From contig NZ_JARLTC010000028.1 of NCBI RefSeq assembly GCF_029382225.1, positions 1-64,000 on the forward strand: a DNA stretch of 64,000 bases, written 5' to 3'. Shown here piece by piece: positions 1 to 64,000 of this stretch; the stretch's first letter is position 1, and each line of letters starts with the position of its first letter. Source of the stretch: Spongiactinospora sp. TRM90649 (GTDB taxonomy: Bacteria > Actinomycetota > Actinomycetes > Streptosporangiales > Streptosporangiaceae). Position numbers and translations under genes: made by a program. The notes beneath the pieces were generated by a model. It did no database searches, was not told the origin of the DNA, and saw only the letters and a program-made list of their open reading frames with translations.

Positions 1-1062
1 AGGGCCGCGGTGGCGGCGGTGGCCGTGGCCGCGGTGGCGGGCGGGGCCGCCGCGGCGGCGCTGAGCATGGAAGGCCCGGACGCCGCCGCCGGCGGCGGCG
101 CGGCGAGCACGCTGCCGCCGAGCACCGCCACCGTCACCCGGCAGACCCTCACCGACACCACCACCGCCGACGGTGAACTCGGCTACGGCACCGCCGCCTC
201 GGCGGTCGCCCGGGGCGCGGGGACGCTGACCTGGCTGCCCGGCACCGGCGACCGCGTCACCCGGGGCAGGCGGCTGTTCGAGGTGGACGACGCGCCGGTG
301 ACGCTGATGTACGGGACGATGCCCGCCTACCGGGCGCTGGAACCCGGCGCGGAGGGCCGCGACGTGGAACAACTGGAACGCAACCTGGACGCGCTCGGCT
401 ACGACGGGTTCACCGCGGACGATGAGTACACCTGGGACACCGCGCAGGCCGTGCGGGAGTGGCAGGAGGACCGGGGGCTGCCGGAGACCGGCGTGGTCGC
501 GCTGGGCCAGGTCGTCTTCGCCGCCGGTGCGGTGCGGGTGGAGGGCCTGCACGCGGCCGAGGGCGAACCGGTGCGCCCCGGCGGCAAGGTGCTCACCTAC
601 ACCGGCACCGGCCGGGCCGTCACCGTCGAGCTCGACCCGGCCGACCAGCGGCTGGCCAAGAAGGGCGGCAAGGTGACCATCACGCTGCCCGACGAGCGGA
701 CCGTCGCCGGGCGGATCTCCAAGGTGTCCACGATCATCGATCCGGGCGACGGGCAGAACGCCGAACCGGCGACCCGCGTGGAGGTCGTCGTCGAGCTGTC
801 GGGCAAGAAGGCCAGGGCCGCCGCCGCGGACTACGCGCTGGCGTCGGTGGACGTGGAGTTCACCGCCGGGCGCCGCGAGGACGTGCTGACCGTGCCGGTG
901 GCGGCGCTGGTGGCGCTGAGCGAGGGCGGTTTCGGGGTGGAGGTCGTCGCCGGGGGCGCCTCGCGGCACGTGCCGGTGCGGACCGGGATGTTCGCCGCCG
1001 GGCGGGTGGAGATCTCCGGTGCGGGCGTCGCGGAGGGCACGGCCGTGGGGATGCCCAAGTGA
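1..1062 (+). CDS. Efflux membrane-fusion (periplasmic-adaptor-like) protein, N-terminus cut by window edge
   Basis: Probable HlyD/MacA-type adaptor that joins an inner-membrane ABC exporter to the cell exterior. The reading frame is open from base 1 and starts in an Ala/Val-rich hydrophobic stretch (membrane anchor), so the true start probably lies upstream; GTG at 10 is the first candidate visible. A peptidoglycan-binding-type segment lies at about residues 115-170 (motif [16 protein letters not shown]), followed by beta-rich barrel sequence. The stop overlaps the GTG of the ABC ATPase, so the genes are translationally coupled. The order adaptor, ATPase, permease is that of MacAB-like exporters. 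The substrate is unknown. Confidence 0.8.
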
Positions 1063-1754
1063 TCGCGCTGCGCGACGTCGCCAAGGTCTACCCGGGCGGG
1101 GTCAGGGCGCTGGACGGGGTGTCGCTGAACATCGCGGCGGGCGAGCTGGTGGCCATCGAGGGCCCCTCGGGTTCCGGCAAGTCCACGATGCTCAACGTGC
1201 TCGGCACGCTGGACCGCCCCACCTCAGGGGTGGTGCGGATCGACGGGTATGAGGTGGGCGGCCTGTCGGACGGCGAGCTGTCGGCGCTGCGGGCCACCCG
1301 CATCGGATTCGTGTTCCAGCAGTTCCACCTGGCCCCGGGCACGGCGGCGCTGGACAACGTCGCCGACGGGCTGCTGTACTCCGGGCTGCGCGCGGGCGAG
1401 CGCCGCGCCCGGGCGACGGCGGCGCTGCACCGGGTCGGGCTGGGGCACCGGCTGGACCACCGGCCGCACGAGATGTCCGGCGGTGAGCGGCAGCGCGTGG
1501 CCGTGGCGCGGGCGGTGGCCGGTGAGCCGCCGCTGCTGCTGGCCGACGAGCCGACCGGCAACCTGGACTCCGCCTCGGGAGCCGGGGTGATGGACCTGCT
1601 GCGTTCCCTGCACCGGGCCGGCACCACCGTCGTGATCATCACGCACGACCGGGAGATCGCCGCGTCGCTGCCCCGCCGGGTGCGGATGCGCGACGGGCGG
1701 ATGATCTCCGATTCGGCCGCGCGGGACCGTCTCGCCGTCCCGGGGGTGGGCTGA
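1059..1754 (+). CDS. ABC transporter ATP-binding protein (LolD/MacB type)
   Basis: Nucleotide-binding subunit of the exporter, 231 residues, a usual size. The Walker A motif GPSGSGKST is at residues 35-43, the signature MSGGERQR near 139, and Walker B with [12 protein letters not shown] near 158-166. The GTG start at 1059 overlaps the adaptor stop (GTGA). Reading from further upstream in this frame gives only out-of-frame adaptor sequence. The stop overlaps the ATG of the permease. The [10 protein letters not shown] form is typical of the MacB/LolD class. Cytoplasmic, membrane-associated. Confidence 0.95.
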
Positions 1755-2956
1755 TGGCCGCTCCGCTGCGCCCGGCCCGGATGTGGCCGGGGGATGTGCT
1801 GAAGGTCGGCGCGGTCGGCCTGCGCACCCGCCCCACCAGGGCGTTCCTGTCGGCGCTGGGCATCGCCATCGGCATCGCGGCCATGGTCGCCGTGGTGGGC
1901 ATCACCTCCTCCTCGCGGGCCGAGCTGGACCGCACGCTGGCCGCGCTGGGCACCAACCTGCTCACGGTCGCGCCGGGCACCACCTTCACCGGCCAGGGCG
2001 CCGAGCTGCCGCTGACGGCCGAGGCCATGGTGGAGCGCATCGCGCCGGTCCGCGCGGTCTCGGCGATCGGCATGATGGGCGAGGCCAAGGTCTACCGGAC
2101 CGGCAGGATCCCGGAGGTGCAGACCAACGGCCTGGGCGCCTACGCCGCCCGCGTCAACCTGGCCGCGGCGATCGGGGCCCGGGTCCGCGACGGGACGTGG
2201 CTGAACGAGGCGACCGCCGGGTATCCGGCGACGGTGCTGGGCGCCACGGCGGCCGAGCGGCTGGGCGTGGGCGGCGCGGGCCCGGACGTGCAGGTGCTGA
2301 TCGGCGGCCGGTACTTCACCGTGGTGGGCGTCCTGGAGCCCGCGCCGCTGGCCCCGGAGCTGGACACCGCGGCGCTGGTCGGCTGGCCGGTCGCCGAGCG
2401 GCTGCTGGGGTTCGACGGGCACGCCACGACCGTCTACACCCGTTCGGACGTCTCCCAGGTGGAGTCGGTCCGCGCGGTGCTGGGCGCGACGGCCAACCCG
2501 CAGGCCCCCAACGAGGTGGACGTGTCGCGGCCCTCCGACGCGCTGGCCGCCGAGCAGGCCGCCGACGAGGCGTTCACCGGGCTGCTGCTCGGCCTGGGCG
2601 CGGTGGCGCTGCTGGTGGGCGGGGTGGGGGTGGCCAACACCATGGTCATCTCGGTGCTGGAGCGGCGCGGGGAGATCGGGTTGCGCCGTTCGCTGGGCGC
2701 CACCCGGGGGCAGGTCCGTACCCAGTTCCTGGCCGAGTCGCTGCTGCTGTCGGCGCTCGGCGGGGTGGCCGGGGCGGCGCTCGGCGCGGTGGTCACCGCC
2801 GGCTACGCGGTCTCGGGCGGGCTGGCGGCGGTGGTCCCGGCCTGGGCGGTGGCGGGCGGGGTGGCCGCGACGCTGGTCATCGGCAGCGTGGCGGGGCTGT
2901 ATCCGGCGATCCGCGCCTCGCGGCTGGCCCCGACCGAGGCCCTGGCGGCCCCCTGA
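1754..2956 (+). CDS. MacB-like ABC transporter permease (FtsX domain)
   Basis: Integral membrane subunit, 400 residues. One N-terminal transmembrane helix lies at about residues 28-50, followed by an extracytoplasmic MacB-core domain and three C-terminal helices (about residues 270-400). The cytoplasmic segment LERRGEIGLRRSLGATRGQ, characteristic of FtsX/MacB permeases, lies between the first two of these. The start overlaps the ATPase stop (TGATG). It completes a three-gene exporter operon and probably handles a peptide, lipid or drug; nothing in the sequence identifies which. Confidence 0.93.
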   Translation: MAAPLRPARMWPGDVLKVGAVGLRTRPTRAFLSALGIAIGIAAMVAVVGITSSSRAELDRTLAALGTNLLTVAPGTTFTGQGAELPLTAEAMVERIAPVRAVSAIGMMGEAKVYRTGRIPEVQTNGLGAYAARVNLAAAIGARVRDGTWLNEATAGYPATVLGATAAERLGVGGAGPDVQVLIGGRYFTVVGVLEPAPLAPELDTAALVGWPVAERLLGFDGHATTVYTRSDVSQVESVRAVLGATANPQAPNEVDVSRPSDALAAEQAADEAFTGLLLGLGAVALLVGGVGVANTMVISVLERRGEIGLRRSLGATRGQVRTQFLAESLLLSALGGVAGAALGAVVTAGYAVSGGLAAVVPAWAVAGGVAATLVIGSVAGLYPAIRASRLAPTEALAAP

Positions 2957-3018
2957 CCGCTCGGCCGTCCCGGTCCGCTGGGCCGGGGCGGGCGGCCCGG
3001 GACGCATAAGCTTGGCCC

Positions 3019-3546
3019 ATGGGCGTGAGCGGTGCGGCGGGCGGCGCGGGGCAGGGCTCGCCGGATGTGATCCTGGAGCAGTGGCGGCGGGAGCGTCCCG
3101 ATCTGGATCTGTCGGCGCTGGGCGTGCTCGCGCGGCTGGCGCAGGTCTCGGCGCTGCTCGGCTCGGCGGTGGAGGAGGTGTTCGCCCGGCACGGGATGCG
3201 GCGCGGCGAGTTCGACGTGCTGGCGGCGCTGCGCCGCTCGGGGCCGCCGTACACGCTGATCCCCTCGGAGCTGTCGGACGCGCTGATGATGTCGCGGGCG
3301 GGCATGACCAACCGGCTGGACCGGCTGGAGGCCGCCGGGCTGGTCGACCGGGCCCTGGATCCCGCCGACCGGCGCAGTTTCCGGGTCACCCTGACCGCCA
3401 GGGGCCGCCGGGCGGTGGACGCGGCGCTGTCGGAGCACGCCCCCAACCTGACGCGGATCATGTCGGCGCTGTCGGAGCAGCAGCGCCTGGCGCTCGACGA
3501 CGCGCTGCGGGCGCTGCAGCGCGGCCTGGCCGCGCCCACCCCCTGA
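3019..3546 (+). CDS. MarR-family transcriptional regulator
   Basis: Winged helix-turn-helix repressor, 175 residues. The recognition-helix region (MSRAGMTNRLDRLEAAGLVDR) and the wing (DPADRRSFRVTLTARGR) are clearly MarR-type. It lies 62 bases after the permease gene on the same strand and plausibly controls the exporter. The ATG is close behind an AT-containing segment (CATAAGCTT), so the transcript may have a very short leader. Its ligand is unknown. Confidence 0.93.
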   Translation: MGVSGAAGGAGQGSPDVILEQWRRERPDLDLSALGVLARLAQVSALLGSAVEEVFARHGMRRGEFDVLAALRRSGPPYTLIPSELSDALMMSRAGMTNRLDRLEAAGLVDRALDPADRRSFRVTLTARGRRAVDAALSEHAPNLTRIMSALSEQQRLALDDALRALQRGLAAPTP

Positions 3547-3619
3547 TCGGCCCCCGGAATCCGGCGCGGGGCGGTCCGTCGGCCGGACCCGGCGCGGGCG
3601 GGCGGCTCATCGTGGTCGC

Positions 3620-4002
3620 ATGTCATCGACCGACAATCCAATCTGGGATGCCATATTCGGCGTATCCCGTTTTGTTGCGTTAGCCGCGATGGCCGAGCCG
3701 AACTGCGCCGACCATCTGGCCGACGGCCCGCTGAGCACGGCCGACCTGGCCGGCCGCTGCGGCGCCGACGCCGGCGCCCCGCGGATCCTGCGCGACGTGC
3801 GCGGCCGTTCAAGGAGGACGGGCGGCTGCTGGTCCTGGAGATGACGATGCCCGACCAGGACGTGCCGCATCCGGGCAAGCACATGGACGTGCGGATGCCG
3901 GCCAGGGCCGGTTTCACCCTGGAACGGGTGGTGGAGCCGCCGTCGGGGATCAGCCTGATGGAGGGCGTGCCGGCCGAGCCCGCTGATAACCTTATGCCGT
4001 AA
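3620..4002 (+). pseudogene. Decayed SAM-dependent O-methyltransferase
   Basis: Remnant of a small-molecule O-methyltransferase (dimerisation domain plus AdoMet domain; intact proteins run to about 340 residues). The first ~55 residues carry the usual N-terminus (IWDAIFGVSRFVALAAMAEP, then ADLAGRCGADAGA). A large deletion with a frame change then joins it to the C-terminal part (LLVLEMTMPDQDVPHPGKHM), now in another frame, and a second short in-frame loss precedes RAGFTLERVV. The AdoMet-binding core is gone, so no activity is expected. It does not seem to be part of the neighbouring operons. Confidence 0.8.
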
Positions 4003-4033
4003 AGAGTCGAGGTGTCGGGGAGGGAACGGCTCG

Positions 4034-4822
4034 ATGGCCGTCTACGCCGGGCAGGGCGACGCGCGCCGTTCGATGGACCTGCTGTGGCGCCGGCCCGCGC
4101 CGGCGGCGCCCCGCCCCGGCCCCAAGCCCAGGCTGAGCGTGGAGGTCATCGTCGCGGCCGCGATCGAGGTGGCCGACGAGGAGGGCATGGCCGCGCTGTC
4201 CATGCGCGCGGTCGGCGAGCGGCTGGGCCGTACCGGGATGGCCCTCTACACCTACGTCCCCAGCAAGGGCGAGCTGGTCGACCTGATGTGCGACAAGGTC
4301 ATGGGGGAGCAGCCGGCCGGTTACGACCTGTCGGGCGGGTGGCGGGCGGCGCTGTCGGCGTGGGCGGGCGACTCGCTGGACTTCCACGTGCGTCATCCGT
4401 GGCTGCTGGCGGTCTCGCAGGCCCGGCCGATCCTGGGGCCCGGCGAGTTCGCCTCGCTGCAGACGGTGGCGGAGATCGTGCGGGCGTCCGGGCTGGCCCC
4501 GGCCGAGGCGCGCGGGGTGGTGTCCGCGCTGTTCGGCCTGGTCCGCGAGGCGGCGCGGACGATCGCCGAGGCGCGTCAGGCCCCGGCGGTGACCGGAACG
4601 GGCGATGAGGAGTGGTGGCGGGCCCGTTCGGCGCTGCTTGCCGAGGCCGCGCCCGACTTCGCGGGACGGTTCCCCGCCGCCGTCTGGCTGGAGTCCGGGC
4701 CCCGGCAGGCGCCGCCCGCCGACGGCACGCCCTATCTGGAACATCAGGCACGCGCCGGGTTCGCCTCGGCGCTGGCCGTGCTGCTGGACGGCGTGAGCGC
4801 CGCGGCGGCGCGGGGCGGTTGA
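4034..4822 (+). CDS. TetR-family transcriptional regulator
   Basis: 262 residues with an N-terminal TetR helix-turn-helix at about residues 36-82 (VIVAAAIEVADEEGMAALSM, then VGERLGRTGMALYTYVPSKG) and a long ligand domain of the actinobacterial TetR_C type. The ATG at 4034 is used because the preceding bases belong to the methyltransferase remnant. A promoter and two matching palindromes start exactly at its stop codon, in front of the VOC gene, making that gene its likely target. Confidence 0.92.
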   Translation: MAVYAGQGDARRSMDLLWRRPAPAAPRPGPKPRLSVEVIVAAAIEVADEEGMAALSMRAVGERLGRTGMALYTYVPSKGELVDLMCDKVMGEQPAGYDLSGGWRAALSAWAGDSLDFHVRHPWLLAVSQARPILGPGEFASLQTVAEIVRASGLAPAEARGVVSALFGLVREAARTIAEARQAPAVTGTGDEEWWRARSALLAEAAPDFAGRFPAAVWLESGPRQAPPADGTPYLEHQARAGFASALAVLLDGVSAAAARGG

Positions 4823-4874
4823 CAAGACGGGCGACGCCCGATAGAAAACCAAGCGGTTATTGAACCGACTGGTT
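4819..4874 (+). promoter_or_regulatory. Promoter with two direct-repeated AACC-N4-GGTT palindromes
   Basis: TTGACA at 4819-4824, a 17-base spacer and TAGAAA at 4842-4847 form a plausible promoter. AACCAAGCGGTT (4847-4858) and AACCGACTGGTT (4863-4874) follow immediately, in the same phase 16 bases apart and covering the expected transcription start. This is the layout of a repressor-controlled promoter; the adjacent TetR protein is the obvious candidate. Confidence 0.6.
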
Positions 4875-4886
4875 ATGGATGTGGTC

Positions 4887-5300
4887 ATGAACTGGACTCT
4901 CGAAGTTGTCGTCGTCCCCGTCTCCGACGTCGACGCCGCCAAGGCCTTCTACGCCGAGCGGGTCGGCTTCACCGTCGACCACGACACCGCCGCCGGCCCC
5001 GGCGTGCGGTTCGTGCAGCTCACCCCGCCCGGCTCGGGCTGCTCGATCGTGATCGGCACCCGCCCCGGCGGCATGGCGCCCGGCTCGCTGCACGGCGTGC
5101 AGCTGGTCGTCCGCGACATCCGCGCGGCCCGCGAGGATCTCGCCGCCCGGGGCGTGGACGTCGGCGAGGTCCAGGTCGCCGGCCCCACCGGGATGCGCCC
5201 CGCCACCCCCGACGACGACCTGAACAACGTGGGATTCATCGACTTCGCCGACCCCGACGGCAATACCTGGACCGTCCAGCAGATCACCGCCCGAAGCTGA
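4887..5300 (+). CDS. VOC-family (glyoxalase/bleomycin-resistance fold) protein
   Basis: 137 residues with one complete set of paired beta-alpha-beta-beta-beta units. Typical landmarks are VSDVDAAKAFYAERVGF near the start and GFIDFADPDGNTW near the end. The ATG at 4887 gives the usual N-terminus (NWTLEVVVVPVSDVD); the ATG at 4860 would put an atypical leader over the operator sites. The VOC fold covers glyoxalases, ring-cleaving dioxygenases and drug-binding proteins; the reaction cannot be told from sequence. Confidence 0.88.
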   Translation: MNWTLEVVVVPVSDVDAAKAFYAERVGFTVDHDTAAGPGVRFVQLTPPGSGCSIVIGTRPGGMAPGSLHGVQLVVRDIRAAREDLAARGVDVGEVQVAGPTGMRPATPDDDLNNVGFIDFADPDGNTWTVQQITARS

Positions 5301-5303
5301 GCC

Positions 5304-5426
5304 GTGCTGCTGCTGCCCTGGCCGGGCCCGGTCGCCGAGATCGCCGCCCGCCACCCCGCCGCACGGATCCAGGTGCGGGACGGCGACGGCCCGCCGCCCG
5401 GCGGCCTGCGATCCGTCGGCTGCTGA
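5304..5426 (+). CDS. Possible 40-residue ORF, doubtful
   Basis: GTG at 5304 opens a 40-codon frame starting four bases after the VOC stop; its own TGA overlaps the next ATG (TGATG). I recognise no family. The tight spacing is the only support. It may instead be the decayed 5' side of the MarR fragment that follows. Confidence 0.2.
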   Translation: MLLLPWPGPVAEIAARHPAARIQVRDGDGPPPGGLRSVGC

Positions 5427-5758
5427 TGCCCCGCCCGGTGGGGCGGGTCAAGCGCACGCCGGTGCCCGAGGCGGTGCGTTCCCTGGACCTGGCGCCGCGT
5501 CACCTGTCGCTGCTGGCGTATCCGCTGTTCGACGGCCCGCAGGGCGTCAACGAGCTGGCGGCGCGGCTGGAGGTGGCGCCCACCACGGTCAGCCCGATGG
5601 TGGGGGAGCTGAGCCGCGAGCGGATCGTGGACCGACGGGAGGACGACGCCGATGGTGGCGCGGGAGGCGATGGTGGCGCGGGGGCCGGTGGTCAGCCGAA
5701 CGCCAGCGCGACCGGCCCGAACAGCCGTCCCGGCTCGCCGGGCGGCGGATCGCCGTAG
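5426..5758 (+). pseudogene. MarR-family regulator, truncated
   Basis: The first ~75 residues match the N-terminal half of a MarR winged helix (LAPRHLSLLAYPLFDGPQG, ELAARLEVAPTTVSPMVGEL, IVDRREDDADG). The wing and C-terminal dimer helices are missing. Past about 5650 the frame turns into Gly/Ala-rich sequence that runs antisense into the 3' end of the GNAT gene. This is a 3'-truncated gene; DNA-binding function is unlikely. Confidence 0.7.
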
Positions 5759-6546
5759 GTCATGGCGTCGGTGGTGAACGCGACGCTCATCCCGGTGGCC
5801 CGGACCCAGTCCGTGACGGCCGGGTGGTGGTCGAGCAGGTCCACCCGCAGCGGGCCGGGCAGGGCGGCGAACAGCCCGCCGATCAGGGTGATCGCGGTGG
5901 CCTCGTCGTCGGCGATCACCGGGCCGATCACGCTCTCGCCGGTGCTGGGCCAGGCCGCGGCGTAGCCGGTGAGCCTCCCGCCGGGGGTGCGTGCCACGTG
6001 CAGGCGGGTGACGGCGGACGGCAGGCGCTTCAGCAGCGCGGAGCGGGGCGCGCCGAACACGGCGGCGTCCATGGCGGCCATGTCGGGCAGGTCGGCGGCC
6101 TGGGCCGGGCGGGTGCCGTCCGCCGGGAACCCGCCGGGCGGGGCCGCCGGGGTCCCGCCCAGGCTGTCGTAGCGGCCGGTGGTGCGGAACCCGAGCCGTT
6201 CGTACAGGGGGCGGCCGAATTCGGTGGCGCTGAGCACGGCTCCGGCGGTGCCGGACGCCGCCAGCGCGTGCCGCATCAGCCGCCCGCCCAGCCCGCGGCG
6301 TTCGTGGCGCCTGGCGACCAGCATCATGCTGACGGCGGTGGTGGCCCGCCCGTAGCGGACGGTGGCCACGGTGGCGGCCAGGCCGCCGCCGGCGGAGTCG
6401 CTTCCGTAGATCTCGCCGACCTCGAACAGCAGCCGCCATTTGTGGTCCTCGGCGGGCCAGTCGCGGTCGCGGGCCAGGTCCAGGCAGGCGGGCAGGTCGG
6501 CGAGGGTGAGCCGGCGGACGGGTCCCGTGTCGTGCCCTGATTCCAT
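5692..6546 (-). CDS. GNAT-family N-acetyltransferase, two-domain
   Basis: 284 residues. The N-terminal half is a complete GNAT domain: TLADLPACLDLARDRDWPAE at the start, and the acetyl-CoA-binding motif with MMLVARRHERRGLGGRLMRH near residues 80-100. The C-terminal half is a weaker second GNAT-like domain (PAQAADLPDMAAMDAAVFGA onward). Such tandem proteins often have one active and one structural domain. The acceptor is unknown. No operon partner; its end overlaps the MarR remnant on the opposite strand. Confidence 0.88.
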   Translation of the reverse strand: MESGHDTGPVRRLTLADLPACLDLARDRDWPAEDHKWRLLFEVGEIYGSDSAGGGLAATVATVRYGRATTAVSMMLVARRHERRGLGGRLMRHALAASGTAGAVLSATEFGRPLYERLGFRTTGRYDSLGGTPAAPPGGFPADGTRPAQAADLPDMAAMDAAVFGAPRSALLKRLPSAVTRLHVARTPGGRLTGYAAAWPSTGESVIGPVIADDEATAITLIGGLFAALPGPLRVDLLDHHPAVTDWVRATGMSVAFTTDAMTYGDPPPGEPGRLFGPVALAFG

Positions 6547-6653
6547 TCTGAAGCCCCCCGAATCAACCCCGAATCCACCCGGATCACATGATCATAGTCC
6601 GGTGGCGGGCCGCGGCTCATCGGGTTTTCAGCCTGCGACTTCAGCCTGGGTCT

Positions 6654-7385
6654 TCAGCGTGGGAACACCTCGAAGGTCACGGCGGGGACGCCGCCGAACC
6701 GGGCCGCCGCCCCCTGGGCCGCGCCTTCGAGCTGCCGGCGGGCGTACTCGGCGGGGTCCTGGTCGGTCAGGGCCTCGATGTAGGCGCGGTGTTCGAGCAG
6801 GGAGGCCACCGCGCGTTCCATGCCCTGCGCGGCGGGCACGGCGTGCGTGGGGTCGGGGGAGGCGGCGACGGCCACCCACCGCACGCCGTCCCACGGCTCC
6901 AGGCCCTCCTCGGGGAAGATCCACCGGTTGCCCGCGTCGGCGGCGGCGTCCAGCACGGCCAGGCCGACTGCGCGGTGGTCGGGGGTGTTGCGGAACCGCC
7001 CGCCCCACGACTCGTGGTGGTTGAGGGTGATCACCAGTTCGGGGCGGTGACGGCGGATGGCCAGGGCGAAGTCGCGGCGCAGCGGCGTGCCGTACTCGAT
7101 GACGCCGTCGCGGTGGTCGAGGAACTCCACGGAGGTCACCCCGACCACGGCGGCGGAGGCACGCTGCTCGCGTTCGCGCAGCGGCGCGGCCTGCGCGGGG
7201 GACAGGCCGTCGATGCCGGCCTCGCCCCGGGTGGCCAGCAGGTAGGCGACCGTGCGGCCCCGGCCGGTCCAGGAGGCGATGGCCGCGGCCGCGCCGTATT
7301 CGAGGTCGTCGGGGTGGGCGACGATGGCCAGGGCCGTGCTCCAGTCGTCCGGCAACGGCTCGAGCTGGGCGGCGGGATCAGTCAT
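6654..7385 (-). CDS. PIG-L/LmbE-family N-acetylglucosaminyl deacetylase-like protein
   Basis: 243 residues. The zinc-site motif AHPDD lies near residue 23 ([16 protein letters not shown]), the second conserved segment TRGEAGIDG near 52, and the third ligand His in [12 protein letters not shown] near 138. The family deacetylates GlcNAc-inositol or similar amides; actinobacterial members include MshB and Mca of mycothiol metabolism. Nothing here singles out mycothiol, so a general PIG-L deacetylase is the safe call. Monocistronic. Confidence 0.9.
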
Positions 7386-7410
7386 GATCCCAACCTATCC
7401 CCCGGCGGAG

Positions 7411-8316
7411 CTACCGTGCCCGTGGTGCCCGTTCCGCCTGTTCTGCGGCCCCGGCGACACGGGCGGCCAGGGCATCGACGTGGCCGCGCCAGGCCGTCAG
7501 CGCCAGGTCGCGTGCGCCGGGCAGGCCCGAGGGGCCGGTCTGGGTGATCACCAACCGCGCGCCGTGGCCGGTGCCCCGGCCCAGGGTGAAGCGGACCTTC
7601 CCGGCGTCGCGTCCGCCGTCGCGCCAGGTGTACTCCAGCTCGGTCTCCGGTTCGGCGCGGGTTACCTCGGCGGCCGGGACGCCTTCGGCGGTGAACGCCT
7701 CCGGGACCCCGGCCCCGGGGGCGGGGGTCCCGGAGGCGGGCAGCAGCATCCGCCACACCTCCCGCGCGGGGAGGGTGAGCTGGCGTTCGAAGCGGACCGT
7801 CCAGCCGCCGACTTCCCCGCCGTCTTCCTCCCTGTCTTCCTCGACGGTGCCGTCCCGCAGGCCCAGGGCGGCGACCAGCGCCTCGTGCTCGGCGATCCGC
7901 CGCCCGGCGGGACCGATCTCGCGGCCGTCGAGCAGTTCGGCCAGGCCGTGCACGCAGGAGTCCCATCCGGCGGCGAAGCTGGCGGCGCCGTAGTGGTCGT
8001 CGAAGGTGTGGGTGAGCACCAGCAGGCTGCCGCCGCGCTCCGGGACGAGCTCCCAGCGCAGGTGCTCGCCCTCCCAGTCGTAGGCGATCACCTTGGGCGG
8101 GTCGAGTTCGGTGATCACGCCGGTGGAGGTCCATTCGCCGTCGGTGAAGGTCATCTTGCCGCCGACGCGGGCGTCGAGTTCGACCTGGAAGGGGAACCAT
8201 CGGCCGAGCCGGCCGGGTTCGACCAGGGCCCGCCACACCTTACGCGGCGGGTGGGCCAGGTGCCGTTCCATGCGCAGCACGCTGCGGCCGTCGATGGTCC
8301 GCAAGGTTTCGCTCAC
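7411..8316 (-). CDS. Two-domain SRPBCC (AHSA1-like) protein
   Basis: 301 residues made of two Bet v1-like/AHSA1 domains. The first starts around RMERHLAHPPRKVWRALVEP and contains GEWTSTGVITELDPPKVIAY; the second starts near RFERQLTLPAREVWRMLLPA. Start chosen at GTG 8316, which overlaps the ArsR stop (GTGA), so the pair is translationally coupled. ArsR plus SRPBCC operons are common in actinobacteria; the second protein probably binds a small hydrophobic ligand or senses stress, but no function is proven for the pair. Confidence 0.88.
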   Translation of the reverse strand: MSETLRTIDGRSVLRMERHLAHPPRKVWRALVEPGRLGRWFPFQVELDARVGGKMTFTDGEWTSTGVITELDPPKVIAYDWEGEHLRWELVPERGGSLLVLTHTFDDHYGAASFAAGWDSCVHGLAELLDGREIGPAGRRIAEHEALVAALGLRDGTVEEDREEDGGEVGGWTVRFERQLTLPAREVWRMLLPASGTPAPGAGVPEAFTAEGVPAAEVTRAEPETELEYTWRDGGRDAGKVRFTLGRGTGHGARLVITQTGPSGLPGARDLALTAWRGHVDALAARVAGAAEQAERAPRAR

Positions 8317-8657
8317 GGCTGTTCCTCCGTGTTCACGTCGTGTTCGTCGTCTTCTTCGTCGGGCATGGCGTCCAGGTGGCGTTCCAGGGCGTCCAGGCTG
8401 TGCGCCCACAGCCTGCGGTAGGGGGCCAGCCACGCGTCGAGTTCGGCCAGCGGTTCGGGGCGCAGCTCGTACCAGCGCAGCTGGGCCTCGCGCCGGACGG
8501 TGACCAGCCCGGCCTCGCGCAGCACCCGCAGGTGCTTGGATGTGCCGGGCTGGCTCAGGCCGAGCCGCTCGGTCAGTTCGCCGACCGGCCGGGGGCGTTC
8601 CAGGAGCAGGTCCAGGATGCGGCGGCGGGCGGGTTCGGCGAGTACGTCGAAAGGCAC
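8313..8657 (-). CDS. ArsR-family transcriptional regulator
   Basis: 114-residue winged helix: PFDVLAEPARRRILDLLLER, then GELTERLGLSQPGTSKHLRV and an RREAQLRWYELRPEPL wing. It has no ArsR-type cysteine metal site, so it is probably not a metal sensor. GTG 8657 is preceded by a run of six G seven bases away, a better ribosome site than any upstream start offers. It is the first gene of the operon with the SRPBCC protein and probably autoregulates. Confidence 0.92.
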   Translation of the reverse strand: MPFDVLAEPARRRILDLLLERPRPVGELTERLGLSQPGTSKHLRVLREAGLVTVRREAQLRWYELRPEPLAELDAWLAPYRRLWAHSLDALERHLDAMPDEEDDEHDVNTEEQP

Positions 8658-8671
8658 TGACACACCCCCCA

Positions 8672-8692
8672 ACATACCCAACTGGTTATATG
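8672..8692. promoter_or_regulatory. Candidate ArsR operator
   Basis: An imperfect palindrome (CATACCCAACTGGTTATATG) lies just upstream of the ArsR start, in the 97 bases between it and the divergent aminotransferase gene. The core (ACCCAAC/TGGTT) is imperfect, so this is only a candidate autoregulatory site. Confidence 0.35.
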
Positions 8693-8754
8693 CACGCAAG
8701 AGCATGCACGTGGGGCGTGCCGGATCCCGCCCGCCCGTACGGCACGCTGGAACC

Positions 8755-9933
8755 ATGAGCCAAGGCATCGACGTCGACACCCTGCGTGCCGAAACCCCCG
8801 GCTGCGCCAACGTCGCCCACCTCAACAACGCCGGAGCCGCCCTGCCGCCCCGTCCCGTGACCGACGCCGTGATCGGCCACCTGGAGCTGGAGGCCCGGAT
8901 CGGCGGATACGAGGCCTACGACCAGGCCCAGGAGTCCGCCGAGCGCTTCTACGACGCCATCGCCGCCCTCATCGGCGCCGGACGCGACGAGATCGCCTTC
9001 GCCGAGAACGCCACCCGCGCCTGGGACATGGCCTTCTACGCCCTGCCCTTCGCCCCCGGCGACCGGATCCTCACCACGACCAGCGAATACGCCAGCAACG
9101 GCATCGCCTACATCCAGGCCGCGCGGCGCCACCAGGCGATCGTGGAGGTCCTGCCCGACGACGAGGACGGCCAGCTCTCCCTTTCCGCGCTGGCCGCCGA
9201 ACTGGACCGGGGAGGGGTGCGGCTGGTCGCCATCAACCACGTGCCGACCCACAACGGCCTGGTCAACCCGGCCGAGGAGGTCGGCGCGCTGTGCCGGGCG
9301 GCCGGGGTGCCGTTCCTGCTGGACGCCTGCCAGTCGGTCGGCCAGTTCCCCGTGGACGTGGGCGCGATCGGCTGCGACATGCTCTCGGTGACCGGCCGCA
9401 AGTTCCTGCGCGGCCCGCGCGGCACCGGGTTCCTGTACGTCCGCCGCGACTTCGCCGCCTCGCTGGAGCCGCCGTTCCTGGACCTGCACTCGGCGACCTG
9501 GACCGGCCCCGGCCGCTACGACGTGCGCGCCGACGGCCGCCGCTTCGAGACGTGGGAGCGCAACGTCGCCGGGCAGATCGGCCTGGCCGTGGCCGCCGAC
9601 TACGCCGCGAAGGTCGGGCTCGCGGCCATCGGCGGCCGTGTGACGGAACTCGCCGACGGGCTGCGCGCGGATCTGGCCGATCTGGCGGGGGTGAAGGTGC
9701 TGGATCGCGGGCGGCGCCGCTGCGGCATCGTCACCTTCGACGTGTCCGGGCACGAGGCCGGGGCGGTGAAGACGGCGCTGCGCGGGGTCGGCGTCAACGT
9801 CAGTGCGACCGACATCGCCCACCAGCGGATGGATCCCTACGCGCTGCCGTCGGCGGTGCGCGCCTCGGTGCACTACTACAACACTCGGGCCGAGCTGGAC
9901 CTGCTGGTCCGCTCGGTGGCCGAACTCGGCTGA
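8755..9933 (+). CDS. Class V PLP-dependent aminotransferase-family protein
   Basis: 392 residues, fold type I. The PLP-binding lysine is in SVTGRKFLRGPRGTGFLYV near residue 218; the cofactor-contacting DACQSVGQ segment is near 190. The NifS/IscS-like architecture fits, but no catalytic Cys loop for desulfuration is visible, so an isopenicillin N epimerase-like or kynureninase-like enzyme is as likely as a cysteine desulfurase. ATG 8755 begins the expected MSQGIDVDTLRAE N-terminus. Divergent from the ArsR operon. Confidence 0.88.
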   Translation: MSQGIDVDTLRAETPGCANVAHLNNAGAALPPRPVTDAVIGHLELEARIGGYEAYDQAQESAERFYDAIAALIGAGRDEIAFAENATRAWDMAFYALPFAPGDRILTTTSEYASNGIAYIQAARRHQAIVEVLPDDEDGQLSLSALAAELDRGGVRLVAINHVPTHNGLVNPAEEVGALCRAAGVPFLLDACQSVGQFPVDVGAIGCDMLSVTGRKFLRGPRGTGFLYVRRDFAASLEPPFLDLHSATWTGPGRYDVRADGRRFETWERNVAGQIGLAVAADYAAKVGLAAIGGRVTELADGLRADLADLAGVKVLDRGRRRCGIVTFDVSGHEAGAVKTALRGVGVNVSATDIAHQRMDPYALPSAVRASVHYYNTRAELDLLVRSVAELG

Positions 9934-9983
9934 GCGGGGGCGGGGGTCAGGGCGGCCTGACCCTGGAGGCGGGCGGAGCGGGC

Positions 9984-10646
9984 CTATTCGGCGGGCGGGC
10001 CGAACAGGGCGTCCAGGCGGGTCTCCAGGAGGGTGAGGGCCGTGGCGGGCGGGCAGTGCCCGCCCAGGACGTGGACGGCCAGGCCGGCGGTCAGCGCCAG
10101 CAGGCCGGTGGCCTCGCCGTCCGGGCCGGTCTGGCCGGTCCGGCCGGGGTCGTGCCTGGCCGGCTCGCCGTCGCGAGCGGTCCGTCCCGGCCCGCCGTCC
10201 GAGGCGGCGCGGCCGGCGCGGATCTGGTCGGTGAGCAGGGCGGCCAGCCGCGCGGTGGACTCGCGTAACTGCGCGGCCAGGGCGGGGTGGACCGCCGCGT
10301 ACGCCCAGAAGGCCAGGCTCACCCGGGCCTCGTCGCGCCGCCGGTCGTCCAGCGGCAGCAACTGCACCAGCAGCGCGCGGGCGCGCCGCCGGGCCGCGCC
10401 CGGACCTTCCCCCGCATGGTCGTCCGTCCGGGCCCTGGCGCGGACGCGTTCGCCCGCGACGCGGGAGGCGAACACCAGCATCTCGTCCTTGGTGCCGAAG
10501 TAGTGCTGCACCATGCCCGAGGTCACCCCGGCCTCGGCCGCCACGTGCCGCAGGCTCACCGCCTCCAGGCCCCGGCGCGAGGCCACCTCCAGCAGGGCCT
10601 CGGCGATCAGGACGCGCCGCGCGTGATGGTCCGCTCTCCTCGGCAT
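9984..10646 (-). CDS. TetR/AcrR-family transcriptional regulator
   Basis: 220 residues. N-terminal helix-turn-helix at about 8-55 (LEVASRRGLEAVSLRHVAAE, then GVTSGMVQHYFGTKDEML). The C-terminal domain is of the BetI-like TetR_C class (LDDRRRDEARVSLAFWAYA). A Gly/Asp/Arg-rich, probably disordered insertion lies near residues 150-180. Start chosen at MPRRADHHA (10646). Convergent with the aminotransferase gene; target unknown. Confidence 0.9.
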   Translation of the reverse strand: MPRRADHHARRVLIAEALLEVASRRGLEAVSLRHVAAEAGVTSGMVQHYFGTKDEMLVFASRVAGERVRARARTDDHAGEGPGAARRRARALLVQLLPLDDRRRDEARVSLAFWAYAAVHPALAAQLRESTARLAALLTDQIRAGRAASDGGPGRTARDGEPARHDPGRTGQTGPDGEATGLLALTAGLAVHVLGGHCPPATALTLLETRLDALFGPPAE

Positions 10647-10694
10647 CGCCGACCATGCTGCCACAGCGCCGCCCGGGCGGTGGCCGGGAACCGG

Positions 10695-12146
10695 TCAGGA
10701 GCCTGGGGCCCGCCATCCGCCGGGGTCGACGCCGCCGGGCACGGGCGCGCCCGGGTCGTAGGGTTCGCGGGTGAACACGAAGGTGTTGACGTCCAGCGCG
10801 ACGGCCCGCCCGGTGCCGCCGTCGCGGACCACCCGCAGCGGTTCCCCGGCGTAGTAGCCCTCCAGGCCGATCCAGGTGCCGTCCTGCCGGGCGACGAACC
10901 GCGAACCCCGGCCCTGGCCGTTCAGCGGCGTCAGCGACAGGACCCGGCCGGGCAGCAGCCGCAGCACGTGCGGGGCGGGCCCCCAGTGCCAGGGGCCGGT
11001 CAGTTCCAGCAGCTCCGGGTCGGCGGGGTCGGCGGCCCACGGGGCGGGGAGCGCGGGCTCGTGCTCCTCCAGGATCGCCAGCAGGTCGCCGGGCAGTCCC
11101 CGGCCCAGCCCGGAGGTGGTGTTGGCCATGCACAGCGCGGCCGTCCCGGCCTGGACGTCGGCCCACACCGCGGCCACGAAGCCGGGCATCGACCCGCCGT
11201 GCCCGACCAGGCGGCGGCCCCGGTCGCGGGCGAGCTGCAGGCCGAGGCCGTAGCCGCCGGTCCAGGCGTCGCCGTCTTCGACCATGACGGGTTCGCGCAT
11301 CTCGGCGAGCGTGTCCGCCGCCAGCACGCCCCCCGTGTCACCGGCACTGTCACCGGCACTGTCACCGGCGCCGTCGCCGGCACGGTGAACGCCGATGAAG
11401 GCCGCCCACCTGGCCAGGTCGGCCGTGGTGGACCACAGTTGCCCGGCGGGGCTCATCGCCCCGGCGTCGTGTTCGGGCTCGGGCAGCAGCACGTCGGCCC
11501 ACGGGTGGACGGCGAAGCCGCTGGCGTGCGGGGCGCGGGGCCGTTCGGTGGTGTCGCGCATGCCCAGGGGGATGAGCACCTCCTGGCGGACGGCGTCGAT
11601 CCACGGAGCCGCCCGCAGGCGTTCGATCACCTGCGCCAGCAGGGCGTAGCCGACGTTGGAGTAGTGCAGCCGCCGTCCGGGGCGCAGCGCCGGGTCCCGC
11701 TCGCCCAGCGCGGCGTTCAGGTCGCCGGCGCCTTTGCCGGGGGTGCGTTCCCACCAGGGGCCCGGCGGTTCGGCGGTGACCCCAGAGCCGTGCGACAGCA
11801 GTTGCGCAAGGGTCACCTCGCGCAGCGGTTCCGGCGCGGAGGGCAGGTGCGCGGCGAGCGCGTCGCCCGGTTCCAGCCGTCCCTCGTCGCGCAGCCGCAT
11901 GACGACGGTGGCGACCATGGTCTTGGTGATCGAGCCGATGCGGTACTGCGTGTCGGGCGTCGCCTCGGGCCCGCCGGGCGCGCCGCCGGGCCAGCCGCGC
12001 GCGCCGAACCAGGCCACCGCGCCGTCGCGGACCACGGCGGCCACCAGCGAGGGGGCCCGGGATCCTGCCTGCTCGCAGGCCACCCGGTGCAGCAGTGCCC
12101 GCCCCGTGCCGGGCAGCACCCGCTGCTCTTCGCCGCCTGCGCCCAT
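10695..12146 (-). CDS. Serine hydrolase of the beta-lactamase/class C penicillin-binding fold
   Basis: 483 residues. The catalytic SxxK is in GSITKTM near residue 73 and the YxN motif in LHYSNVGYALL near residue 160. The third motif is an HGG in RRLVGHGGSMPG near 305. It has no clear signal peptide, so it may be a cytoplasmic esterase or peptidase of this fold. A tandem-repeat Gly-Asp-Ser/Ala-Gly linker lies around residues 255-270. The C-terminal ~130 residues form a beta-rich accessory domain. Its start is about 150 bases from the first host gene interrupted by the element. Confidence 0.88.
   Translation of the reverse strand: MGAGGEEQRVLPGTGRALLHRVACEQAGSRAPSLVAAVVRDGAVAWFGARGWPGGAPGGPEATPDTQYRIGSITKTMVATVVMRLRDEGRLEPGDALAAHLPSAPEPLREVTLAQLLSHGSGVTAEPPGPWWERTPGKGAGDLNAALGERDPALRPGRRLHYSNVGYALLAQVIERLRAAPWIDAVRQEVLIPLGMRDTTERPRAPHASGFAVHPWADVLLPEPEHDAGAMSPAGQLWSTTADLARWAAFIGVHRAGDGAGDSAGDSAGDTGGVLAADTLAEMREPVMVEDGDAWTGGYGLGLQLARDRGRRLVGHGGSMPGFVAAVWADVQAGTAALCMANTTSGLGRGLPGDLLAILEEHEPALPAPWAADPADPELLELTGPWHWGPAPHVLRLLPGRVLSLTPLNGQGRGSRFVARQDGTWIGLEGYYAGEPLRVVRDGGTGRAVALDVNTFVFTREPYDPGAPVPGGVDPGGWRAPGS
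11338..11385 (+). repeat. Four 12-bp tandem repeats inside the serine hydrolase gene
   Basis: The unit TCACCGGCACTG occurs twice exactly and twice with one to three changes, in frame, so it encodes a repeated four-residue GDSA-type linker. Copy number may vary between strains. Confidence 0.75.
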
Positions 12147-12279
12147 CGCCCGACCTCCCGTGTCCCACCCGGACCGACCTTAGCCCCGGGTCAGGTCAGG
12201 AGCCAGCCACCGCCCGCGGCGAGGCCGACGCCGTTGCCGGCGGGCCTTTCGGGCGGCCTGTGTTGTCCGGGCGTCCTGC

Positions 12280-12292
12280 TTTAATGCGGGGC
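12280..12292 (+). promoter_or_regulatory. Minus-10 element of a probably leaderless host gene
   Basis: TTTAAT (12280-12285) stands 7 bases before ATG 12293 with no ribosome site in between, the spacing of a leaderless transcript. No good -35 is visible. In the integrated state this promoter would read through the host gene fragment into the integrase gene. Confidence 0.4.
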
Positions 12293-12373
12293 ATGGCAGA
12301 GCAGGCCCCCCAGGGCGCGCCGGAACACCCGCCCGGCACCACCATCTCGGGTGTTCTGGAGCGGATCCCCTGA
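12293..12373 (+). pseudogene. 5' fragment of a host gene, probably a RecD2-type helicase, interrupted by the element
   Basis: ATG 12293 opens 26 codons ending in ISGVLERIP and a TGA. Actinobacterial RecD2-like helicases begin with a short variable tail followed by GVLERIT-like sequence and continue for about 700 residues. Here the match stops after seven or eight residues and the integrase starts 20 bases after the stop. The simplest reading is that the element inserted in the first codons of this gene, and the rest lies beyond the unseen right end. The identification rests on a very short match. Confidence 0.45.
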
Positions 12374-12393
12374 GAATCACCAATGAGGGAACC
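12340..12393. other. Predicted left attachment junction (attL)
   Basis: Host-like coding sequence ends and element sequence begins within these bases, immediately upstream of a large serine integrase gene. Such integrases recombine across a 2-base core inside ~40-50 bp sites. The exact crossover cannot be set without the other junction, which is outside the window. Confidence 0.5.
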
Positions 12394-14286
12394 ATGCAGC
12401 CAGCGGCTCATTTTCCTGTCCTCCCCGGCGGCCTGAAGCCCGCCATCGGGTACGTCCGCGTCTCGATGATGCTGGGCGAGAAGATCTCTCCAGAAGTCCA
12501 GATGGACTCCATCTCGGCCTGTGCCGCGCGTAAGGGGTTCTACGTTCCCGAGGGACTGTGGCCGCACGGCGGATGGATCGTCGAGCTGGACGTGTCGGGA
12601 CGCGACTTCAAGCGCGACATTCAGATCGCGGTGCAGGCCGTCGAGCAGCGCGTCGTGCGCGCGATCATCGTGTGGGAGTTCAGCCGGTTCGGCCGTGACC
12701 GGGAGGGCAATCCGACGCACCTGGGACGCATCGAGCGGGCGGGCGGGGAACTGGTGTCCGCGACCGAGGACGTGGACGCGCGCACCCCTGCCGGGCGCCT
12801 GGCTCGCGGGATTCACTTCGAGTTCGCCGCCTACTATTCGGACCTGGTGGGGCAACGCTGGTCGGAGGCGTTCCAGAACCGGCTCAAGCGCGGCCTGCCG
12901 CCACTGGGCGGTGACTACTTCGGCTACGTGCGCCGGGGCCGACAGCCTCATCCGCTGTTCCACGATCGGACCCTGCTCAATCCGGCGGACGGGCCTGAGC
13001 GCTATGAGCCCGACGTCGAGGGCGGCACGGGCGGCGCCTTGGCCGACATGTATGCGATATGGCTTACTGAACGTAACTTCTACGGTCTCGCGAAGAGTCT
13101 GAACATGCAGGGGATCCGGAAGACGACCGGCCGCGAATGGCACGCAGACGAAGTGGCCGAGGTGCTCGACCATGGATTCGGGGCGGGAAAGATCAGCGTG
13201 CACGACCCGGATTGCGAGTGCGGGCGACCGTCGCGGTGCGGGCACAGGGTGCTGTTCCCCGGCACCCAAAGGCCGGTGATCGGCATGGCGACGTGGGAGG
13301 CGTACGTCGACGCCCGGCAGGAAATGCAGCGGCTCCCACGCAAATCGCGCACATCCCGGCATTCGCTGTCCGGCCTGATCGTGCACGGACCGTGCGGGGG
13401 CGTCATGCACGTCTCCCGGCCCGCTGGGGACTTACAGGGATTCAAATGCGGCTGGCGGCAACGGCAGGGCGCTCGGACGGCGGGGGCGGAGGGTGTGGTG
13501 GTGTGCCAGGACACGTTCGTGCAGCGGTCATTGGTGATCCGGGCCCTGCTTGACGTGCTGGCCGAGTGGGTGCCGATGATCGAAGAGGCCGCACGGGCGA
13601 CGAGGCCAGAGCCGGGGACGAGCGACTCGAAGCAGCAGGCGATGCGACGGCTGCAACGGGAGCTGAGGCGTCTGGACGCTGAGCTGGACGAACAGACCAT
13701 GCTCCTGGCCCGCAAGGTCATCCCGGAAGACGCCTACGTCCGGGTCCGCGACAAGTGCCTCGCCGACCGGGCGGCGAAGCAGGCGGCGCTGGACACCCTA
13801 GAAGGACGTGCGAAGCCAGGCAGGGATGCCTTAGCGGCCGTTCCGGTGATCGAGGGCTTGGTGGCGGAGTGGGACAGTCTCGCCGTGACGGATCGGCGTC
13901 GGCTGCTGATGGAAGTGATCGAACGGGTAGAGGTGTGGCGCGACCGGCTGGACATCGCGCGAATCGTGGTGGTGCCGCGTTGGGAAGGCGGTCAGCCGGT
14001 CACGCGCGAGCTTCCGGGACGGCGGCGGATGGAGGCCGTGCGACGGGCGATCCCGGTTGTTCTGGCCGAGCGGTTCGGTGGGGCGGCTCGCTACGAGCGG
14101 CTGCGCGAGGTGGTGGCCGAGGCGGTGCCGGCCAGCAAGAAGGTGTTCAACGCGGCGATTCTGGGTCTGGCCGCCGAGGGGGCTCTGGTGCGCGAGCCAC
14201 TCAAAGATAAGCAGGGCACGGTGTATCGGCTGCCCGATGCGGTAGCGGAAGCACCCGCAGCATCGGGCAGCGAAACGAGGCGCTGA
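12394..14286 (+). CDS. int: Large serine integrase
   Basis: 630 residues; phiC31-type integrases are about 600. Catalytic domain at residues 16-165: the nucleophile is Ser24 in GYVRVSMM, with the arginine-rich EFSRFGRDREG near 105. Recombinase domain follows at about 190-290. A zinc-ribbon region lies around 330-380, with Cys residues in GPCGGVMH and FKCGW. A coiled coil lies at about 412-450 (the synapsis-control arm), and an unusual ~100-residue C-terminal extension is present. GAGGG precedes ATG 12394. Two TTA leucine codons (13432, 13831) are in frame, rare in such GC-rich genomes. It catalyses attP x attB integration, and with an RDF, excision. Confidence 0.95.
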   Translation: MQPAAHFPVLPGGLKPAIGYVRVSMMLGEKISPEVQMDSISACAARKGFYVPEGLWPHGGWIVELDVSGRDFKRDIQIAVQAVEQRVVRAIIVWEFSRFGRDREGNPTHLGRIERAGGELVSATEDVDARTPAGRLARGIHFEFAAYYSDLVGQRWSEAFQNRLKRGLPPLGGDYFGYVRRGRQPHPLFHDRTLLNPADGPERYEPDVEGGTGGALADMYAIWLTERNFYGLAKSLNMQGIRKTTGREWHADEVAEVLDHGFGAGKISVHDPDCECGRPSRCGHRVLFPGTQRPVIGMATWEAYVDARQEMQRLPRKSRTSRHSLSGLIVHGPCGGVMHVSRPAGDLQGFKCGWRQRQGARTAGAEGVVVCQDTFVQRSLVIRALLDVLAEWVPMIEEAARATRPEPGTSDSKQQAMRRLQRELRRLDAELDEQTMLLARKVIPEDAYVRVRDKCLADRAAKQAALDTLEGRAKPGRDALAAVPVIEGLVAEWDSLAVTDRRRLLMEVIERVEVWRDRLDIARIVVVPRWEGGQPVTRELPGRRRMEAVRRAIPVVLAERFGGAARYERLREVVAEAVPASKKVFNAAILGLAAEGALVREPLKDKQGTVYRLPDAVAEAPAASGSETRR

Positions 14287-14298
14287 GATCATCTCAGC
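14282..14298. repeat. 17-bp palindrome overlapping the integrase stop codon
   Basis: GCTGAGATCATCTCAGC: 8-base arms around a single central C. It is too tight for an RNA hairpin terminator but suits a dimeric DNA-binding protein. Confidence 0.55.
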
Positions 14299-14327
14299 AC
14301 ATTGTGGATCTTGCTGGGATACTGAGT

Positions 14328-14362
14328 GACGCTCGCTTCGCGCACGCGCGCGAGCGAGCGTC
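14328..14362 (+). terminator. Hairpin downstream of int, possible terminator without T-tract
   Basis: GACGCTCGCT and AGCGAGCGTC (10 bp, perfect) enclose a 15-base GC-rich loop 41 bases after the integrase stop. No T-run follows, so termination is uncertain; such hairpins are nevertheless common after high-GC genes. Confidence 0.45.
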
Positions 14363-14434
14363 TGAACGCGTTGCACACGGGTGCTTTCGGCTGCGCACGC
14401 GACGTGTCGTCATTTCAAGATCACAAATACAAAC

Positions 14435-14500
14435 TGAACGACATGTTCGTTCAATTCATGTCTTTTCGTTGACTTGCGCGCAAATCGCGTTAGTCTGATA
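14435..14500 (+). promoter_or_regulatory. Left-block promoter with TTGCGCGCAA operator and an upstream palindrome
   Basis: TTGACT (14469-14474), a 16-base spacer and TAGTCT (14491-14496) form the promoter. The perfect palindrome TTGCGCGCAA (14474-14483) lies directly behind the -35. A second palindrome, TGAACGA-N5-TCGTTCA (14435-14453), lies 15 bases upstream. The promoter closely resembles that at 42,215. The remaining gap 14,287-14,600 holds this region, the hairpin, one GTAAGC site and one CCCACCC motif; no gene is seen. A ~100-base leader precedes the first gene. Confidence 0.65.
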
Positions 14501-14550
14501 TCAGAGTGAAACAAGCGAACGATACGGCCGATGACCTGCCAAAACGTGCC

Positions 14551-14568
14551 GTAAGCACATCAGCTTTC
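14551..14568. repeat. GTAAGC-N6-GCTTAC family site 1
   Basis: GTAAGC-acatca-GCTTTC, 33 bases before the first gene of the left block and downstream of its promoter. One mismatch in the right arm. Confidence 0.75.
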
Positions 14569-14576
14569 ACTGCCAC

Positions 14577-14585
14577 CCCACCCGA
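14577..14585 (+). repeat. CCCACCCGA motif copy a
   Basis: CCCACCCGAGGAA merges into the ribosome-binding sequence GAGGAA ahead of the 14,601 gene. Confidence 0.5.
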
Positions 14586-14600
14586 GGAATGGATTCCGTC

Positions 14601-15218
14601 ATGCCTGCGATGACCCACGCCCTCGCGACAACCGCCACCCGCCGACTGCGCCGCCCCGAGCGGTTCGCCACCCGCGAGCTGGCCGAAACGCTGCTGACCA
14701 CCCTGCGGATGGTGCGCCGCGCCGAGAACGCCCTCCTGACCGGCCCCGGCGCCTGCGAGGACGACGTGCGCGAGGCACTGATCAAGGCTCTGCGCACCGC
14801 CGACTGGCCGCGCGGAATGGCCAACGGCGCCATCGAATTCGCGCTGGCCCACGACGACCTCACCATGGCGCTGGCCATGTACGCCTACGTGGAGGGGCAC
14901 CCCCACGAGACGGCTCAGCCCGAGCCGCGTCAGTTCGTCGTCACCGACGAGCAGGCGCAGGCGATGGCCGACGCCATTGCCACGGCCTTCGGCGCGCATG
15001 GCACCGGCCATGAGCCGTGCGTGCTCGATCCCGACTGGGACAGCGAGCCCGGCCGCGTCCTGAGCTGGGAAGAAGGGCCGTACCGCTGGGCCTGGCTGGT
15101 GCCCGGTGGCGGTGAGGACACCGAGTACGGCCGCACGGTGGCCCCCATCGAGGTCCCCGCCGGTCTGCGGATCGAGCCGATCACCCACTTCAGCGTGCGT
15201 GTGCTGCCCGTCGCCTAG
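14601..15218 (+). CDS. Hypothetical phage-type protein, first gene of the left block
   Basis: 205 residues, no family recognised. The first ~100 residues look helical and charged (RRPERFATRELAETLLTTLR; ACEDDVREALIKALR), and the C-terminal part is beta-rich with SWEEGPYRWAWLVPGGG. ATG 14601 is preferred because the ATG at 14589 would leave one base behind GAGGAA. Position right after the operator-controlled promoter makes it an early-expressed gene; a regulatory or take-over role is possible but not shown. Confidence 0.75.
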   Translation: MPAMTHALATTATRRLRRPERFATRELAETLLTTLRMVRRAENALLTGPGACEDDVREALIKALRTADWPRGMANGAIEFALAHDDLTMALAMYAYVEGHPHETAQPEPRQFVVTDEQAQAMADAIATAFGAHGTGHEPCVLDPDWDSEPGRVLSWEEGPYRWAWLVPGGGEDTEYGRTVAPIEVPAGLRIEPITHFSVRVLPVA

Positions 15219-15282
15219 CGACCGGCCCCGCCCCGGACCGCCGGGCGTCACGGCTCACGACCGTGGCGGGGCGCTCACCACC

Positions 15283-15292
15283 CCCACCCGAA
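15283..15292 (+). repeat. CCCACCCGAA motif copy b
   Basis: Exact copy 31 bases before the helicase ATG and 19 bases before its AGGAGG. Confidence 0.55.
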
Positions 15293-15323
15293 CTCATTCA
15301 TGGCACCGGCCAGGAGGTACCGC

Positions 15324-16760
15324 ATGCCCTCTCCCACCGTGGAACAGACCCGCATCATGGAGGACTTCGTCGCCGGTAAGGCACTTCGCGTCCAGGCCGG
15401 AGCCGGGGCCGGGAAGACGACCACGCTCAAGATGGCCGCTGCGGCCACTCCCCGCCGCAAAGGCCTGTACGTGGCGTTCAACAAGGTGATCGCCACCGAA
15501 GCCGCCGCCTCCTTCCCCGAGAGCGTGAGCTGCCGCACGGGCCACTCACTCGCCTACGCGGCCGTGGGACGCACGTACGCGCGCCGCCTCAAGGCTCCGC
15601 GCATGTCCTCGCACCTGGTCGCCTGCAAGATGGGCATCAACGAGCCGGTACGGCTGGACGAGGGACGCGTGCTCGCCCCGGCACAGGTCGCGCGGGTCGT
15701 CATGGCGACGGTCGCCAACTTCACCCACTCCGACCGCCGCGACATCGCCCATCAGCCCGTCGCCCGGCTGCGCGGCTGGGAGGACGACGACGCGATGGAG
15801 GCGCTCGAACAGGTGGTTCCGCCGCTGGCGCTCAGGGCGTGGGCCGACCTGACGAACCCGCGCGGCGGCCTGCCGTTCAGCCACGACACCTACTTCAAGA
15901 TCTGGTCCCTGGCCGACCCCCAGCTTGCCGCCGACTTCGTGATGGTGGACGAATTCCAGGACACCAACCCGGCGCTGCTGTCGGTCATCCGCGCGCAGCG
16001 CTCGGCACAGATCGTGGCTGTGGGGGACTCCGCGCAGGCGATCTACGAGTGGCGGGGAGCGATCGACGCGATGAACGCGATCGACGGCGTGGAGCGCACC
16101 CTGTCGCAGAGTTTCCGGTTCGGCGAGGCCGTCGCCGAGGAGGCGAACAAGTGGCTGGAGATCCTTGACGCGCCGCTTCGTCTGCGCGGTTTCGAGGCGA
16201 TCAATTCGCGGGTCGCCGAACTGGAGGAGCCGGACGCGATTCTCTGCCGCACGAACGCCGAGGCCATGGCGCAGGCCATGGCGGGTCTCGACAAGGGCAA
16301 GCGCGTGGCACTCGTGGGTGGGGGAAGGCAGATCCGCGCCATGGCCGAAGCCGCTCTCCAGCTCCAGGAAGGGCGAGGGTGCGACCACCCCGAACTGTGC
16401 GCCTTCCAGAACTGGGGCCAAGTACAGCAGTACGCGTTCGTCGAGGAGGACGGCCAGGACCTCCAGGCCATGGTGAAGCTGATCGACGGCCACGGGGCCG
16501 AAAAGATCATCGACGTGGCGGACGCCCTCGACCGCGAGGAAGCCGCTGACCTGATCATCTCGACCGCGCATCGCTCCAAGGGGCGCGAGTGGCACCGCGT
16601 GCGGGTCGCCGGAGACTTCTCCGAGCCCAAGCCGACCGACGACGGGCGGCCCGGCAAGGTCACCCCTGCCGACGCGCGTCTGGCCTACGTCACTGTGACC
16701 CGCGCCCAGCATGTGCTCGACACCGGCGGCCTGAGCTGGGTGGACAAATATCTCGCCTGA
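15324..16760 (+). CDS. UvrD/Rep-like superfamily 1 helicase
   Basis: 478 residues, shorter than host UvrD (~700). Walker A GAGAGKTT at 26-33, Walker B VDEFQD at 208-213, motif III-type GDSAQAIYEWRGA near 233, QSFRF near 256, AHRSKGREW near 414 and motif VI AYVTVTRA near 455. All helicase motifs are present, while the 1B/2B insertions are small, as in phage and plasmid members. AGGAGG sits 6 bases before ATG 15324. It probably unwinds or remodels DNA during replication or recombination of the element. Cytoplasmic. Confidence 0.92.
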   Translation: MPSPTVEQTRIMEDFVAGKALRVQAGAGAGKTTTLKMAAAATPRRKGLYVAFNKVIATEAAASFPESVSCRTGHSLAYAAVGRTYARRLKAPRMSSHLVACKMGINEPVRLDEGRVLAPAQVARVVMATVANFTHSDRRDIAHQPVARLRGWEDDDAMEALEQVVPPLALRAWADLTNPRGGLPFSHDTYFKIWSLADPQLAADFVMVDEFQDTNPALLSVIRAQRSAQIVAVGDSAQAIYEWRGAIDAMNAIDGVERTLSQSFRFGEAVAEEANKWLEILDAPLRLRGFEAINSRVAELEEPDAILCRTNAEAMAQAMAGLDKGKRVALVGGGRQIRAMAEAALQLQEGRGCDHPELCAFQNWGQVQQYAFVEEDGQDLQAMVKLIDGHGAEKIIDVADALDREEAADLIISTAHRSKGREWHRVRVAGDFSEPKPTDDGRPGKVTPADARLAYVTVTRAQHVLDTGGLSWVDKYLA

Positions 16761-16761
16761 C

Positions 16762-16779
16762 GTAAGCACTAACGCTTTC
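16762..16779. repeat. GTAAGC-N6-GCTTAC family site 2
   Basis: GTAAGC-actaac-GCTTTC, one base after the helicase stop codon and 78 bases before the next start. Confidence 0.75.
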
Positions 16780-16857
16780 TCTGCATGCTGGCCCCGCCTC
16801 GGGGGCCGGGGCCAGCAATCCATTCCCCTCCAGTCCCGCTTCACAAAGGAGAACGCC

Positions 16858-17010
16858 ATGACCGACATGAGCCCCGACGCGCTCCGGGGCCTCGCCGACG
16901 CCGACCGCCACGGCATCGACACCGAGGTGCTGCTGCACGTGGACGAACTGCCGGAGGACGAGGCCATCAGGGTGATCGACGAGGTGTTCGGCGAGATCCA
17001 CTTCGACTGA
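16858..17010 (+). CDS. Hypothetical 50-residue acidic protein
   Basis: ATG 16858 follows AAAGGAG at good spacing, and the 50 codons show strong third-position GC. The product is acidic (MTDMSPDALRGLADADRHG to GEIHFD), predicted helical, with no cysteine and no known family. It lies alone between the helicase and the VWA gene, after GTAAGC site 2. Small acidic phage proteins often bind host enzymes or mimic DNA, but nothing specific supports that here. Confidence 0.7.
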   Translation: MTDMSPDALRGLADADRHGIDTEVLLHVDELPEDEAIRVIDEVFGEIHFD

Positions 17011-17032
17011 CCTGGCACAGCACCGAATTCAT

Positions 17033-17042
17033 CCCACCCGCA
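17033..17042 (+). repeat. CCCACCCGCA motif copy c
   Basis: One base differs from the common form; it precedes AAAGG and the VWA-protein ATG by 14 bases. Confidence 0.5.
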
Positions 17043-17056
17043 GAAAGGGATTCACC

Positions 17057-17947
17057 ATGCCCCGATGGCACTTGACCGCCCAGATCCGCCGCCCCAGCGC
17101 CTTTACCGACGCCCTGGGAGCGGCGTTCGTCGGCGCGCTGCCGGTATCCGCGACGGTCGCCGACGCCAACGACACCGGCAACCTGGAGATCGCATTCGAC
17201 GTGGACGCCGGCACGGCCACTGATGTCGTCCAGGTCGCTACGGCGCTCATCGCCCAAGCGATGGGGGAGGTCTTCGGGTCCACGACCCGCGTCAAGTCCC
17301 TGTCGCTGGAACCCATCAAGGACCACGCCACCACCAGGCGCCACATCACCATCGTGCTCGACCGATCGGGCTCTATGGAGCGGGTTCGCGACGACGCCGA
17401 GGGCGGCCTGCACGCCTTCCTCGACGCCCAGGCGGACGTGTCGGCCGAGACCACCGTGTCCCTCGTGTGCTTCGACCACGAGATCGAGATCACTTACGAG
17501 GGCGTGGCACTGAGCGACGTCCCGCCATCTGTCCTTCAGCCACGCGGCCGAACTGCCCTGTACGACGCCATCGGAGAGGCCGTCCACCGCACCACCGAGT
17601 ACATCGGCGGTCTGGACGCCGAGCGGCGGCCCCAGGAGATCGTCGTCGTCATCCAGACGGACGGCAGGGAGAACGCCAGCCGCGAGTACGACCGCAGTGA
17701 GATCAAGCGGTTGATCACCTCCAGGCAGGAGCAGGGCTGGACCTTCGTGTTCCTGAGCGCCACCCCCGACGCGTTCGCGGTCGGTTCCAACATCGGCGTC
17801 CCCCACGCCACCACTGTCCACTACGGAGGGACGAACACCAGGGAGACGCTGACGTCCGCAGGGCACATGGTGGCGCGTGGCAGCCGCACGGGCGACTACC
17901 GCTTCAGCGAGGATGAGCGCGACGCCTCCCGTTGCGGAGACGCGTGA
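17057..17947 (+). CDS. VWA-domain protein
   Basis: 296 residues. A von Willebrand A domain occupies about residues 95-270, with an intact metal-ion-dependent adhesion site: Asp102-x-Ser104-x-Ser106 in VLDRSGSM, a downstream Thr in GRTALYDAI and Asp in QTDGREN. The first ~90 residues are of unknown fold. No signal or membrane segment, so it is cytoplasmic. Cytoplasmic VWA proteins usually work with AAA+ ATPases or in metal or stress systems; none is adjacent. The stop overlaps the next ATG. Confidence 0.85.
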   Translation: MPRWHLTAQIRRPSAFTDALGAAFVGALPVSATVADANDTGNLEIAFDVDAGTATDVVQVATALIAQAMGEVFGSTTRVKSLSLEPIKDHATTRRHITIVLDRSGSMERVRDDAEGGLHAFLDAQADVSAETTVSLVCFDHEIEITYEGVALSDVPPSVLQPRGRTALYDAIGEAVHRTTEYIGGLDAERRPQEIVVVIQTDGRENASREYDRSEIKRLITSRQEQGWTFVFLSATPDAFAVGSNIGVPHATTVHYGGTNTRETLTSAGHMVARGSRTGDYRFSEDERDASRCGDA

Positions 17948-18372
17948 TGGCAAGGGCCACTATCGAGCCCGCCAGCACACCCGCAGGCGTGCTGCGTGGC
18001 GCGAGCGCCGTCCTGGCACTCAACGGCCGTTACATCGGCTCGTATTGCGACACCGCCATGTGGCGTGCCGGCCTGCCTCCTCAGCGGTGCCCTGTCTGCC
18101 TGATCGGTGCAATGAACATCGCGGCCGGCCTGGAGCCGGACAACTGCTGGCCAGGCAACGCTCGGGACCCTCGGGTGGACATCGCCCGCCGCGCTGCTGA
18201 GATCTTCGTGACCCACGTCGGAATCGGCCGGTCGGATATCGGCCTTGTCGGCGATCTCGCCGACTGGCACGACGGCCAAGGGGACTGGCCGCAGCCAACC
18301 GACGAGCAGGTCCAGGCCGCGCTGCTTTCGGCTGCCGACCACGCCGACCGCCTGGACGCCCAGAGCGACTGA
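17947..18372 (+). CDS. DUF6197-like phage protein
   Basis: 141 residues. The pattern matches my recollection of DUF6197: an N-terminal VLRGASAVLALNGRYIGSY helix, then a cysteine-containing CPVCLIGAMNIAAG and a C-terminal LVGDLADWHDGQG. Function of the family is unknown. ATG 17947 overlaps the VWA stop (TGATG), so it is translated with that gene. Alternative upstream start codons would extend it into VWA coding sequence and are unlikely. Confidence 0.65.
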   Translation: MARATIEPASTPAGVLRGASAVLALNGRYIGSYCDTAMWRAGLPPQRCPVCLIGAMNIAAGLEPDNCWPGNARDPRVDIARRAAEIFVTHVGIGRSDIGLVGDLADWHDGQGDWPQPTDEQVQAALLSAADHADRLDAQSD

Positions 18373-18434
18373 CCCCAAAGACGTGGCGGCTCGGCCCCTT
18401 CCCCTCCAGCCGGGCCGCCACCCAGGCAAAAGTG

Positions 18435-18444
18435 CCCACCCGAA
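18435..18444 (+). repeat. CCCACCCGAA motif copy d
   Basis: Exact copy, 10 bases before the ATG at 18455, merging with TTGAGGA. Confidence 0.55.
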
Positions 18445-18454
18445 TTGAGGACGA

Positions 18455-18820
18455 ATGCCCATCGATATCAACGCGGCCTGTAACGACCTGCGGGCCAACG
18501 GCATCACCGCCCGGATCGAAACCGCCAGGCGGTGCATACACGGACGCACCTGCCCGCCTGACACGCTGTGCCCGGCTCCTCGCCTGGAGCGGGTGATCGT
18601 CGTCGAGCCGGACGTCTACGAGACCGAGCTGGAACTGGCCGTGTGCGGCGGCGAGATCAGTCCCATCTGGGACATCCGGTTGCTGGCGATCGACGGCCAG
18701 GTCAAGCCTCGCCGCGGTTACGAGACGGTCTGCTGGCCTGCCAAAGCCGTGCACCCCGACTACCTGGTGCCGGTCGTAGCCGCTGTGGTCGCGCGATTGG
18801 AAGCGCAGGCGAGCAAGTGA
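18455..18820 (+). CDS. Hypothetical protein
   Basis: 121 residues, not recognised. An N-terminal DINAACNDLRANGITARIE segment recalls small modification-dependent or transcript-binding folds but is not diagnostic. Cys pairs (RRCIHGRTCPP, LCPAP) could bind metal. Preceded by GAGGA; its TGA overlaps the next ATG. Part of a run of five coupled small genes ending near 20,118. Confidence 0.7.
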   Translation: MPIDINAACNDLRANGITARIETARRCIHGRTCPPDTLCPAPRLERVIVVEPDVYETELELAVCGGEISPIWDIRLLAIDGQVKPRRGYETVCWPAKAVHPDYLVPVVAAVVARLEAQASK

Positions 18821-19101
18821 TGAGCGCCTATGCCCTCGACGCGGAATGGCTGACGCGAGCCAAAGCCGCCCACGCGCTGCTGACCGAACACCACGACGTC
18901 ATCACGAACGCGTTGCGCTGCCATGCGGAGCACATGAGTGCGGAGGCGAGCAACGCGCAGGCCGCATACGAAGGCGGCGCCGATACGCCACTGATGACCA
19001 ATAACGGCTTCAAGCAGGCGGCGGAGATCCTCCAGCACACCGCCGAAGCCGAGCGCCAGGCGGCCGAGAAGATCGACGCCTGGAAGGAGAACGTCGCATG
19101 A
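18820..19101 (+). CDS. Hypothetical helical protein
   Basis: 93 residues, almost entirely alpha-helical by composition (Ala/Glu/His-rich, no Pro in the core), probably one or two long helices. No family recognised. ATG overlaps the preceding stop (TGATG) and its stop overlaps the next ATG, so it is coupled on both sides. Confidence 0.72.
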   Translation: MSAYALDAEWLTRAKAAHALLTEHHDVITNALRCHAEHMSAEASNAQAAYEGGADTPLMTNNGFKQAAEILQHTAEAERQAAEKIDAWKENVA

Positions 19102-19454
19102 CGCACGACGGCCTGGCGTGGGGGTTCCTCATCACCCGCGACCACCTGCATGATCGCCGCTGCTGCTGTGAATTGGGCATCCAGTGCAACGACAGCGCCG
19201 AGGGCACCGAGAAGACCCACGGCAGCGAGGACGCTCAGCAAGAGGTGTCCGACCGGCTGTGGCACCAGCGTGAGGGCATCGGCTTCAGGCTGCTGGACAG
19301 TGACGGCGCCCTTTACTACGAGGGGCGCCTGATCGTGCCGCCCGGCGAGGAAGACGGGGAACTGCTGTTCAAGCCCCTGGACTGGGCTGTGCCGTACGCG
19401 GGATGCGCCACCGTGCAGTACTGCGACGAGCAAGGCCAGTGGAGATCGCTGTGA
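19098..19454 (+). CDS. Hypothetical protein
   Basis: 118 residues, not recognised. Begins MTHDGLAWGFLITRDHLHD and carries a CCCELGIQC cysteine cluster near residue 24; the C-terminal half is beta-rich (ALYYEGRLIVPPGEEDGELL). Starts in the ATGA overlap with the preceding gene and ends in a GTGA overlap with the next. Confidence 0.7.
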   Translation: MTHDGLAWGFLITRDHLHDRRCCCELGIQCNDSAEGTEKTHGSEDAQQEVSDRLWHQREGIGFRLLDSDGALYYEGRLIVPPGEEDGELLFKPLDWAVPYAGCATVQYCDEQGQWRSL

Positions 19455-20062
19455 TCCCTGGCGAGCCGCAAGAGGGCCAGATCGTCGGATTGCGGCGCAA
19501 CCCCAGAACGTCGATGCGCGCCTTCCAGGTGCAGATCGTGAAGATCGACCCACCGCCGAACCCGCGTGCGCGGCCATGGATCACGGTGGCCCTGACCGAC
19601 CACCCCGCCAACCCGATCGGGCTCGGCTACAAGGTTGGCGAGACGTTCGTCACGATCAACGATGACGAACTGGTGCCGTGGCGCGAGCCCCAGGAGGTGC
19701 CCCTGCCCCGCTACAAGGTAGCGAGCGGGGGACGGATCGAGGTGGAGATGCCGCCGGGCCACCCCTGTCTCGAATACACCGCTCAGGGCGTGCTTGTGCT
19801 GGAGCGCGTGCCGAAGGCACGACTTGAGGCCATCTGTGACACGCTCAACCAGGTCGCGCGTGCCGGATTCGAGTCCTACGCGGAGGAATATCACCGCCGC
19901 GACTACGAGGCCGCGCAGGGCGACGTGCTGTGGCGATACCGCCGCGATGCCTCGGCAGAAGCAGAGCCGCAGGTGTTGCTCACCGATATCCGGCCACGTC
20001 ATGCAGCCCGGCTCATCGCCCAGGCGTGCGGGCGGGCGTTCGCCTGGGGGTCGGTGTCATGA
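19451..20062 (+). CDS. Hypothetical protein
   Basis: 203 residues from GTG 19451. The N-terminal third is a small beta-barrel-like region (EGQIVGLRRNPRTSMRAFQV), followed by a basic helical C-terminus rich in Arg and Ala. No family recognised. Its stop overlaps the ATG of the decayed HAD gene. Confidence 0.7.
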   Translation: MIPGEPQEGQIVGLRRNPRTSMRAFQVQIVKIDPPPNPRARPWITVALTDHPANPIGLGYKVGETFVTINDDELVPWREPQEVPLPRYKVASGGRIEVEMPPGHPCLEYTAQGVLVLERVPKARLEAICDTLNQVARAGFESYAEEYHRRDYEAAQGDVLWRYRRDASAEAEPQVLLTDIRPRHAARLIAQACGRAFAWGSVS

Positions 20063-20232
20063 CGCGCCCGCTGATCTTCGTGGACGTGGACGGGGTACTC
20101 AACGTCTTTGTCCGCTGATCGGCCTGCTGGGGCTGCCGTCGCTGAGTACATCGCCAGCAAGGGCGGCCCGCCGTGTGGTTCGACGACGATCTGTCTCACT
20201 GTGACACCCGATACCTCCAGAGAGGCCACCCG
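20059..20232 (+). pseudogene. Decayed HAD-domain gene
   Basis: ATG 20059 gives MTRPLIFVDVDGVLN, the unmistakable HAD motif I (DVDGV) of small phage HAD proteins, but stops after 19 codons. About 30 bases on, AAVAEYIASKGGP and, in the next frame, VWFDDDLSHCDTRYLQRG match the C-terminal motif-IV region of the same family. A deletion of roughly 100 codons plus a frame change therefore removed the middle. Inactive. Confidence 0.7.
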
Positions 20233-20415
20233 ATGATCCACGGCAATCCCGCCACCATCGCTCCGTCACCACAGAAAGGCGAGGTCATCGAGACCCACCT
20301 TGGCCCGGCCGAGGTGCTATGCGTCCGCGAAAGCGGTGCGCTGGTCAAGGTGCGTCTGCCCGACCGGTCCATTCACCACCTGGTCCGCGCGGACGGCGCA
20401 TGGTCCGCTCTATAG
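20233..20415 (+). CDS. Hypothetical 60-residue protein
   Basis: Small protein MIHGNPATIAPSPQKGEVIE to DGAWSAL; a compact beta-barrel composition with Val-Lys-Val strands (ESGALVKVRLPDRSIHHL). ATG 20233 is preceded by AGAGAGG. The frame also runs in from the HAD remnant upstream, so a fusion start cannot be wholly excluded. No family recognised. Confidence 0.6.
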   Translation: MIHGNPATIAPSPQKGEVIETHLGPAEVLCVRESGALVKVRLPDRSIHHLVRADGAWSAL

Positions 20416-20428
20416 AAGGGCACACTTC

Positions 20429-20962
20429 ATGTCCAACCTCAAGGAGTCCGCACGGCCGGACCTGTCCGGCCTGCGCGACGCGGCCCTGTACTGGGCTGTG
20501 ATCAGCTTTATCGAGAGCCAGCCCGGCCGATGGTCTCAGGTCGATTGGCGTATCGCCGTCCTGGACGGCAAGCGCCTGGCCATCAGTGCTGTTCGCACCG
20601 AAGACATGGCCCGCTGCGGCACCGCGATGTGCGTGGCCGGGTGGATCTCCGACCTCACCGGCGGGCGCTGGTACGTCGAGCTGTCTAAGGACGGCGTGCT
20701 GCGCGGCGGGGAGCAGTGTTCGCCGGAACTGATCTGGTCGAGCGAGATGGAGCTGGTCGTCGCCGAGGAGGGTGACGCCGAATCCGTCATCGAGCAGAAG
20801 AGGAAGGTCGCGGTGGTGCCCGCCCAGCATCGCGCCACGCGCCTGCTGGGCATCACGAAGGCCCAGGCCGAGGACCTCTTTGGGGGAGGAAACGACCTGC
20901 GCTACCTCATCGAGCGCGGCGAGGCGATCTTCGGCCCTCGCCCGGTGGGCTCCCACCAGTAG
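20429..20962 (+). CDS. Conserved phage-type hypothetical protein
   Basis: 177 residues. Contains the CGTAMCVAGW motif near residue 65 that recurs in actinophage proteins of unknown function, followed by a C-terminal helical domain (HRATRLLGITKAQAEDLF). The first half carries LRDAALYWAVISFIESQPG. AAGG precedes ATG 20429. No catalytic motif is identifiable. Confidence 0.72.
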   Translation: MSNLKESARPDLSGLRDAALYWAVISFIESQPGRWSQVDWRIAVLDGKRLAISAVRTEDMARCGTAMCVAGWISDLTGGRWYVELSKDGVLRGGEQCSPELIWSSEMELVVAEEGDAESVIEQKRKVAVVPAQHRATRLLGITKAQAEDLFGGGNDLRYLIERGEAIFGPRPVGSHQ

Positions 20963-21001
20963 ACGACCAACCTTGTGGCCCTGCCCAGCGGGCGCCACAA
21001 G

Positions 21002-21019
21002 GTAAGCCCTAAAGCTTAC
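21002..21019. repeat. GTAAGC-N6-GCTTAC family site 3
   Basis: GTAAGC-cctaaa-GCTTAC, both arms perfect, ending two bases before GAGGAGG of the next gene, so bound protein would sit next to the ribosome site. Confidence 0.8.
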
Positions 21020-21030
21020 GAGGAGGATCG

Positions 21031-21474
21031 GTGACTGAAGAAGACCTACGCCTGTGGGCGACGTCAGGTGCGGTCGCGGTGGCCGCACACGGTCGGGTCC
21101 ACGACATCAGCATGATGAGGTGGGCGGTCGTCTCGCCGGCGGGCGCGGTGGAGCTGGCGCGTAACGGCCCCATCTCCCTACTGGTGCACGCACCGGCCAT
21201 GGAACTCGGCCCGACTGACTGCGGCCCGAGATGCCGATACCTGAACGGCCCCTGCGTGTGCACGAACCTGTTCACAGGCGAGCAGAACCGCGAGGCGGCG
21301 CTCCAGGTCTTCTGGATGCTTCACGACGAGGACGGTCAGTGCCGATGTGGCGGGGACGGTTGCGCGCCCAGCCTCCAGCCAGAGAACGGCTTCGGCCTTC
21401 TGGAACTCTGGCATGAGCAGGTGTTCGGCATTCCCCTGTCTCACGAGCGCTTCCCCTACGGGATCGCCGGATGA
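21031..21474 (+). CDS. Hypothetical cysteine-containing protein
   Basis: 147 residues from GTG 21031 with GAGGAGG 5 bases upstream. Two cysteine clusters (CGPRCRYLNGPCVC and CRCGGDGC) suggest metal binding. Family not recognised. First gene after GTAAGC site 3, and coupled by overlap to the next gene, so it begins a new translational unit. Confidence 0.72.
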   Translation: MTEEDLRLWATSGAVAVAAHGRVHDISMMRWAVVSPAGAVELARNGPISLLVHAPAMELGPTDCGPRCRYLNGPCVCTNLFTGEQNREAALQVFWMLHDEDGQCRCGGDGCAPSLQPENGFGLLELWHEQVFGIPLSHERFPYGIAG

Positions 21475-22103
21475 CGCCCCGCATTCCCAAGCGCATGGCC
21501 GGGTGCCCCGTTCACGGGGGCCTGGCCGTGCCGGAAGTGGCGGCTCGGCACCGCACCGATGCCCGGCCGCCGCTGTTCGGCATCAACCATCCCGTACGCG
21601 TGAACACGCTGCTGATCGGAAAGGGCTGCGGTAACTGCGGGCAGCGGCTATCCACGAGGCCGGGTGGCAAGTACACCGTGCTATTGCGCCCCGGCGACGT
21701 AACGCGGGGGTATACCGGCGAGCCCGCTTTGCACTCAGAGTGCGCCCGTTACGCCGTCGAGGCGTGCCCGATGTTGAACGGCCAGATGTCCGGCTACCGC
21801 AGCACGCCGCGCGACCTGGAGGCAGAGCGTTGCGGCGATCCGCAGTGCGACTGCGTGCTGTGGACCAACGCCTCTCCCGACCGGCAAGCGCGGGCCGGAG
21901 CGCCCGCCTCTCCCTTCTGGGCTGCCGTCTACCGCCAGGAGGACTATCGCCTGCACCGAGGCGACAAAGGCAGGCACGGAGACGTGCTGCTGGGCATCGC
22001 GCTGCGCGGCGTGGAGTGGGTCTCCTGCCGCAAGGTCACCTCTGGTGACCTGAACATTCTCGATCTTTCCCGAGCCCTGCTCATGGGCCTCCCTCTTGAT
22101 TAA
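21471..22103 (+). CDS. Hypothetical zinc-ribbon protein
   Basis: 210 residues. CGNCGQ near residue 44 and CARYAVEACPM near 92 look like a split zinc ribbon; CGDPQCDC near 122 adds further ligands. Similar proteins, all of unknown role, are frequent in actinophages and integrated elements. Overlaps the preceding stop by 4 bases. Confidence 0.7.
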   Translation: MTPRIPKRMAGCPVHGGLAVPEVAARHRTDARPPLFGINHPVRVNTLLIGKGCGNCGQRLSTRPGGKYTVLLRPGDVTRGYTGEPALHSECARYAVEACPMLNGQMSGYRSTPRDLEAERCGDPQCDCVLWTNASPDRQARAGAPASPFWAAVYRQEDYRLHRGDKGRHGDVLLGIALRGVEWVSCRKVTSGDLNILDLSRALLMGLPLD

Positions 22104-22112
22104 GGACGCCGA

Positions 22113-22889
22113 GTGTCTCAGCTCAGCGACGTGAATCTTCACGCCATCAATTCCCTCACCAAGTACCCCTCGATTCCGACCCACCACCGGATGGACCCTC
22201 AGGGCAAGGGCGGCTTGCTAGAGGAGCCGACCATTTTCACCGGGCCGGTCATCGGCACTGAGAAGGTGGACGGAACCAACGGGCGGATCATCGTGCTGCC
22301 CAGCGGCACATGGTTGATCGGCTCTCGCGAAGACCTTCTCACCGCCAGTGGCGACATCGTGCACAACACGGCGCTCGGCGTCGTCGATGCCCTTCGGCCG
22401 GTCGCCGAGTCCGCGGCCACGATGGTGGCGGGCGGGTTCAGCGAGATTCTGGTGCTGTACCTGGAGGTGTACGGCTCCAGGCGGCTTCCGGCCTGGAAGC
22501 AGTACGGGTGCGGCGAGGCGGCGTACCGGCTGTTTGACGTGGCGTCGGTCCCGGCTGGGATGCTGTCGTGGGAGGTCGAGCGCATCGCCTCGTGGAGGCA
22601 GAACGGCGGGCAGGAGTTCGCCGCGGAGCCGGTGCTCGGCGATCTGGCGGCCCGCTGCGACCTGGCGCTCACCCCCCGCCTGTTCGAGATCGACGGCGGC
22701 GACCTGCCCTCCGACATCGAGGGCATGCGCGCCTTCATGGAGGCGTACCGGGGCACGCGGGTGGCCACCTCGGGCGAGCCCGGCCTGAACGAGGGGATCG
22801 TCCTGCGCGCCCCGGACCGAAGCGTGATCTCCAAGGCCCGGTTCCAGGACTACGACCGGACGCTCCAGCGCCGCGAAGGGCAGCGGTGA
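22113..22889 (+). CDS. RNA ligase family protein (Rnl2-like nucleotidyltransferase)
   Basis: 258 residues with the covalent-nucleotidyltransferase motifs in order: motif I KVDGTNGR with catalytic Lys51, motif IIIa LYLEVYG with Glu118, motif IV EGIVLR with Glu227, and motif V SKARF with Lys241. It is shorter than T4 Rnl2 (334), so the C-terminal domain is lacking or reduced. Expected to seal nicked RNA using ATP. Phage RNA ligases repair tRNAs cut by host defence nucleases; a partner kinase-phosphatase is not seen nearby. Confidence 0.85.
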   Translation: MSQLSDVNLHAINSLTKYPSIPTHHRMDPQGKGGLLEEPTIFTGPVIGTEKVDGTNGRIIVLPSGTWLIGSREDLLTASGDIVHNTALGVVDALRPVAESAATMVAGGFSEILVLYLEVYGSRRLPAWKQYGCGEAAYRLFDVASVPAGMLSWEVERIASWRQNGGQEFAAEPVLGDLAARCDLALTPRLFEIDGGDLPSDIEGMRAFMEAYRGTRVATSGEPGLNEGIVLRAPDRSVISKARFQDYDRTLQRREGQR

Positions 22890-23038
22890 AGGGCCCCGCC
22901 GGACCGCCGCGCCGCACTACCAAGCCACGCAGCGGCAATCGACGGCGACGCACGTTCGCCCGCTATGTGTGCACGATGCGCGCACTGCACGACATCGACG
23001 GCCTCACGCGCCCCCGCGTTCCGAGGAGGTTCCGATGA
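22886..23038 (+). CDS. Hypothetical 50-residue basic peptide
   Basis: GTG 22886 overlaps the RNA-ligase stop, and the TGA overlaps the next ATG, the same coupling used throughout. The product is very basic (PPRRTTKPRSGNRRRRTFAR) with one Cys, so it may bind nucleic acid. No family recognised; the coupling on both sides is the main evidence. Confidence 0.5.
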   Translation: MKGPAGPPRRTTKPRSGNRRRRTFARYVCTMRALHDIDGLTRPRVPRRFR

Positions 23039-23265
23039 GTGCGTTCCGAATCGACGTCCACTTCGAGACCACGTACGACCTGACGGGCTTGCAGGCACAC
23101 GGCATCACACAGACCGCGAGCGGCTACCGGCTGACCACCACCGTGGGTGGGATGTCCAGGGAACGCGCGGTGGAGAGCGCCACCGCATACGTCAAGGCGT
23201 GGTGCTGGCCGCTGTGCGCCATTCACGCGATCGACGTGATGGAGCTGCCGGAGGCGGACGGATGA
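23035..23265 (+). CDS. Hypothetical protein
   Basis: 76 residues, beta-alpha composition (FRIDVHFETTYDLTGLQAHG, TAYVKAWCWPLCAIHAI). No family recognised. ATG overlaps the preceding TGA and its TGA overlaps the next ATG. Confidence 0.65.
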   Translation: MSAFRIDVHFETTYDLTGLQAHGITQTASGYRLTTTVGGMSRERAVESATAYVKAWCWPLCAIHAIDVMELPEADG

Positions 23266-23621
23266 AGCACCGCGCCTTCCCCTGCGGGGGAGAGCAGAAA
23301 TGCCCCTGGCGGCGCGACGCCGAGCCGGGCCAGTTTCCGGCCGAGCGCTACGAGGCGGTCGTGGCGACGTGCCGCGACCATCGTGCCGGGCATGCTCTGA
23401 TCGGGGCGCCGGTCTTCGGCTGCCACAAGGGCGAGCCTGGTACGGGCGACGACCTCGCGTGCGCCGGATTTCTCGCGATCGAAGGCCGCAGCAGTGTCGA
23501 GGTCCGGCTGGCCGTCGCCCGCGGGCGACTGCCGGTAGAGGTGCTCGCTCCCGGCGAGGACTGGCCGACGCTGTACGCCTCGTATGAGGAGCTGGCCGAG
23601 GCGAACGGCGTGGCACGGTGA
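23262..23621 (+). CDS. DUF6283-like protein
   Basis: 119 residues. CPWRRDAEPGQFPAERYEA near the start, a conserved CH in FGCHKGE and CAGFLAIEG match my recollection of DUF6283, a family found in actinophages and Streptomyces. Four cysteines and two histidines may form a metal site. Function unknown. Coupled to neighbours on both sides. Confidence 0.7.
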   Translation: MKHRAFPCGGEQKCPWRRDAEPGQFPAERYEAVVATCRDHRAGHALIGAPVFGCHKGEPGTGDDLACAGFLAIEGRSSVEVRLAVARGRLPVEVLAPGEDWPTLYASYEELAEANGVAR

Positions 23622-24019
23622 ACTCCTACCGCCACGCCGTGTCCTCGGCGCGCAAGTGGGGCGGCGAACCGGCCGAATATCTGTCTATCCACGAGTTCAT
23701 CGACTCTTCCAAGCGGGTCATCGGCGACGTGCGCCACCGCTCGCTCTACCACCACACCCTGGGCACCTGGCTGTGCCAGCAGATCTTCGGGGTCACCATC
23801 ACCACCTCGCGGGGCCACCAGGTACCGGTGCGGGAGATCGCCGAGCGGCACATCATCGAAGATCTCGGCTGGCTGCCCACACCGGCCGACTACATCGACG
23901 GCATGCCCATCAAGCCGTGGATGTCCGGGGCGAAGGCCCGCCAGATTCCCCTCTCCACCCTCAACCTGTCCACCTTCAGTGGCCGCGATGAGGACAAACA
24001 AGGAGACGATCATGTCTGA
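23618..24019 (+). CDS. DUF6915-like protein
   Basis: 133 residues from GTG 23618. Histidine-rich core IHEFIDSSKRVIGDVRHRSL then YHHTLGTWL and VPVREIAERHIIEDLGWLP, the pattern of DUF6915 phage proteins. The arrangement of His and Asp is reminiscent of HD-type metal centres, but no activity is known. Starts in a GTGA overlap and overlaps the next ATG by 8 bases. Confidence 0.7.
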   Translation: MNSYRHAVSSARKWGGEPAEYLSIHEFIDSSKRVIGDVRHRSLYHHTLGTWLCQQIFGVTITTSRGHQVPVREIAERHIIEDLGWLPTPADYIDGMPIKPWMSGAKARQIPLSTLNLSTFSGRDEDKQGDDHV

Positions 24020-24551
24020 GACCGTCACGCACAATTTCCTCGGCATCCCCGTTCTCGGGGACATCAACTCTGGCGCCGAGCGCACTCCCCAGCGTCCGCT
24101 GGAGGAGTTCGCACCGATCCTTCAGGCGGTTCTCAACGAGCCGACCATCATCAGCGTTGGATGGTGCCAGTACACGCCGTATTTCAATGACGGTGAGCTG
24201 TGCACCTTCTCGGCGAGCGCGATCTGGTTCCGCACCACGGCGGACCCTGACCCGGCCAGGCCGGACTACGACAACGATTCCTTCGACTTCGTCGATTACT
24301 ACGATCTGGAGATCGAAGGAAGCCGTTCCAGCCTGGGCAGGCGGCCCAGCCGGTGGAACCCGGCCCGCCGGGACTACGAGGAAGGCCCATATGAAGGCCC
24401 GGACGAAGCCCGGTACGACAGGTGCCGTGCCCTGTCGGACGCCGTGAGGTCGGGCGCATTCGACAACGTGCTGCTGGCCGCCTTCGGCGATCACGCACGG
24501 GTGACCGTCACTCGCCAGGGCATTACGGTGGAGGAGTACAGCCATGACTAG
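24012..24551 (+). CDS. Hypothetical protein
   Basis: 179 residues, aromatic and acidic in the middle (DYDNDSFDFVDYYDLEIEGS), mixed alpha-beta. AAGGAG lies at suitable distance before ATG 24012. No family recognised. Its C-terminus overlaps the start of the YkgJ-like gene. Confidence 0.7.
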   Translation: MSETVTHNFLGIPVLGDINSGAERTPQRPLEEFAPILQAVLNEPTIISVGWCQYTPYFNDGELCTFSASAIWFRTTADPDPARPDYDNDSFDFVDYYDLEIEGSRSSLGRRPSRWNPARRDYEEGPYEGPDEARYDRCRALSDAVRSGAFDNVLLAAFGDHARVTVTRQGITVEEYSHD

Positions 24552-25039
24552 GCGCAGTGACCTGGACGCCCGTCTGGGTGAGCTGTACGCGCAGGTTCCG
24601 CAGCCGGGTTGTAAGGGACTGTGCTGGGAGTCGTGCGGGCCGATCGAGATGAACCCCGCGCGAGCGCCAGCGGATCCGCCAGGAGACCGGCATCAAGATC
24701 CCTTCCGCACCCGAGGCGTTACAGCGAGAGCAGTTCCAGTGCCCGGCGCTCGACGACGCCCGGCAGTGCCGGGCCTACGAGCAGCGGCCGATGCTGTGCA
24801 GACTGTGGGGGGCGGTGGAGTGGATGCCGTGCACCTTCGGCTGCCGCCCTGCCGAGGGCCTGCTGCCGGACAGCGACGGCTACCGATTGCTGCGTGAGTC
24901 GCTGGCCGTGGGGGCGCCCGCAACGCCGGACGACGCACGACGCACGGCTGACATCGAGGCCCGAGTCAAGGATCCATCGACGCGCTCGGCGCTGCGCCAG
25001 TACATCAGGCAGGCCAGGCGGGGACGGTCGATGCCGTAA
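24544..25039 (+). pseudogene. YkgJ-like cysteine-cluster protein gene with a frameshift
   Basis: The first ~38 residues (LDARLGELYAQVPQPGCKGL, CWESCGPIEM) and, in another frame, RQRIRQETGIKIP, CRAYEQRPMLCRLWGAVEWM and CTFGCRPAEG together form a complete YkgJ/UPF0153-type protein that binds metal through conserved cysteines. Skipping one base near 24,660 in a GC-rich run restores a continuous frame to TAA 25037. It is either a true frameshift mutation, a sequencing slip, or, less likely, programmed frameshifting. The stop overlaps GTAAGC site 4. Confidence 0.7.
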
Positions 25040-25053
25040 GCGTTTGAGCTTGC
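25036..25053. repeat. GTAAGC-N6-GCTTAC family site 4
   Basis: GTAAGC-gtttga-GCTTGC, one mismatch, starting within the last codons of the YkgJ-like gene and 31 bases before the HU-like gene. Confidence 0.7.
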
Positions 25054-25083
25054 GGCACAATAGCGAAGGAAGGGAGATCGCAG

Positions 25084-25386
25084 ATGGGTGCTTCGTCAAA
25101 GCTGAACCGGCGCGGCCTCGCCGAGGCGATCGCAGGCATGACGGGACACGACCACGAGCAGGTGGACGAGGTCCTCAAGGCCGCCACGTTGGTGATCAAG
25201 AAATGTGTCGCTGACGGTGGCACTGTCACGATCGCCGACTTCGGCACGTGGCGGCTGGGCCACCGGAAGGCCAGGATGCATCAGGTTCCCACGACGGGTG
25301 CGCCGGTGCCGAAGCCGGAGCACTGGAAGCCCGTGTGGACGCCTGGTAAGGGATTCCGGACGGCAACTCGCGCCTACGGTAGCTAG
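25084..25386 (+). CDS. HU-family DNA-binding protein
   Basis: 100 residues, the usual HU size. N-terminal helices NRRGLAEAIAGMTGHDHEQV, the saddle strand TVTIADFGTWRLGHRKAR, and C-terminal TPGKGFRTATRAYG are typical, although the DNA-binding arm is Pro/His-rich rather than Arg/Lys-rich. Probably bends element DNA for replication or recombination. AAGGGAG precedes the ATG. Last gene of the left block, followed by a hairpin terminator. Confidence 0.85.
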   Translation: MGASSKLNRRGLAEAIAGMTGHDHEQVDEVLKAATLVIKKCVADGGTVTIADFGTWRLGHRKARMHQVPTTGAPVPKPEHWKPVWTPGKGFRTATRAYGS

Positions 25387-25395
25387 GCGGCCTCA

Positions 25396-25433
25396 CCCTG
25401 TGGCACGGGTCTCGATCGGCTCGTGCCACAGGG
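25396..25433 (+). terminator. Hairpin terminator of the left block
   Basis: CCCTGTGGCACG and CGTGCCACAGGG, 12 bp perfectly paired around a 14-base loop, 9 bases after the HU-like stop. There is no U-tract, which is usual in GC-rich actinobacteria. It separates the phage-type block from the cargo region. Confidence 0.7.
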
Positions 25434-25537
25434 CATTGAGTTCGACCGGTCATTGGAGAACTTCACCGAACAGCGGGAACGAGGGATCGGTGCATCGGTA
25501 GGCTCCCTGAGCCACAACCGATACGGGAGGGTCCGGA

Positions 25538-26092
25538 GTGACTGAAAACGCCCAAGAGGTCGAGGTCAAGTACGCGGTACGAGACCTCGCCGCGTTGGAG
25601 GCCGCTCTGATACGACGCGGAGCCGTTCTGTCGCCTCCAGCGCTTCAGGATGATCAGGCGTATGCCCAACCCGGTTGGGAATACGGGCAAAGCAAGATCG
25701 GAGTGACGTTCGCCCGGCTGCGTACCCAGCACGACAGGCACCTGTTCACCATCAAACGGCCACTGGACAACGCGATGGCGTGCCTGGAGCACGAGACCGA
25801 GATCGCCGACCGGGAGCAGATGCACGAAGCCGTCGTCGCGATGGGATTTCGTCCCACGGTCCGCATCCGGAAGACCCGCCGGACCACGAGGCTCGCCGGG
25901 GTGGCGATCTGTGTGGACGAGGTGGAGCACGCAGGCGTGTTCATCGAGTTCGAGCGCACCGTGAGCGACCAGGAGTCCGGTGCCGCCGTGCAGGACGAAC
26001 TCGACGTCTTCGCCCGCTCGCTCGGGGTGGAACTGGAGCGCATGGCCGACACCTACGATTCGCTGGTGCGGGCGGCGCTGGCCTCGGCCTAG
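25538..26092 (+). CDS. CYTH-domain protein (class IV adenylate cyclase / triphosphate tunnel enzyme family)
   Basis: 184 residues from GTG 25538. The signature ExExK is at Glu7-Glu9-Lys11 (EVEVKY), followed by tunnel-lining basic and acidic strands: FARLRTQHDRHLFTIKRP, VRIRKTRR and VCVDEVEHAGVFIEFERT in order. The family contains CyaB adenylate cyclases, thiamine-triphosphatases and inorganic triphosphatases; substrate cannot be assigned. Alone on this strand, its stop overlaps that of the EEP gene on the other strand. Confidence 0.85.
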   Translation: MTENAQEVEVKYAVRDLAALEAALIRRGAVLSPPALQDDQAYAQPGWEYGQSKIGVTFARLRTQHDRHLFTIKRPLDNAMACLEHETEIADREQMHEAVVAMGFRPTVRIRKTRRTTRLAGVAICVDEVEHAGVFIEFERTVSDQESGAAVQDELDVFARSLGVELERMADTYDSLVRAALASA

Positions 26093-26880
26093 AACAGGGC
26101 GATCTCATCCGGCTCGGCGGCATCTCCGTACGGCAGGCGAACAGCGTCGAGGGCGATCTCCAGGCGGACTGCGGCATGGTCGGTCAGGCCCAATTCGCGG
26201 GTCTCGTGCAGGTATGCGCACCCGCCGATCCGGTCGGCCAGGGCCGCGCCCACGTGGAAGTAGTCGTAGCAGTAGCCCGCGCCCGTCCTGCCGATCCAAC
26301 TGTATGCCTGCGTCCCAGGTGAACAATGTTCATGGGCGTTGACGAACCCCTGAGAGCGAAGTGTGTCCAGCAGACCGAACTCGAACGGCAGGAACCCTGG
26401 GTGCATGGGAGAGTGGTCGGTGGCGATCACGTTGTAATCGCCACCGATCACCAGGTGGTCGCGCTCCTCAGCGGGCAGCTCATGTAGCGCTTTGAGTAGG
26501 GAAGCGATGAACAGCTCCTTGCGAGTGGTCTTGTCCGCACTGCGGTCTCGGCTCGGCACATAGACGCTGAGCCACCGCGTCCGCGGGTTCGTGTCAAAGA
26601 TCGCGCCGCTCACCCGGCCGGGAATGCTCACCTCGGAGAGCAGGAAGGATCGTCCGGCCAGGCGGCTCACCAGCGCCGCTCCCCGCTCGCCCACATCGGG
26701 CGTGTTGAGCACCGTGTACCCCGCATGGCGGAACCGGTCCAGCAGGTAAGCGGTGCCGGTGCCCCCGCTGGTCTCGGTCAGCAGGAAAATGTCCTCTTGC
26801 CGGGAGGTGAGCCAGCGCAGGATCAACTCTGCGCGCTCTTTGGACGCGGCCCCGATGTTGACGGTCAGCGCCGTGACCAT
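26089..26880 (-). CDS. Endonuclease/exonuclease/phosphatase (EEP) fold protein
   Basis: 263 residues. Metal-site landmarks: N-terminal TVNIGA, Glu in LLTETSGGTG near residue 36, GGDYNVIA near 146, the HP in DHSPMHPGF, and the final DH in GLTDHAAVRLEI near 230. The motifs fit the EEP superfamily (DNase I/APE1-like nucleases and phosphatases). Last gene of a minus-strand run with the kinase and radical SAM genes. A second EEP protein is encoded 2.3 kb upstream in the run. Substrate unknown. Confidence 0.82.
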   Translation of the reverse strand: MVTALTVNIGAASKERAELILRWLTSRQEDIFLLTETSGGTGTAYLLDRFRHAGYTVLNTPDVGERGAALVSRLAGRSFLLSEVSIPGRVSGAIFDTNPRTRWLSVYVPSRDRSADKTTRKELFIASLLKALHELPAEERDHLVIGGDYNVIATDHSPMHPGFLPFEFGLLDTLRSQGFVNAHEHCSPGTQAYSWIGRTGAGYCYDYFHVGAALADRIGGCAYLHETRELGLTDHAAVRLEIALDAVRLPYGDAAEPDEIALF

Positions 26881-26901
26881 CCGGCTCACCTCATCTCGTC
26901 G

Positions 26902-27504
26902 TCAGTTGCCGAGCTGCTCCATATCCCGGAGGAGTTGCGCTACCACTTCGTCCGGATCCAGATCGCGGCAGTCGGTCCGCACCTGACGCCAGCCGCGTGC
27001 GGCCAGGAAGGTGAACGCCTCCTGGTACAGCGCGATCTCCTGTTCGGGGGAACCGACGCGTTCCAGACGCGACCGTCTGGGACGTCTCGCCACCCGCTGC
27101 CGCAGAACTTCAGGAGCGTTGTGCAGGTAGAAGGATAGAGTCGCGGGTGGGACATGGGCGTTGTAATGCCAGATTTCTTGCAGGGGCAGACCGTCGAGGC
27201 GTTGCAGCACCAATGAGGATTGGACGTAGCGGTCGCTGATCACGACCTTCCCGGCTTCAAGCGCCGGCAGGATCTCGGCCTCCAGGTGCGCGTACCGGTC
27301 GGCGGCCACCGCCAAGGCCAGCGCCCGGCCGGTGAGAGCGCCCTCACTGGCGCGGATCAGCCGCCCGAACGGCGTGCCGGACGGCTCGGTGGTCACGTGA
27401 ACGTTCCGGCCGTCCGCGTCGAGCCGGGCGGCCAGGTGAGTGACCGCGGTGGTCTTGCCCACGCCGTTCGGCCCTTCCACTGCGATGAACAGGCCGCCGC
27501 TCAC
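26902..27504 (-). CDS. Thymidylate-kinase-like P-loop nucleotide kinase
   Basis: 200 residues from GTG 27504, which overlaps the radical SAM stop (GTGA). Walker A EGPNGVGKTT at 10-19, DRY at 91-93 (ISDRYVQSSLVLQ) and TEPSGTPFGRLIR near 39-51 match dTMP kinase. The LID region is arginine-rich (RRPRRSRLERV). Host genomes already carry tmk, so a special nucleotide substrate is plausible. Coupling to a radical SAM gene suggests a shared pathway. Confidence 0.85.
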   Translation of the reverse strand: MSGGLFIAVEGPNGVGKTTAVTHLAARLDADGRNVHVTTEPSGTPFGRLIRASEGALTGRALALAVAADRYAHLEAEILPALEAGKVVISDRYVQSSLVLQRLDGLPLQEIWHYNAHVPPATLSFYLHNAPEVLRQRVARRPRRSRLERVGSPEQEIALYQEAFTFLAARGWRQVRTDCRDLDPDEVVAQLLRDMEQLGN

Positions 27505-28595
27505 GAGTGACGGGTGATCTGCAACAAGGGGGGATCGGTCACGGGGCATTGTTCGGTGTCCACTTCGCCGATCCACGCGCCCTGGGCGATGAGGGCGGCA
27601 GGGCATCCTTTGCCACATGTGGTGTTCATGGCGCATGAGCCGCAGGTGGGGTTGGCGCCCATGCCGAGACGTCCGGTGAGGTCGTAGGCGTCGAGAGCCT
27701 CGGCGATCTCCTCGTGCAGGATGTTGCCGACCAGGAAATCGGCGTCAGCGTAGCGTGACTGCGGGGTCCGGGCGGCGAATACGAGGTAGGGACAGACCGC
27801 GGTGAGGCCGTCAGCGAAGACGTAGATGAGTTTGCCCGCGTCACATCCGGATAAGGGCTTGCTGTCATTGGGGAAGCGGATGTGGACGATGTCGACGTCC
27901 TGTTCGCGGAACCGCTCGGTGATTGCCCGGATCGTGCGCATCTTGCCGGTGTCGGCGGCCAGGCGTCCCTGACTTTTCACGCCACGGCCGAACGACGACA
28001 GCGGGTTCATCAGCACGTAGTCGGCGCCGACTTCGACGGCGAATGCGCACAGCGCGCCGAACTCCTCCGTGTCGGTGAGCGCGTTGGGGGTGGAGAGCAA
28101 CCCTTGCAGCAGGCCGGCCTCGGCGAAGGCGCGGGTGGTGGCCAGGGTGGTCTCGAACGATTTGGTGTTGCCACGGAACCGGCCGTGACTCTCCGGCCGG
28201 AAGCCGTCGAACGAAACATTGATGTGGACGTTGCCCAGCTCGGCCAGAGCGGCGATCTGCTCGTTGTTGGTCTGGGTGGCGTTGGTGCAGATCCCCAGTG
28301 GCAGGCCGAAGTCGGCGACAGCGCGGCAGATGTCCATGATGTGCGGGTGGACGAACGGCTCGCCCCCCGTCAGGGTCAGCCGCTGGACCCGAGCACGACG
28401 CAGCCGGGGGAACACGGTGTCGACGAGGTCCTCCACGCGCATGTGCTCGCCCCAGTCGCCCGATGAGACAAAGCAGTGCGCGCAGTGCAGGTTGCATCGC
28501 TCGGTGATCTGCACCAGGGCCTTGCGCTCGTCTCCTTCGACCGATGTACGGAAGTAACAGGAGGCGGCGTGAGTATCGAGGACGAGACGTTTCAA
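27501..28595 (-). CDS. Radical SAM enzyme with SPASM-type C-terminus
   Basis: 364 residues. The cluster motif CxxxCxxC is Cys34, Cys38, Cys41 (CNLHCAHC), followed by LTLTGGEPFVHP and SFDGF. A C-terminal SPASM-like group has Cys318, Cys321, Cys327, Cys331 and Cys350 (NPTCGSCAMNTTCGKGC). TTG 28595 is chosen because AGGAGG lies 6 bases before it; an in-frame ATG upstream would place that AGGAGG inside the gene. SPASM enzymes usually modify peptides, but some act on other substrates. No precursor peptide was found beside it. Confidence 0.88.
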   Translation of the reverse strand: MKRLVLDTHAASCYFRTSVEGDERKALVQITERCNLHCAHCFVSSGDWGEHMRVEDLVDTVFPRLRRARVQRLTLTGGEPFVHPHIMDICRAVADFGLPLGICTNATQTNNEQIAALAELGNVHINVSFDGFRPESHGRFRGNTKSFETTLATTRAFAEAGLLQGLLSTPNALTDTEEFGALCAFAVEVGADYVLMNPLSSFGRGVKSQGRLAADTGKMRTIRAITERFREQDVDIVHIRFPNDSKPLSGCDAGKLIYVFADGLTAVCPYLVFAARTPQSRYADADFLVGNILHEEIAEALDAYDLTGRLGMGANPTCGSCAMNTTCGKGCPAALIAQGAWIGEVDTEQCPVTDPPLLQITRHS

Positions 28596-28698
28596 GCGAA
28601 TCCTCCTAGCCATAGAAGTAGATCGTGAGGGATGAAATCCTTCCCGATACGCTGCTTTTGCTGGGACGAGCGCGCGGGGTCCGGGCGCGCCGGCTTGA

Positions 28699-29175
28699 TT
28701 ACTTTTCCTGCTCGGTAAGCAGGCGGGGGAGCACACCGATCTGTGCGATCAAGATGGCTCCATTAGGAAGTCGTTCCCCTTGATGCAAGCCCTCCGGACG
28801 AACCAAGGCCGTGCGTATGCCGTGGCAGGCTGGCTCGACCACGTCCTTCTTTAGGCTGTTTCCGACCCACAGCACCTGGCCCGGAGTGCCCTGCGCTGCG
28901 GTCAGAACACGCCGATAGAATTCCGGATCCGGTTTGGCGATGCCCATCAGATGTGATTGAAACACCTCATAGAAGAGATGGTCCACGCCTGCAATCTTCA
29001 GGGCCGGGCGGCGGTCCTGCATCTCCAGTGTGTTGGACGCCAACAGCAGGCGAAGGCCCAGACGGTGGAGAACGTGCAGCGCTGCCGCCGCGAACGGATC
29101 CACCGGCCGCGATGGTGCCGTTCGAGCCCCGAAGGTGATCGTCCCGCCGTAGTCAAAGACCACAGTGCGAATCAT
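28699..29175 (-). CDS. HAD-superfamily hydrolase-like protein
   Basis: 158 residues, a compact HAD fold. Nucleophile Asp8 in VFDYGGT, Ser in LLASNTLEM, Lys in IAKPDPEFYRRVL and WVGNSLKKDVV. The usual second Asp of motif I (DxD) is Gly10, seen in a minority of HAD enzymes and often linked to weak or non-phosphatase activity. The cap is minimal. The ATG overlaps the stop of the upstream EEP gene, so it is coupled to it. Confidence 0.85.
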   Translation of the reverse strand: MIRTVVFDYGGTITFGARTAPSRPVDPFAAAALHVLHRLGLRLLLASNTLEMQDRRPALKIAGVDHLFYEVFQSHLMGIAKPDPEFYRRVLTAAQGTPGQVLWVGNSLKKDVVEPACHGIRTALVRPEGLHQGERLPNGAILIAQIGVLPRLLTEQEK

Positions 29176-29963
29176 CAGTCACTACCGCTTGAGGTCAGTG
29201 AGAAGGTGGCGACGACAGGCCGGTGATCCGACTTCGGCTCTCCCTCTTCTTCCACCACGTGGTACCCGGTCACCGTACTATCAGGCAGAGTGGTGCAGAT
29301 CCGGTCCGCGCGGTATGCGACACCATCGCGGTGACCCACGGTCGGTGTTCTGTCGCCCCATACTGCGGCGACATCGATGAACCCTGCCTCCTTGACAGCC
29401 TCTGCCGCCCGCTGATTGCCTTTACGGCGAACCTGCGCGGGATCGGCCCCTGAGGCCACCCTCGGGATTTCGCCGACAGCGGCGGCATTGAAATCCCCCA
29501 CGGAGATGGTGTCCCGATGTCTGTAAAGGAAGAAGGTTTCCGCCTCGGCCTCTCGTATTACGGTGCTACCCGGAGCCCCATGGATGTTCATGAAGTACAC
29601 CGGCCGGTCCCGGCCGATCACGGAGAGCTTCACGACGGCCTGAGCGTGCCACCACGGCACAGCCTGGTCGTGATGCGTGCCCGCGACCTCCAGGCCGGGA
29701 CGCTCTCTGACCAGGATGGCCAGGTGACAGGCGTGATGATTGGAGTGCACCAGCGCTCGGTAGGTCATGCCGAGCCGGTCGGCGGCCAGGTTCAGCAGTC
29801 GATCCTCATCGTCGAGGTCGTCCACCCCCCACTTGCACTCCTGTAGACCGAGCAGATCCAGGTCCAGCTCGCCGAGCATGCAGAGCTGCTCCAGCAGGCG
29901 GCTTTCGCTCCCATCGTCGATTCCGCCGTTTTCTAGGTTGTACGTCCCAACCTTCAGATTCAT
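29175..29963 (-). CDS. Second EEP-fold protein
   Basis: 262 residues with a clearer active site than the first: TYNLENGG at 7-14 (Asn9, metal or phosphate contact), Glu in LLGLQECKWG near 42, NIHGAPGS near 123, SVGDFNAAA near 154 and the terminal SDHRPV near 250. Members cleave phosphodiesters or phosphomonoesters. Head of the run EEP, HAD, radical SAM, kinase, EEP. The MNL-x-V-x-x-Y-x-LENGGID start is repeated in a decayed copy just upstream. Confidence 0.87.
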   Translation of the reverse strand: MNLKVGTYNLENGGIDDGSESRLLEQLCMLGELDLDLLGLQECKWGVDDLDDEDRLLNLAADRLGMTYRALVHSNHHACHLAILVRERPGLEVAGTHHDQAVPWWHAQAVVKLSVIGRDRPVYFMNIHGAPGSTVIREAEAETFFLYRHRDTISVGDFNAAAVGEIPRVASGADPAQVRRKGNQRAAEAVKEAGFIDVAAVWGDRTPTVGHRDGVAYRADRICTTLPDSTVTGYHVVEEEGEPKSDHRPVVATFSLTSSGSD

Positions 29964-29986
29964 GGATCCACCTTCATCGTCGTCGA

Positions 29987-30333
29987 CTACTGATCGATGG
30001 GCTCGCCTGCGGCCGGATCGTCCGGGACGGGCGCCCGCTCGGGGAGAGCGGCTTCCGGCAGCGGGACGCCATGGCGGCGCAGCGCGTCGGTCAGGGCGGT
30101 CATTGAACGAAGTGCGCCGTCGACCAGATCAACCTGGTGGGCTCCTCCGGGCGCAGCGGCCATCGCGCGGCCGTCGATCCGACGACGGCCTGGTGCACGT
30201 TCTGCCGCCGAGGCAGACCGGCGCCGACTTTCAGGAACCGCCCGATGCCGGCCACTGCCACGCTGAAGCCGGCTACCGAGGCGTTGTCGATTCCGCCGTT
30301 TTCCAGGTCGTAGACGGCTACGGTCAGGTTCAT
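29987..30333 (-). pseudogene. Mosaic remnant: EEP start joined to DUF574-like and unknown fragments
   Basis: Starting at ATG 30333, MNLTVAVYDLENGGID copies the opening of the intact EEP gene. It then changes into FLKVGAGLPRRQNVHQAVV, which resembles the AdoMet motif of DUF574-type methyltransferases (DIGSGLPTQDNVHEVA), and later, in another frame, VDLVDGALRSMTALTDALRR and a Pro/Glu-rich tail. None of the parts is complete. This looks like scar tissue from repeated gene replacement at one place. Its start overlaps the helicase stop. Confidence 0.6.
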
Positions 30334-32657
30334 TCTTCCTTCCGACTTCTATGCGGAAGCGGATCGGGGACATCGACTCCAGCGGCGCGTAACGCCTTCA
30401 CACGTTCGGTGGGCTGCTGGCCCCGGCGAGCGATCTCCAGCTGGTTGTGAAACCAGGTACCGATGCGGTCGCCGTCAGGCGTGGTGAAGCTTTGCTTGAC
30501 CCAGGTCGGCTGGCCGTCTCTGCTGCCATGAAGGAGTAACAGGCTCAGGTTGCGGTACCAACGGGTGTCGCGGGCGCTCCAGATGAATCCCAACCGGTCC
30601 AGGGTCGTGATCTTCGCCTGAGAGAGGTTGCCCTCCCGGCGATCACGGCGCAATCGATTGACCTGCCTGCCCAACCTGCGCTTCGTGGAAGTAAGGTATT
30701 CCTGGGGAACGTCCAGATGCCCGTGGTCGCGGCGGAAGTCCTTCAGGTCGGCCACGAACTGTTTCCACTTTTGTTCCACCTCGAAGATGACCCCGATCTC
30801 TTCCAACGCGGCGACGTATTCGGGATCGAGTGCGGTCTGTCGCCGCCGGAAGCGTAGGTTGGTGTAGGCCCGCCCGAGCGGAAAACCATTGGAAGTTTTA
30901 TAATCCCTCGGGATGCGCAAATGTTTATGCTCGGCGTGAAAAGCGCGCAACTCGGCGAGGAGTTGGTCCCGTTTATGCTGATTGGGACGCCAGACCATCC
31001 CGATGGCTTCCAGCAGCGCGATCCGGCCGGCACTGAGCACCCCATTTTGATACTCGGTGCGCTGGCGATGGATAAAGCCTCCCAAATCCTCATCGTCCGC
31101 TGTCCGGTAGTCATGAGGAACGAGCAGGTCACCGTGCTTGGCGTAGTACGCCGAGCAGGCACCATATTTCTCTTCCCACGAACTGGTCGCGCAGCGCACC
31201 GTTTGCACGGTGATGGCTGAGGCGAATCCGTCCGGGACGGGCACTCCGCTGATGTGCAGCCACTCGGGAATCTTCATCGAGTAGGAAAGGGTCTGATCGC
31301 CGCCGATATTGCGGCGCTGTTCGGTAAGACGGACTGTCAGGTCCTCATCGTGGGTCGCCAGGGCACGCACGATCTGCCACAGCGGTGCGTACGCGGATGC
31401 CTGGAGCGCGGTCTCGGGGTCATCACCCGGCCCAAGGATCACCGGGATGATGACGCTGGCCGTCTTCGGCCCTGGCCGTGCCCCTCGACGCAGTGCGCGG
31501 CCGATGGCCTGGATGGTGTCGATGGGGGAGTTACGAGAGTCGATGAAGGCCACCGCGTCCACGGCGGGCACGTCGATGCCCTCGCCGAGCACGCGTGCGT
31601 TGGAGATGACGACGAGGTCCTCATCGTCTTCGCGTAGTCGGTCCAGGGCGGCGCGCCGTTGAGCGAGAGACTGGGTGCCGTGGACGTGGTCGACGCACAG
31701 GTCTGTACGCTCGCCGGGGTCGAGCAGGCTCTGCGCATGGGGCAGTGTGCCGGCGAAGTGCTTGGCATTGGTCACCAGGTTGTGGAAGGTGATCAGACGG
31801 CGGATGTCGTACTGGTGGGCCGCACGCAGGACCGCGATCTGCGTGGCCAGCACGGCCGGCGACAGCGCTGATCGGCCGCTTTGGTAGAACTCGGCCGGTC
31901 GCGGCATCTGAGCGGCGGCTCGGACCTGCTCATCGGTGATAATGGGCGCGATCACCCGGTAGTCGGCGAGCAGTCCGCCTTTCCGAGCCTCACCGAACGA
32001 CATTTGGTAGACGCGAGGCCCGAAGACTTCCTTATCGTCCATGCTGACCACGTCGTCCCCGCTGGTGAGCAGCACTTTGGGGGTAGCGGTCATATACAGG
32101 CGACGCGCGCTCGGAATGCGGTCATCGTCGTGGATGACGGCCCATGGTTTGGCGGCGCGGCCGACGCTGCGGTGCGCCTCATCGATCAAAATCAGGTCCC
32201 AGGAGGGCGCGGCATGCCGACCGTGCGCCTCGGCGACCACATGGAGGCTGTGATAAGTGACAGCGACCAGGGTCCTGCCTGGCGCGGCGGCCAGGTGGGC
32301 AAGTCGCTGCGGCTCAGAGGTGACGATCTCATCTTCGCCGTGCAGCGCCTGGCTCCGTGCGACGCTGGGGTCTGAACAGCAGGCGATGATTCGATCCCAC
32401 CGCGGCTGGCCGTCCAGCCTGCGCCACTCGGCGATCGTCTGAGTGATCAGTTCGAGGAACGGGGCGACGATCAGCACCCGGGCCGTTGCATGGTCGGCCA
32501 GGAGCCGGGCGGCGATCGCCGCGCCGGTCCTGGTCTTGCCGGTTCCGCAGGGCATGACCACGGTGGCCCGTCCACCGGTGGTCAGAGCGTCCACGGTGGC
32601 GTTGGCCGCGTCGCGCTGATGTGGCCATAGCGAAGGTCCGTTGAAGGTAGTCGGCAT
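30330..32657 (-). CDS. DEAD/DEAH-box helicase with four helicase-associated (HA) repeats
   Basis: 775 residues. Superfamily 2 core: Walker A PCGTGKTRTG with Lys41, DEAH near 154 (LILIDEAHRSVGRA), SATP-type MTATPK, and motif VI QAIGRALRRG near 428. Residues ~500-775 hold four ~65-residue helicase-associated repeats with the pattern W/K...L..F...HGHL.VP..Y, each ending LD.LGFIW or similar. Such proteins are common on actinobacterial plasmids and accessory islands; their role is unsettled. ATG 32657 begins the natural MPTTFNGPSLWPHQRDA; the frame upstream of it is not coding. Confidence 0.87.
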   Translation of the reverse strand: MPTTFNGPSLWPHQRDAANATVDALTTGGRATVVMPCGTGKTRTGAAIAARLLADHATARVLIVAPFLELITQTIAEWRRLDGQPRWDRIIACCSDPSVARSQALHGEDEIVTSEPQRLAHLAAAPGRTLVAVTYHSLHVVAEAHGRHAAPSWDLILIDEAHRSVGRAAKPWAVIHDDDRIPSARRLYMTATPKVLLTSGDDVVSMDDKEVFGPRVYQMSFGEARKGGLLADYRVIAPIITDEQVRAAAQMPRPAEFYQSGRSALSPAVLATQIAVLRAAHQYDIRRLITFHNLVTNAKHFAGTLPHAQSLLDPGERTDLCVDHVHGTQSLAQRRAALDRLREDDEDLVVISNARVLGEGIDVPAVDAVAFIDSRNSPIDTIQAIGRALRRGARPGPKTASVIIPVILGPGDDPETALQASAYAPLWQIVRALATHDEDLTVRLTEQRRNIGGDQTLSYSMKIPEWLHISGVPVPDGFASAITVQTVRCATSSWEEKYGACSAYYAKHGDLLVPHDYRTADDEDLGGFIHRQRTEYQNGVLSAGRIALLEAIGMVWRPNQHKRDQLLAELRAFHAEHKHLRIPRDYKTSNGFPLGRAYTNLRFRRRQTALDPEYVAALEEIGVIFEVEQKWKQFVADLKDFRRDHGHLDVPQEYLTSTKRRLGRQVNRLRRDRREGNLSQAKITTLDRLGFIWSARDTRWYRNLSLLLLHGSRDGQPTWVKQSFTTPDGDRIGTWFHNQLEIARRGQQPTERVKALRAAGVDVPDPLPHRSRKEE

Positions 32658-32667
32658 GATCCTTGAT

Positions 32668-32946
32668 TTAGAAGTCAGAGGTTGAAGGAGGGGTGCAGCG
32701 TGGACGGCTGCGGCCGTCTTTGGCGGAGAGGGCCGGCCAGAGTTTCGGATCGGCGAGGAGCATCCGCTGCCACAGCCCCTCGGCGGCGCGATCGGCCACG
32801 CTGACGCCGTGCGCCGAAAGGCCGCAGAAGAACGCGATGAAGACGCGGTGATAGCACAACCACAGCACCACCCACCGGCCCCCGGCCCGGCCTTCCAGGT
32901 CCCGCGCCAGCGCCCGTTCCCTCTCATGCTCACGAAGGCGCGGCAC
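32668..32946 (-). CDS. Hypothetical small protein
   Basis: 92 residues from GTG 32946, overlapping the preceding gene by 17 bases. The core WVVLWLCYHRVFIAFFCGLS is hydrophobic enough for one membrane helix or a buried core. No family recognised. The spacing to the helicase (10 bases) suggests one transcript. Confidence 0.5.
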   Translation of the reverse strand: MPRLREHERERALARDLEGRAGGRWVVLWLCYHRVFIAFFCGLSAHGVSVADRAAEGLWQRMLLADPKLWPALSAKDGRSRPRCTPPSTSDF

Positions 32947-33262
32947 GGGCCGATCCCCTCGCACGGGCCGGGCCGTCGTCGCCGTTGAGCAGCCGGTAGT
33001 CGGCGGCGAGCGCCGCCGCCGCACCGTCCACCGTGCGGCGGATCCGGCACAGCCGTCGCCCCCCGCTGCGTACCTGTGGGCTACACCAGCGGATGTCCGT
33101 GTCGTTCACCGTGGCGACCAGGCCGTGACAGAGGGAAACGATCATCCGGCACCGATCACCATTGAGGTCGGCGTCAATGCCCCGCTTGAGCAGCTCACGA
33201 GCCAACCGGGCGCCGAATCGCCCGGCGGTGGCCGGGACGCAGACGCGCATGAGCGAATCCAT
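32930..33262 (-). CDS. Hypothetical protein
   Basis: 110 residues. MRVCVPATAGRFGARLARELLK then SLCHGLVATVNDTDIRWCSP; mixed alpha-beta, one or two Cys. The nearby ATG at 33250 may be the true start. It follows the methyltransferase stop by two bases, suggesting a regulated run methyltransferase, two small genes, helicase. Not recognised. Confidence 0.6.
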   Translation of the reverse strand: MDSLMRVCVPATAGRFGARLARELLKRGIDADLNGDRCRMIVSLCHGLVATVNDTDIRWCSPQVRSGGRRLCRIRRTVDGAAAALAADYRLLNGDDGPARARGSARAAPS

Positions 33263-33264
33263 CG

Positions 33265-34068
33265 CTACCCCTCAGTCCACGAAATGGTTCCGACGCCTCC
33301 GAGGAAGAACCCTTCGTGTGGAAGGTGCTCGTACCTGGGCAGGCCGAGATCGGGCCGCCACTCAGCGACATCCACCAGGCCCGGGGGATGGAGTTCTGGC
33401 ACGTGCGGGGCGAGCAGAGCGGTCACCTGCTCACGTGTGCGTGGGAAGATCGGTGTCGGCGATGCTTCGTAGATCTTGCGCGCCGCCTTCGATGCCTCCG
33501 GCGACATGTCCTCGTCGCACGCGTGCGTGAGCACCACGACACTTCCTTTCCCCAGGCGCTCGGCGAACCGGCCGAGGACCCCAACCAGCAGGTCGTCCTG
33601 CTCCACGAAGTGGGCGACAGCGACAGCGATAAGCCCAGTCGGTCGATCAGGGCGCAGAAGTTCGCGTGCATCAGCGCTGTCCAGGATCGCGTCAGGCTTT
33701 CGCAGATCCCCCTCCACCATGGCGACACCGGGGCCCGCCAGCAGGGCACGGCCATGCGTGAGCACCACCGGATCGTTGTCCACATACACCACGCGCGCGG
33801 CTGGGTTCACCCTGCGGGCGACCTCGTGCACGTTGTCCTGGGTGGGCAGGCCGGAGCCGATGTCGAGGAACTGCTCGACGCCGGCCTCGGCAAGGGTGCG
33901 CACGGCACGGCCAAGGAAGTCCCGGTTCTGCCGCACGGCTCGCCGGACATTGGGGCTCGCCTTCTCCAGCTCCGCGGCGGCCACGCGATCGACGGCGTAG
34001 TTGTCCTTACCGCCGAGCAGGAAGTCGTAGACCCGAGCCGCATTCGGGTGGGACACATCGATCATCAT
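33265..34068 (-). CDS. SAM-dependent methyltransferase, DUF574 type
   Basis: 267 residues. The opening HPNAARVYDFLLGGKDNYAV and the AdoMet motif FLDIGSGLPTQDNVHEVA at about 73-90 are diagnostic of this actinobacteria-specific family; VVYVDNDPVVL follows. The methyl acceptor is unknown for the family. ATG 34068 has no clear ribosome site, so a short or absent leader is likely. Divergent from the XRE regulator across a 212-base region with an operator-like repeat. A second member is at 37,585. Confidence 0.88.
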   Translation of the reverse strand: MMIDVSHPNAARVYDFLLGGKDNYAVDRVAAAELEKASPNVRRAVRQNRDFLGRAVRTLAEAGVEQFLDIGSGLPTQDNVHEVARRVNPAARVVYVDNDPVVLTHGRALLAGPGVAMVEGDLRKPDAILDSADARELLRPDRPTGLIAVAVAHFVEQDDLLVGVLGRFAERLGKGSVVVLTHACDEDMSPEASKAARKIYEASPTPIFPRTREQVTALLAPHVPELHPPGLVDVAEWRPDLGLPRYEHLPHEGFFLGGVGTISWTEG

Positions 34069-34222
34069 TTGTCCGCTCTGGCCACAATTGCGGCCAAGAC
34101 GTGTCTGAGCGGCGCCGGCAGAGGGAGTGCGGTACCCATGTCTGAACTGGCCTCTCGCGTGGGGCAGGTGGTAGCGGGCGACCCAATGGTGAAGGGCAGT
34201 TTTCGACGATGCCAACAGGGGT

Positions 34223-34258
34223 ATTGCTTAGGGCAATGGGGCAATAGATTGTGATTGC
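34223..34258. promoter_or_regulatory. Operator-like ATTGC/GCAAT repeats before the XRE gene
   Basis: ATTGC-N5-GCAAT (34223-34237), then GCAAT-N8-ATTGC (34241-34258): four half-sites making two inverted repeats within 36 bases between divergent genes. Placement suits autoregulation by the XRE protein and control of the methyltransferase. Confidence 0.55.
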
Positions 34259-34265
34259 TCGTGGC

Positions 34266-34279
34266 TATACGCTCACGCT
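34266..34279 (+). promoter_or_regulatory. Minus-10 of a leaderless transcript
   Basis: TATACG at 34266-34271 is 8 bases before GTG 34280, and no Shine-Dalgarno sequence lies between. The expected start of transcription is therefore the start codon itself. Confidence 0.45.
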
Positions 34280-35428
34280 GTGGATGTACGCACGCTACCC
34301 GCTGCCCTCCAGGCGATCATGGAGCAGCGCAAGTGGACCCAGAGTCAGCTTGCGGACGCGCTTGGGGTATCGCAAACCTGGGTCTCGCAGGTGTCCAGGG
34401 GTATCAAGGACACGACCATGGGAAAAGCGATCGAGCTGCTTTCTCGGGTCGGCTGGGAGGTGCGGATATCCCCGCAAATGGAGGAGCCAGTGGAACGCCG
34501 AGAATTCTTGACGGCGGCCGGTGCAGTGATATTCATTCCCGGCAACAACGCGAGCGCAAATCCCTACGAAGATGCCGATTACGTGAGCACTCTGGCAGAC
34601 AGCTTGGCGCGAGGGCGATATGAGCTGGGCGGAGTGCCGCTGACCCCCGCCGCGCTAGGTCATGTCCACAGGATAAGAGATCTGGCCGACCGAGTCCGAA
34701 ACGCCAGGACTCAACGAGCGATCTCACAGCTGATGTACCAGGTCACCCTCGTTCTTTACGATGCCGGAAAACTGAGCAAAGCCGAGTATGCGGGAAGACT
34801 CGCCCTGGACATGGCCATCCTAGGGGCGGATGACGACGCTCAAGCCAGAGCGCTGGATGGATTAAGCCGCGTCTCCCAGGAGAAGGGTGAATACGCTCGC
34901 GGGGTGGCATACGCTCGCAAGGGCCTGGCGCTACATGATTTGCCGGACAGTCGAGTTGCCTCACTGAATATGAGGCTGGGACGTTCTCTGGCATCGATAC
35001 ATGGACGCGAGGTGGATGCGCCAGCTCCGCTGGACCTTGCACTGAATGTCAGCAATGGGCTTGGAGCATTCGCCCAGGCTGCCATGATCGGGGATGTGGC
35101 GATCGGCCTCGGGCAGTTGAAAAGATTCGGTGAAGCCAATCGCCTCCTCGGGGATGCGGCGGAGAGAATCGGCGAATGGTCGCCCCTATTCCGGGCGCAA
35201 TACCTGGGAAGACAGGCAATCACAACGCTGCGAGCCGGGCAGATAGACTTCGCGGCAGATCGAATCAACGGGATCGCGCGGGCACTTCCATTCATCTCGT
35301 CCGCACGGGTCAATAAGCGAGTGCGCGAGATCTTGCATGCGTCTGCCAAATGGAACCATGTGCGCGAGGTCCGCGAGGCGAGGGAGCGGCTAGAGGCGAT
35401 GCAGGTTCCGGAAACAGGATTGTCCTAG
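34280..35428 (+). CDS. XRE-family regulator with TPR-like C-terminal domain
   Basis: 382 residues from GTG 34280. Helix-turn-helix at about 6-58 (KWTQSQLADALGVSQTWVSQ), a short linker with ERREFLTAAGAV, then all-helical repeats to the end (ALDGLSRVSQEKGEYARGVA, ANRLLGDAAERI). This is the common Streptomyces-type XRE-TPR regulator, often paired with DUF574 methyltransferase or DUF397 genes. Lower GC than its neighbours suggests separate acquisition. Confidence 0.88.
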   Translation: MDVRTLPAALQAIMEQRKWTQSQLADALGVSQTWVSQVSRGIKDTTMGKAIELLSRVGWEVRISPQMEEPVERREFLTAAGAVIFIPGNNASANPYEDADYVSTLADSLARGRYELGGVPLTPAALGHVHRIRDLADRVRNARTQRAISQLMYQVTLVLYDAGKLSKAEYAGRLALDMAILGADDDAQARALDGLSRVSQEKGEYARGVAYARKGLALHDLPDSRVASLNMRLGRSLASIHGREVDAPAPLDLALNVSNGLGAFAQAAMIGDVAIGLGQLKRFGEANRLLGDAAERIGEWSPLFRAQYLGRQAITTLRAGQIDFAADRINGIARALPFISSARVNKRVREILHASAKWNHVREVREARERLEAMQVPETGLS

Positions 35429-35502
35429 ACGTACCGAGGCCGGTCAGGCCGCACGGCCGCTTGATCATTCACCCGAGCGACCCGGTGCACGCTCGGCGGG
35501 CG

Positions 35503-36099
35503 TCAACCGCTACGGCGAGACTTGCCCTTCACGTCGCCGCGCCGCTTCTGCGGTACGCCGATCCTGTGAAAGTAGATGTTGAGCAGCGTCGCGAGGGTGG
35601 TCTGACTGTTCTGGCCGGTGATCACGCAGCAGTGCCAGGCGCGGGCCCGCGTGATCGGCCGAAGCCTGACCGAGACCATCACCATGTCGGGGTTCTCGCC
35701 TGTGCCGTCCGCACGCCGGTCGAGCCGACCGGAGAAGTCGTGCGGCATGTCCTCGAAGAATCCTGGATCGTCTTCGGGCAACTCGGCCGCGATGCCGAGC
35801 GCGTCGGCGTAGTTGTGCACCGCTTCCTCTACGACCCCCTTCGGCCCGTGGCCGGATACCTCACACGCCTCGGTCAGCAGCTCGTCCATGCTGGTGTGCA
35901 CGCGAAACGACAGCGTCACGGTGTCCGTTCGCCGCTTGACGCGGAGCGGCTTCCCGGCGCGCGGCGCCTCGTCATGCGGCGCGGGGGCACTTCTCCGCTT
36001 TCGGGAGACAGGCTCGGCCGGAAACAGTTCAGTTGGTTCGGCTGGCTGCTGTCGTGGCACGAGATCTCCGAATGAGCGGCTGGTAGGGCGTTGATCCAT
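35503..36099 (-). CDS. Candidate double ribbon-helix-helix DNA-binding protein
   Basis: 198 residues. Two segments each have a short beta-strand followed by two helices, the ribbon-helix-helix pattern: DTVTLSFRVHTSMDELLTEA then HGPKGVVEEAVHNY at ~57-98, and MVMVSVRLRPITRARAWHCC then QTTLATLLNIYFHRIG at ~139-180. The N-terminal 50 residues are Pro/Arg-rich and the C-terminus is Lys/Arg-rich. It resembles plasmid partition or repressor proteins in build, but no homologue is recognised. ATG 36099 follows GGGAG. Confidence 0.6.
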   Translation of the reverse strand: MDQRPTSRSFGDLVPRQQPAEPTELFPAEPVSRKRRSAPAPHDEAPRAGKPLRVKRRTDTVTLSFRVHTSMDELLTEACEVSGHGPKGVVEEAVHNYADALGIAAELPEDDPGFFEDMPHDFSGRLDRRADGTGENPDMVMVSVRLRPITRARAWHCCVITGQNSQTTLATLLNIYFHRIGVPQKRRGDVKGKSRRSG

Positions 36100-36114
36100 A
36101 GTCAACCGCTCCCA

Positions 36115-36126
36115 CTGTTTTTGCGC
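36115..36126 (-). promoter_or_regulatory. 12-mer GCGCAAAAACAG upstream of the RHH-like gene
   Basis: Exact 12-base match, in the same orientation relative to the gene, to the sequence ahead of the repressor-like gene at 42,049. Probably part of a shared control site. Confidence 0.5.
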
Positions 36127-36142
36127 AAGCAGGCCCGCTTAC
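36125..36142. repeat. GTAAGC-N6-GCTTAC family site 5
   Basis: GCAAGC-aggccc-GCTTAC, one mismatch in the left arm. It touches the 12-mer and lies between divergent genes, the only site of the family in the cargo region. Confidence 0.6.
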
Positions 36143-36243
36143 GTCACCGATCCGCTCTGGCAGGACCGATGCGTCATCATGTGATCAGGTGACGTGAGCC
36201 CTATCGCTTGCGTTCTGCCTGCACGAAAGGACTCGCACCCCTC

Positions 36244-37080
36244 ATGCCAGATGTGCTGTGCATCGGCCCTTGCTGCGTCGATCGGCTGGATGGCGACCGG
36301 CCCCCACGCCAGGCGGAGCCCGGAGCGCTGATCTGCCGCTGGGGGCTGGCGAGGCTCCGCCGGGACCTTCAAGCGAGCCCGGCATTGATGAGCTGGCTGA
36401 TGGCGCATGTCGAGCGCTCTGGTTCGACGGGAGAACGGGTGTCGGGATCGCGCGAGGCTCCGGTGCCGGTACGGCTGGATGTGCTGTGCATGATCCACGA
36501 CGGTGCGGTTCCCCTGCACGGTGAAGACGATGACCAGGTGGGGCCGCCGTCCATTCCGAGCACGCTGAAGGCGTGGGCATGGCTGATCTGCGAGCACCGC
36601 GGGCTGACCTACCCCGTGACGGCAAGCGTCATCGAGCTGGCGGAGCTGCTGCTGCGCCACGCCGAGTGGGCGGCCGGGCGGGACTTCGTCGCGGACATGA
36701 TGCATGAGATCGGCCGGCTGCGCCGCTGCGCCTACGGGCTCGCGCCCTGGGGGGTCCACGTGCAGCGGCTCGGCCTACCGTGCTGGGGCTGCGGCTCGAT
36801 GGGAACCATGACGCGCACAGCGGGGGAGAAGTGGGTGGAATGCGCGGCCTCCGGGGGAGGCTGCGGCCGGTTGTGGAGCCTGGACGAGCATGACGCGCTG
36901 ATCGCGGCGACCGCGTCCCGGCTGCCGATCGAATGCCCCGCGTGCCGGGTGACCGGGTTGCTGCGGGTGAGCCGGGCGGCCATCGTGTGTGACACTCGGC
37001 TCGACGGGTGTGGGCGTAAGTGGACGCAGGCCGACCTGACCAACGCGATCGCTTTGACGGTGCGAAGCGCCGCCGTCTAG
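36244..37080 (+). CDS. Hypothetical protein with zinc-finger-like C-terminus
   Basis: 278 residues. N-terminal two thirds are helical with no known domain (LKAWAWLICEHRGLTYPVTA, SVIELAELLLRHAEW). The C-terminal third has paired cysteines: CWGCGSMGTM, CAASGGGCGRLW, IECPACRVTG and VCDTRLDGCGRKW, suggesting two zinc ribbons. ATG 36244 is likely, although AAAGGA lies rather far upstream. Ends with a 4-base convergent overlap with the membrane-protein gene. Confidence 0.72.
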   Translation: MPDVLCIGPCCVDRLDGDRPPRQAEPGALICRWGLARLRRDLQASPALMSWLMAHVERSGSTGERVSGSREAPVPVRLDVLCMIHDGAVPLHGEDDDQVGPPSIPSTLKAWAWLICEHRGLTYPVTASVIELAELLLRHAEWAAGRDFVADMMHEIGRLRRCAYGLAPWGVHVQRLGLPCWGCGSMGTMTRTAGEKWVECAASGGGCGRLWSLDEHDALIAATASRLPIECPACRVTGLLRVSRAAIVCDTRLDGCGRKWTQADLTNAIALTVRSAAV

Positions 37081-37367
37081 CCGGTGGACTTGCGGACCGC
37101 GTCGGCCAGCCCGCAGCGATGGGCGAGGCCGAGCTGGTAGCTGGCGCAGTCCACCTTGTGGCGCCAGATCAGGTAGATCGTGGCGCTGACCAAGGTGGCG
37201 ATGATCGCGACGGTGTTGGCGCCCGCGACCATGACGACGACGTGGGAAGCGAGGGTGCCTTCCTCCTCTAATCGGATGAGCGCGGCCGTGGTGGCGACCG
37301 CTGCGATGGTCCAGCCGACGATGGCGATGATCGCCGCTACCGCGCGGGGCGCGGACTGGCGTGCCAT
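37077..37367 (-). CDS. Small membrane protein, hypothetical
   Basis: 96 residues from ATG 37367 with GGAGG 7 bases before it. Two hydrophobic helices (AVAAIIAIVGWTIAAVATTA and VVVMVAGANTVAIIATLVSA) joined by a short acidic loop, then a Cys-containing tail. Could be holin-like in topology, but there is no lysin nearby and its length and context do not decide this. Confidence 0.7.
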   Translation of the reverse strand: MARQSAPRAVAAIIAIVGWTIAAVATTAALIRLEEEGTLASHVVVMVAGANTVAIIATLVSATIYLIWRHKVDCASYQLGLAHRCGLADAVRKSTG

Positions 37368-37484
37368 GCAGACCTCCAAACTCGCAATGATCATGAAATC
37401 AAGGGACGTTCCGCACCCCGATCGTGAAACGTTCCAGGTCCGGCACGATATGCCGTTCCGGATACGGCCGTAAAGAGCAAGTTC

Positions 37485-37500
37485 ATGCAAGTTCTTGCAT
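37485..37500. promoter_or_regulatory. Perfect palindrome ATGCAAGTTCTTGCAT
   Basis: 7-base arms around TT, in the 217-base region between the membrane-protein and methyltransferase genes, 85 bases before the latter. TGCAAATGCAG follows closely. Candidate operator. The rest of the gap shows no gene. Confidence 0.5.
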
Positions 37501-37584
37501 GCCTGCAAATGCAGCCCTCTGGAACCACCATTGGCGGAAGTTCTAAAATGGCTGCACTGTCCGATTCATAGCTAAAGGACGTCA

Positions 37585-38391
37585 ATGAATCCGGAATCCG
37601 GTCAGCGTGAAATGGCTCCGCCCGGCGTGGACCCCACTGTGCCGAGCGTGGCGAGAATGTACGACTATGGACTCGGCGGCACCACTAACTACAGGATCGA
37701 CCGCGAGATCTCCGACAAGCTCTGGGCGGCGGCACCAGACCTGCCCGCGCTGACTCACGACGGACGCCGCTTCCTGGAGCGGGTCGTGCGCTTCATGGTC
37801 GAGGCCGGAGTCGACCAGATCATCGACATCGGGTCCGGCCTGCCCACCGCGAACAACGTCCACCAGGTCGCGCAGGCGATCAACCCGGCTGTACGCGTCG
37901 TATACGTGGACAACGACCCTACGGTCCACATTCACGCGCAGGCCCTGCTGTCCGGCGACGAGCGCACGCGCTACGTCGATTCCGACGCGCGCACTCCGGC
38001 CCAGATCATCAACCACCCCCACACCCAGCGGCTGATCGACTTCACCCGGCCGGTCGGGCTGATGTACCTGTATCTGCTGCACTACATCGCGGATGCCGAT
38101 GATCCGTACGGGTCCGTCCGGCGCGTCCTGGACGAGCTGGCAAGCGGCAGCTACCTCGTCATTTCCCACGTGACCCAGGAGGGAACCGACCCGCACCTAC
38201 ACGCCACCTTCCAGAAGGTGTTCTCAGGGGTCATCTTCCGGACCAAGGCCGAAATCCTGCGCTTCTTCGACGGCTGGGACATCATCACACCTCCGGGCAT
38301 GGTCAACGTCTCCGAGTGGAGCGCCACCGGGGACGCGCCGGGGGAGCCACGAGCACTACGGGCGTGGACGGCGGTGGCGATCAAGCCGTGA
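37585..38391 (+). CDS. SAM-dependent methyltransferase, DUF574 type, second copy
   Basis: 268 residues. VPSVARMYDYGLGGTTNYRI and IIDIGSGLPTANNVHQVAQA are the family marks, with VVYVDNDPTVH, as in the 33,265 gene; the two are clearly divergent, so not a recent duplication. AAAGGA precedes the ATG. Its last codons overlap the last codons of the SARP gene on the opposite strand by 11 bases. Confidence 0.88.
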   Translation: MNPESGQREMAPPGVDPTVPSVARMYDYGLGGTTNYRIDREISDKLWAAAPDLPALTHDGRRFLERVVRFMVEAGVDQIIDIGSGLPTANNVHQVAQAINPAVRVVYVDNDPTVHIHAQALLSGDERTRYVDSDARTPAQIINHPHTQRLIDFTRPVGLMYLYLLHYIADADDPYGSVRRVLDELASGSYLVISHVTQEGTDPHLHATFQKVFSGVIFRTKAEILRFFDGWDIITPPGMVNVSEWSATGDAPGEPRALRAWTAVAIKP

Positions 38392-40939
38392 TGACGCTCA
38401 GTGCCGATGCGGCGAACTGCTCGTAGGTGCGATCTCCTCGCCTGGTGCTGATCTCCCGCCCCGTCTCAACGGCGGTCTGACAGGTTGTCGCGGCCTCGTC
38501 CGTCCGCCCCAGGGCATGCTCGATCAAGACCAGTGTGCGAAGAGAGGCGACCTCGGCGTAGTCGTCCCCGGCGGTCTGGGCCAGCGTCAGCGCCATGCGA
38601 GCGTCCTGCTCCGCCTGAGCCAGCAGGCCCGGATCGTTCTCACCGGCTGTCTGGGCCATCTCGTGGCGGCAGTGGGCGCGCAATGCCAGCGCACGCGCCC
38701 ACGACCGTCGGTCGACCAGTCGTTGCAGTACCTCGGCACAGTCGTTCAACATGGGCACGGCTCGCAGCGGTCCGCCTTCGGTGGCGGCGACCAGTGCGGC
38801 GGCTCGCAGCCGGGCTTGGGCCCCCAGGCGGTCGTCGCCGGTCTCCACGGCGATACGCGTGATCACACGCCACATGTCCTCGGCGTCGCGAGACCGGCCG
38901 CTGCGGTTCAGATGAGCGGAGATCCGCAGAGCGATCCCGAAGGCCAGGCGGAACCGGCGCTCGGCCAGTTCCATCCGGATCACGCCGAAAATCTGCGTGG
39001 CCTCGGCGGTGAGCCAGCCCTCGGGATCGGAGGCGACCAGTTCCCAGGCCACCTCGGGGATGAGGTCGATCGAGGTGTCCATCGTGGACGGCGGGGCGAA
39101 CCACGGCTCGCCCGGCGTGGCCGCCGCCGCCCGGTCGGCGAGCAACAGCCATCCGGTCAGCAGCCGATGTGTGGCCACGTCGCGCTCGTCCGGCCGGTCG
39201 GCGAGCCGCCGCTCGGCGTACTCACGGACCAGGTCGTGCATGCGGTAACGCGGATGGCCGTGGGCGTCGGCGCCGGCGGGCAGCACCAGATTGTGCGCAT
39301 TGAGGGCGGCCAGCGCGTCTTCGCCGTCCCCCTTACCGATCAGCATGTCCGCCAGCCACATGGGCCAAGAACCGGATCCGGCCAGGGACAGCACGCGCAG
39401 CGCGTGCCGGACTTGTTCCGATAGGGCGTCATAGCTGTCGGCAATGCTGGCTGAAACGGCCACATCCCCATCGGTCAGGCCCGCCAGCCGATCGTGCAAC
39501 CGGGTGGCCAGCAGCCCGATCGGCCAGTGTGGATGCGCCGTCAGCCTGCCTGCGGCGATGCGCAGCGCGAGTGGCAGGTCGGCGCAGGCGTCCAGGATCG
39601 CGTCGGCCGCGCTCGGCTCGGCGTCGATGCGGTCGGCTCCAATGAGCTCCGCCAGCAGGTGGCGGGCCTCGTCGCGGCGCAGCGGGTCAAGCGTCATCGA
39701 GCGGATACCGGGGCCGCTCAGCCGGGGGCGGCTGGTGATGAGAACGGCGCAGCCCGGTGTGCCGGGAACGAACAACCCGCCCTGGGCGGCGCTCGCCACA
39801 TCGTCGATGACCAGCAGGACCTTGCGGTCGGCCAGGACCGATCGGAGAAGGGCCGAGCGTCCGGCGGTGGACGCGGGGATGTCGGCGGCCGGCACACCGA
39901 GCAGGACGAGTTGCTCGGCGAGCGCTTCTCCGACCGCGACCGGCCGTCCCGACATCGCTCCCAAGTGCACGAAGATCTGGCCGTCCGGGAACCGCCGCCG
40001 CACCCGGTGACCGAGGTGAACGGCGAGAGCGGTCTTGCCGACGCCGGGCATGCCGGTGATGTTGATCACTGGTACGGCCGCGCCGGACGCGGGAACGTGG
40101 GTGAGGATGGCGGTGATCTCCGCCAGGCGGCCGACGAAGTCGGGCAGGTCGGCCGGGAGTTGGGCGGGGATCACTCGCCGCGTCGCGATGACGTCGGGTG
40201 TAGCGGCCGGGCGTGGCTCGTGCAGCACGTCGGCCGCGATGTCGTCATGCAGCCGACGCAGCCGCCCGCCCGGATCACTTCCCGTTTCCCGGCGTAAGAG
40301 AACGGCGAAGGCGTCATAGTGCCGAAGGGCATCAACCCGATCTCCCGCCCGATACAGGGAGTCCATCAGAGCCGCATGCAGGGCCTCCGATAGCGGATCG
40401 TCCTGGAGCGCACGTCGCACCGCGGTGAGAGCATCGCGATGCCGACCCAGCGATGTCAGCGTCTGGACCAGTTCCAGACGGGCGTCGCGATGCTGGCGCA
40501 AGAGTTCGTCCCGCACTCCGCGAAGCAGTGACGAGTCATCCGGCATGTCCGGCACCGGGGGATCACCGAGCAATTCCACCGCCCGGCCGAGAAGATGTGC
40601 CCTGACCACGGCCTCGGATGCGCCCTCGGCGGCCGTGACAAGGCGGCGAAACTCGGTCAGATCAAGCGCGTCGTCATCGCCCAACACGATCCGGTATCCA
40701 GCCGATCCGCCGGGCGGTATGCGGCCAGGCAGCAGACGGCGCAGTTCGGAGACGACCGTCTTCACGGCGCCGTCGCGACCGTGATCATCTCCCCATACGC
40801 CTTCGGCCAGTTCGGCGCCGGACAGTCCGCGATCGTGCAGAGCCAGCAGGGCGCACAGCACGCGGCGCTGAAGGGGGGACAAGGTGACCGGACCTGCGTG
40901 GTCGATGACGCCGACCTGCCCGAGAATGTGGAACTGCAT
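38381..40939 (-). CDS. Large SARP-type regulator (OmpR-like wHTH, BTAD, NB-ARC, TPR)
   Basis: 852 residues. Winged helix at ~1-85 (LSPLQRRVLCALLALHDRGL), bacterial transcriptional activation domain at ~95-240, an NB-ARC ATPase with Walker A GMPGVGKTALA near 295 and VLLVIDDV near 370, then helical TPR-like repeats to the end. This is the AfsR layout; AfsR-like proteins activate secondary metabolism or developmental genes. Finding one within an integrated element suggests it drives cargo or host genes. Possible targets in the window: the divergent 41,056 gene or the kinase/radical SAM run. Confidence 0.88.
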   Translation of the reverse strand: MQFHILGQVGVIDHAGPVTLSPLQRRVLCALLALHDRGLSGAELAEGVWGDDHGRDGAVKTVVSELRRLLPGRIPPGGSAGYRIVLGDDDALDLTEFRRLVTAAEGASEAVVRAHLLGRAVELLGDPPVPDMPDDSSLLRGVRDELLRQHRDARLELVQTLTSLGRHRDALTAVRRALQDDPLSEALHAALMDSLYRAGDRVDALRHYDAFAVLLRRETGSDPGGRLRRLHDDIAADVLHEPRPAATPDVIATRRVIPAQLPADLPDFVGRLAEITAILTHVPASGAAVPVINITGMPGVGKTALAVHLGHRVRRRFPDGQIFVHLGAMSGRPVAVGEALAEQLVLLGVPAADIPASTAGRSALLRSVLADRKVLLVIDDVASAAQGGLFVPGTPGCAVLITSRPRLSGPGIRSMTLDPLRRDEARHLLAELIGADRIDAEPSAADAILDACADLPLALRIAAGRLTAHPHWPIGLLATRLHDRLAGLTDGDVAVSASIADSYDALSEQVRHALRVLSLAGSGSWPMWLADMLIGKGDGEDALAALNAHNLVLPAGADAHGHPRYRMHDLVREYAERRLADRPDERDVATHRLLTGWLLLADRAAAATPGEPWFAPPSTMDTSIDLIPEVAWELVASDPEGWLTAEATQIFGVIRMELAERRFRLAFGIALRISAHLNRSGRSRDAEDMWRVITRIAVETGDDRLGAQARLRAAALVAATEGGPLRAVPMLNDCAEVLQRLVDRRSWARALALRAHCRHEMAQTAGENDPGLLAQAEQDARMALTLAQTAGDDYAEVASLRTLVLIEHALGRTDEAATTCQTAVETGREISTRRGDRTYEQFAASALSVITA

Positions 40940-41055
40940 GCGGATGTCCTGTCATGCGTGATCGTGGTAAACGAGCATGACCGAGCGCTGACCACATGCC
41001 AACCCCATCCTGACCTCCCGCATTTAAGCTGCCCGTGCGGCACGGGACGAGCGGG

Positions 41056-41559
41056 GTGATCAAGGTGCACGACGGCATCAGCATGCACAGCGTCGTGGGC
41101 GTCTTCCAGGAGTTGGCCGACGCCGGGCGCCGCCCGGCCGGTGAAGGACTGGAGCTGCTCGGAGAGCTTGCCCGCCAGCGAGACGAGCTTGCGGCCCGCG
41201 CGCGGGCACAGCAGTTGGCGATCGAACTGCTGATGGGCCATGTGATCGTGGCCTTGCGTGGGCAGTGCCCGGCCGTGCTCGGGTCGGTGATCGCGCAGGC
41301 GATCGGCCGCGACGGCTCGACGGTCTCGCGCCTGGCCCACAGATCCGGCGGGCCAAGCCTGCGGGCGGGGACCGGTCGGCGAGGCGGGGCGGCCGGGAGT
41401 GGCGACAGGGCATTGCTCCGTAAGGCGATCGAGGCCGAGCGCGCGACGTTGCTGGCGACGGCCGGCGCTGGGGCTGAACGTGCTGCGGTCGTCGCTGCCG
41501 AGATGGACGCCTTCTGCATGAACTATCTGCCGCGCCGACGTGTCAGTTCTTGCGCATGA
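41056..41559 (+). CDS. Hypothetical protein
   Basis: About 167 residues from GTG 41056, behind GGGACGAG. An HTH-like segment lies at ~72-97 (AVLGSVIAQAIGRDGSTVSR) with an Arg/Gly-rich loop after it, so it may bind DNA. Divergent from the SARP gene across 116 bases, and overlaps the 3' end of the repressor-like gene by 17 bases. Not recognised. Confidence 0.6.
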   Translation: MIKVHDGISMHSVVGVFQELADAGRRPAGEGLELLGELARQRDELAARARAQQLAIELLMGHVIVALRGQCPAVLGSVIAQAIGRDGSTVSRLAHRSGGPSLRAGTGRRGGAAGSGDRALLRKAIEAERATLLATAGAGAERAAVVAAEMDAFCMNYLPRRRVSSCA

Positions 41560-42049
41560 TCCGGACCTGTGTGGCGTGCATCTCGTACATGGCAACGGCT
41601 TGGGCGGTCAGCGCGGCGGCCATCGCTTCATGCTCCCGCTGTGTCACCGGAAGGGCGCGGATCTCCTCGATGGCCGCCTCAAGCCAGGTGCGCAGCCCGG
41701 CTGGCAGATTCTCCATCTCTGGAGCGGCGGCTTCGTGGCCCGATGTGAGGCGCGCACGGAACAGTGCGGCGGCCTCGTGCGCTCCGGCCGCGTCCAGATG
41801 GTCAGGGGTGATGTTGTCCAGGGCGCCCTCATCCGACAACACCAGGGCCATCGTCGCGACGCGCGGTGGTTTGCTGAGCACCACCTGGTCGCCCTTCTCA
41901 GCCGCGTCCCACGTATTGCGGGAGAACCGGCCGCCGGAGATCCTTGCCGCCCGCCGTGCCGCCTCGTTCACCGACAGGGCGTCCAGCCTGGCCTCCCGTG
42001 CGCGCACCAATAGCCTGGCCAGAGCGGCCACTGGAATGTCGTCGGCCAT
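41543..42049 (-). CDS. Repressor-like protein with XRE-type helix-turn-helix (candidate immunity repressor)
   Basis: 168 residues from ATG 42049 behind GGGAG. Residues ~20-70 read as an XRE-like fold: ALSVNEAARRAARISGGRFS, RNTWDAAEKGDQ, then PPRVATMALVLSDEGAL, the pattern seen in small actinophage repressors. The C-terminal half is helical (TWLEAAIEEIRALPVT). It is divergent from an excisionase-like gene across a 200-base region with three TTGCGCGC sites, the classic repressor/early-gene arrangement. Confidence 0.6.
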   Translation of the reverse strand: MADDIPVAALARLLVRAREARLDALSVNEAARRAARISGGRFSRNTWDAAEKGDQVVLSKPPRVATMALVLSDEGALDNITPDHLDAAGAHEAAALFRARLTSGHEAAAPEMENLPAGLRTWLEAAIEEIRALPVTQREHEAMAAALTAQAVAMYEMHATQVRIMRKN

Positions 42050-42094
42050 GCTGTCTCCCTGAGGCTGCTGATCGGCGTTCAAAGCATCGATCTT

Positions 42095-42108
42095 CTGTTT
42101 TTGCGCGC
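42095..42108 (-). promoter_or_regulatory. 12-mer GCGCAAAAACAG with an overlapping TTGCGCGC half-operator
   Basis: On the minus strand this follows TTGAAC (42115-42120), a possible -35 for the repressor-like gene. TTGCGCGC at 42101-42108 matches 8 of 10 bases of the palindrome. It could be the autoregulatory operator, while the 12-mer is shared with the region before the 36,099 gene. Confidence 0.5.
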
Positions 42109-42200
42109 TCTAGTGTTCAAACGGTAGCAGGCAGTCCCCCTCCTGTCAGGATGAGTTGCCCTTCCATGGACTTTCGCTCACTTCATTGAACTGAAATGAC

Positions 42201-42242
42201 TTGCGCGCAAAGTGTTGATTTGCGCGCAAATTCGATTAAACT
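42201..42242 (+). promoter_or_regulatory. Twin TTGCGCGCAA operators on a leaderless promoter
   Basis: Perfect palindromes at 42201-42210 and 42220-42229 (19 bases apart). The second lies directly behind TTGATT (-35, 42215-42220), with TAAACT (-10, 42237-42242) after a 16-base spacer. The expected transcript starts at or one base before GTG 42250, so the first gene is leaderless. Binding at either site would cover the promoter. Confidence 0.7.
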
Positions 42243-42249
42243 GATCTCT

Positions 42250-42687
42250 GTGACACCACTTGCGACCGACGAAGATCATCATGCGGATGATCTTGATTTA
42301 CACGACCTCATCAGCGTGAGCGCATTCGCCGCGATGCTCGGAGTCAGTGCCACCGTGGCACGCAACGTCGTTCGCGAGGGCGGTGTCGCCCATTTCAAGA
42401 TCGCGAAGAAGTCCGTGCGCATCCCCCGCGCGGAGGCGCAGCGCTACTGCGCCACTCCTCAGGGGCGTCTGCACCGCGAGGCCGCCGAGCGTGCCGAGTC
42501 GCCGCCGCAGGGGTGGCTCACGGTGGCTCAGGCGGCGAAGGTGATGACCGTCTCGGAGCGAACAGTGATCGCCCTCCTCGCCGATGGCGCACTGGAGGCC
42601 GAGGTGATCGACGGCGGCCGGTACGTCGGCCACCAGGAGATCCAGGAGTACCTCGCCGCCGTGTTCGTGCCCGCAAGGGCCGCCTGA
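42250..42687 (+). CDS. Tandem winged-helix protein, excisionase/MerR-like (first gene of the right block)
   Basis: 145 residues with two helix-turn-helix units of the excisionase type: LISVSAFAAMLGVSATVARN at ~16-36 with FKIAKKSVRIPRAEAQRY, and WLTVAQAAKVMTVSERTVIA at ~80-100 with GGRYVGHQEIQEYL. Double-unit proteins of this kind can bind DNA as monomers. Faces the repressor-like gene, so it could act as the anti-repressor or early regulator rather than as a true excisionase, since a gp3-like RDF is also present. Confidence 0.75.
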   Translation: MTPLATDEDHHADDLDLHDLISVSAFAAMLGVSATVARNVVREGGVAHFKIAKKSVRIPRAEAQRYCATPQGRLHREAAERAESPPQGWLTVAQAAKVMTVSERTVIALLADGALEAEVIDGGRYVGHQEIQEYLAAVFVPARAA

Positions 42688-42708
42688 CCCACCCGAAGCG
42701 ACGTAAGC
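42688..42708 (+). repeat. CCCACCCGAA copy e followed by a GTAAGC half-site
   Basis: CCCACCCGAA (42688-42697) begins one base after the stop of the tandem wHTH gene. GTAAGC (42703-42708) follows, but no matching right arm is present. Confidence 0.5.
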
Positions 42709-42741
42709 CAAACACCAACCTCCTGATGAGGGGGCACGACC

Positions 42742-42900
42742 ATGCACATGATCAGTTACGCGCAGGCGTGGCGCATCTACGGTGCGCGCACGCCGCACCG
42801 GCTCGCCTGCGCCGGGACCATCCCGCAGTGGCGGCGCGGCCGGTGCTTCTACCACGCCGACATGCTCGCCGAGGCGGCTCACAGGGGAGGTGTCAAGTGA
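42742..42900 (+). CDS. Small wHTH (AlpA/Xis-like) protein, 52 residues
   Basis: ATG 42742 behind GAGGGGG. ISYAQAWRIYGARTPHRLAC and TIPQWRRGRCFYHADMLAEA read as a minimal winged helix of the excisionase type, with the wing carrying the WRRGR basic residues. Its TGA overlaps the GTG of the next, similar protein. Probably a DNA-architectural or regulatory factor. Confidence 0.65.
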   Translation: MHMISYAQAWRIYGARTPHRLACAGTIPQWRRGRCFYHADMLAEAAHRGGVK

Positions 42901-43127
42901 GGCTGCTGCCCAGGGCGTCCTCGGTGGACCCGGAAAAGGTGTACTTCCGGCAGGAGGTCGCCGAGATGTTCGGCGTCGATAGGGCGACGGTCGCCGAATG
43001 GAGCCAGAAGGGGTATCTGAACGAGTCCACCACGCCCGGCGGTCTGCCGCGCGTCCAGGGCAGTTCCATCATCGCCCTGGTCCGCCGGTGCACGGGACAG
43101 GCCGACGTGCCAGGAGTGGCCAAGTGA
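42897..43127 (+). CDS. MerR/AlpA-like small DNA-binding protein
   Basis: 76 residues from GTG 42897 (overlaps preceding TGA). VYFRQEVAEMFGVDRATVAE then WSQKGYLNESTTPGGLPRV is a typical excisionase winged helix. Third DNA-binding protein in a row after the operator region. Coupled to the next gene by a GTGA overlap. Confidence 0.7.
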   Translation: MRLLPRASSVDPEKVYFRQEVAEMFGVDRATVAEWSQKGYLNESTTPGGLPRVQGSSIIALVRRCTGQADVPGVAK

Positions 43128-43558
43128 CCAGCGAGCGGAAGCTGGAGCTGGCGCTGGCCGAGCACCTGGAGCAGATGGAGGCCGCGCACGAGATGGCCGA
43201 GTGCGGCTCGACGGCGAACCAGTTCACGCCCGCACAGGTCGGCCGTCTCAACGGAGGCATCCAGCACATCTACCGCTTTGGCAACGGCTACGGGGCTTCG
43301 GTCGTCAACCACGCTTTCAGCCATGGCGTGGAGCTGGCCGTGCTGAGTTGGGCCCGCCCTGACTCCCCGCTCGGCAGGTACGAGCTGACCTACGACACCC
43401 CAGTCACCAGTGACGTGATCGGGCACCTTACGCCCGAGCGGCTTGAGGGGCTGCTCGGCCGGATCGCCGCCCTGCCGCCCGCCGAGTCGGCAGTGCCAAG
43501 CGCTGAGCCCACGGCGATCGAGCCCCCGTCTGCTTCCACCACCGAGGGGGGCCAGTAG
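43124..43558 (+). CDS. Hypothetical phage-type protein
   Basis: 144 residues from GTG 43124. N-terminal helix KLELALAEHLEQMEAAHEMA, central beta-rich GNGYGASVVNHAFSHGVELA, and a Pro/Ser/Glu-rich tail. No family recognised. Its TAG overlaps the next GTG. Confidence 0.68.
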   Translation: MTSERKLELALAEHLEQMEAAHEMAECGSTANQFTPAQVGRLNGGIQHIYRFGNGYGASVVNHAFSHGVELAVLSWARPDSPLGRYELTYDTPVTSDVIGHLTPERLEGLLGRIAALPPAESAVPSAEPTAIEPPSASTTEGGQ

Positions 43559-44295
43559 TGGGCTACGACATGACCTGGCGTCGCATCGACGACAGCGAGC
43601 GGGAGGCGGTCGCCGAGGCGCGGGTCGCCTGGGACGCGGCAGTGAAGGCACGGGACGCCCTTCCTCGCGAGGAGGCGGGCACCTTCGACTCGGCCAAAGC
43701 GAAGGAGCTCGGCGACTGGGACGCCCACGATGCCCACAACGGCCGTACGGAGCGCTACCGCAAGGCCCAGGACTCGGTCATGGCCGCCTCGCGCCTGATG
43801 GACGACGTCCACACGTCGTACTTCCGGCTGAACATCTGGGGGATGGGCCTCTATCGCGAGCTGATGCTCCAGCTCGGCATGGCGTTCGATGACGAACCCC
43901 ATCCTGCCTGGCCCAAGGTCGAGGACTACGGCGTCACGAACCAGCAGGTGTGGGCGGTGGAGGACCCCAACGATCATCCGCAGGAGTACGCCGCCATCAC
44001 TCCCGAGGTGATGCAGCAGGTGCTCGCCTACCAAGGTGAGCACGAGCGGGTGCTGTCCTGGCACGGCTTGGAGGTCCCCGGCCTTCCGCTGCACAAGTTC
44101 GGCAGCAACGACGGCTGGATCGTGCTGCCGGTCGAGTGTGAGGCGGCCGTGCGTATCTGGCGTAAGCATAAAGGCTTGCAGAGTGAGGCGGCCGTGCGAG
44201 CAAGGCTCGGCAGCGACGATGCGTTCGCGTACTGGCTCACCTGGATCGCCTTCCTCGAAGGCGGCGTCACGCACAACGGATTCGAGGTGTGGTGA
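43558..44295 (+). CDS. Conserved phage-type hypothetical protein
   Basis: 245 residues from GTG 43558. YDMTWRRIDDSEREAVAEAR opening, helical middle and LEVPGLPLHKFGSNDGWIVL, the last recurring in actinophage proteins that combine a structural core with a C-terminal helical bundle. Function unknown. GTAAGC site 6 lies inside its 3' part. Confidence 0.7.
   Translation: MGYDMTWRRIDDSEREAVAEARVAWDAAVKARDALPREEAGTFDSAKAKELGDWDAHDAHNGRTERYRKAQDSVMAASRLMDDVHTSYFRLNIWGMGLYRELMLQLGMAFDDEPHPAWPKVEDYGVTNQQVWAVEDPNDHPQEYAAITPEVMQQVLAYQGEHERVLSWHGLEVPGLPLHKFGSNDGWIVLPVECEAAVRIWRKHKGLQSEAAVRARLGSDDAFAYWLTWIAFLEGGVTHNGFEVW
44162..44179. repeat. GTAAGC-N6-GCTTAC family site 6
   Basis: GTAAGC-ataaag-GCTTGC inside the 3' part of the preceding coding sequence (codons for RKHKGL), 116 bases before the nuclease gene. 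Unlike most copies it lies wholly within a gene. Confidence 0.6.
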
Positions 44296-45233
44296 TGACC
44301 GCCCCCCGGTACGCGGTCGATACGCCGAATGGCCGGTACTACCGCGACCCGAAGGACGGCCTCGACGGACCGCCCCGCTACGTCTCGGTCACCAACGTCA
44401 TCAACCAATGGGACAAGGACGCCCTCGCGCCCGGCGCGGCCAAGGCGACCGTCGCCCACATGATGGAGCACCTCCCGGCCGCGGTGCGGGCCTCGCGCCA
44501 CCCCGAGACGCGCGAGGCGTTCGCCAAGGAGGCACGGGGCGCGTTCCGCAAGATCTGGGACAAGGCCGCCGACTTCGGCACGCTGGTTCACAAGCTCGCC
44601 GATGCCCACCTCACCGGACGCCATCTCACCTGGTTCTCTCCCGAGGAGCAGGAGGAACTGGCCGAGGCCCGTGAGTTCCTGGACACCTACCTGGAGTGGA
44701 TGGGCGACTTCGGCGTGGACGCCGAGGGCGACGTTCACTCCAGTGAGATCACCGTCTACAACCGGACCTATGGCTATGCGGGCACCGCGGACCTCTGGGT
44801 CGATCTGACCTTTCCGCAACCGCAGTCGCCACAGCATCCGCGCTACCGGTCGCGCACCTACCCGCAGATGACCATCACCACGCCGTCCGGGCTGTGGCTC
44901 GTGGACGGCAAGACCAGCCGCAACCCCAACAAGCAGCCCTCCGAGGTCTACCGCGACCACCTCGCCCAGCTTGCCGCGCTGCGGTTCGCCGAGACCGCGC
45001 TGCTGCCGGACGGCACTGAGATTCCCGTGCCGCAGTTCGTCGGCACGGCGATTCTCAACCTCCGCCCTGACGGCAAGTACGCGTTCGTTCCCATGCACGC
45101 GGGCCCGCAGGAGTTCGAGGTGTTCCTGCACCTCAAGGAGATCGCCGGATACGTGCACGACCAGCTCGACATGCGCCGCTACCGGCCGATCGTCCCCCCT
45201 GCCCGCACCACCACCAGGAAGGGTGCCGCCTGA
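44295..45233 (+). CDS. PD-(D/E)XK nuclease (RecB/Cas4-like phage exonuclease family)
   Basis: 312 residues. GTLVHKLADAHLTGRHLTWF near 97-116 supplies the His of Cas4/RecB-like nucleases, Asp166 is in GYAGTADLWVDL, and the DxK motif is Asp204-Gly-Lys206 in WLVDGKTS. The segment SEVYRDHLAQLAALRFAE gives the conserved QxxxY-like helix region. ATG 44295 overlaps the preceding TGA. Probably resects DNA ends for recombination, acting with the RDF/recombination genes that follow. Confidence 0.8.
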   Translation: MTAPRYAVDTPNGRYYRDPKDGLDGPPRYVSVTNVINQWDKDALAPGAAKATVAHMMEHLPAAVRASRHPETREAFAKEARGAFRKIWDKAADFGTLVHKLADAHLTGRHLTWFSPEEQEELAEAREFLDTYLEWMGDFGVDAEGDVHSSEITVYNRTYGYAGTADLWVDLTFPQPQSPQHPRYRSRTYPQMTITTPSGLWLVDGKTSRNPNKQPSEVYRDHLAQLAALRFAETALLPDGTEIPVPQFVGTAILNLRPDGKYAFVPMHAGPQEFEVFLHLKEIAGYVHDQLDMRRYRPIVPPARTTTRKGAA

Positions 45234-46378
45234 TGCCCATCCGCCCGTCCATGATCCAGCGCCGCCTCGCCGAAGCGGGGCGGATCCGGCTCGGACACCG
45301 GGTGCCCACCAAGAACAACAAGCTCCGGCCGGAGAAACTGGCGACCTTCCGCTTCACCTCTCCCGACCAGCGGCGTATCGAGGAGATCGCCGCGCTGTAC
45401 GGCGGCACCGCGCAGCCGTGGGAGGAGAAGAAGCAGTGGCAGGTCATCACCGAGACCGACCGCATCCCCATCACGGTCCCGCCCAACGCCTCCAGCGAGT
45501 GGATGGAGCTGTGGTCGGGCGGGGGCGCGGTGCGCCGCTGCGATGGCGAGACCGAGATCAAGTCCAGCAAGCCGTGCCTGTGCAGGGCGTCCAGGCAGAT
45601 GGCGTGCAAGCCGCACACCCGCGTCAGCCTTCTCCTGCGCGAGGTGACCGGCATGGGCACGTGGCGAATCGAGCCCAAGTCGTGGGACGCCGCCGCTGAG
45701 CTGCCCGACCTGGTGGAGTTCCTCGCCAGTGTCGGCCGGTACATCGACGCCGACCTGGTGCTCGACCCACGAACGAAGGTCAAGGACGGCAAGACCTTCG
45801 AGTGGTGGGTGCCCATGCTGGACCAGAGCCAGTACACCTTCGGACAGCTCACCGAAGCCGCCCGCACTGGGACGCTGACCGCAGGTCCCGCTGTCGCGAC
45901 TGCCGCCCTCGCCGGCACGGCCCGAGCGGCCATCCAGGCTCTCGGTGCGGCATTGGCGGCCGAGGACCTGATGATGGCCGCGCGCCTTGCTGAGACCACG
46001 GCCGAGTTGCGTGCCATCTGGGAGCGCAGCAAGACCGAAGGGGTCCGGTTCAACCAGGAGCAGCGCGCCGAGTTCGACCGGCTCGTCATCGCCGCGAAGC
46101 AGCACACGGCGCAGTCCAGCTCGCCGCAGGGCGCCGTGCCTGCTCAGCAGGAGCCCCCCGAGGCCGAGATCGTGGACGCCGAGCCGGTGGACGAGAACGA
46201 CGCCGACCTGCTGTGGATGCAGATCGTCTCCGCCTGGCCGGGCACCACGAGTGAGCTGGAGGTGGCGTTCGAGGGAGCGATGGGCGCACTGCCGGGTGAC
46301 GCCGGTACTGACGAGTACAAGAGCTTCCTCACAGCGCTCAGGTCGGGTCGGATCAAGCCGCTGAAGGGAGTGGCGTGA
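45233..46378 (+). CDS. phiC31 gp3-like recombination directionality factor family protein
   Basis: 381 residues; phiC31 gp3 is 244. The N-terminal ~200 residues follow the gp3 family pattern: RRLAEAGRIRLGHRVPTKNN, PEKLATFRFTSPDQRRIEEI, AALYGGTAQPWEEKKQWQVI, WMELWSGGGAVRRCDG and the Cys-containing KPCLC...CKPH. An extra ~180-residue Ala/Glu-rich C-terminus is present. In phiC31 gp3 binds the serine integrase and turns it from integration to excision; by analogy it would control excision of this element. The match is from memory, not alignment. Confidence 0.75.
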   Translation: MPIRPSMIQRRLAEAGRIRLGHRVPTKNNKLRPEKLATFRFTSPDQRRIEEIAALYGGTAQPWEEKKQWQVITETDRIPITVPPNASSEWMELWSGGGAVRRCDGETEIKSSKPCLCRASRQMACKPHTRVSLLLREVTGMGTWRIEPKSWDAAAELPDLVEFLASVGRYIDADLVLDPRTKVKDGKTFEWWVPMLDQSQYTFGQLTEAARTGTLTAGPAVATAALAGTARAAIQALGAALAAEDLMMAARLAETTAELRAIWERSKTEGVRFNQEQRAEFDRLVIAAKQHTAQSSSPQGAVPAQQEPPEAEIVDAEPVDENDADLLWMQIVSAWPGTTSELEVAFEGAMGALPGDAGTDEYKSFLTALRSGRIKPLKGVA

Positions 46379-46797
46379 TGTCGGCCGATCTCTACATCCA
46401 CGCCATGTCCGGTGTCACCGAAGAAGACCTGGAGTGCTTCTTTTCGAGCTCCTTCGGTTCTCGATGGGAGAACCGATCACAGGCATGCACCCGCCCGCCG
46501 CGGTGCGCTCACCGGCAGGCGGTTTCCGACAGCCCGTCCGTGTGGATCGGTGAGGTGTCGTGGCTCAAGGCGGCGCTGCTGGAGGATTCCGGGTACGTGC
46601 CGGAGCCGGTCGAGGCCGTCACGAAGATGATCGGCGAGCATCTGCCGGTATTGGACGAAGACCTGCGCGCCGGGCTGCTGAGGGCGATCGCGGTACACAA
46701 TCAACGGGCCGCGAACTATCGGGTCGTGCGCGATGAGAGCGTGGTCGGCTGGTTCGACAAGCACATGGGCGCCCGCCTGTTCACGGTGAGCTGGTGA
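46378..46797 (+). CDS. Hypothetical protein
   Basis: 139 residues from ATG 46378 (overlaps the RDF stop). SADLYIHAMSGVTEEDLECF, a Cys pair in CTRPPRCAHRQ and helical C-terminus. The family is common in actinophages without known role. GGAG is well placed before the ATG. Confidence 0.7.
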   Translation: MSADLYIHAMSGVTEEDLECFFSSSFGSRWENRSQACTRPPRCAHRQAVSDSPSVWIGEVSWLKAALLEDSGYVPEPVEAVTKMIGEHLPVLDEDLRAGLLRAIAVHNQRAANYRVVRDESVVGWFDKHMGARLFTVSW

Positions 46798-46801
46798 GCC
46801 G

Positions 46802-47605
46802 ATGACCGCCTGGCATCGCTCGCGCCTGCTGGCCCTGGACACCGAGACCACCGGCGTCGACGTCGAGAAGGACCGCATTCTCACGGCTGCCGCCATCGAC
46901 CTCGCCCCGGCCACTCGCCACAAGCACCTGCGCCACTGGGTGATCAATCCCGGTGTCGAGGTACCGCAGGAGGCCGCCGAGATTCACGGCTACACCACCG
47001 CGCGCATCCGCGCCGAGGGGCGCACGGATGTGGCCGAGGCGGTCGGCGAGATCGCCGACGCCGTGGTGGATGCCGCACAGGCAGGGGCGCCGATCATCGC
47101 CTATAACGCGCCGTTCGACCTCTCTCTGATCGACCGTGAGACGCGGCGGCACGGCCTGGTTCCGCTCGCCGACCGGCTGGCCGCGACGCCGCTGGTCGTG
47201 ATCGACCCCTATGTGATCGACAAGGCCACCGACACCTACCGGCGCGGCTCGCGCAGCCTGACCACCGTGAGCGAGCACTACGGCGTGCCGGTCGGGGCGG
47301 ACGCGCACGGTTGTGTGGCCGACGCCTTGGCCGCTGCACGCGTGGCCTGGGTGATCATGCAGCGCGCCTGCCTGGGCGTCGACCGGCTCACCGAACTCGG
47401 CGGCTATCAATCCGACGTGGCGGCGCGGATCGCCGCGCTCGCCTCGATGTCCCCACCTGACCTGCACCGATTCCAGGTGCAGGCCAAGCGAGAGCAGGCC
47501 GAGAGCTTTATCGCCTACCGAAAGCGCCGAGGAGAGCCCACCGATGGGATCAGTTCCCTCTGGCCGATCATTCCCCCACCCGAAACGGCGGCGGCAGCCG
47601 CCTGA
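46802..47605 (+). CDS. DnaQ-like 3'-5' exonuclease
   Basis: 267 residues. Exo I LALDTETTG with Asp13 and Glu15, Exo II IIAYNAPFDLSL with Asp near 106, and Exo III HGCVADALAAARVA with His/Asp near 164-169. All four acidic residues and the His of DEDDh enzymes are present. It may proofread for the element's replication or degrade host nucleic acid. A helical C-terminal extension follows. Four bases separate it from the previous gene. Confidence 0.9.
   Translation: MTAWHRSRLLALDTETTGVDVEKDRILTAAAIDLAPATRHKHLRHWVINPGVEVPQEAAEIHGYTTARIRAEGRTDVAEAVGEIADAVVDAAQAGAPIIAYNAPFDLSLIDRETRRHGLVPLADRLAATPLVVIDPYVIDKATDTYRRGSRSLTTVSEHYGVPVGADAHGCVADALAAARVAWVIMQRACLGVDRLTELGGYQSDVAARIAALASMSPPDLHRFQVQAKREQAESFIAYRKRRGEPTDGISSLWPIIPPPETAAAAA
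47575..47584 (+). repeat. CCCACCCGAA motif copy f
   Basis: Exact copy, here inside the last codons of the DnaQ-like gene, 37 bases before the next start codon. Confidence 0.5.
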
Positions 47606-47620
47606 CCGAAAGGAACCCTC

Positions 47621-48034
47621 GTGATCCCCACCCAGGAGCACGGCGAGAGCCCGGCCACCATCCCGCCCGAGCCGTTCCCTCCGATGACGTCAGAGGGAGA
47701 CGTGGACCTGCCCGACTTCCAGGGCGATACGATCACCCACCTCCAGGACTGCATGACCCGAGCCATCCGTTCGGCGGACCACTTCGCCCAGCAGTCCGCC
47801 GAACGGCGGCGGATCGCGGAAGACCACCTTCGAGCCGCCGCAGCCCACCAGGAAACGGCCGTCCACTACCGCATGGCCGCAGGGGAGTGGCAGGCGCTCA
47901 TTACCTTCGTCGCCGAGCAGCGAACCGCCGCCGAGAGAGCACGCAGCACGACCGGGCCGCACACCGTCATCCCCATCGCGCAGGACGACCGGATCGCCAC
48001 GCTGATCACCAACGCCGAGGGGCGGGTGGCCTGA
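47621..48034 (+). CDS. Hypothetical coiled-coil protein
   Basis: 137 residues from GTG 47621, behind AAAGGA. Long Ala/Arg/Glu-rich helices (QQSAERRRIAEDHLRAAAAH) suggest a coiled coil. No family recognised. Its TGA overlaps the next ATG. Confidence 0.68.
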   Translation: MIPTQEHGESPATIPPEPFPPMTSEGDVDLPDFQGDTITHLQDCMTRAIRSADHFAQQSAERRRIAEDHLRAAAAHQETAVHYRMAAGEWQALITFVAEQRTAAERARSTTGPHTVIPIAQDDRIATLITNAEGRVA

Positions 48035-48318
48035 TGTACGGAAAGACGGCCGTGCTCGCGGCCGGTGATGCCACCCGAGGCTCGGTGCCGCCCTGTGGCC
48101 CCGGCCGTGAGCGTGACGCGGCAAGCCTTCAGGCCGGCTGGCATGTGTGGGCCGATACGCGGGAGTGGCTGACCCTGGACGCGGTGATCAAGCACCCGAG
48201 CGGCGCCGTGCGCTACGCCAGTGGATCGCGCGTGTTCATCGCCGGAGGTCGTGACCAGATCTGGTGCCGGACGGACGCCGAGCACCGCCAGGCCGCCTGG
48301 TTCGGAGGCGATGCCTGA
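48034..48318 (+). CDS. Hypothetical protein
   Basis: 94 residues, mostly beta by composition (WLTLDAVIKHPSGAVRYASG, RVFIAGGRDQIWC). No family recognised. ATG and TGA each overlap a neighbour. Confidence 0.65.
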   Translation: MYGKTAVLAAGDATRGSVPPCGPGRERDAASLQAGWHVWADTREWLTLDAVIKHPSGAVRYASGSRVFIAGGRDQIWCRTDAEHRQAAWFGGDA

Positions 48319-48899
48319 TGGGCACCCGTGGATTCATCGGATTCGTCGCTGAGGAGCGCGAGATCATCGCGTACAACCACTTCGACTCCTACCCTTCCGG
48401 CGTCGGAGCGGACGTGCTGCGCTGGCTGCGCGCCGCGATGGACGCACCAGAGGCCCTGCGGGAGCGTGTGGTCGGCCTGCGCCTGGTGACCGTCGAGGAC
48501 GAGAAGCCGACCGACGAGGACATCATGCGGCTCGGCCGGTTCGCCAACGAGCAGGTCTCCACCGGCAGTGTCTACGAATGGTACGTGCTGCTGCACCGCA
48601 CGCAGGGCAATCCGCACGCCATGCTGGAGGCGGGCGTGGTGGAGGACGCGAGCATGTTCCCGCAGGACAGCCTGTTCTGCGAGTGGGGTTACCTCGTGGA
48701 CCTAGACGCGATGACGTTTGAGGTCTACCGAGGCTGGCAGACCCGCCCGCACCGGCACGGGCGGTTCGCGAGGCGCAAGCGGCCCAGGTCTGGGCCGGGT
48801 AGATCGGAGTACTATCCGGTGGCGCTCGCGGCGAGCTGGCCGCTCGGTGAGCTGCCGACCGACGAGGGATTCCTCGCCCGGTTCGGGGGTGGCGGGTAA
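48318..48899 (+). CDS. Conserved phage-type hypothetical protein
   Basis: 193 residues. GTRGFIGFVAEEREIIAYNH and FDSYPSGVGADVLRWL near the N-terminus recur in actinobacterial phage proteins; the fold is unknown. N-terminal Ntn-hydrolase-like strand order is possible, but no nucleophile stands out. C-terminus has a basic segment (RFARRKRPRSGPGRS). Coupled to both neighbours. Confidence 0.7.
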   Translation: MGTRGFIGFVAEEREIIAYNHFDSYPSGVGADVLRWLRAAMDAPEALRERVVGLRLVTVEDEKPTDEDIMRLGRFANEQVSTGSVYEWYVLLHRTQGNPHAMLEAGVVEDASMFPQDSLFCEWGYLVDLDAMTFEVYRGWQTRPHRHGRFARRKRPRSGPGRSEYYPVALAASWPLGELPTDEGFLARFGGGG

Positions 48900-49135
48900 T
48901 GGCCATCACCACGCTGAGGGAGGCCGAGGCCGTCAACAGGCTGATCGGCTACCTGATCGGGCGCCCGGTGGGCTGGATGCCAGTGCCCACCTTCGAGGAG
49001 GCCCGCCAGGCACTCGTGTTGCTCGCCGACGCCGCTCATCGCAAGTACGGCGGCAGCGGCTTCAGCGGGTCGGCTGCGCAGGAGTTGTGGGCCGAGGCCG
49101 CCCAGCCCGCTACGGGCGAAGGAGAAGAACAGTGA
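48899..49135 (+). CDS. Hypothetical protein
   Basis: 78 residues, helical (REAEAVNRLIGYLIGRPVGW, EEARQALVLLADAAHRKYGG). No family recognised. TAATG overlap with the preceding gene and GTGA overlap with the next. Confidence 0.65.
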   Translation: MAITTLREAEAVNRLIGYLIGRPVGWMPVPTFEEARQALVLLADAAHRKYGGSGFSGSAAQELWAEAAQPATGEGEEQ

Positions 49136-49470
49136 GCAGGCCTTCTATGCTCGCGCTCGGCGTGCTCCTAGCCGCGCTTCTGGCCGGCTGCGGCGACATC
49201 CGTCTGGAGCCGAAGGTGTCGGGCGTGGTCATCGGACGGGAGTACGACCCGCCCGAGCGCAAGCCGAAGAAGTCCTGCCGGACCACAGGCACCGGCGGCA
49301 AGGCGAGAACCACCTGCTCGACCACGTACCTCACCGAGCCCGCGGAGTGGGAATTGACCGTCGCGCCTTTCGCAGGCGGCCCCGCCGCCGAGTTAAAGGT
49401 AAGCCATAGCGCTTACGCCAGATGCCCCGAAGGGGCCGTATATCCCGACTGCGCGATTGGAACCCCATGA
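49132..49470 (+). CDS. Small lipoprotein
   Basis: 112 residues from GTG 49132. Signal peptide with lipobox LLAGC, lipidated Cys at about residue 20 (LGVLLAALLAGCGDIRLEP). The mature part has a CRTTGTGGKARTTC loop likely closed by a disulphide. Exposed on the outer face of the membrane. Phage lipoproteins can block superinfection or DNA entry; no direct evidence here. GTAAGC site 7 lies in its 3' part. Confidence 0.78.
   Translation: MSRPSMLALGVLLAALLAGCGDIRLEPKVSGVVIGREYDPPERKPKKSCRTTGTGGKARTTCSTTYLTEPAEWELTVAPFAGGPAAELKVSHSAYARCPEGAVYPDCAIGTP
49399..49416. repeat. GTAAGC-N6-GCTTAC family site 7
   Basis: GTAAGC-catagc-GCTTAC, both arms perfect, in the last 25 codons of the lipoprotein gene, 51 bases before the next start codon. 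Confidence 0.75.
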
Positions 49471-49928
49471 CCTACGACCACCCGTGGAGCATCACCCGCT
49501 GGCTGCTCACCATGTTCGGCGTCATCGCCCTGATCAGCCTGCTGGTGTGGGGCCTCGGCTGGGTCACCCAGCCCTTCCGCACCGCCGAGGGAGTGCGCGA
49601 GCAGGTCGCGGATCCCGACAATGCGATCTTCCAGTACGAGAAGTTCCACGACGCCTGCGCCCGGATCGTGACGCTCGATCAGCAGCAGGCGGCGGCGAAG
49701 AAGGCCGCCACAGAGCACGACGAGCGCAGTCGGGACAAGCCCGACCCGATCGGGCGTAACGCGGACGAATCCGCGCGGCTGCACCAGGTGGCCGATGGTC
49801 TCAAGTTCACCCGCCAGGCTGCGGCCCAGCAGTACAACGCCGACTCCCGCAAGTGGACGCAGGACCTTTTCAAAGGCAGGTCTCTGCCGTTCCGCATCAC
49901 TGACGACACACCCGCCTGCGACGGCTGA
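49467..49928 (+). CDS. Membrane protein, hypothetical
   Basis: 153 residues. One N-terminal transmembrane helix (WLLTMFGVIALISLLVWGLG, ~12-31), then a soluble helical domain with VTLDQQQAAAKKAATEHDER. The NAIFQYEKFHDACARI segment recurs in phage membrane proteins of this type. ATG 49467 overlaps the lipoprotein stop. Follows GTAAGC site 7. Confidence 0.7.
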   Translation: MTYDHPWSITRWLLTMFGVIALISLLVWGLGWVTQPFRTAEGVREQVADPDNAIFQYEKFHDACARIVTLDQQQAAAKKAATEHDERSRDKPDPIGRNADESARLHQVADGLKFTRQAAAQQYNADSRKWTQDLFKGRSLPFRITDDTPACDG

Positions 49929-49955
49929 GCCTCGACAGCAATGGAGATCAAGATC

Positions 49956-50480
49956 ATGAAGGCCCTCTCCCGGTTGACGGCTGTCACGGCGGCGGTAGTG
50001 CTCGCCCTGACCGGCTGCACCGGTGGCATGACCGATGACCAAAAGCGCAAGCGTGACGCATACGACGCCGCCATGAAGGCGGTGGGCGGCTTCCCGGACG
50101 AGGCGGTCAAGCAAAACCCGACAGAGCTGGCGAATGCGCGCCGCAAACTGATCGCCGACAGTGACCCGAACCGGCTCAGTTACATCTACCTGCTTTCGAT
50201 GGACGGCAAGGTCATCGCGCACTTCGTCGCCAAAGGCAAGGTCAGCAGCGCCGACTCGCAGATGCTGCCCGACTACGAGCACAAGGACCTGTGCGGCACC
50301 GGGGCCTGCTACGAGACGGTGAACGCCTCCGGCGACGACATGACCTATGGCAACCGGGAACCGGGGATCTTCTTCTTCACACCGGAGAACATGCTGGTCA
50401 CCTGGAGCGGCGACTACCTCCAGTTCGACCGGCCGATGAAGATCCGCACGCCGATCTCCCTGGTCGCCGAGGTCGGGTGA
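49956..50480 (+). CDS. Lipoprotein, hypothetical
   Basis: 174 residues from ATG 49956 behind GGAG. Signal peptide with lipobox ALTGC (VTAAVVLALTGCTGGMTDDQ). The mature domain contains YIYLLSMDGKVIAHFVAKGK and a Cys pair in KDLCGTGACYE, a pattern I associate with actinobacterial phage and plasmid lipoproteins. Probably anchored outside the membrane. Second lipoprotein of a five-gene envelope group. Confidence 0.78.
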   Translation: MKALSRLTAVTAAVVLALTGCTGGMTDDQKRKRDAYDAAMKAVGGFPDEAVKQNPTELANARRKLIADSDPNRLSYIYLLSMDGKVIAHFVAKGKVSSADSQMLPDYEHKDLCGTGACYETVNASGDDMTYGNREPGIFFFTPENMLVTWSGDYLQFDRPMKIRTPISLVAEVG

Positions 50481-50866
50481 GCGTGAAGCTCCCCATGGGG
50501 CCGATGCAGCCGTGGCAGCAGGCCACGGCTGCGGGCCTGATCACGGCATTCTTCGTGCTGGCGCTGACCCTGCCCAGCGGAATCTGGGCGTTCCTGGCCG
50601 CCATGCTCGCCCTGTTCATCGGCATCGCTCTCGGCTACGTCGGTGGTAGCGAGGCGGTACGGCACGAGGCGTCCAAGCGCTACGACCGCCTGTACGGCCT
50701 CTTCAACGAGGCGATGGAGCAGCGCGACGCGTACGCGCGTAAGGCGTACGACCTGACGGACAAGCTGGAGCGCGCCGAAGCGGATCTGCTGGCGACGGCG
50801 GCAGAAAAGACGCGGCTGAACCGTCGCCTCGAACAGCTCACGCAAGGGCCGGGGGCGCAGCCGTGA
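50477..50866 (+). CDS. Membrane protein with C-terminal coiled coil
   Basis: 129 residues from GTG 50477 (overlaps preceding TGA). Two adjacent hydrophobic helices (ATAAGLITAFFVLALTLPSG and IWAFLAAMLALFIGIALGYV) followed by ~60 residues of coiled coil (DKLERAEADLLATAAEKTRL). The topology would place the coiled coil in the cytoplasm. No family recognised. Confidence 0.72.
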   Translation: MSVKLPMGPMQPWQQATAAGLITAFFVLALTLPSGIWAFLAAMLALFIGIALGYVGGSEAVRHEASKRYDRLYGLFNEAMEQRDAYARKAYDLTDKLERAEADLLATAAEKTRLNRRLEQLTQGPGAQP

Positions 50867-51102
50867 CCAATCTGATCGTGGCTCTCGCGATCGTGATGGT
50901 CGTGGCCGATCTGGCGGCGCTCACCCTGTTCGCCGCGTGGACATGGTGCGCCCGCTCCGCCACGCGGGGCGAGTGCCGCCGGGCCGCGCGCCGGCAGCAG
51001 GCACAGCGCCAGCTCGACCGCCGGGCAGCCCCCGACCCGCGATGGGACAGGTGGCTGCGCGAGGCGGGGCTGTCGGACCCGGACCGGAAGGAATTTCGAT
51101 GA
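50863..51102 (+). CDS. Small membrane protein, hypothetical
   Basis: 79 residues from GTG 50863. One membrane helix (LIVALAIVMVVADLAALTLF), then a highly basic cytoplasmic tail (RGECRRAARRQQAQRQLDRR). Overlaps both neighbours by 4 bases. Last of the envelope group (lipoprotein, membrane, lipoprotein, two membrane proteins). Confidence 0.68.
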   Translation: MTNLIVALAIVMVVADLAALTLFAAWTWCARSATRGECRRAARRQQAQRQLDRRAAPDPRWDRWLREAGLSDPDRKEFR

Positions 51103-51650
51103 CCGACCTCCACGTGATCGGGCTGGACCCCTCCCTGACCGCCACCGGCCTGGCCAGCTCGCAGGGCTGGACCAAGGTCATCGGCCAGGCAGGCAAGAAG
51201 ACCATGTCCTACGTCGAGCGGCACGAGCGCATCGCTGCCGTCAAGACGCAGGTGGTCGCTGCCGTGCCGCAGGACGTGGTCCTGGTCGTGATGGAAGGCC
51301 CGAACTACGGCAGCACAGACGGCCATGCGTTCGATCGCGCCCATCTGTGGTGGGACCTGTACGCGGCGATCGTGTTCGGCCGGTCCATCCCGATCGCGAT
51401 CTGCCCTCCCAGCGTGCTCAAGACGTACGCCACCGGCTTGGGCGACGCTCGCAAGCGCGAGGTGATCGACGCCGTCGCCCATCATTTCCCCATCTGGCAG
51501 GCCGGACGCAACAGCAACCGAGCCGACGCCGTGATCCTCATGGCCGCTGGCCGCGACCGGCTCAGCCACCCCCTGGTGAACCTGCCCGAAACCCACCGCC
51601 GAGCGCTCGGCTCCATCGCCTGGCCGGGCGCGGTGCACGCACTCACCTGA
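51099..51650 (+). CDS. RuvC-like Holliday-junction resolvase
   Basis: 183 residues. RNase H-fold landmarks: Asp10 in VIGLDPSLTATG, Glu in VVMEGPNYGS near 66, and the C-terminal NSNRADAVILM with Asp near 151. Matches phage RuvC-like resolvases. Resolves branched DNA formed in replication or recombination of the element. ATG 51099 overlaps the preceding TGA. Confidence 0.85.
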   Translation: MTDLHVIGLDPSLTATGLASSQGWTKVIGQAGKKTMSYVERHERIAAVKTQVVAAVPQDVVLVVMEGPNYGSTDGHAFDRAHLWWDLYAAIVFGRSIPIAICPPSVLKTYATGLGDARKREVIDAVAHHFPIWQAGRNSNRADAVILMAAGRDRLSHPLVNLPETHRRALGSIAWPGAVHALT

Positions 51651-51682
51651 CCCACCCGAAGGTCCCACCCGTCCCACCCGAA
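51651..51682 (+). repeat. Three CCCACCCG motifs in a row (copy g cluster)
   Basis: CCCACCCGAA at 51651-51660, CCCACCCG at 51664-51671 and CCCACCCGAA at 51673-51682. They fill the 43-base gap between the resolvase stop and the next start, ending in AAAAGGA. Confidence 0.65.
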
Positions 51683-51693
51683 AAGGACAGCCC

Positions 51694-52143
51694 GTGTCAT
51701 CCAAACAGAACGGTTCGCCTCCCCAGGCGGTGCCACCCGAGGAGTTCGACGAAGTCGTCACCATGATCAGGAACGACCCCGGCCTGCGCGCCGACATCGA
51801 GGCCGTGATCGGGCGGACACTCGACCCGGAGACCACGACGAACCGGGAGTTGTTCAACCTCTACCGGGGAGTCCAGGCCGCCACCAACGTCACGAATGCG
51901 GTCGCCCGATACGGCCGAGCCCGCCATCAGCTCCGCCGCGCCCGAGAGGAACTGGAAGGCACCGCGAGCGCTGAGCAGGTCGTCGACGCCGCTCGTGCCC
52001 GCATCACCGAAGCGGAGAATCGCGCCGACCAGTACAAGGCCGATCGTGATCGCTGGAAGGGCGCCTATGAGGCGCTGACATCCGGCAGGTCGGCGGGCCC
52101 GCTCTCCAAGCCGGTCATCCGGGGGGAGGTGAGCGAGCAGTGA
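51694..52143 (+). CDS. Hypothetical coiled-coil protein
   Basis: 149 residues from GTG 51694 behind AAAAGGA. C-terminal half is a coiled coil (HQLRRAREELEGTASAEQVV, ARARITEAENRADQYKADRD). N-terminus has FDEVVTMIRNDPGLRADIEA. No family recognised. GTGA overlap with the next gene suggests the two proteins work together. Confidence 0.7.
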   Translation: MSSKQNGSPPQAVPPEEFDEVVTMIRNDPGLRADIEAVIGRTLDPETTTNRELFNLYRGVQAATNVTNAVARYGRARHQLRRAREELEGTASAEQVVDAARARITEAENRADQYKADRDRWKGAYEALTSGRSAGPLSKPVIRGEVSEQ

Positions 52144-52949
52144 CCGCCCTTCAGGTGTTCGAGCCCCACGGCGTGACCGACCAGTTCGCCACCTACCGGA
52201 TACGGCTACGCATCATCGACCGCATCGTGGGCGGCATCCCCAGCAGCAAGAGCGTCATCAAGGGGTGGCTCAAGGCCCGCATGCAGCTCGGCGACGCCGA
52301 GCTTCAGCACCTGGTGGACGAGACCCTCATGGCGCGGTTCGCCGACCGCCAGCCCGGCCCGGACGAGCTGGCCGAAGCAATTATGCAGACCGAGGCCGCA
52401 CCGTCGATCAACGGCTTCAAGCGCATCGTCACCTCCGGCGAACTGGCGGTGGAGGGCCGCATCATCAAAGCGATGATCAAGGAGGCCACCAACTCGGCCT
52501 ACCCCGGCCTGGAATGGGACGGCAAGCCGCCGCCGAAGAAGCCCAGAGACGGCAGCACGCCACGCAGGCGGCTGGATCGCCCCAGCGACACCGGGCTGCC
52601 ATTGCCCAGCGGGTTCCCCAAGGGAGCGCAGAACACCCTGGTCGAACGGGTCTTCGTCGAGGAGATCCTGGTCGGCCTGGGTGTGCGGGATCCCCAGGAC
52701 ATCGGTGGCCGGGTGCTCACCGAGGAGCGCATCAAGCGGGTCATGACGCCCCAGGGCAAAGTCAGCGCCATCGCCCGCGTCGAGGTAGTGCTTGAGCCCA
52801 CCATCGAGTTCACGTTGAGGGTGCGCGACGACTTCCTGCCTTGGACGGCATGGGGTCGCATCTGGCAGGCGGCCGAGCAGATCGGCCTCGGATCGGATCG
52901 CGCCCGCGGCGACGGCCGGTTCGAGCTGATGACGTTCGACCGCTGCTGA
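52140..52949 (+). CDS. Conserved phage-type hypothetical protein
   Basis: 269 residues from GTG 52140. Opening RIRLRIIDRIVGGIPSSKSV, then VIKGWLKARMQL; middle linker rich in Pro and Arg; C-terminal half EFTLRVRDDFLPWTAWGRIW then AAEQIGLGSDRARGDGRFEL. The last pattern recurs in actinophage proteins near replication genes; its role is unknown, possibly nucleic-acid binding. Confidence 0.7.
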   Translation: MTALQVFEPHGVTDQFATYRIRLRIIDRIVGGIPSSKSVIKGWLKARMQLGDAELQHLVDETLMARFADRQPGPDELAEAIMQTEAAPSINGFKRIVTSGELAVEGRIIKAMIKEATNSAYPGLEWDGKPPPKKPRDGSTPRRRLDRPSDTGLPLPSGFPKGAQNTLVERVFVEEILVGLGVRDPQDIGGRVLTEERIKRVMTPQGKVSAIARVEVVLEPTIEFTLRVRDDFLPWTAWGRIWQAAEQIGLGSDRARGDGRFELMTFDRC

Positions 52950-53243
52950 GGTGCCCGATGGCGGTTCCCGCGACGCCGTGCACCAGATACGGCTAGCCAC
53001 TCCAGAACGACTCGCCTTGCCTTCGCCGCTTCTGCCCATGCCAGCTCCGAGCCACGACGACTTCCCGTTTCGGGCCGTCCCAACCTCGCGCCCTGCTGCC
53101 CCTCACCGACAAGCCTTTCCGGGCCGGACTCCCGCCCTGCCGGGCCGTGACGACCAGTCAAGCCCAGTCCCACCTCGCTACGCCAATCCCGGCTGCGCCA
53201 TCGACCGCGACGGCGCAGCCCGAACCACTCGAACGGAGGATTC
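52950..53243. other. 294-base stretch without a convincing gene
   Basis: Directly after the stop at 52,949 the sequence becomes pyrimidine-rich with irregular CCTTGCC/TTCGCC and GGGCCG elements. One open frame (52951-53268) has atypical codon use and no ribosome site. A structured RNA, a recombination remnant or simple spacer are all possible; no promoter is clear. Confidence 0.5.
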
Positions 53244-53660
53244 ATGGGGCGACGCCCTACCGATCTGACGGACTACTTGATCGCCCGAACCGGCAGCACC
53301 GATTTTGACGCGATCGCGCGGCGGCTTGGTGTCACCCGGCGCACGGTCGAACGATACGAGGCACTGCGGCGGCGACAGGAAGGGCTGCCGTCCTATGCAG
53401 AGCGGGTGGCGAGGCGGCGAGCGGCCATCGAGGCCCGGCTGCTGCGCCAGCTCGCTCTCGCCCGCCAGCCCTGGGGACTCTGGAAGATCGTCCGCGCGGA
53501 TGCCGGAGCCTACAACTGCTATGGCACCTACCGCCGCGCCCTGGAGCGGCTGGAAGCGCGCGGCCTGGTGCGCCGCGTGCACGAGAGGTTGAACGGCGGG
53601 ACCACAGTGACCCGCTGGACCCTCACCGACCCGCCCGTCAACTCCGAAAGGACTCCCTGA
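53244..53660 (+). CDS. HTH-containing regulator, hypothetical
   Basis: 138 residues. N-terminal helix-turn-helix DFDAIARRLGVTRRTVERYE at ~20-40; the C-terminal ~70 residues resemble a second winged helix (TYRRALERLEARGLVRRVHE, then TVTRWTLTD). GGAGG precedes ATG 53244. A DNA-binding role is likely; the target is unknown. Confidence 0.72.
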   Translation: MGRRPTDLTDYLIARTGSTDFDAIARRLGVTRRTVERYEALRRRQEGLPSYAERVARRRAAIEARLLRQLALARQPWGLWKIVRADAGAYNCYGTYRRALERLEARGLVRRVHERLNGGTTVTRWTLTDPPVNSERTP

Positions 53661-53665
53661 TCACC

Positions 53666-53938
53666 GTGACCATCGCCCTGCCCGCCCTGCTCGGCGTAGG
53701 CCTCATGTGGGCCCTGCTGGGCGCCACCACCGCCGTTGCCTTATGGCCGCGAACCGTGGCCTACCGGACCGGCCGCAGCCTACCGGCGGCCGTGCTGTGC
53801 GCCTGGGAGCGCGCGGGAGGCGCGACGCTGCTCGCCGTGCTGGCGCTGCGCATGATCGTAAGCCTCTGCTGGGGTGCGGCATGGCCCATCACGATCTTCT
53901 ATCTGGCCGACAAGAGCAGGCGCAGCAGGCGCACGTGA
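53666..53938 (+). CDS. Small membrane protein, hypothetical
   Basis: 90 residues from GTG 53666. Two or three hydrophobic helices (LLGVGLMWALLGATTAVALW, TLLAVLALRMIVSLCWGAAW) and a basic C-terminus (DKSRRSRRT). No family recognised; AAAGGA is ~12 bases upstream. Confidence 0.62.
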   Translation: MTIALPALLGVGLMWALLGATTAVALWPRTVAYRTGRSLPAAVLCAWERAGGATLLAVLALRMIVSLCWGAAWPITIFYLADKSRRSRRT

Positions 53939-53970
53939 TTTCCGTCCCACCTCATCGAAGGAGAGCAGCC

Positions 53971-54195
53971 ATGACCAAGCACGCTGACGTAAGCACTCAC
54001 GCTTATGTCACGGTCGCCGAGTTCGCCGAACGGTTCGGCCTGTCGAAGATGACCGTCTACCGGGCGGTGCAGTCGGGGGACGTCCCGGCCATCCGGATCG
54101 GGCGGTCCTACCGGATCGCGAAGGCGGTCGTCGAGGAATTCGACCGCCGAGCGGGGGCGACGCCGCCCCGAGCCCCCATCCAGTCGGCGGCGTGA
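53971..54195 (+). CDS. Excisionase-family wHTH DNA-binding protein
   Basis: 74 residues. YVTVAEFAERFGLSKMTVYR at ~12-31, then GDVPAIRIGRSYRIAKAVVE: the complete excisionase (SinR/MerR-like) motif. AAGGAG is 9 bases before ATG 53971. GTAAGC site 8 overlaps codons 7-12, so the protein might bind its own gene. GTGA overlap with the next gene. Confidence 0.82.
   Translation: MTKHADVSTHAYVTVAEFAERFGLSKMTVYRAVQSGDVPAIRIGRSYRIAKAVVEEFDRRAGATPPRAPIQSAA
53989..54006. repeat. GTAAGC-N6-GCTTAC family site 8
   Basis: GTAAGC-actcac-GCTTAT, one mismatch, inside the first codons of the excisionase-family gene. Confidence 0.7.
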
Positions 54196-54641
54196 ACGCC
54201 ACCGTCAGCGCGATGGCCGACTGGATCCGCCCCTGGTACCCATCCGGGCCCATCGGTCATCTCCATCCCGACTGTGCGCACTTGCTCGGTGCCGAAGCCG
54301 AGCCAGCCCAGGGGGCGGGCTGGCTAGACCCCCGGCGAGGGCTCGTATGCCGCCCCTGCCTTGAACGGTACGACGCCGCGCTGTACCGCACCGTCTTCTC
54401 CCCGCCCTCCTGGGACGCCGTCTGCGAGAACTGCGGCGAATCCATGAACGGCGAGCAGGAGGACGAGCCACACGCCGAGGAGCCACAGCACTGGTTCGCC
54501 GAGGCCCCACGGCCCCGCACCGAGGCGGACGCCGTGGACTGGGCCGCCGACCACCGGTGCGTGCCCATCGTGGAGATCGTCCCGCCCGGCCTGCGGGCCA
54601 GGCCCGTGCACACCATCCACCCGATCGGAGATCTGCTGTGA
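54192..54641 (+). CDS. Hypothetical protein with cysteine pairs
   Basis: 149 residues from GTG 54192. GHLHPDCAHLL, LVCRPCLERYDAALYR and AVCENCGESMNG give potential zinc ligands. The acidic centre (EQEDEPHAEEPQ) separates them from the C-terminus. GTGA overlap with the sliding-clamp gene. Family not recognised. Confidence 0.68.
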   Translation: MNATVSAMADWIRPWYPSGPIGHLHPDCAHLLGAEAEPAQGAGWLDPRRGLVCRPCLERYDAALYRTVFSPPSWDAVCENCGESMNGEQEDEPHAEEPQHWFAEAPRPRTEADAVDWAADHRCVPIVEIVPPGLRARPVHTIHPIGDLL

Positions 54642-55807
54642 AACTGACCGTTCCCACGAAGGGCCTGGCCGATGGCATCGCCTTCGCCGCCCGCGCCATC
54701 CCCAAGCGCTCGCCGGTGCCCGTGTTGTCCGGCATCGCCTTGCGCGCCACCGGTGGCCGGCTCGCCGCCGAGGCGTACGACTACGAGATCTCGATGCGCT
54801 GCGAAGTGCAGGCCCATGTGGCCGACGAAGGCTCGGTGCTGGTGCCCGGCCGGGTGCTGGCCGAGATCTGCGCCAAACTGCCCGGCGACGAAGTGGTGAT
54901 CAGTACCGACGCGACGATGGCGGAGCTGACCTGTGGCCGGGTCGCCGTCCGGCTGCCGCTGATGCCGCTGGAGGACTTCCCCGACCTTCCTGAGACGCCA
55001 CCCCTGCTCGGCACCATCGAGAGCGAGGCCTTCACACAGGCCCTCGCCCAGATAGCCCCGGCGACGTCCAAGGACGACGCGCTGCCGATGCTCACCGGCA
55101 TGCTCATCGACCTGGAGAAGGACCGGATGACGTTGGCGGCGACCGACCGCTACCGGCTCGCCCGGCGTGAGATCACCCGCCCGGTCTGGACGCCCGCCTG
55201 CGACGCGACGGGGGCACTGCTCGTCCCGGCCCGGCGGCTGCGCGAGGAGGTCAAGCGCATGCCGTCCGGTGTGCTGGAAATCGGTCACGACCCAGCGGCG
55301 GCCGGGCTGGTGTCGGTGAGCGTGGAGGCGCCCATCGGGCAGCGCATACTGACTTCGCGCCTGATGGAGGAGCAGTTCATCGACTACAAGGCTCACTTCG
55401 AGAAGTTCGGCGCCACCGCGACCAGGTGGGCCGCCTTCGAGGTCAGGCCGGTGATCGACGCCGTCAGGCGGGTCGGCCTGGTGGCGGGGGAGAAGTCACC
55501 GGTCCGCCTGTCGTTCACCGAGGAGACGGTGATGGTCAGCGCGGGCCACCACAGCGAGGGGGCCGCCGACGAACTGGTGGACGCCCAACTGGAGGGCGAG
55601 CCGATCACCGTCACCTACCAGCCGGACCACCTGCTGGTGGCGCTCCAGGCCGCCGCCGCCGAGAAGTACCGCCCCGGATCGGCTCGCGTGCGGCTCGGCA
55701 TGGCGGCGCCCGCCAAGCCGACTCTGCTGCTCGGCGACGTGCGCACGCAGGAAGACGAGCCCGCCTACCGATGCATCGTCATGCCGCTCAGGATGGGCGA
55801 CGAATGA
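54638..55807 (+). CDS. dnaN: DNA polymerase III beta-subunit-like sliding clamp
   Basis: 389 residues from GTG 54638, close to chromosomal DnaN length. Three clamp domains are recognisable: domain 1 GIAFAARAIPKRSPVPVLSG, domain 2 LPMLTGMLIDLEKDRMTLAA with TDRYRLARREI, and a C-terminal region ending YRCIVMPLRMGD (canonical clamps end ...MPMR/L). It encircles DNA and tethers polymerase. An element-encoded clamp suggests independent replication, perhaps with host polymerase. Starts in a GTGA overlap. Confidence 0.9.
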   Translation: MKLTVPTKGLADGIAFAARAIPKRSPVPVLSGIALRATGGRLAAEAYDYEISMRCEVQAHVADEGSVLVPGRVLAEICAKLPGDEVVISTDATMAELTCGRVAVRLPLMPLEDFPDLPETPPLLGTIESEAFTQALAQIAPATSKDDALPMLTGMLIDLEKDRMTLAATDRYRLARREITRPVWTPACDATGALLVPARRLREEVKRMPSGVLEIGHDPAAAGLVSVSVEAPIGQRILTSRLMEEQFIDYKAHFEKFGATATRWAAFEVRPVIDAVRRVGLVAGEKSPVRLSFTEETVMVSAGHHSEGAADELVDAQLEGEPITVTYQPDHLLVALQAAAAEKYRPGSARVRLGMAAPAKPTLLLGDVRTQEDEPAYRCIVMPLRMGDE

Positions 55808-56022
55808 CCGCCCGCGACCCCGCCAGCCGTCACGTCGGCCGCTGCCCGGCCTGCACGAAGGTGCGGTATCCCAGCCGCCGCGCCGCTCGCGCCGCAGCGC
55901 GCCGGTTGTACCCGGGCACGAACATGCGCGCCTACCCCTGCGGCGGCTACTGGCATCTCGCCCGCAACACGCCGTGGCGCATCCACGGCGTCGCCGCCTA
56001 CGCCATCACGACCAGGAGCTGA
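55804..56022 (+). CDS. Hypothetical small basic Zn-binding-like protein
   Basis: 72 residues. CPACTKVRYPSRRAARAAAR, then MRAYPCGGYWHLARNTPW: cysteine and histidine positions plus the CGGYWHL segment are typical of small actinobacterial proteins of unknown function. Basic, so possibly nucleic-acid binding. Overlaps the clamp stop by 4 bases. Confidence 0.7.
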   Translation: MTARDPASRHVGRCPACTKVRYPSRRAARAAARRLYPGTNMRAYPCGGYWHLARNTPWRIHGVAAYAITTRS

Positions 56023-56025
56023 CCC

Positions 56026-56745
56026 ATGAAGAACAGGATCTGGTACGACACGGAGTTCCTCGACACCGGCCGGGCGATCCATCTGATCTCCATCGGCCTG
56101 GTGTGCGAGGACGGCCGCGAATACTACGCGGTCAACGCCGACGCGCCCTGGAACGCCATCGCCCAGCACCACTGGCTGCCTGACAACGTGGTGTCCCAGT
56201 TGCCCCTGGCCGGGCCGATCGGCCGAGCCGCCTTCACCGGGTGGGCCTCCTTTCAGATCGACCGAAAGAACAGCGCCGTCAAGCCGCGCCAGGTGATCGC
56301 CAACGAGACGCGCGACCTCATCCTGGCGACCCCCAGGCCGCGTCTGTGGGCCAACTACAGCGCCCATGACCATGTAGCGCTGACCCAGCTCTGGGGCCCG
56401 CTCACCAGCGCGCCGCAGGGCATCCCGTGGCGCACGAACGATCTTCAGCAGGAGATCGAGCGGTTGGAGGCGGCGGGCCTGCTGGACCGGGCGAGCCTTC
56501 CCCGCCAGCGCGAGGGAGAACACCATGCCTTGGCGGACGCCCGGCACAACCGCGAGGTGCATCTGTACCTCGATCGGTTCGACGCGCTGGCCGCATGGCA
56601 GCACGCCACCCTGCGGCTCGTCGAGCGGATCGTGGGCGATCAGACGGCGCTGGATGCGGACGCCACCACGCAGATACGGGCCGCCCTGTTCACCGCCTCG
56701 CCGGACTTCGGCCACGAGGCGGATCGGGAGGCCGACCATGGCTGA
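56026..56745 (+). CDS. 3'-5' exoribonuclease, Rv2179c-like (DEDDh)
   Basis: 239 residues. RIWYDTEFLDTGRAIHLISI gives the first acidic pair (YDTEF), NYSAHDHVALTQL the second Asp, and HHALADARHN the His/Asp pair. This fits the Rv2179c-type RNase T-like family of actinobacteria, which includes phage members. Possible roles are RNA turnover after infection or trimming of primers. Three bases separate it from the previous gene. Confidence 0.82.
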   Translation: MKNRIWYDTEFLDTGRAIHLISIGLVCEDGREYYAVNADAPWNAIAQHHWLPDNVVSQLPLAGPIGRAAFTGWASFQIDRKNSAVKPRQVIANETRDLILATPRPRLWANYSAHDHVALTQLWGPLTSAPQGIPWRTNDLQQEIERLEAAGLLDRASLPRQREGEHHALADARHNREVHLYLDRFDALAAWQHATLRLVERIVGDQTALDADATTQIRAALFTASPDFGHEADREADHG

Positions 56746-57208
56746 GCGCTATCGCGTGCTCGTCACTGGCAGCCGAACGTGGCGCGATGAGACCGCCGTG
56801 CGCGAGGCCATCGCGTCGGTCGTCGCGGCGCGCGGCCCGCAGCATGTCACCATCGTGCACGGTCACTGTCCCACGGGGGCCGACGCGATGGCCGATCGCA
56901 TCGCCATCGCATGGGGCGGCGGGCTGATCATCGAGCGTCACGCAGCCGATTGGGACGCTCCCTGCGTTCCGGCCTGTCGTCCCGGCCACCGGCGTACCCG
57001 CTCCGATGGCAGCACCTGGTGCCCGGCCGCCGGGATCTACCGCGACACCGCGATGACCCAGACCGGCATCGGCGAGGTGCTGGCCTTCATCGACCCGTGC
57101 GCGAAGCCGCGCTGCCGAACGTCCGGGCCGCACGGCTCGCATGGCGCAAGTTATACCGCTGACCTGGCACAGCGAATGGGCATACCGGTGCGGCGGTGGC
57201 CACGATGA
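56738..57208 (+). CDS. SLOG-superfamily DUF2493/YspA-like protein
   Basis: 156 residues. YRVLVTGSRTWRDETAVREA and HVTIVHGHCPTGADAMADRI are the nucleotide-binding strands of this DprA/LOG-like Rossmann family. A cysteine-containing tail (IDPCAKPRCRTSGPHGSHGA) follows. SLOG proteins sense or process nucleotides, and some act in defence or counter-defence. Overlaps the exoribonuclease gene by 8 bases and the next ATG by 4. Confidence 0.82.
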   Translation: MAERYRVLVTGSRTWRDETAVREAIASVVAARGPQHVTIVHGHCPTGADAMADRIAIAWGGGLIIERHAADWDAPCVPACRPGHRRTRSDGSTWCPAAGIYRDTAMTQTGIGEVLAFIDPCAKPRCRTSGPHGSHGASYTADLAQRMGIPVRRWPR

Positions 57209-58365
57209 GCGCCAAGGACGTCAGGAAGCTCATCAAGGAGGCGCGCGATCTCAAGCTGATCTGCGAGGAGATGGGCGATCGCTGGAAGATCACCAATCCC
57301 GTCACCGGCTTCTTCCGCTACATCCCCGGACGGGCGATCGGCCGGGGGCTGGCCAACGCCAAGACGACCATCCGTCACGTCAAAGAAGGCGGGGTCGACG
57401 CCCCGGCGCCCATGCGCGCAGCGGTCGGCGATCCCACCCAGCGCGAGCAGCAGGTCGGCATCGAGGGGCACAGCGTGGCCACGCTGCTGCTGCGCTACCT
57501 GGAAGGCGGCGGCCACGCCGACGTGCGCGGCGGGCTGCTGCACCTGACCGGCCCGCCGGAACTGGAACCGATGGCCGCCGTTCTGCTCACCCACGAGGCC
57601 GAGGTGACCGCCCTGGTCATGACCGCCCGGCGTGTGCCCGCGCCGCCCGAACTCGCCCCACCCGTCACCCCACCCGAGACGACGCCAGCATCATCCCTGG
57701 AGGCCCCCGTGCCGCGCATCCGCGACGCCGCTCACGTTCAGGCACGCCCTGACATCGCCGCCGACGCACGCACCCTGTACGAACTGCTGCGTGAGCAGGC
57801 CCGTGAGCAAGGTGACGAACCGGGCGCCAACGCCGGCGTCATGGGCGTGCTCTGGGAAGGCGCGATGTCCTCCCTGATGCGGGCGGTGGCCCCCGAGTGG
57901 GACGACTACCACCGCCAGCAGGTCAGCCTCTACCTGGAACAGAGCGGCCACACCCGCTGCCAATCACGCAACAGCCGCCCTCCGATCTGGTGGCTGGCCG
58001 AGACGTGGAATGACGGAGGACTCACCATCAGCCGACGTGGCGATAGAAAGAAGCCCGCCCCCACCCCTGCGGCGCTGGCCCGCCAGGCGGCTCCGCCAGC
58101 CCCACCGCCCGCACCTGCGACCGCCGTCGTGAACGGCGCAGGCGGCCCAGGTAACGCGCTGAACCTGCTCAAGGCCGTCGAGCAGCGCATCAGCGACGCC
58201 GAGCGGCGGGCGAAGACCGCCGAAGCCGAGCGCGCCGACGCCATCGGCGAGCGCGACCAGGCGCTCGCGCTGCTCGCCGACGCCATCGAGGAACGCGACG
58301 CGGCCAAAGCCGAACTGTCCGCGATCAACACCTTGTTCACGTCCATCACCGGAGGCACGACATGA
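57205..58365 (+). CDS. Hypothetical protein with HicA-like N-terminus and C-terminal coiled coil
   Basis: 386 residues from ATG 57205. The first ~55 residues (AKDVRKLIKEARDLKLICEE, RWKITNPVTGFFRYIPGR) resemble HicA/YcfA-like double-stranded RNA-binding folds but lack a clear catalytic His. Next are Pro-rich linkers, a middle domain (WEGAMSSLMRAVAPEWDDYH) and a C-terminal coiled coil (ERRAKTAEAERADAIGERDQ). Possibly a scaffold. Not a free-standing toxin, since no antitoxin is adjacent. Confidence 0.6.
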   Translation: MSAKDVRKLIKEARDLKLICEEMGDRWKITNPVTGFFRYIPGRAIGRGLANAKTTIRHVKEGGVDAPAPMRAAVGDPTQREQQVGIEGHSVATLLLRYLEGGGHADVRGGLLHLTGPPELEPMAAVLLTHEAEVTALVMTARRVPAPPELAPPVTPPETTPASSLEAPVPRIRDAAHVQARPDIAADARTLYELLREQAREQGDEPGANAGVMGVLWEGAMSSLMRAVAPEWDDYHRQQVSLYLEQSGHTRCQSRNSRPPIWWLAETWNDGGLTISRRGDRKKPAPTPAALARQAAPPAPPPAPATAVVNGAGGPGNALNLLKAVEQRISDAERRAKTAEAERADAIGERDQALALLADAIEERDAAKAELSAINTLFTSITGGTT

Positions 58366-58802
58366 GCGAGCCCTACGACATCCACCTGGCCGACCAGCTC
58401 GCCGCCGCCATCGCCCAGAGCCGCCAGATGATCCGCTCCCTGGACACCCCAGCGAGCAGGGTGCGGCCGGGTGTACCACCATGGGTGGCCGACAAATGCG
58501 AGCAGTTCCTGCGCGACCACCTCGACAAACCTCGTGGCTGCCTGCACCTGGAGCACCCGCAGCCGTTGTGGGGCTTCACCTCGCTGTCCGGAGCCCTGCT
58601 GTGCCGCGGTTGCATGGGCTTCTTCATGCTCGTCAACCCCGTCGCGCCCTGCGAGCGTTGCGGCGCGGAAGGACCGGAGGGCTTCTACGGCCTGGTGAAC
58701 ACCGGCGGTGTGCTGACGCTGATCTACGCCGTGTGCGGCCCCTGCAAGGAGATGATCAGCCCCACCGTTGCGGACCACGGCGGCCCGTCGGAGGCCATGT
58801 AA
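58362..58802 (+). CDS. Hypothetical zinc-binding protein
   Basis: 146 residues. CLHLEH, LLCRGC, PCERCGAEG and CGPCKE give four cysteine pairs, a likely double zinc ribbon. ATG overlaps the preceding TGA. Its TAA forms part of GTAAGC site 9. Family not recognised. Confidence 0.72.
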   Translation: MSEPYDIHLADQLAAAIAQSRQMIRSLDTPASRVRPGVPPWVADKCEQFLRDHLDKPRGCLHLEHPQPLWGFTSLSGALLCRGCMGFFMLVNPVAPCERCGAEGPEGFYGLVNTGGVLTLIYAVCGPCKEMISPTVADHGGPSEAM

Positions 58803-58816
58803 GCACTAGCGCTTTC
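58799..58816. repeat. GTAAGC-N6-GCTTAC family site 9
   Basis: GTAAGC-actagc-GCTTTC, overlapping the stop codon and 78 bases before the next gene. Confidence 0.75.
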
Positions 58817-58894
58817 GGTATTACGGTAGAGGCGTCGGGCCTCCCTCAACAGGCGTGACGACACCTGACGCACGCACGAGACGAGGGAGGGTCC

Positions 58895-59311
58895 ATGGCA
58901 GATCACCCCGCCGCCACCGCCGCCACCGGCCCGGACGACGCACCGCCTCCCTCCCCAGGCGACGCCGACGTCCGGGCCGGTTCCGTCTGCGGCTTCTGGC
59001 TCGCCCCTGCCCACCGCCACTGCCGTGTCCGCGAGGCGGTGCGCCGCTACCCGATCGGCTGGCGGTGCGCCGCGCACACGCCACGCACCATGGCCGGGCT
59101 CGCCCCATCACCACCGGCCGCTCCCTACACCCTGCCGCCAGCCTGGACGCTGCACCCCGTGACCGTGCCCATCGGTCACCCGCTGTCCGGCCGCTGCGTC
59201 CGCTGCGGATGGCCGCACGAGCGCTACGGCCCGTGCGGCACCCCGCACTGCCTGGACTGCGCCGCCGCGCTCCGCGCCGAAGACGCCATCGACCGGCCCG
59301 CCTCCGGCTGA
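58895..59311 (+). CDS. Hypothetical Cys-rich protein
   Basis: 138 residues. The N-terminal 30 residues are Pro/Ala/Asp-rich; GSVCGFWLAPAHRHCRVREA, CVRCGWPHERYGPCGTPHCL and CAA carry cysteines and histidines for one or two zinc sites. Good ribosome site GGGAGGG before ATG 58895. Immediately upstream in the primase operon. Not recognised. Confidence 0.7.
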   Translation: MADHPAATAATGPDDAPPPSPGDADVRAGSVCGFWLAPAHRHCRVREAVRRYPIGWRCAAHTPRTMAGLAPSPPAAPYTLPPAWTLHPVTVPIGHPLSGRCVRCGWPHERYGPCGTPHCLDCAAALRAEDAIDRPASG

Positions 59312-59365
59312 CCAGCGGCCCCGCCACGCCCGTTCCCCGGCTCACCACGAGGAAGTGACACGACG

Positions 59366-59506
59366 TTGAACCTTCGCGCCGTCCCCGGTCCCACCAGATC
59401 CACGGGCACCACCCGCGCCACGCGGACGGCCGTGAGCGACACCCCGGCAACACCCACCGTCGACCACACCCGATCCCTGACCGCGCACCGCTGCGGGCGG
59501 CTCTGA
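59366..59506 (+). CDS. Possible 46-residue ORF before the primase
   Basis: TTG 59366, about 10 bases after GAGGAAG, opens a Thr/Arg-rich frame whose TGA overlaps the primase ATG (TGATG). The coupling is the same as at many real genes here, but the composition is unusual and no family is recognised. It may be a leader peptide. Confidence 0.35.
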   Translation: MNLRAVPGPTRSTGTTRATRTAVSDTPATPTVDHTRSLTAHRCGRL

Positions 59507-62493
59507 TGAGCTCCGCCGCCCCGCGCCAGGTGCGGCTGCGCGCCGACCTGGAGGCCGCCCGCGAATGGCTGAGGCGCCTGCACGGCGGCCACCCCGGACT
59601 GATCAACATCTGCGCCACCGGAACGTGGGCCGGGCGGTGCTTCGCCACCGACGAAAGCGGCATCGACAGCGCGGTGGGCTACATCGACTGGCTCGACCAG
59701 CGCAGCCGCGAAGGCATCTACGCCCGCGTCACCACCCTGGCCACCGCACCGGGGCGCGGCAAGCGGGGCGGCGCGGACGCTTCGCTGTCGCTGCCCGGCC
59801 TGTGGGCCGACATCGACATCGCCGGACCCGGTCACAAGGCGACCGTCCTGCCCTTGCCCCCAGACGGCGAAACCGCCATGCGCCTGGTCGCCGAAGCCGG
59901 ACTGCCCGAGCCGACACTATGGATCCACAGCGGCGGCGGCCTGTATCCCTGGTGGCTGCTCGCCGAGCCAGCCACCGTCACCGCCGAGACCTTCGCGACG
60001 TTGAGCGCCCTGTCGGCGCACTGGCAGCACGCGCTGGACGCCGCCGCGAAGCGGCTCCGGCACCACTACGGCGAAGGAGTGGGCGACCTTTCGCGCGTGC
60101 TGCGCATCCCCGGCACGATCAACCGCAAGGAGGGCCTGGCCCGCCCCTGCCGGGTGCTGGAGGAGCGATCCACCGGCACCCTCTATCTGCTCGCCGACCT
60201 GGAGGCCGCACTGCACCAGATCGGGCTTGAGGCCAGTGAACTGCCCAAGACCGCGCCTCAGCGCGGCAAGCCACCGATGCCCCGGACGCCGCCGCACGCC
60301 CGTGCGCAGCGGGTGCCCCGCCCGGCCGAGGGACCTGTGGGACCGTTCGATGCCCTCGCCGAAACCGCGACGTGGGCCGACCTGCTGACGCCTGCCGGGT
60401 TCACCTTCGTGCGCTCGGAGGGCAACGGAGCCGAGTTGTGGAAGTACGCCGGTTCCTCGGCCGCCTCGGAGTACTCGGTGCGGTGCGGGCTCGACGGCAC
60501 GCCGGTGCTGGTGAACCATTCGGAGTCCACGCCCTTGCCCGTGGGCGCCGGCCACCGACTCACCATGGGCCGCACCTTCGCGCACCTGCACCACGGCGGC
60601 GATGAACGCGCCGCCGCACGCGACCTGCTGGACGCCGCCACCGGGCACGCGCCCGAAGGCTCGCCCACCGCGACCCTGCCCGCGCGCGTGCTGGAGCACA
60701 TCGCCGCACGCTGCGCCCCATCCCCGCGCCAGGGTGACACCGGCGACTGGCGCGAGGCGCCCTGGCCGCAGGACGCCCGGCCGCGTGCGACACCGCACGC
60801 GCGACAGATGGCAGGCGGCCACGAGCGCCAGGCTCAGCAGAACGGCGGGCAACACGACGTGCGTCAGGCCATGACCGCCGCCGACGAGAGCGCCATCGCC
60901 CGTGGCGTGTTCGCCACCCGCGAGGCCCTGCGCGCGCTGCCGTGGAGTGCGCCCGGCACCGACGCCCGCCCTGTGGTGCTGCCCGTCTTCCCGGTCGGCA
61001 GCCTGCCGGGCGATATCGGCAAGTTCGCCGAAGCGGTGGCGACCTACATGCAGATCTCGGTCGACATCACCGCGCTGGCCATTCTCGGCGTGCTCGCGGT
61101 GCTCGCGGGCAACCACGCCACCATCAGCGGCCAATGGAAGGAGAACACCCTCAACCTGTACCTGGCGGCCCTCGCTGACTCCGGAGAGGGCAAGAGCCCC
61201 GCCGTCAGCATGATCGTAGCACCGGTGTACGAACTGGAGACCACGCTGCGCTCTGCATGGGACGCCGAGTTCGGCGAGCGGGCCGAGCAGCACGAGATCG
61301 CCGTGCGCACCAAGGACCGCCTGGTGGCGAAGATCGCGGACGCGCACGGCGGCCAACGCGACAACCTGATGGCCGACCTCGACTCGCTCAAGGCCGAGAT
61401 CGCCGACACCACCGCCCCGCCGCGCCCGCAACTACTCGCCGGCGACGTCACACCGGAGGTGCTCGGCAAGATCATGCACCGCACCGGCGGCCACATCGGC
61501 GTGATCAGTGCAGAAGGTGGACTGCTCGGCAACCTGTCGGGGCGCTACAGCAAGGGGGTTCCCAACATCGAGCTGGTGCTCACCGCCTACGACTCCTCCG
61601 AGCCGTACCGGCTGGAGCGCATCACCCGCGACCCGTTCGAGGTGGAACGGCCCTCCTTGAGCATCAGCCTGGCCGTGCAGCCCGTGGTGGTGAACGACGC
61701 CCTGGCCAGCGCCGCCTTGTCCGATCGTGGGCTGCTCAACCGGTTCCTGTTCGCCGCGCCCGAGAGCCTGGCCGGCCACCGCGACAAGGCTCCGCCGCAG
61801 GTGCCCCAGCATCTGCGAGAGATGTGGCGCACCACGGTGTTCTCCGTGCACCGCACGCTGCTGCCCACCGGCCGCGCCTGCGACGAGCAGGGACGGCCCG
61901 CCGAACCGGTGCACATGAGCGTGGCGGCCGAGGCCGAGGAACTTCACCTGGCCTGGCGTATCGAACTGGAAGGCCGCGTGGACCCCGACAGCGGCGACCT
62001 GGCACCGATCAAGGGGTGGGCCAAGAAGCTGGAGGGCGTCGCCTACCGGCTGGCCGCGCTGCTGCATCTGGCGGCCGGAGCAGACCCCCGCACACCGGTG
62101 AGCGAGGCCACCATGCGCCATGCCCTGGAGGTGGCCGACTGGGCCATCCCGCACGCCCAGGCGGTGTTCGGCCGGGCGGCGGACGGCGGTGCGGTCGGTG
62201 CGGCGCCGGGGCTGCCCGCCGGGGCGATAGGACAGCAGGCCGCCCACGTGCTGGACTGGATCCGCCGCAAGGGCGTGCGCGAGTTCACCGCCGATGGCGC
62301 CCGCACCGCACTGCGCGGACGCGCGTGGGTGAAGGAGGGCGGCGCGGGCGCGGTGCGCGCGGCGCTGACAGTGCTCGCGCAGACCGGATGGCTGGCCACG
62401 GTGGCGCGGCGGGGCTCCGATGGGCGGCGGCTGACCGATGCGGTGTACGTGCCGCACCCGGATGTGCACCGGCCACGGGTGGCGGGCACGTAG
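59506..62493 (+). CDS. Replication protein: RepB-like primase domain fused to DUF3987 helicase-like domain
   Basis: 995 residues. The N-terminal ~250 residues form an archaeo-eukaryotic-type primase core: Asp102 and Asp104 in WADIDIAG, HSGGGLYPWWLL and RVLRIPGTINRK. A linker of ~200 residues follows. From ~500 is a DUF3987/YfjI-type P-loop domain: FPVGSLPGDIGKFAEAVATY, Walker A ADSGEGKSP near 560, VISAEGGLL and GLLNRFLFA, then a C-terminal winged region (VLDWIRRKGVREFTADGART). Such fusions initiate replication of phages and plasmids. It sits next to the iteron region. Confidence 0.85.
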   Translation: MSSAAPRQVRLRADLEAAREWLRRLHGGHPGLINICATGTWAGRCFATDESGIDSAVGYIDWLDQRSREGIYARVTTLATAPGRGKRGGADASLSLPGLWADIDIAGPGHKATVLPLPPDGETAMRLVAEAGLPEPTLWIHSGGGLYPWWLLAEPATVTAETFATLSALSAHWQHALDAAAKRLRHHYGEGVGDLSRVLRIPGTINRKEGLARPCRVLEERSTGTLYLLADLEAALHQIGLEASELPKTAPQRGKPPMPRTPPHARAQRVPRPAEGPVGPFDALAETATWADLLTPAGFTFVRSEGNGAELWKYAGSSAASEYSVRCGLDGTPVLVNHSESTPLPVGAGHRLTMGRTFAHLHHGGDERAAARDLLDAATGHAPEGSPTATLPARVLEHIAARCAPSPRQGDTGDWREAPWPQDARPRATPHARQMAGGHERQAQQNGGQHDVRQAMTAADESAIARGVFATREALRALPWSAPGTDARPVVLPVFPVGSLPGDIGKFAEAVATYMQISVDITALAILGVLAVLAGNHATISGQWKENTLNLYLAALADSGEGKSPAVSMIVAPVYELETTLRSAWDAEFGERAEQHEIAVRTKDRLVAKIADAHGGQRDNLMADLDSLKAEIADTTAPPRPQLLAGDVTPEVLGKIMHRTGGHIGVISAEGGLLGNLSGRYSKGVPNIELVLTAYDSSEPYRLERITRDPFEVERPSLSISLAVQPVVVNDALASAALSDRGLLNRFLFAAPESLAGHRDKAPPQVPQHLREMWRTTVFSVHRTLLPTGRACDEQGRPAEPVHMSVAAEAEELHLAWRIELEGRVDPDSGDLAPIKGWAKKLEGVAYRLAALLHLAAGADPRTPVSEATMRHALEVADWAIPHAQAVFGRAADGGAVGAAPGLPAGAIGQQAAHVLDWIRRKGVREFTADGARTALRGRAWVKEGGAGAVRAALTVLAQTGWLATVARRGSDGRRLTDAVYVPHPDVHRPRVAGT

Positions 62494-62757
62494 CTGCGCT
62501 GGCGAGACGTGCAAATGCACCGCTGACCGAAAGTACAAGGATTTCTGCTATCGAAGTCGCACATGTAAAGCGACGGCGCTCGAAGCGCCGGCAGGAGTGG
62601 TCCGTTCTGTTCCATATCACTCGACCGACCCGTTTGACCTGGAGGAACGTCACCACGACCAGATTCGCACAAATTGGAACGGAGGAGCTGGTTGAGTATC
62701 ACAACGGTGGGTGGCGACACTCGTAATGCATCGCCACTCGATCAGAAGGCAGACATC
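62494..62757. other. Intergenic region upstream of the secreted-protein gene
   Basis: No recognisable gene. Base composition is lower in GC than the flanking operon, so a promoter for the secreted protein is probably here, but I cannot pick a confident -10/-35 pair. Confidence 0.45.
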
Positions 62758-63165
62758 ATGCGCAAAATCATGCTGCTGGTCGGCTCATGTCTAATGCTGC
62801 TGGCCGTTCTCGCTGCACCATCGGCCGCAACTGCACAGTCTCACGGCTACCCGCAGACGGCCTACAACGTCCAGTACGGAAATTCCTACGTAAAAGGCAA
62901 CTTGATCTGGTACAACCGGTCGGTCCAGGTCGGCGGCGAGCTTCGGGCCGCCTCCGGCTGCCGCGACGTCGTGTACACCGTATATCCGCCCGCAGGGAAC
63001 AACACCATTCTGTCGAGGGAGGAACGAAGCGCCTGCAACGGAACCGTCGGGCACGGGTTTACCATGTCCGCCAACGTCCCCGGAGGAGCAGGTCGAGTCT
63101 ATGTGGACCTGTACGAGAACGGCGTCCTGCGCGAATGGGTCATCTGCATACCGACCGGTTGCTGA
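62758..63165 (+). CDS. Small secreted protein
   Basis: 135 residues. Sec signal peptide of ~27 residues (MLLVGSCLMLLAVLAAPSA, cleavage after AATA). Mature part ~108 residues, beta-rich, with four Cys, probably two disulphides (ASGCRDVVY, SACNGTVG, WVICIPTGC). Looks independent of the replication operon, with its own upstream region and a strong terminator, like a cargo gene expressed from the integrated state. Function unknown. Confidence 0.78.
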   Translation: MRKIMLLVGSCLMLLAVLAAPSAATAQSHGYPQTAYNVQYGNSYVKGNLIWYNRSVQVGGELRAASGCRDVVYTVYPPAGNNTILSREERSACNGTVGHGFTMSANVPGGAGRVYVDLYENGVLREWVICIPTGC

Positions 63166-63216
63166 CACCTAGCAAAGGCGCAGACATCAGCGAATCCGTT
63201 CCACATCGCCAAGGGA

Positions 63217-63246
63217 AGCGGGGCCACGTTTCTGGCCCCGCTTTTT
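63217..63246 (+). terminator. Rho-independent terminator
   Basis: AGCGGGGCCA and TGGCCCCGCT (10 bp) around a 6-base loop, followed by TTTTT. A textbook form, and the only strong T-tailed terminator I found in the window. It lies 51 bases after the secreted-protein stop. Confidence 0.88.
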
Positions 63247-63489
63247 GGCATTCTCCTCATGGCGAAGTCATGCACAAGCGCTCCTTGAGGTCTCACAACA
63301 GCAGCGGCCCGCCTTACGGCCACGGCGGCGCGAGCGATTCGCTGAGCGCCACGACCACGCGTGGCCCCGAGACCCATCCCTGAAAGTCATGCATAGCCGA
63401 CGCGGCGAAGCACGGCTTGGGGTGGCGTCCTGCGCGGCGCGCGTCCCGACCACGCCGAGTATTTACATGCGCGCGCATGCTCTGCTTGC

Positions 63490-63911
63490 TATCCGGTATC
63501 TCCGGTATGTGCGGCACCTCGACATACCGGATAGCAAATAGTGTCTGACCTGGGAAAATGGCACTATCCGGTATCTTCGGTATTTCCGGTATGCCTTCGT
63601 GTGTGTCTGTACGGACGCAGGTCAAAACGAGACCGGGCCAGTGCGGTGGGGGAGAGGACCTGCAACTACCGTCTGTGATGTACCGGATAAGGGGGCCGAC
63701 ATACCGGATAGGGTCCGCGACATACCGGATAAGGGGGAACCGCATGGTCACAGTGCGTGTCGCCGGCATGTTCGGTGTTTCTCTAGATCATAAGCTATTT
63801 CAAGATCATTATTACTATAAGTAATAATATACCGGATACCCTTACGCGGAGTATCTGCAAGCATCCTCCTCCAGATGCACCAGGTACCGGAAATACCGGA
63901 GATACCGGATA
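63490..63911. repeat. Array of about 13 CCGGTA/TACCGG iterons (candidate replication origin)
   Basis: The basic unit is TATCCGGTAT or its complement ATACCGGATA. Copies lie at 63490, 63501, 63524, 63565, 63576 (degenerate), 63584, 63681, 63701, 63722, 63828, 63885, 63894 and 63903. Within clusters they follow at 9-11 base steps; the left clusters are mostly in one orientation and the right ones in the other. Open frames across it have repeat-derived sequence and are not genes. An AT-rich segment lies between the arms. Confidence 0.8.
63776..63832. other. AT-rich segment with inverted repeat, possible DNA-unwinding element
   Basis: About 57 bases that are mostly A and T, standing out sharply from the surroundings. 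ATTATTACT and AGTAATAAT form a perfect 9-bp inverted repeat around ATA (63807-63827). AGATCAT occurs twice, 18 bases apart (63784, 63802). It is bracketed by iterons. Confidence 0.65.
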
Positions 63912-64000
63912 GGCGTGCAGGTTCTACAGAGCGTCACGTCGAGCGGGTTGGCGATGCTCCGCCGACGCGGCCGGGCTGCCTGCCCATCGCGAGTTGACGT

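Follow-up and report, generated by a model that had tools for sequence, protein, structure and literature searches.

Putative immunity repressor and operators at two early promoters of a Spongiactinospora prophage, and a family of related switches with co-varying operators

Divergent genes, operators and the early promoter PR

The DNA that we analysed, referred to here as the window, is the first 64 kb (64,000 nucleotides) of C38, a 180-kb contig in a 9.13-Mb Spongiactinospora genome; positions outside the window are given as positions of C38. Two divergent genes are at the center of this report. The leftward gene (41543 to 42049, minus strand), which most likely starts with the ATG at 42049, encodes a putative repressor of 168 amino acids with a predicted N-terminal domain (residues 2-89) and C-terminal helices. 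The rightward gene (42250 to 42687, plus strand), which is the first early gene and is probably leaderless, starts with GTG and encodes 145 amino acids with two HTH_17 (excisionase/MerR-like) stretches (Pfam HTH_17, E 2.1e-12; phrog_66, excisionase and transcriptional regulator, E 5.2e-12). When read from the GTG, the N-terminus of this product is similar to that in a related locus, L010, and begins like that in another, L017.

The original prediction for this DNA placed two perfect palindromes and one partial site between the 2 genes, with an operator overlapping the promoter spacer, and both statements agree with what we observed. The palindrome TTGCGCGCAA is present at 42201-42210 and again, 19 bp further downstream, at 42220-42229, and the partial site TTGCGCGCTC, which matches TTGCGCGCAA at 8 of 10 positions, is located at 42101-42110; L010 has a similar partial site at -114. 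The 42220-42229 copy lies within the -35/-10 spacer of a putative early promoter, designated PR (42215 to 42242, plus strand), which consists of TTGATT (42215-42220), a 16-bp spacer and TAAACT (42237-42242). The -10 hexamers described in this report are weak, as are the promoters when judged by consensus, and PR, with 8 of 12 matches against a cut-off of 9, was not listed by a strict sigma-70 scan. Since the -10 sequence of PR is only 7 nt from the GTG at 42250, a leaderless start of this transcript is plausible.

On the opposite strand, the repressor gene appears to have its own promoter, with the extended -10 sequence TGCTACCGT at 42121 to 42129 (minus strand); the sequence TGNTACNGT occurs once each in 18 of 21 homologous loci. 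The partial site at 42101 probably lies a short distance downstream of the point at which transcription of the repressor gene starts, and 41543 probably represses its own gene through this site near the extended -10, i.e., by negative autoregulation.

Just inside the early transcript, at 42272-42294, there is an inverted repeat, AAGATCATC-N5-GATGATCTT, and GATC-containing stems similar to it were noted by eye in L017, L025 and L029. Predicted RNA folding of the 42249-42330 segment was not notable (z of -0.81, and -1.27 for a shorter stretch), and no Rfam match was found in the window or in L006, a stretch of C38 that is discussed below.

The prophage

We made gene calls on C38 1-124000 and followed these with family scans (Pfam, PHROGs). 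The locus lies in a prophage of roughly 105 kb, which spans ~12.3-117.1 kb of C38 and is recognized as such because it has a serine integrase, a recombination-directionality-factor (RDF)-like protein, terminase, portal, coat and tape measure proteins and att-like repeats, and because the corresponding site is empty in a sister genome. Tail proteins and a DUF3987 protein are also encoded. The left att-like repeat (12263 to 12311) is located in the 5' end of a host gene and has its partner at C38 117086-117133 (49 bp, 86% identical); the host gene is uninterrupted in genome G002, and genome G001 has an element at the same place. Next to this repeat is the gene for the large serine integrase (12394 to 14286, plus strand; Pfam Resolvase, E 3.8e-15; phrog_95 integrase, E 1.7e-53). 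The gene for the RDF-like (Gp3-like) protein (45233 to 46378, plus strand; PF18897, E 8.9e-38) belongs to a tightly packed run of genes that begins at PR, and another gene of the early operon (42897 to 43127, plus strand) encodes a small HTH_17-like protein (Pfam HTH_17, E 1.2e-4, below the gathering score). The proposal that this region has the layout of a lysogeny switch in a phage-like element is thus upheld by the prophage genes and att-like repeats, and also by the divergent layout, which recurs in the relatives described below.

The 41543 protein

No family in Pfam, PHROG or NCBIfam matches the window repressor, and no convincing match was obtained when solved structures were searched with its sequence. 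Its AlphaFold2 model has a mean pLDDT of 84, with values mostly of 85-95 over residues 11-100. Alignment of the repressor with VIA yielded HipB (Z 7.8), C.AhdI (7.7), BldD (6.2), the 434 repressor (6.1) and, in a range that extended down to 5.3, Cro; all of these Z values are under the tool's caution level of 8, and we consider them moderate evidence for a fold. Plain Foldseek searches with the model gave no match with E < 0.001 in PDB or BFVD, so that the HTH matches come only from VIA. The Pfam family HTH_31 matches 13 of 21 members of the repressor family at E values up to 0.1 (the best being 1e-5) and does not match the window protein. These observations are consistent, with moderate confidence, with the prediction that the N-terminal fold is lambda-repressor-like (XRE), i.e., a five-helix domain with an HTH.

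Induction of prophages classically occurs by RecA-stimulated self-cleavage of an S24-type repressor. We found no S24 peptidase domain in the 41543 protein by Pfam, and its C-terminus is predicted to be helical. Lack of this domain argues that induction is not by the classical self-cleavage; possibly, it occurs through an antirepressor or lowered synthesis of the repressor. No homologs were detected among 50,697 phage records when three family members were used as queries, nor were relatives detected in viral contigs by short peptide patterns, or in plasmids with one clade B member (see below) as query.

A second early promoter, P2, and other sites in the prophage

The original prediction was right with regard to the sites at PR, but it overlooked a third perfect operator and a second putatively regulated promoter. 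The third copy of TTGCGCGCAA (14474 to 14483) is 27.7 kb from PR, embedded in the sequence TTGACTTGCGCGCAAATCGCGTTAGTCT, with the serine integrase gene to one side of it and a helicase operon to the other. It occupies the same register as in PR within a predicted early promoter, P2 (14469 to 14496, plus strand), which consists of TTGACT, a 16-bp spacer and TAGTCT. Downstream of P2 is a gene for a UvrD-type DNA helicase (15339 to 16760, plus strand; Pfam UvrD-helicase, E 2.9e-15; phrog_1967 DNA helicase, E 5.3e-86). P2 is kept in G001 and, as TTGCGTGCAA, in genome G144. Its leaderless frame is not conserved, as the GTG in G001 is followed by AAA TAA.

In the 9.13-Mb genome there are 4 copies of the perfect 10-mer TTGCGCGCAA, the same number as for its backwards control, and 3 of the 4 are inside this prophage, where ~0.05 copies would be expected in 105 kb (hand calculation). 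Sites with one mismatch or less are not enriched in the window (4, as compared to a shuffle mean of 2.84, with 34 of 100 shuffles reaching 4), so that the signal is attributable to the perfect sites and to the promoters around them. There are nine such sites in C38 1-124000. One of these, at C38 97174-97188 (L006 13174; outside of the window), reads TTGAC TTGCGTGCAA CTGTCAC TATGTG and is upstream of a tail gene at 97266; with one mismatch to the operator and a PR-type register, it is possibly a third repressed promoter. By the right att-like repeat, a small leftward ORF is preceded by TTGCACGCAA and TTGCACGCGA (C38 117029-117058), which have a spacing of 19 bp, and a degenerate version of this pair of sites exists at the equivalent place in G001.

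Conservation of the sites and a fixed promoter template in relatives

Relatives of the repressor are encoded in 22 of 341 family genomes, including the one studied here. The family search gave 23 matches, from which we removed L034 (internal stop) and L036 (a chance match to a BTAD-type regulator), leaving the 21 loci that are counted throughout this report. The sequence TTGAYTTGCGCGCAAA is present in 3 of 345 genomes of the order, with its backwards control at zero in all genomes shown, and these 3 are exactly the genomes that encode a close repressor, i.e., the present one, G001 (63% identical) and G144 (56% over the alignment). Both PR and P2 are conserved in all 3 of these prophages, which are from Spongiactinospora and Nonomuraea. 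In G001, the single perfect site of PR is preceded at 19 bp by a degenerate one, and TTGACTTGCGCGCAAATCGCGTTACTCT is present at the junction of the integrase and helicase genes. In G144, the PR operator is TTGACTTGCGCGCAAATATGACTAGATT and a second site, TTGACTTGCGTGCAAATACAGCTAGGCT, follows a gene that by eye is tyrosine integrase-like and precedes the homologous helicase gene, from which it appears that P2 has been retained despite the different type of integrase.

Each of the 21 loci has exactly one occurrence of the template TTGNN-N10-7/8-TANNNT in the 330 bp upstream of the repressor gene. Shuffled sequence contained at least one occurrence in 0.153 of trials per locus; the loci are related to each other, and a product of chances over all 21 would overstate the case, but it is unlikely that about eight independent clades share this register by chance. 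The arrangement of a divergent repressor and early gene, with the operator inside the promoter, recurs across the relatives, and in many of them there is a second operator copy, perfect or degenerate, 19 bp upstream. A start codon is located 5-7 nt past the -10 sequence in most of the 21 loci, and in several clade B loci and L031 the frame soon ends. Leaderless translation is best supported for L009, L010, L017, L028, L030, L032, L033 and L035. Three more distant homologs from a search of the class (L054-L056), viewed apart from the 21 loci, showed no such operator.

Viral contigs yielded 17 exact matches to TTGAYTTGCGCGCAAA, mostly in low-GC sequence. A profile search found no repressor relatives in these 17 stretches, and the register was seen only in 2 of them (L079 and L085, which have identical sequence); we have therefore treated these matches as chance, rather than as further phages with the switch. 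A stricter operator pattern gave no matches in viral contigs.

Co-variation of operators with repressor clades

The operators differ by repressor clade: TTGCGCGCAA in clade A (3 loci), TGACGCGTCA-like in clade B (9 loci) and TTTCGCGAAA-like in clade C (3 loci), with L030, L031 and L033 having operators similar to those of clade C. Positions 5-7 (GCG) show little variation (19, 20 and 18 of the 21 loci, respectively), and differences between clades are in positions 1-3 and 8-10. With up to 2 mismatches allowed, mean numbers of matches to a clade's own operator were 3.0 for A, 3.56 for B and 4.33 for C, against backgrounds of 0.27, 0.25 and 0.03, the clades having been defined from the same sequences as were counted. 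The A and C operators are alike, such that clade A loci averaged 1.33 C-type matches and clade C loci averaged 2.33 A-type matches. Operator flanks correlated at r 0.61 with residues of the predicted recognition helix, and at r 0.66 with the remainder of the protein. In a partial Mantel test of flanks versus recognition helix, given the rest of the protein, r was 0.172 (P 0.006), as compared to 0.028 (P 0.39) for a control spacer. By these comparisons, the co-variation is mostly shared ancestry, and the partial effect is small.

Clade B genomes have one site each, and a two-promoter arrangement was seen only for clade A. The early gene of the nine clade B loci, for which eight ORFs were located, is of another kind; it had no Pfam match in the 2 of 9 scanned and no PHROG match in the 1 of 9 scanned. 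The component that is common to all 21 loci is the 41543-type protein.

It is conceivable, at somewhat less than even odds, that the 21 loci constitute a natural series of immunity specificities, in which one protein scaffold and one rigid promoter template are retained, together with a CGCG-like core, with replacement of the three outermost bases on either side. Recognition of these bases would depend mainly on the residues at the first two positions of the recognition helix (RN or AN with TTG, EP or EV with TGA, DR or DG with TTT). If this is true, heteroimmunity would be predictable from sequence, and the series would offer orthogonal repressor-promoter pairs for actinobacteria.

Proposed mechanism and alternatives

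The sites, their register and conservation, the co-variation and the predicted fold, all established computationally, favor the interpretation that 41543 encodes the immunity repressor of a siphovirus-type prophage, which would occlude PR and P2 by means of the TTGCGCGCAA operators (probability of about 0.85). We infer that the protein binds as a dimer to TTGCGCGCAA in the -35/-10 spacers of PR (42215) and P2 (14469), and that it would thereby block RNA polymerase; binding at PR is probably strengthened by the other operator copy, which is located 19 bp upstream. PR would direct expression of the leaderless HTH gene and the compact run of genes up to the RDF, and P2 that of the helicase operon beside the integrase. 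With repressor bound, the lytic genes and the excision factor would stay off, and upon loss of repression, DNA metabolism, excision and the lytic programme would begin. The finding is larger than the one first reported for this DNA in that it comprises a putative immunity regulon with two promoters, as well as a family of switches in which operators and repressors co-vary.

The palindromes might instead be bound by the product of 42250, acting as a Cro-like autoregulator. This protein has two HTH_17 stretches, its gene adjoins the sites, and excisionase-type proteins can act as regulators (as the phrog_66 label indicates). However, the nine clade B loci keep the operators and the register even though their first long rightward gene is of another kind, and the operator flanks vary with residues of the 41543-type protein; since the operator follows the repressor clade where the early gene differs, 41543 is the more likely reader of the sites, and we consider a role for 42250 in this capacity to be unlikely.

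Quite improbable is the possibility that TTGCGCGCAA is recognized by a nucleoid protein or regulator of the host, with the phage being wired into a host circuit. The fourth genomic copy (in L004) is indeed upstream of a conserved chromosomal gene, and a site is present there in all 3 genomes of the genus (positions 1501-1510 of L004, L011 and L014). Yet this is a single conserved locus, whereas multiple chromosomal sites would be expected of a host regulon, and the palindrome is a different one, AATTGCGCGCAATT, which is not in a promoter register and is present also in G002, a genome without a repressor homolog and without TTGAYTTGCGCGCAAA; we rejected the host-regulon reading on these grounds. 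Least probable is that the paired palindromes are an intrinsic terminator stem or another RNA structure, a reading that we rejected because, although a scan flags 42199-42231 as terminator-like (minus strand, 13 pairs), each TTGCGCGCAA site is itself a palindrome, and P2, L010, L015 and L017 keep the register with a single perfect palindrome and no long stem.

Relation to known systems

The predicted repressor-operator system resembles the CI-Cro systems of lambda, 434 and P22 in its divergent repressor gene and early operon, its palindromic operators that overlap the early promoter, its predicted lambda-repressor-like domain, and its location within a prophage that has an integrase, structural genes and att sites. 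Lambda has two repressed promoters, PL and PR, and the prophage described here would likewise have a second repressed promoter elsewhere. It differs from lambda, 434 and P22 in that no S24 self-cleavage domain (LexA/CI) was found, the 10-bp operators are in the spacer in a fixed register, the first early gene has a double HTH_17 and is probably leaderless, and the second promoter is 27.7 kb away, beside the integrase gene. The predicted fold of residues 2-89 is also like that of HTH_31/XRE-type regulators such as BldD (2ewt, 4ob4), unlike which the window protein has no Pfam HTH match at the gathering score and is encoded in a prophage.

According to two reports on Cluster A mycobacteriophages (L5, Bxb1, TipsytheTRex), the repressor and its binding motif diverge together and set heteroimmunity, and monomers of the repressor bind to asymmetric stoperators, of which there are many along the genome (PMC6550527, PMC9283540). 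The present system is similar in being from an actinobacterial temperate phage in which repressor and motif diverge together, and different in having, rather than many asymmetric sites, a few palindromic ones, with 3 perfect copies in the prophage, all in promoters.

In the literature that we searched, which included few subscription journals, we found no previous report of an immunity switch from prophages of Streptosporangiaceae; the operator string occurred in two unrelated papers and its longer form in none. The type of switch is known, and we regard the present loci as a new family within it, of which the series of co-varying operators is the interesting part. With a constant template and exchangeable operators, one can test how phage immunity specificity evolves, and such switches could also be a source of repressor-promoter pairs for antibiotic producers, a group for which genetic tools are few.

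Other genes of the prophage

Among the prophage genes is one for a DNA polymerase III beta clamp, in which all three Pfam domains are present (54638-55807). In C38 72109-75719 (L005), the family scans identified a queuine tRNA-ribosyltransferase-like gene, beside which there are genes that by eye are QueD-, QueE- and FolE-like; this arrangement would be compatible with a possible 7-deazaguanine modification of the phage DNA. GntR-like and FtsK/Tra-like genes (by eye) adjoin the right end in C38 110238-116581 (L007); by analogy, these recall an actinomycete integrative conjugative element, and there may be a second element in tandem. Mid-prophage, there are genes for a BTAD plus NB-ARC regulator (38381-40939) and an S-adenosyl methyltransferase (PF04672; 37585-38391), both from the Pfam scan, and a gene that appears by eye to encode a second methyltransferase of this type (33265-34068).
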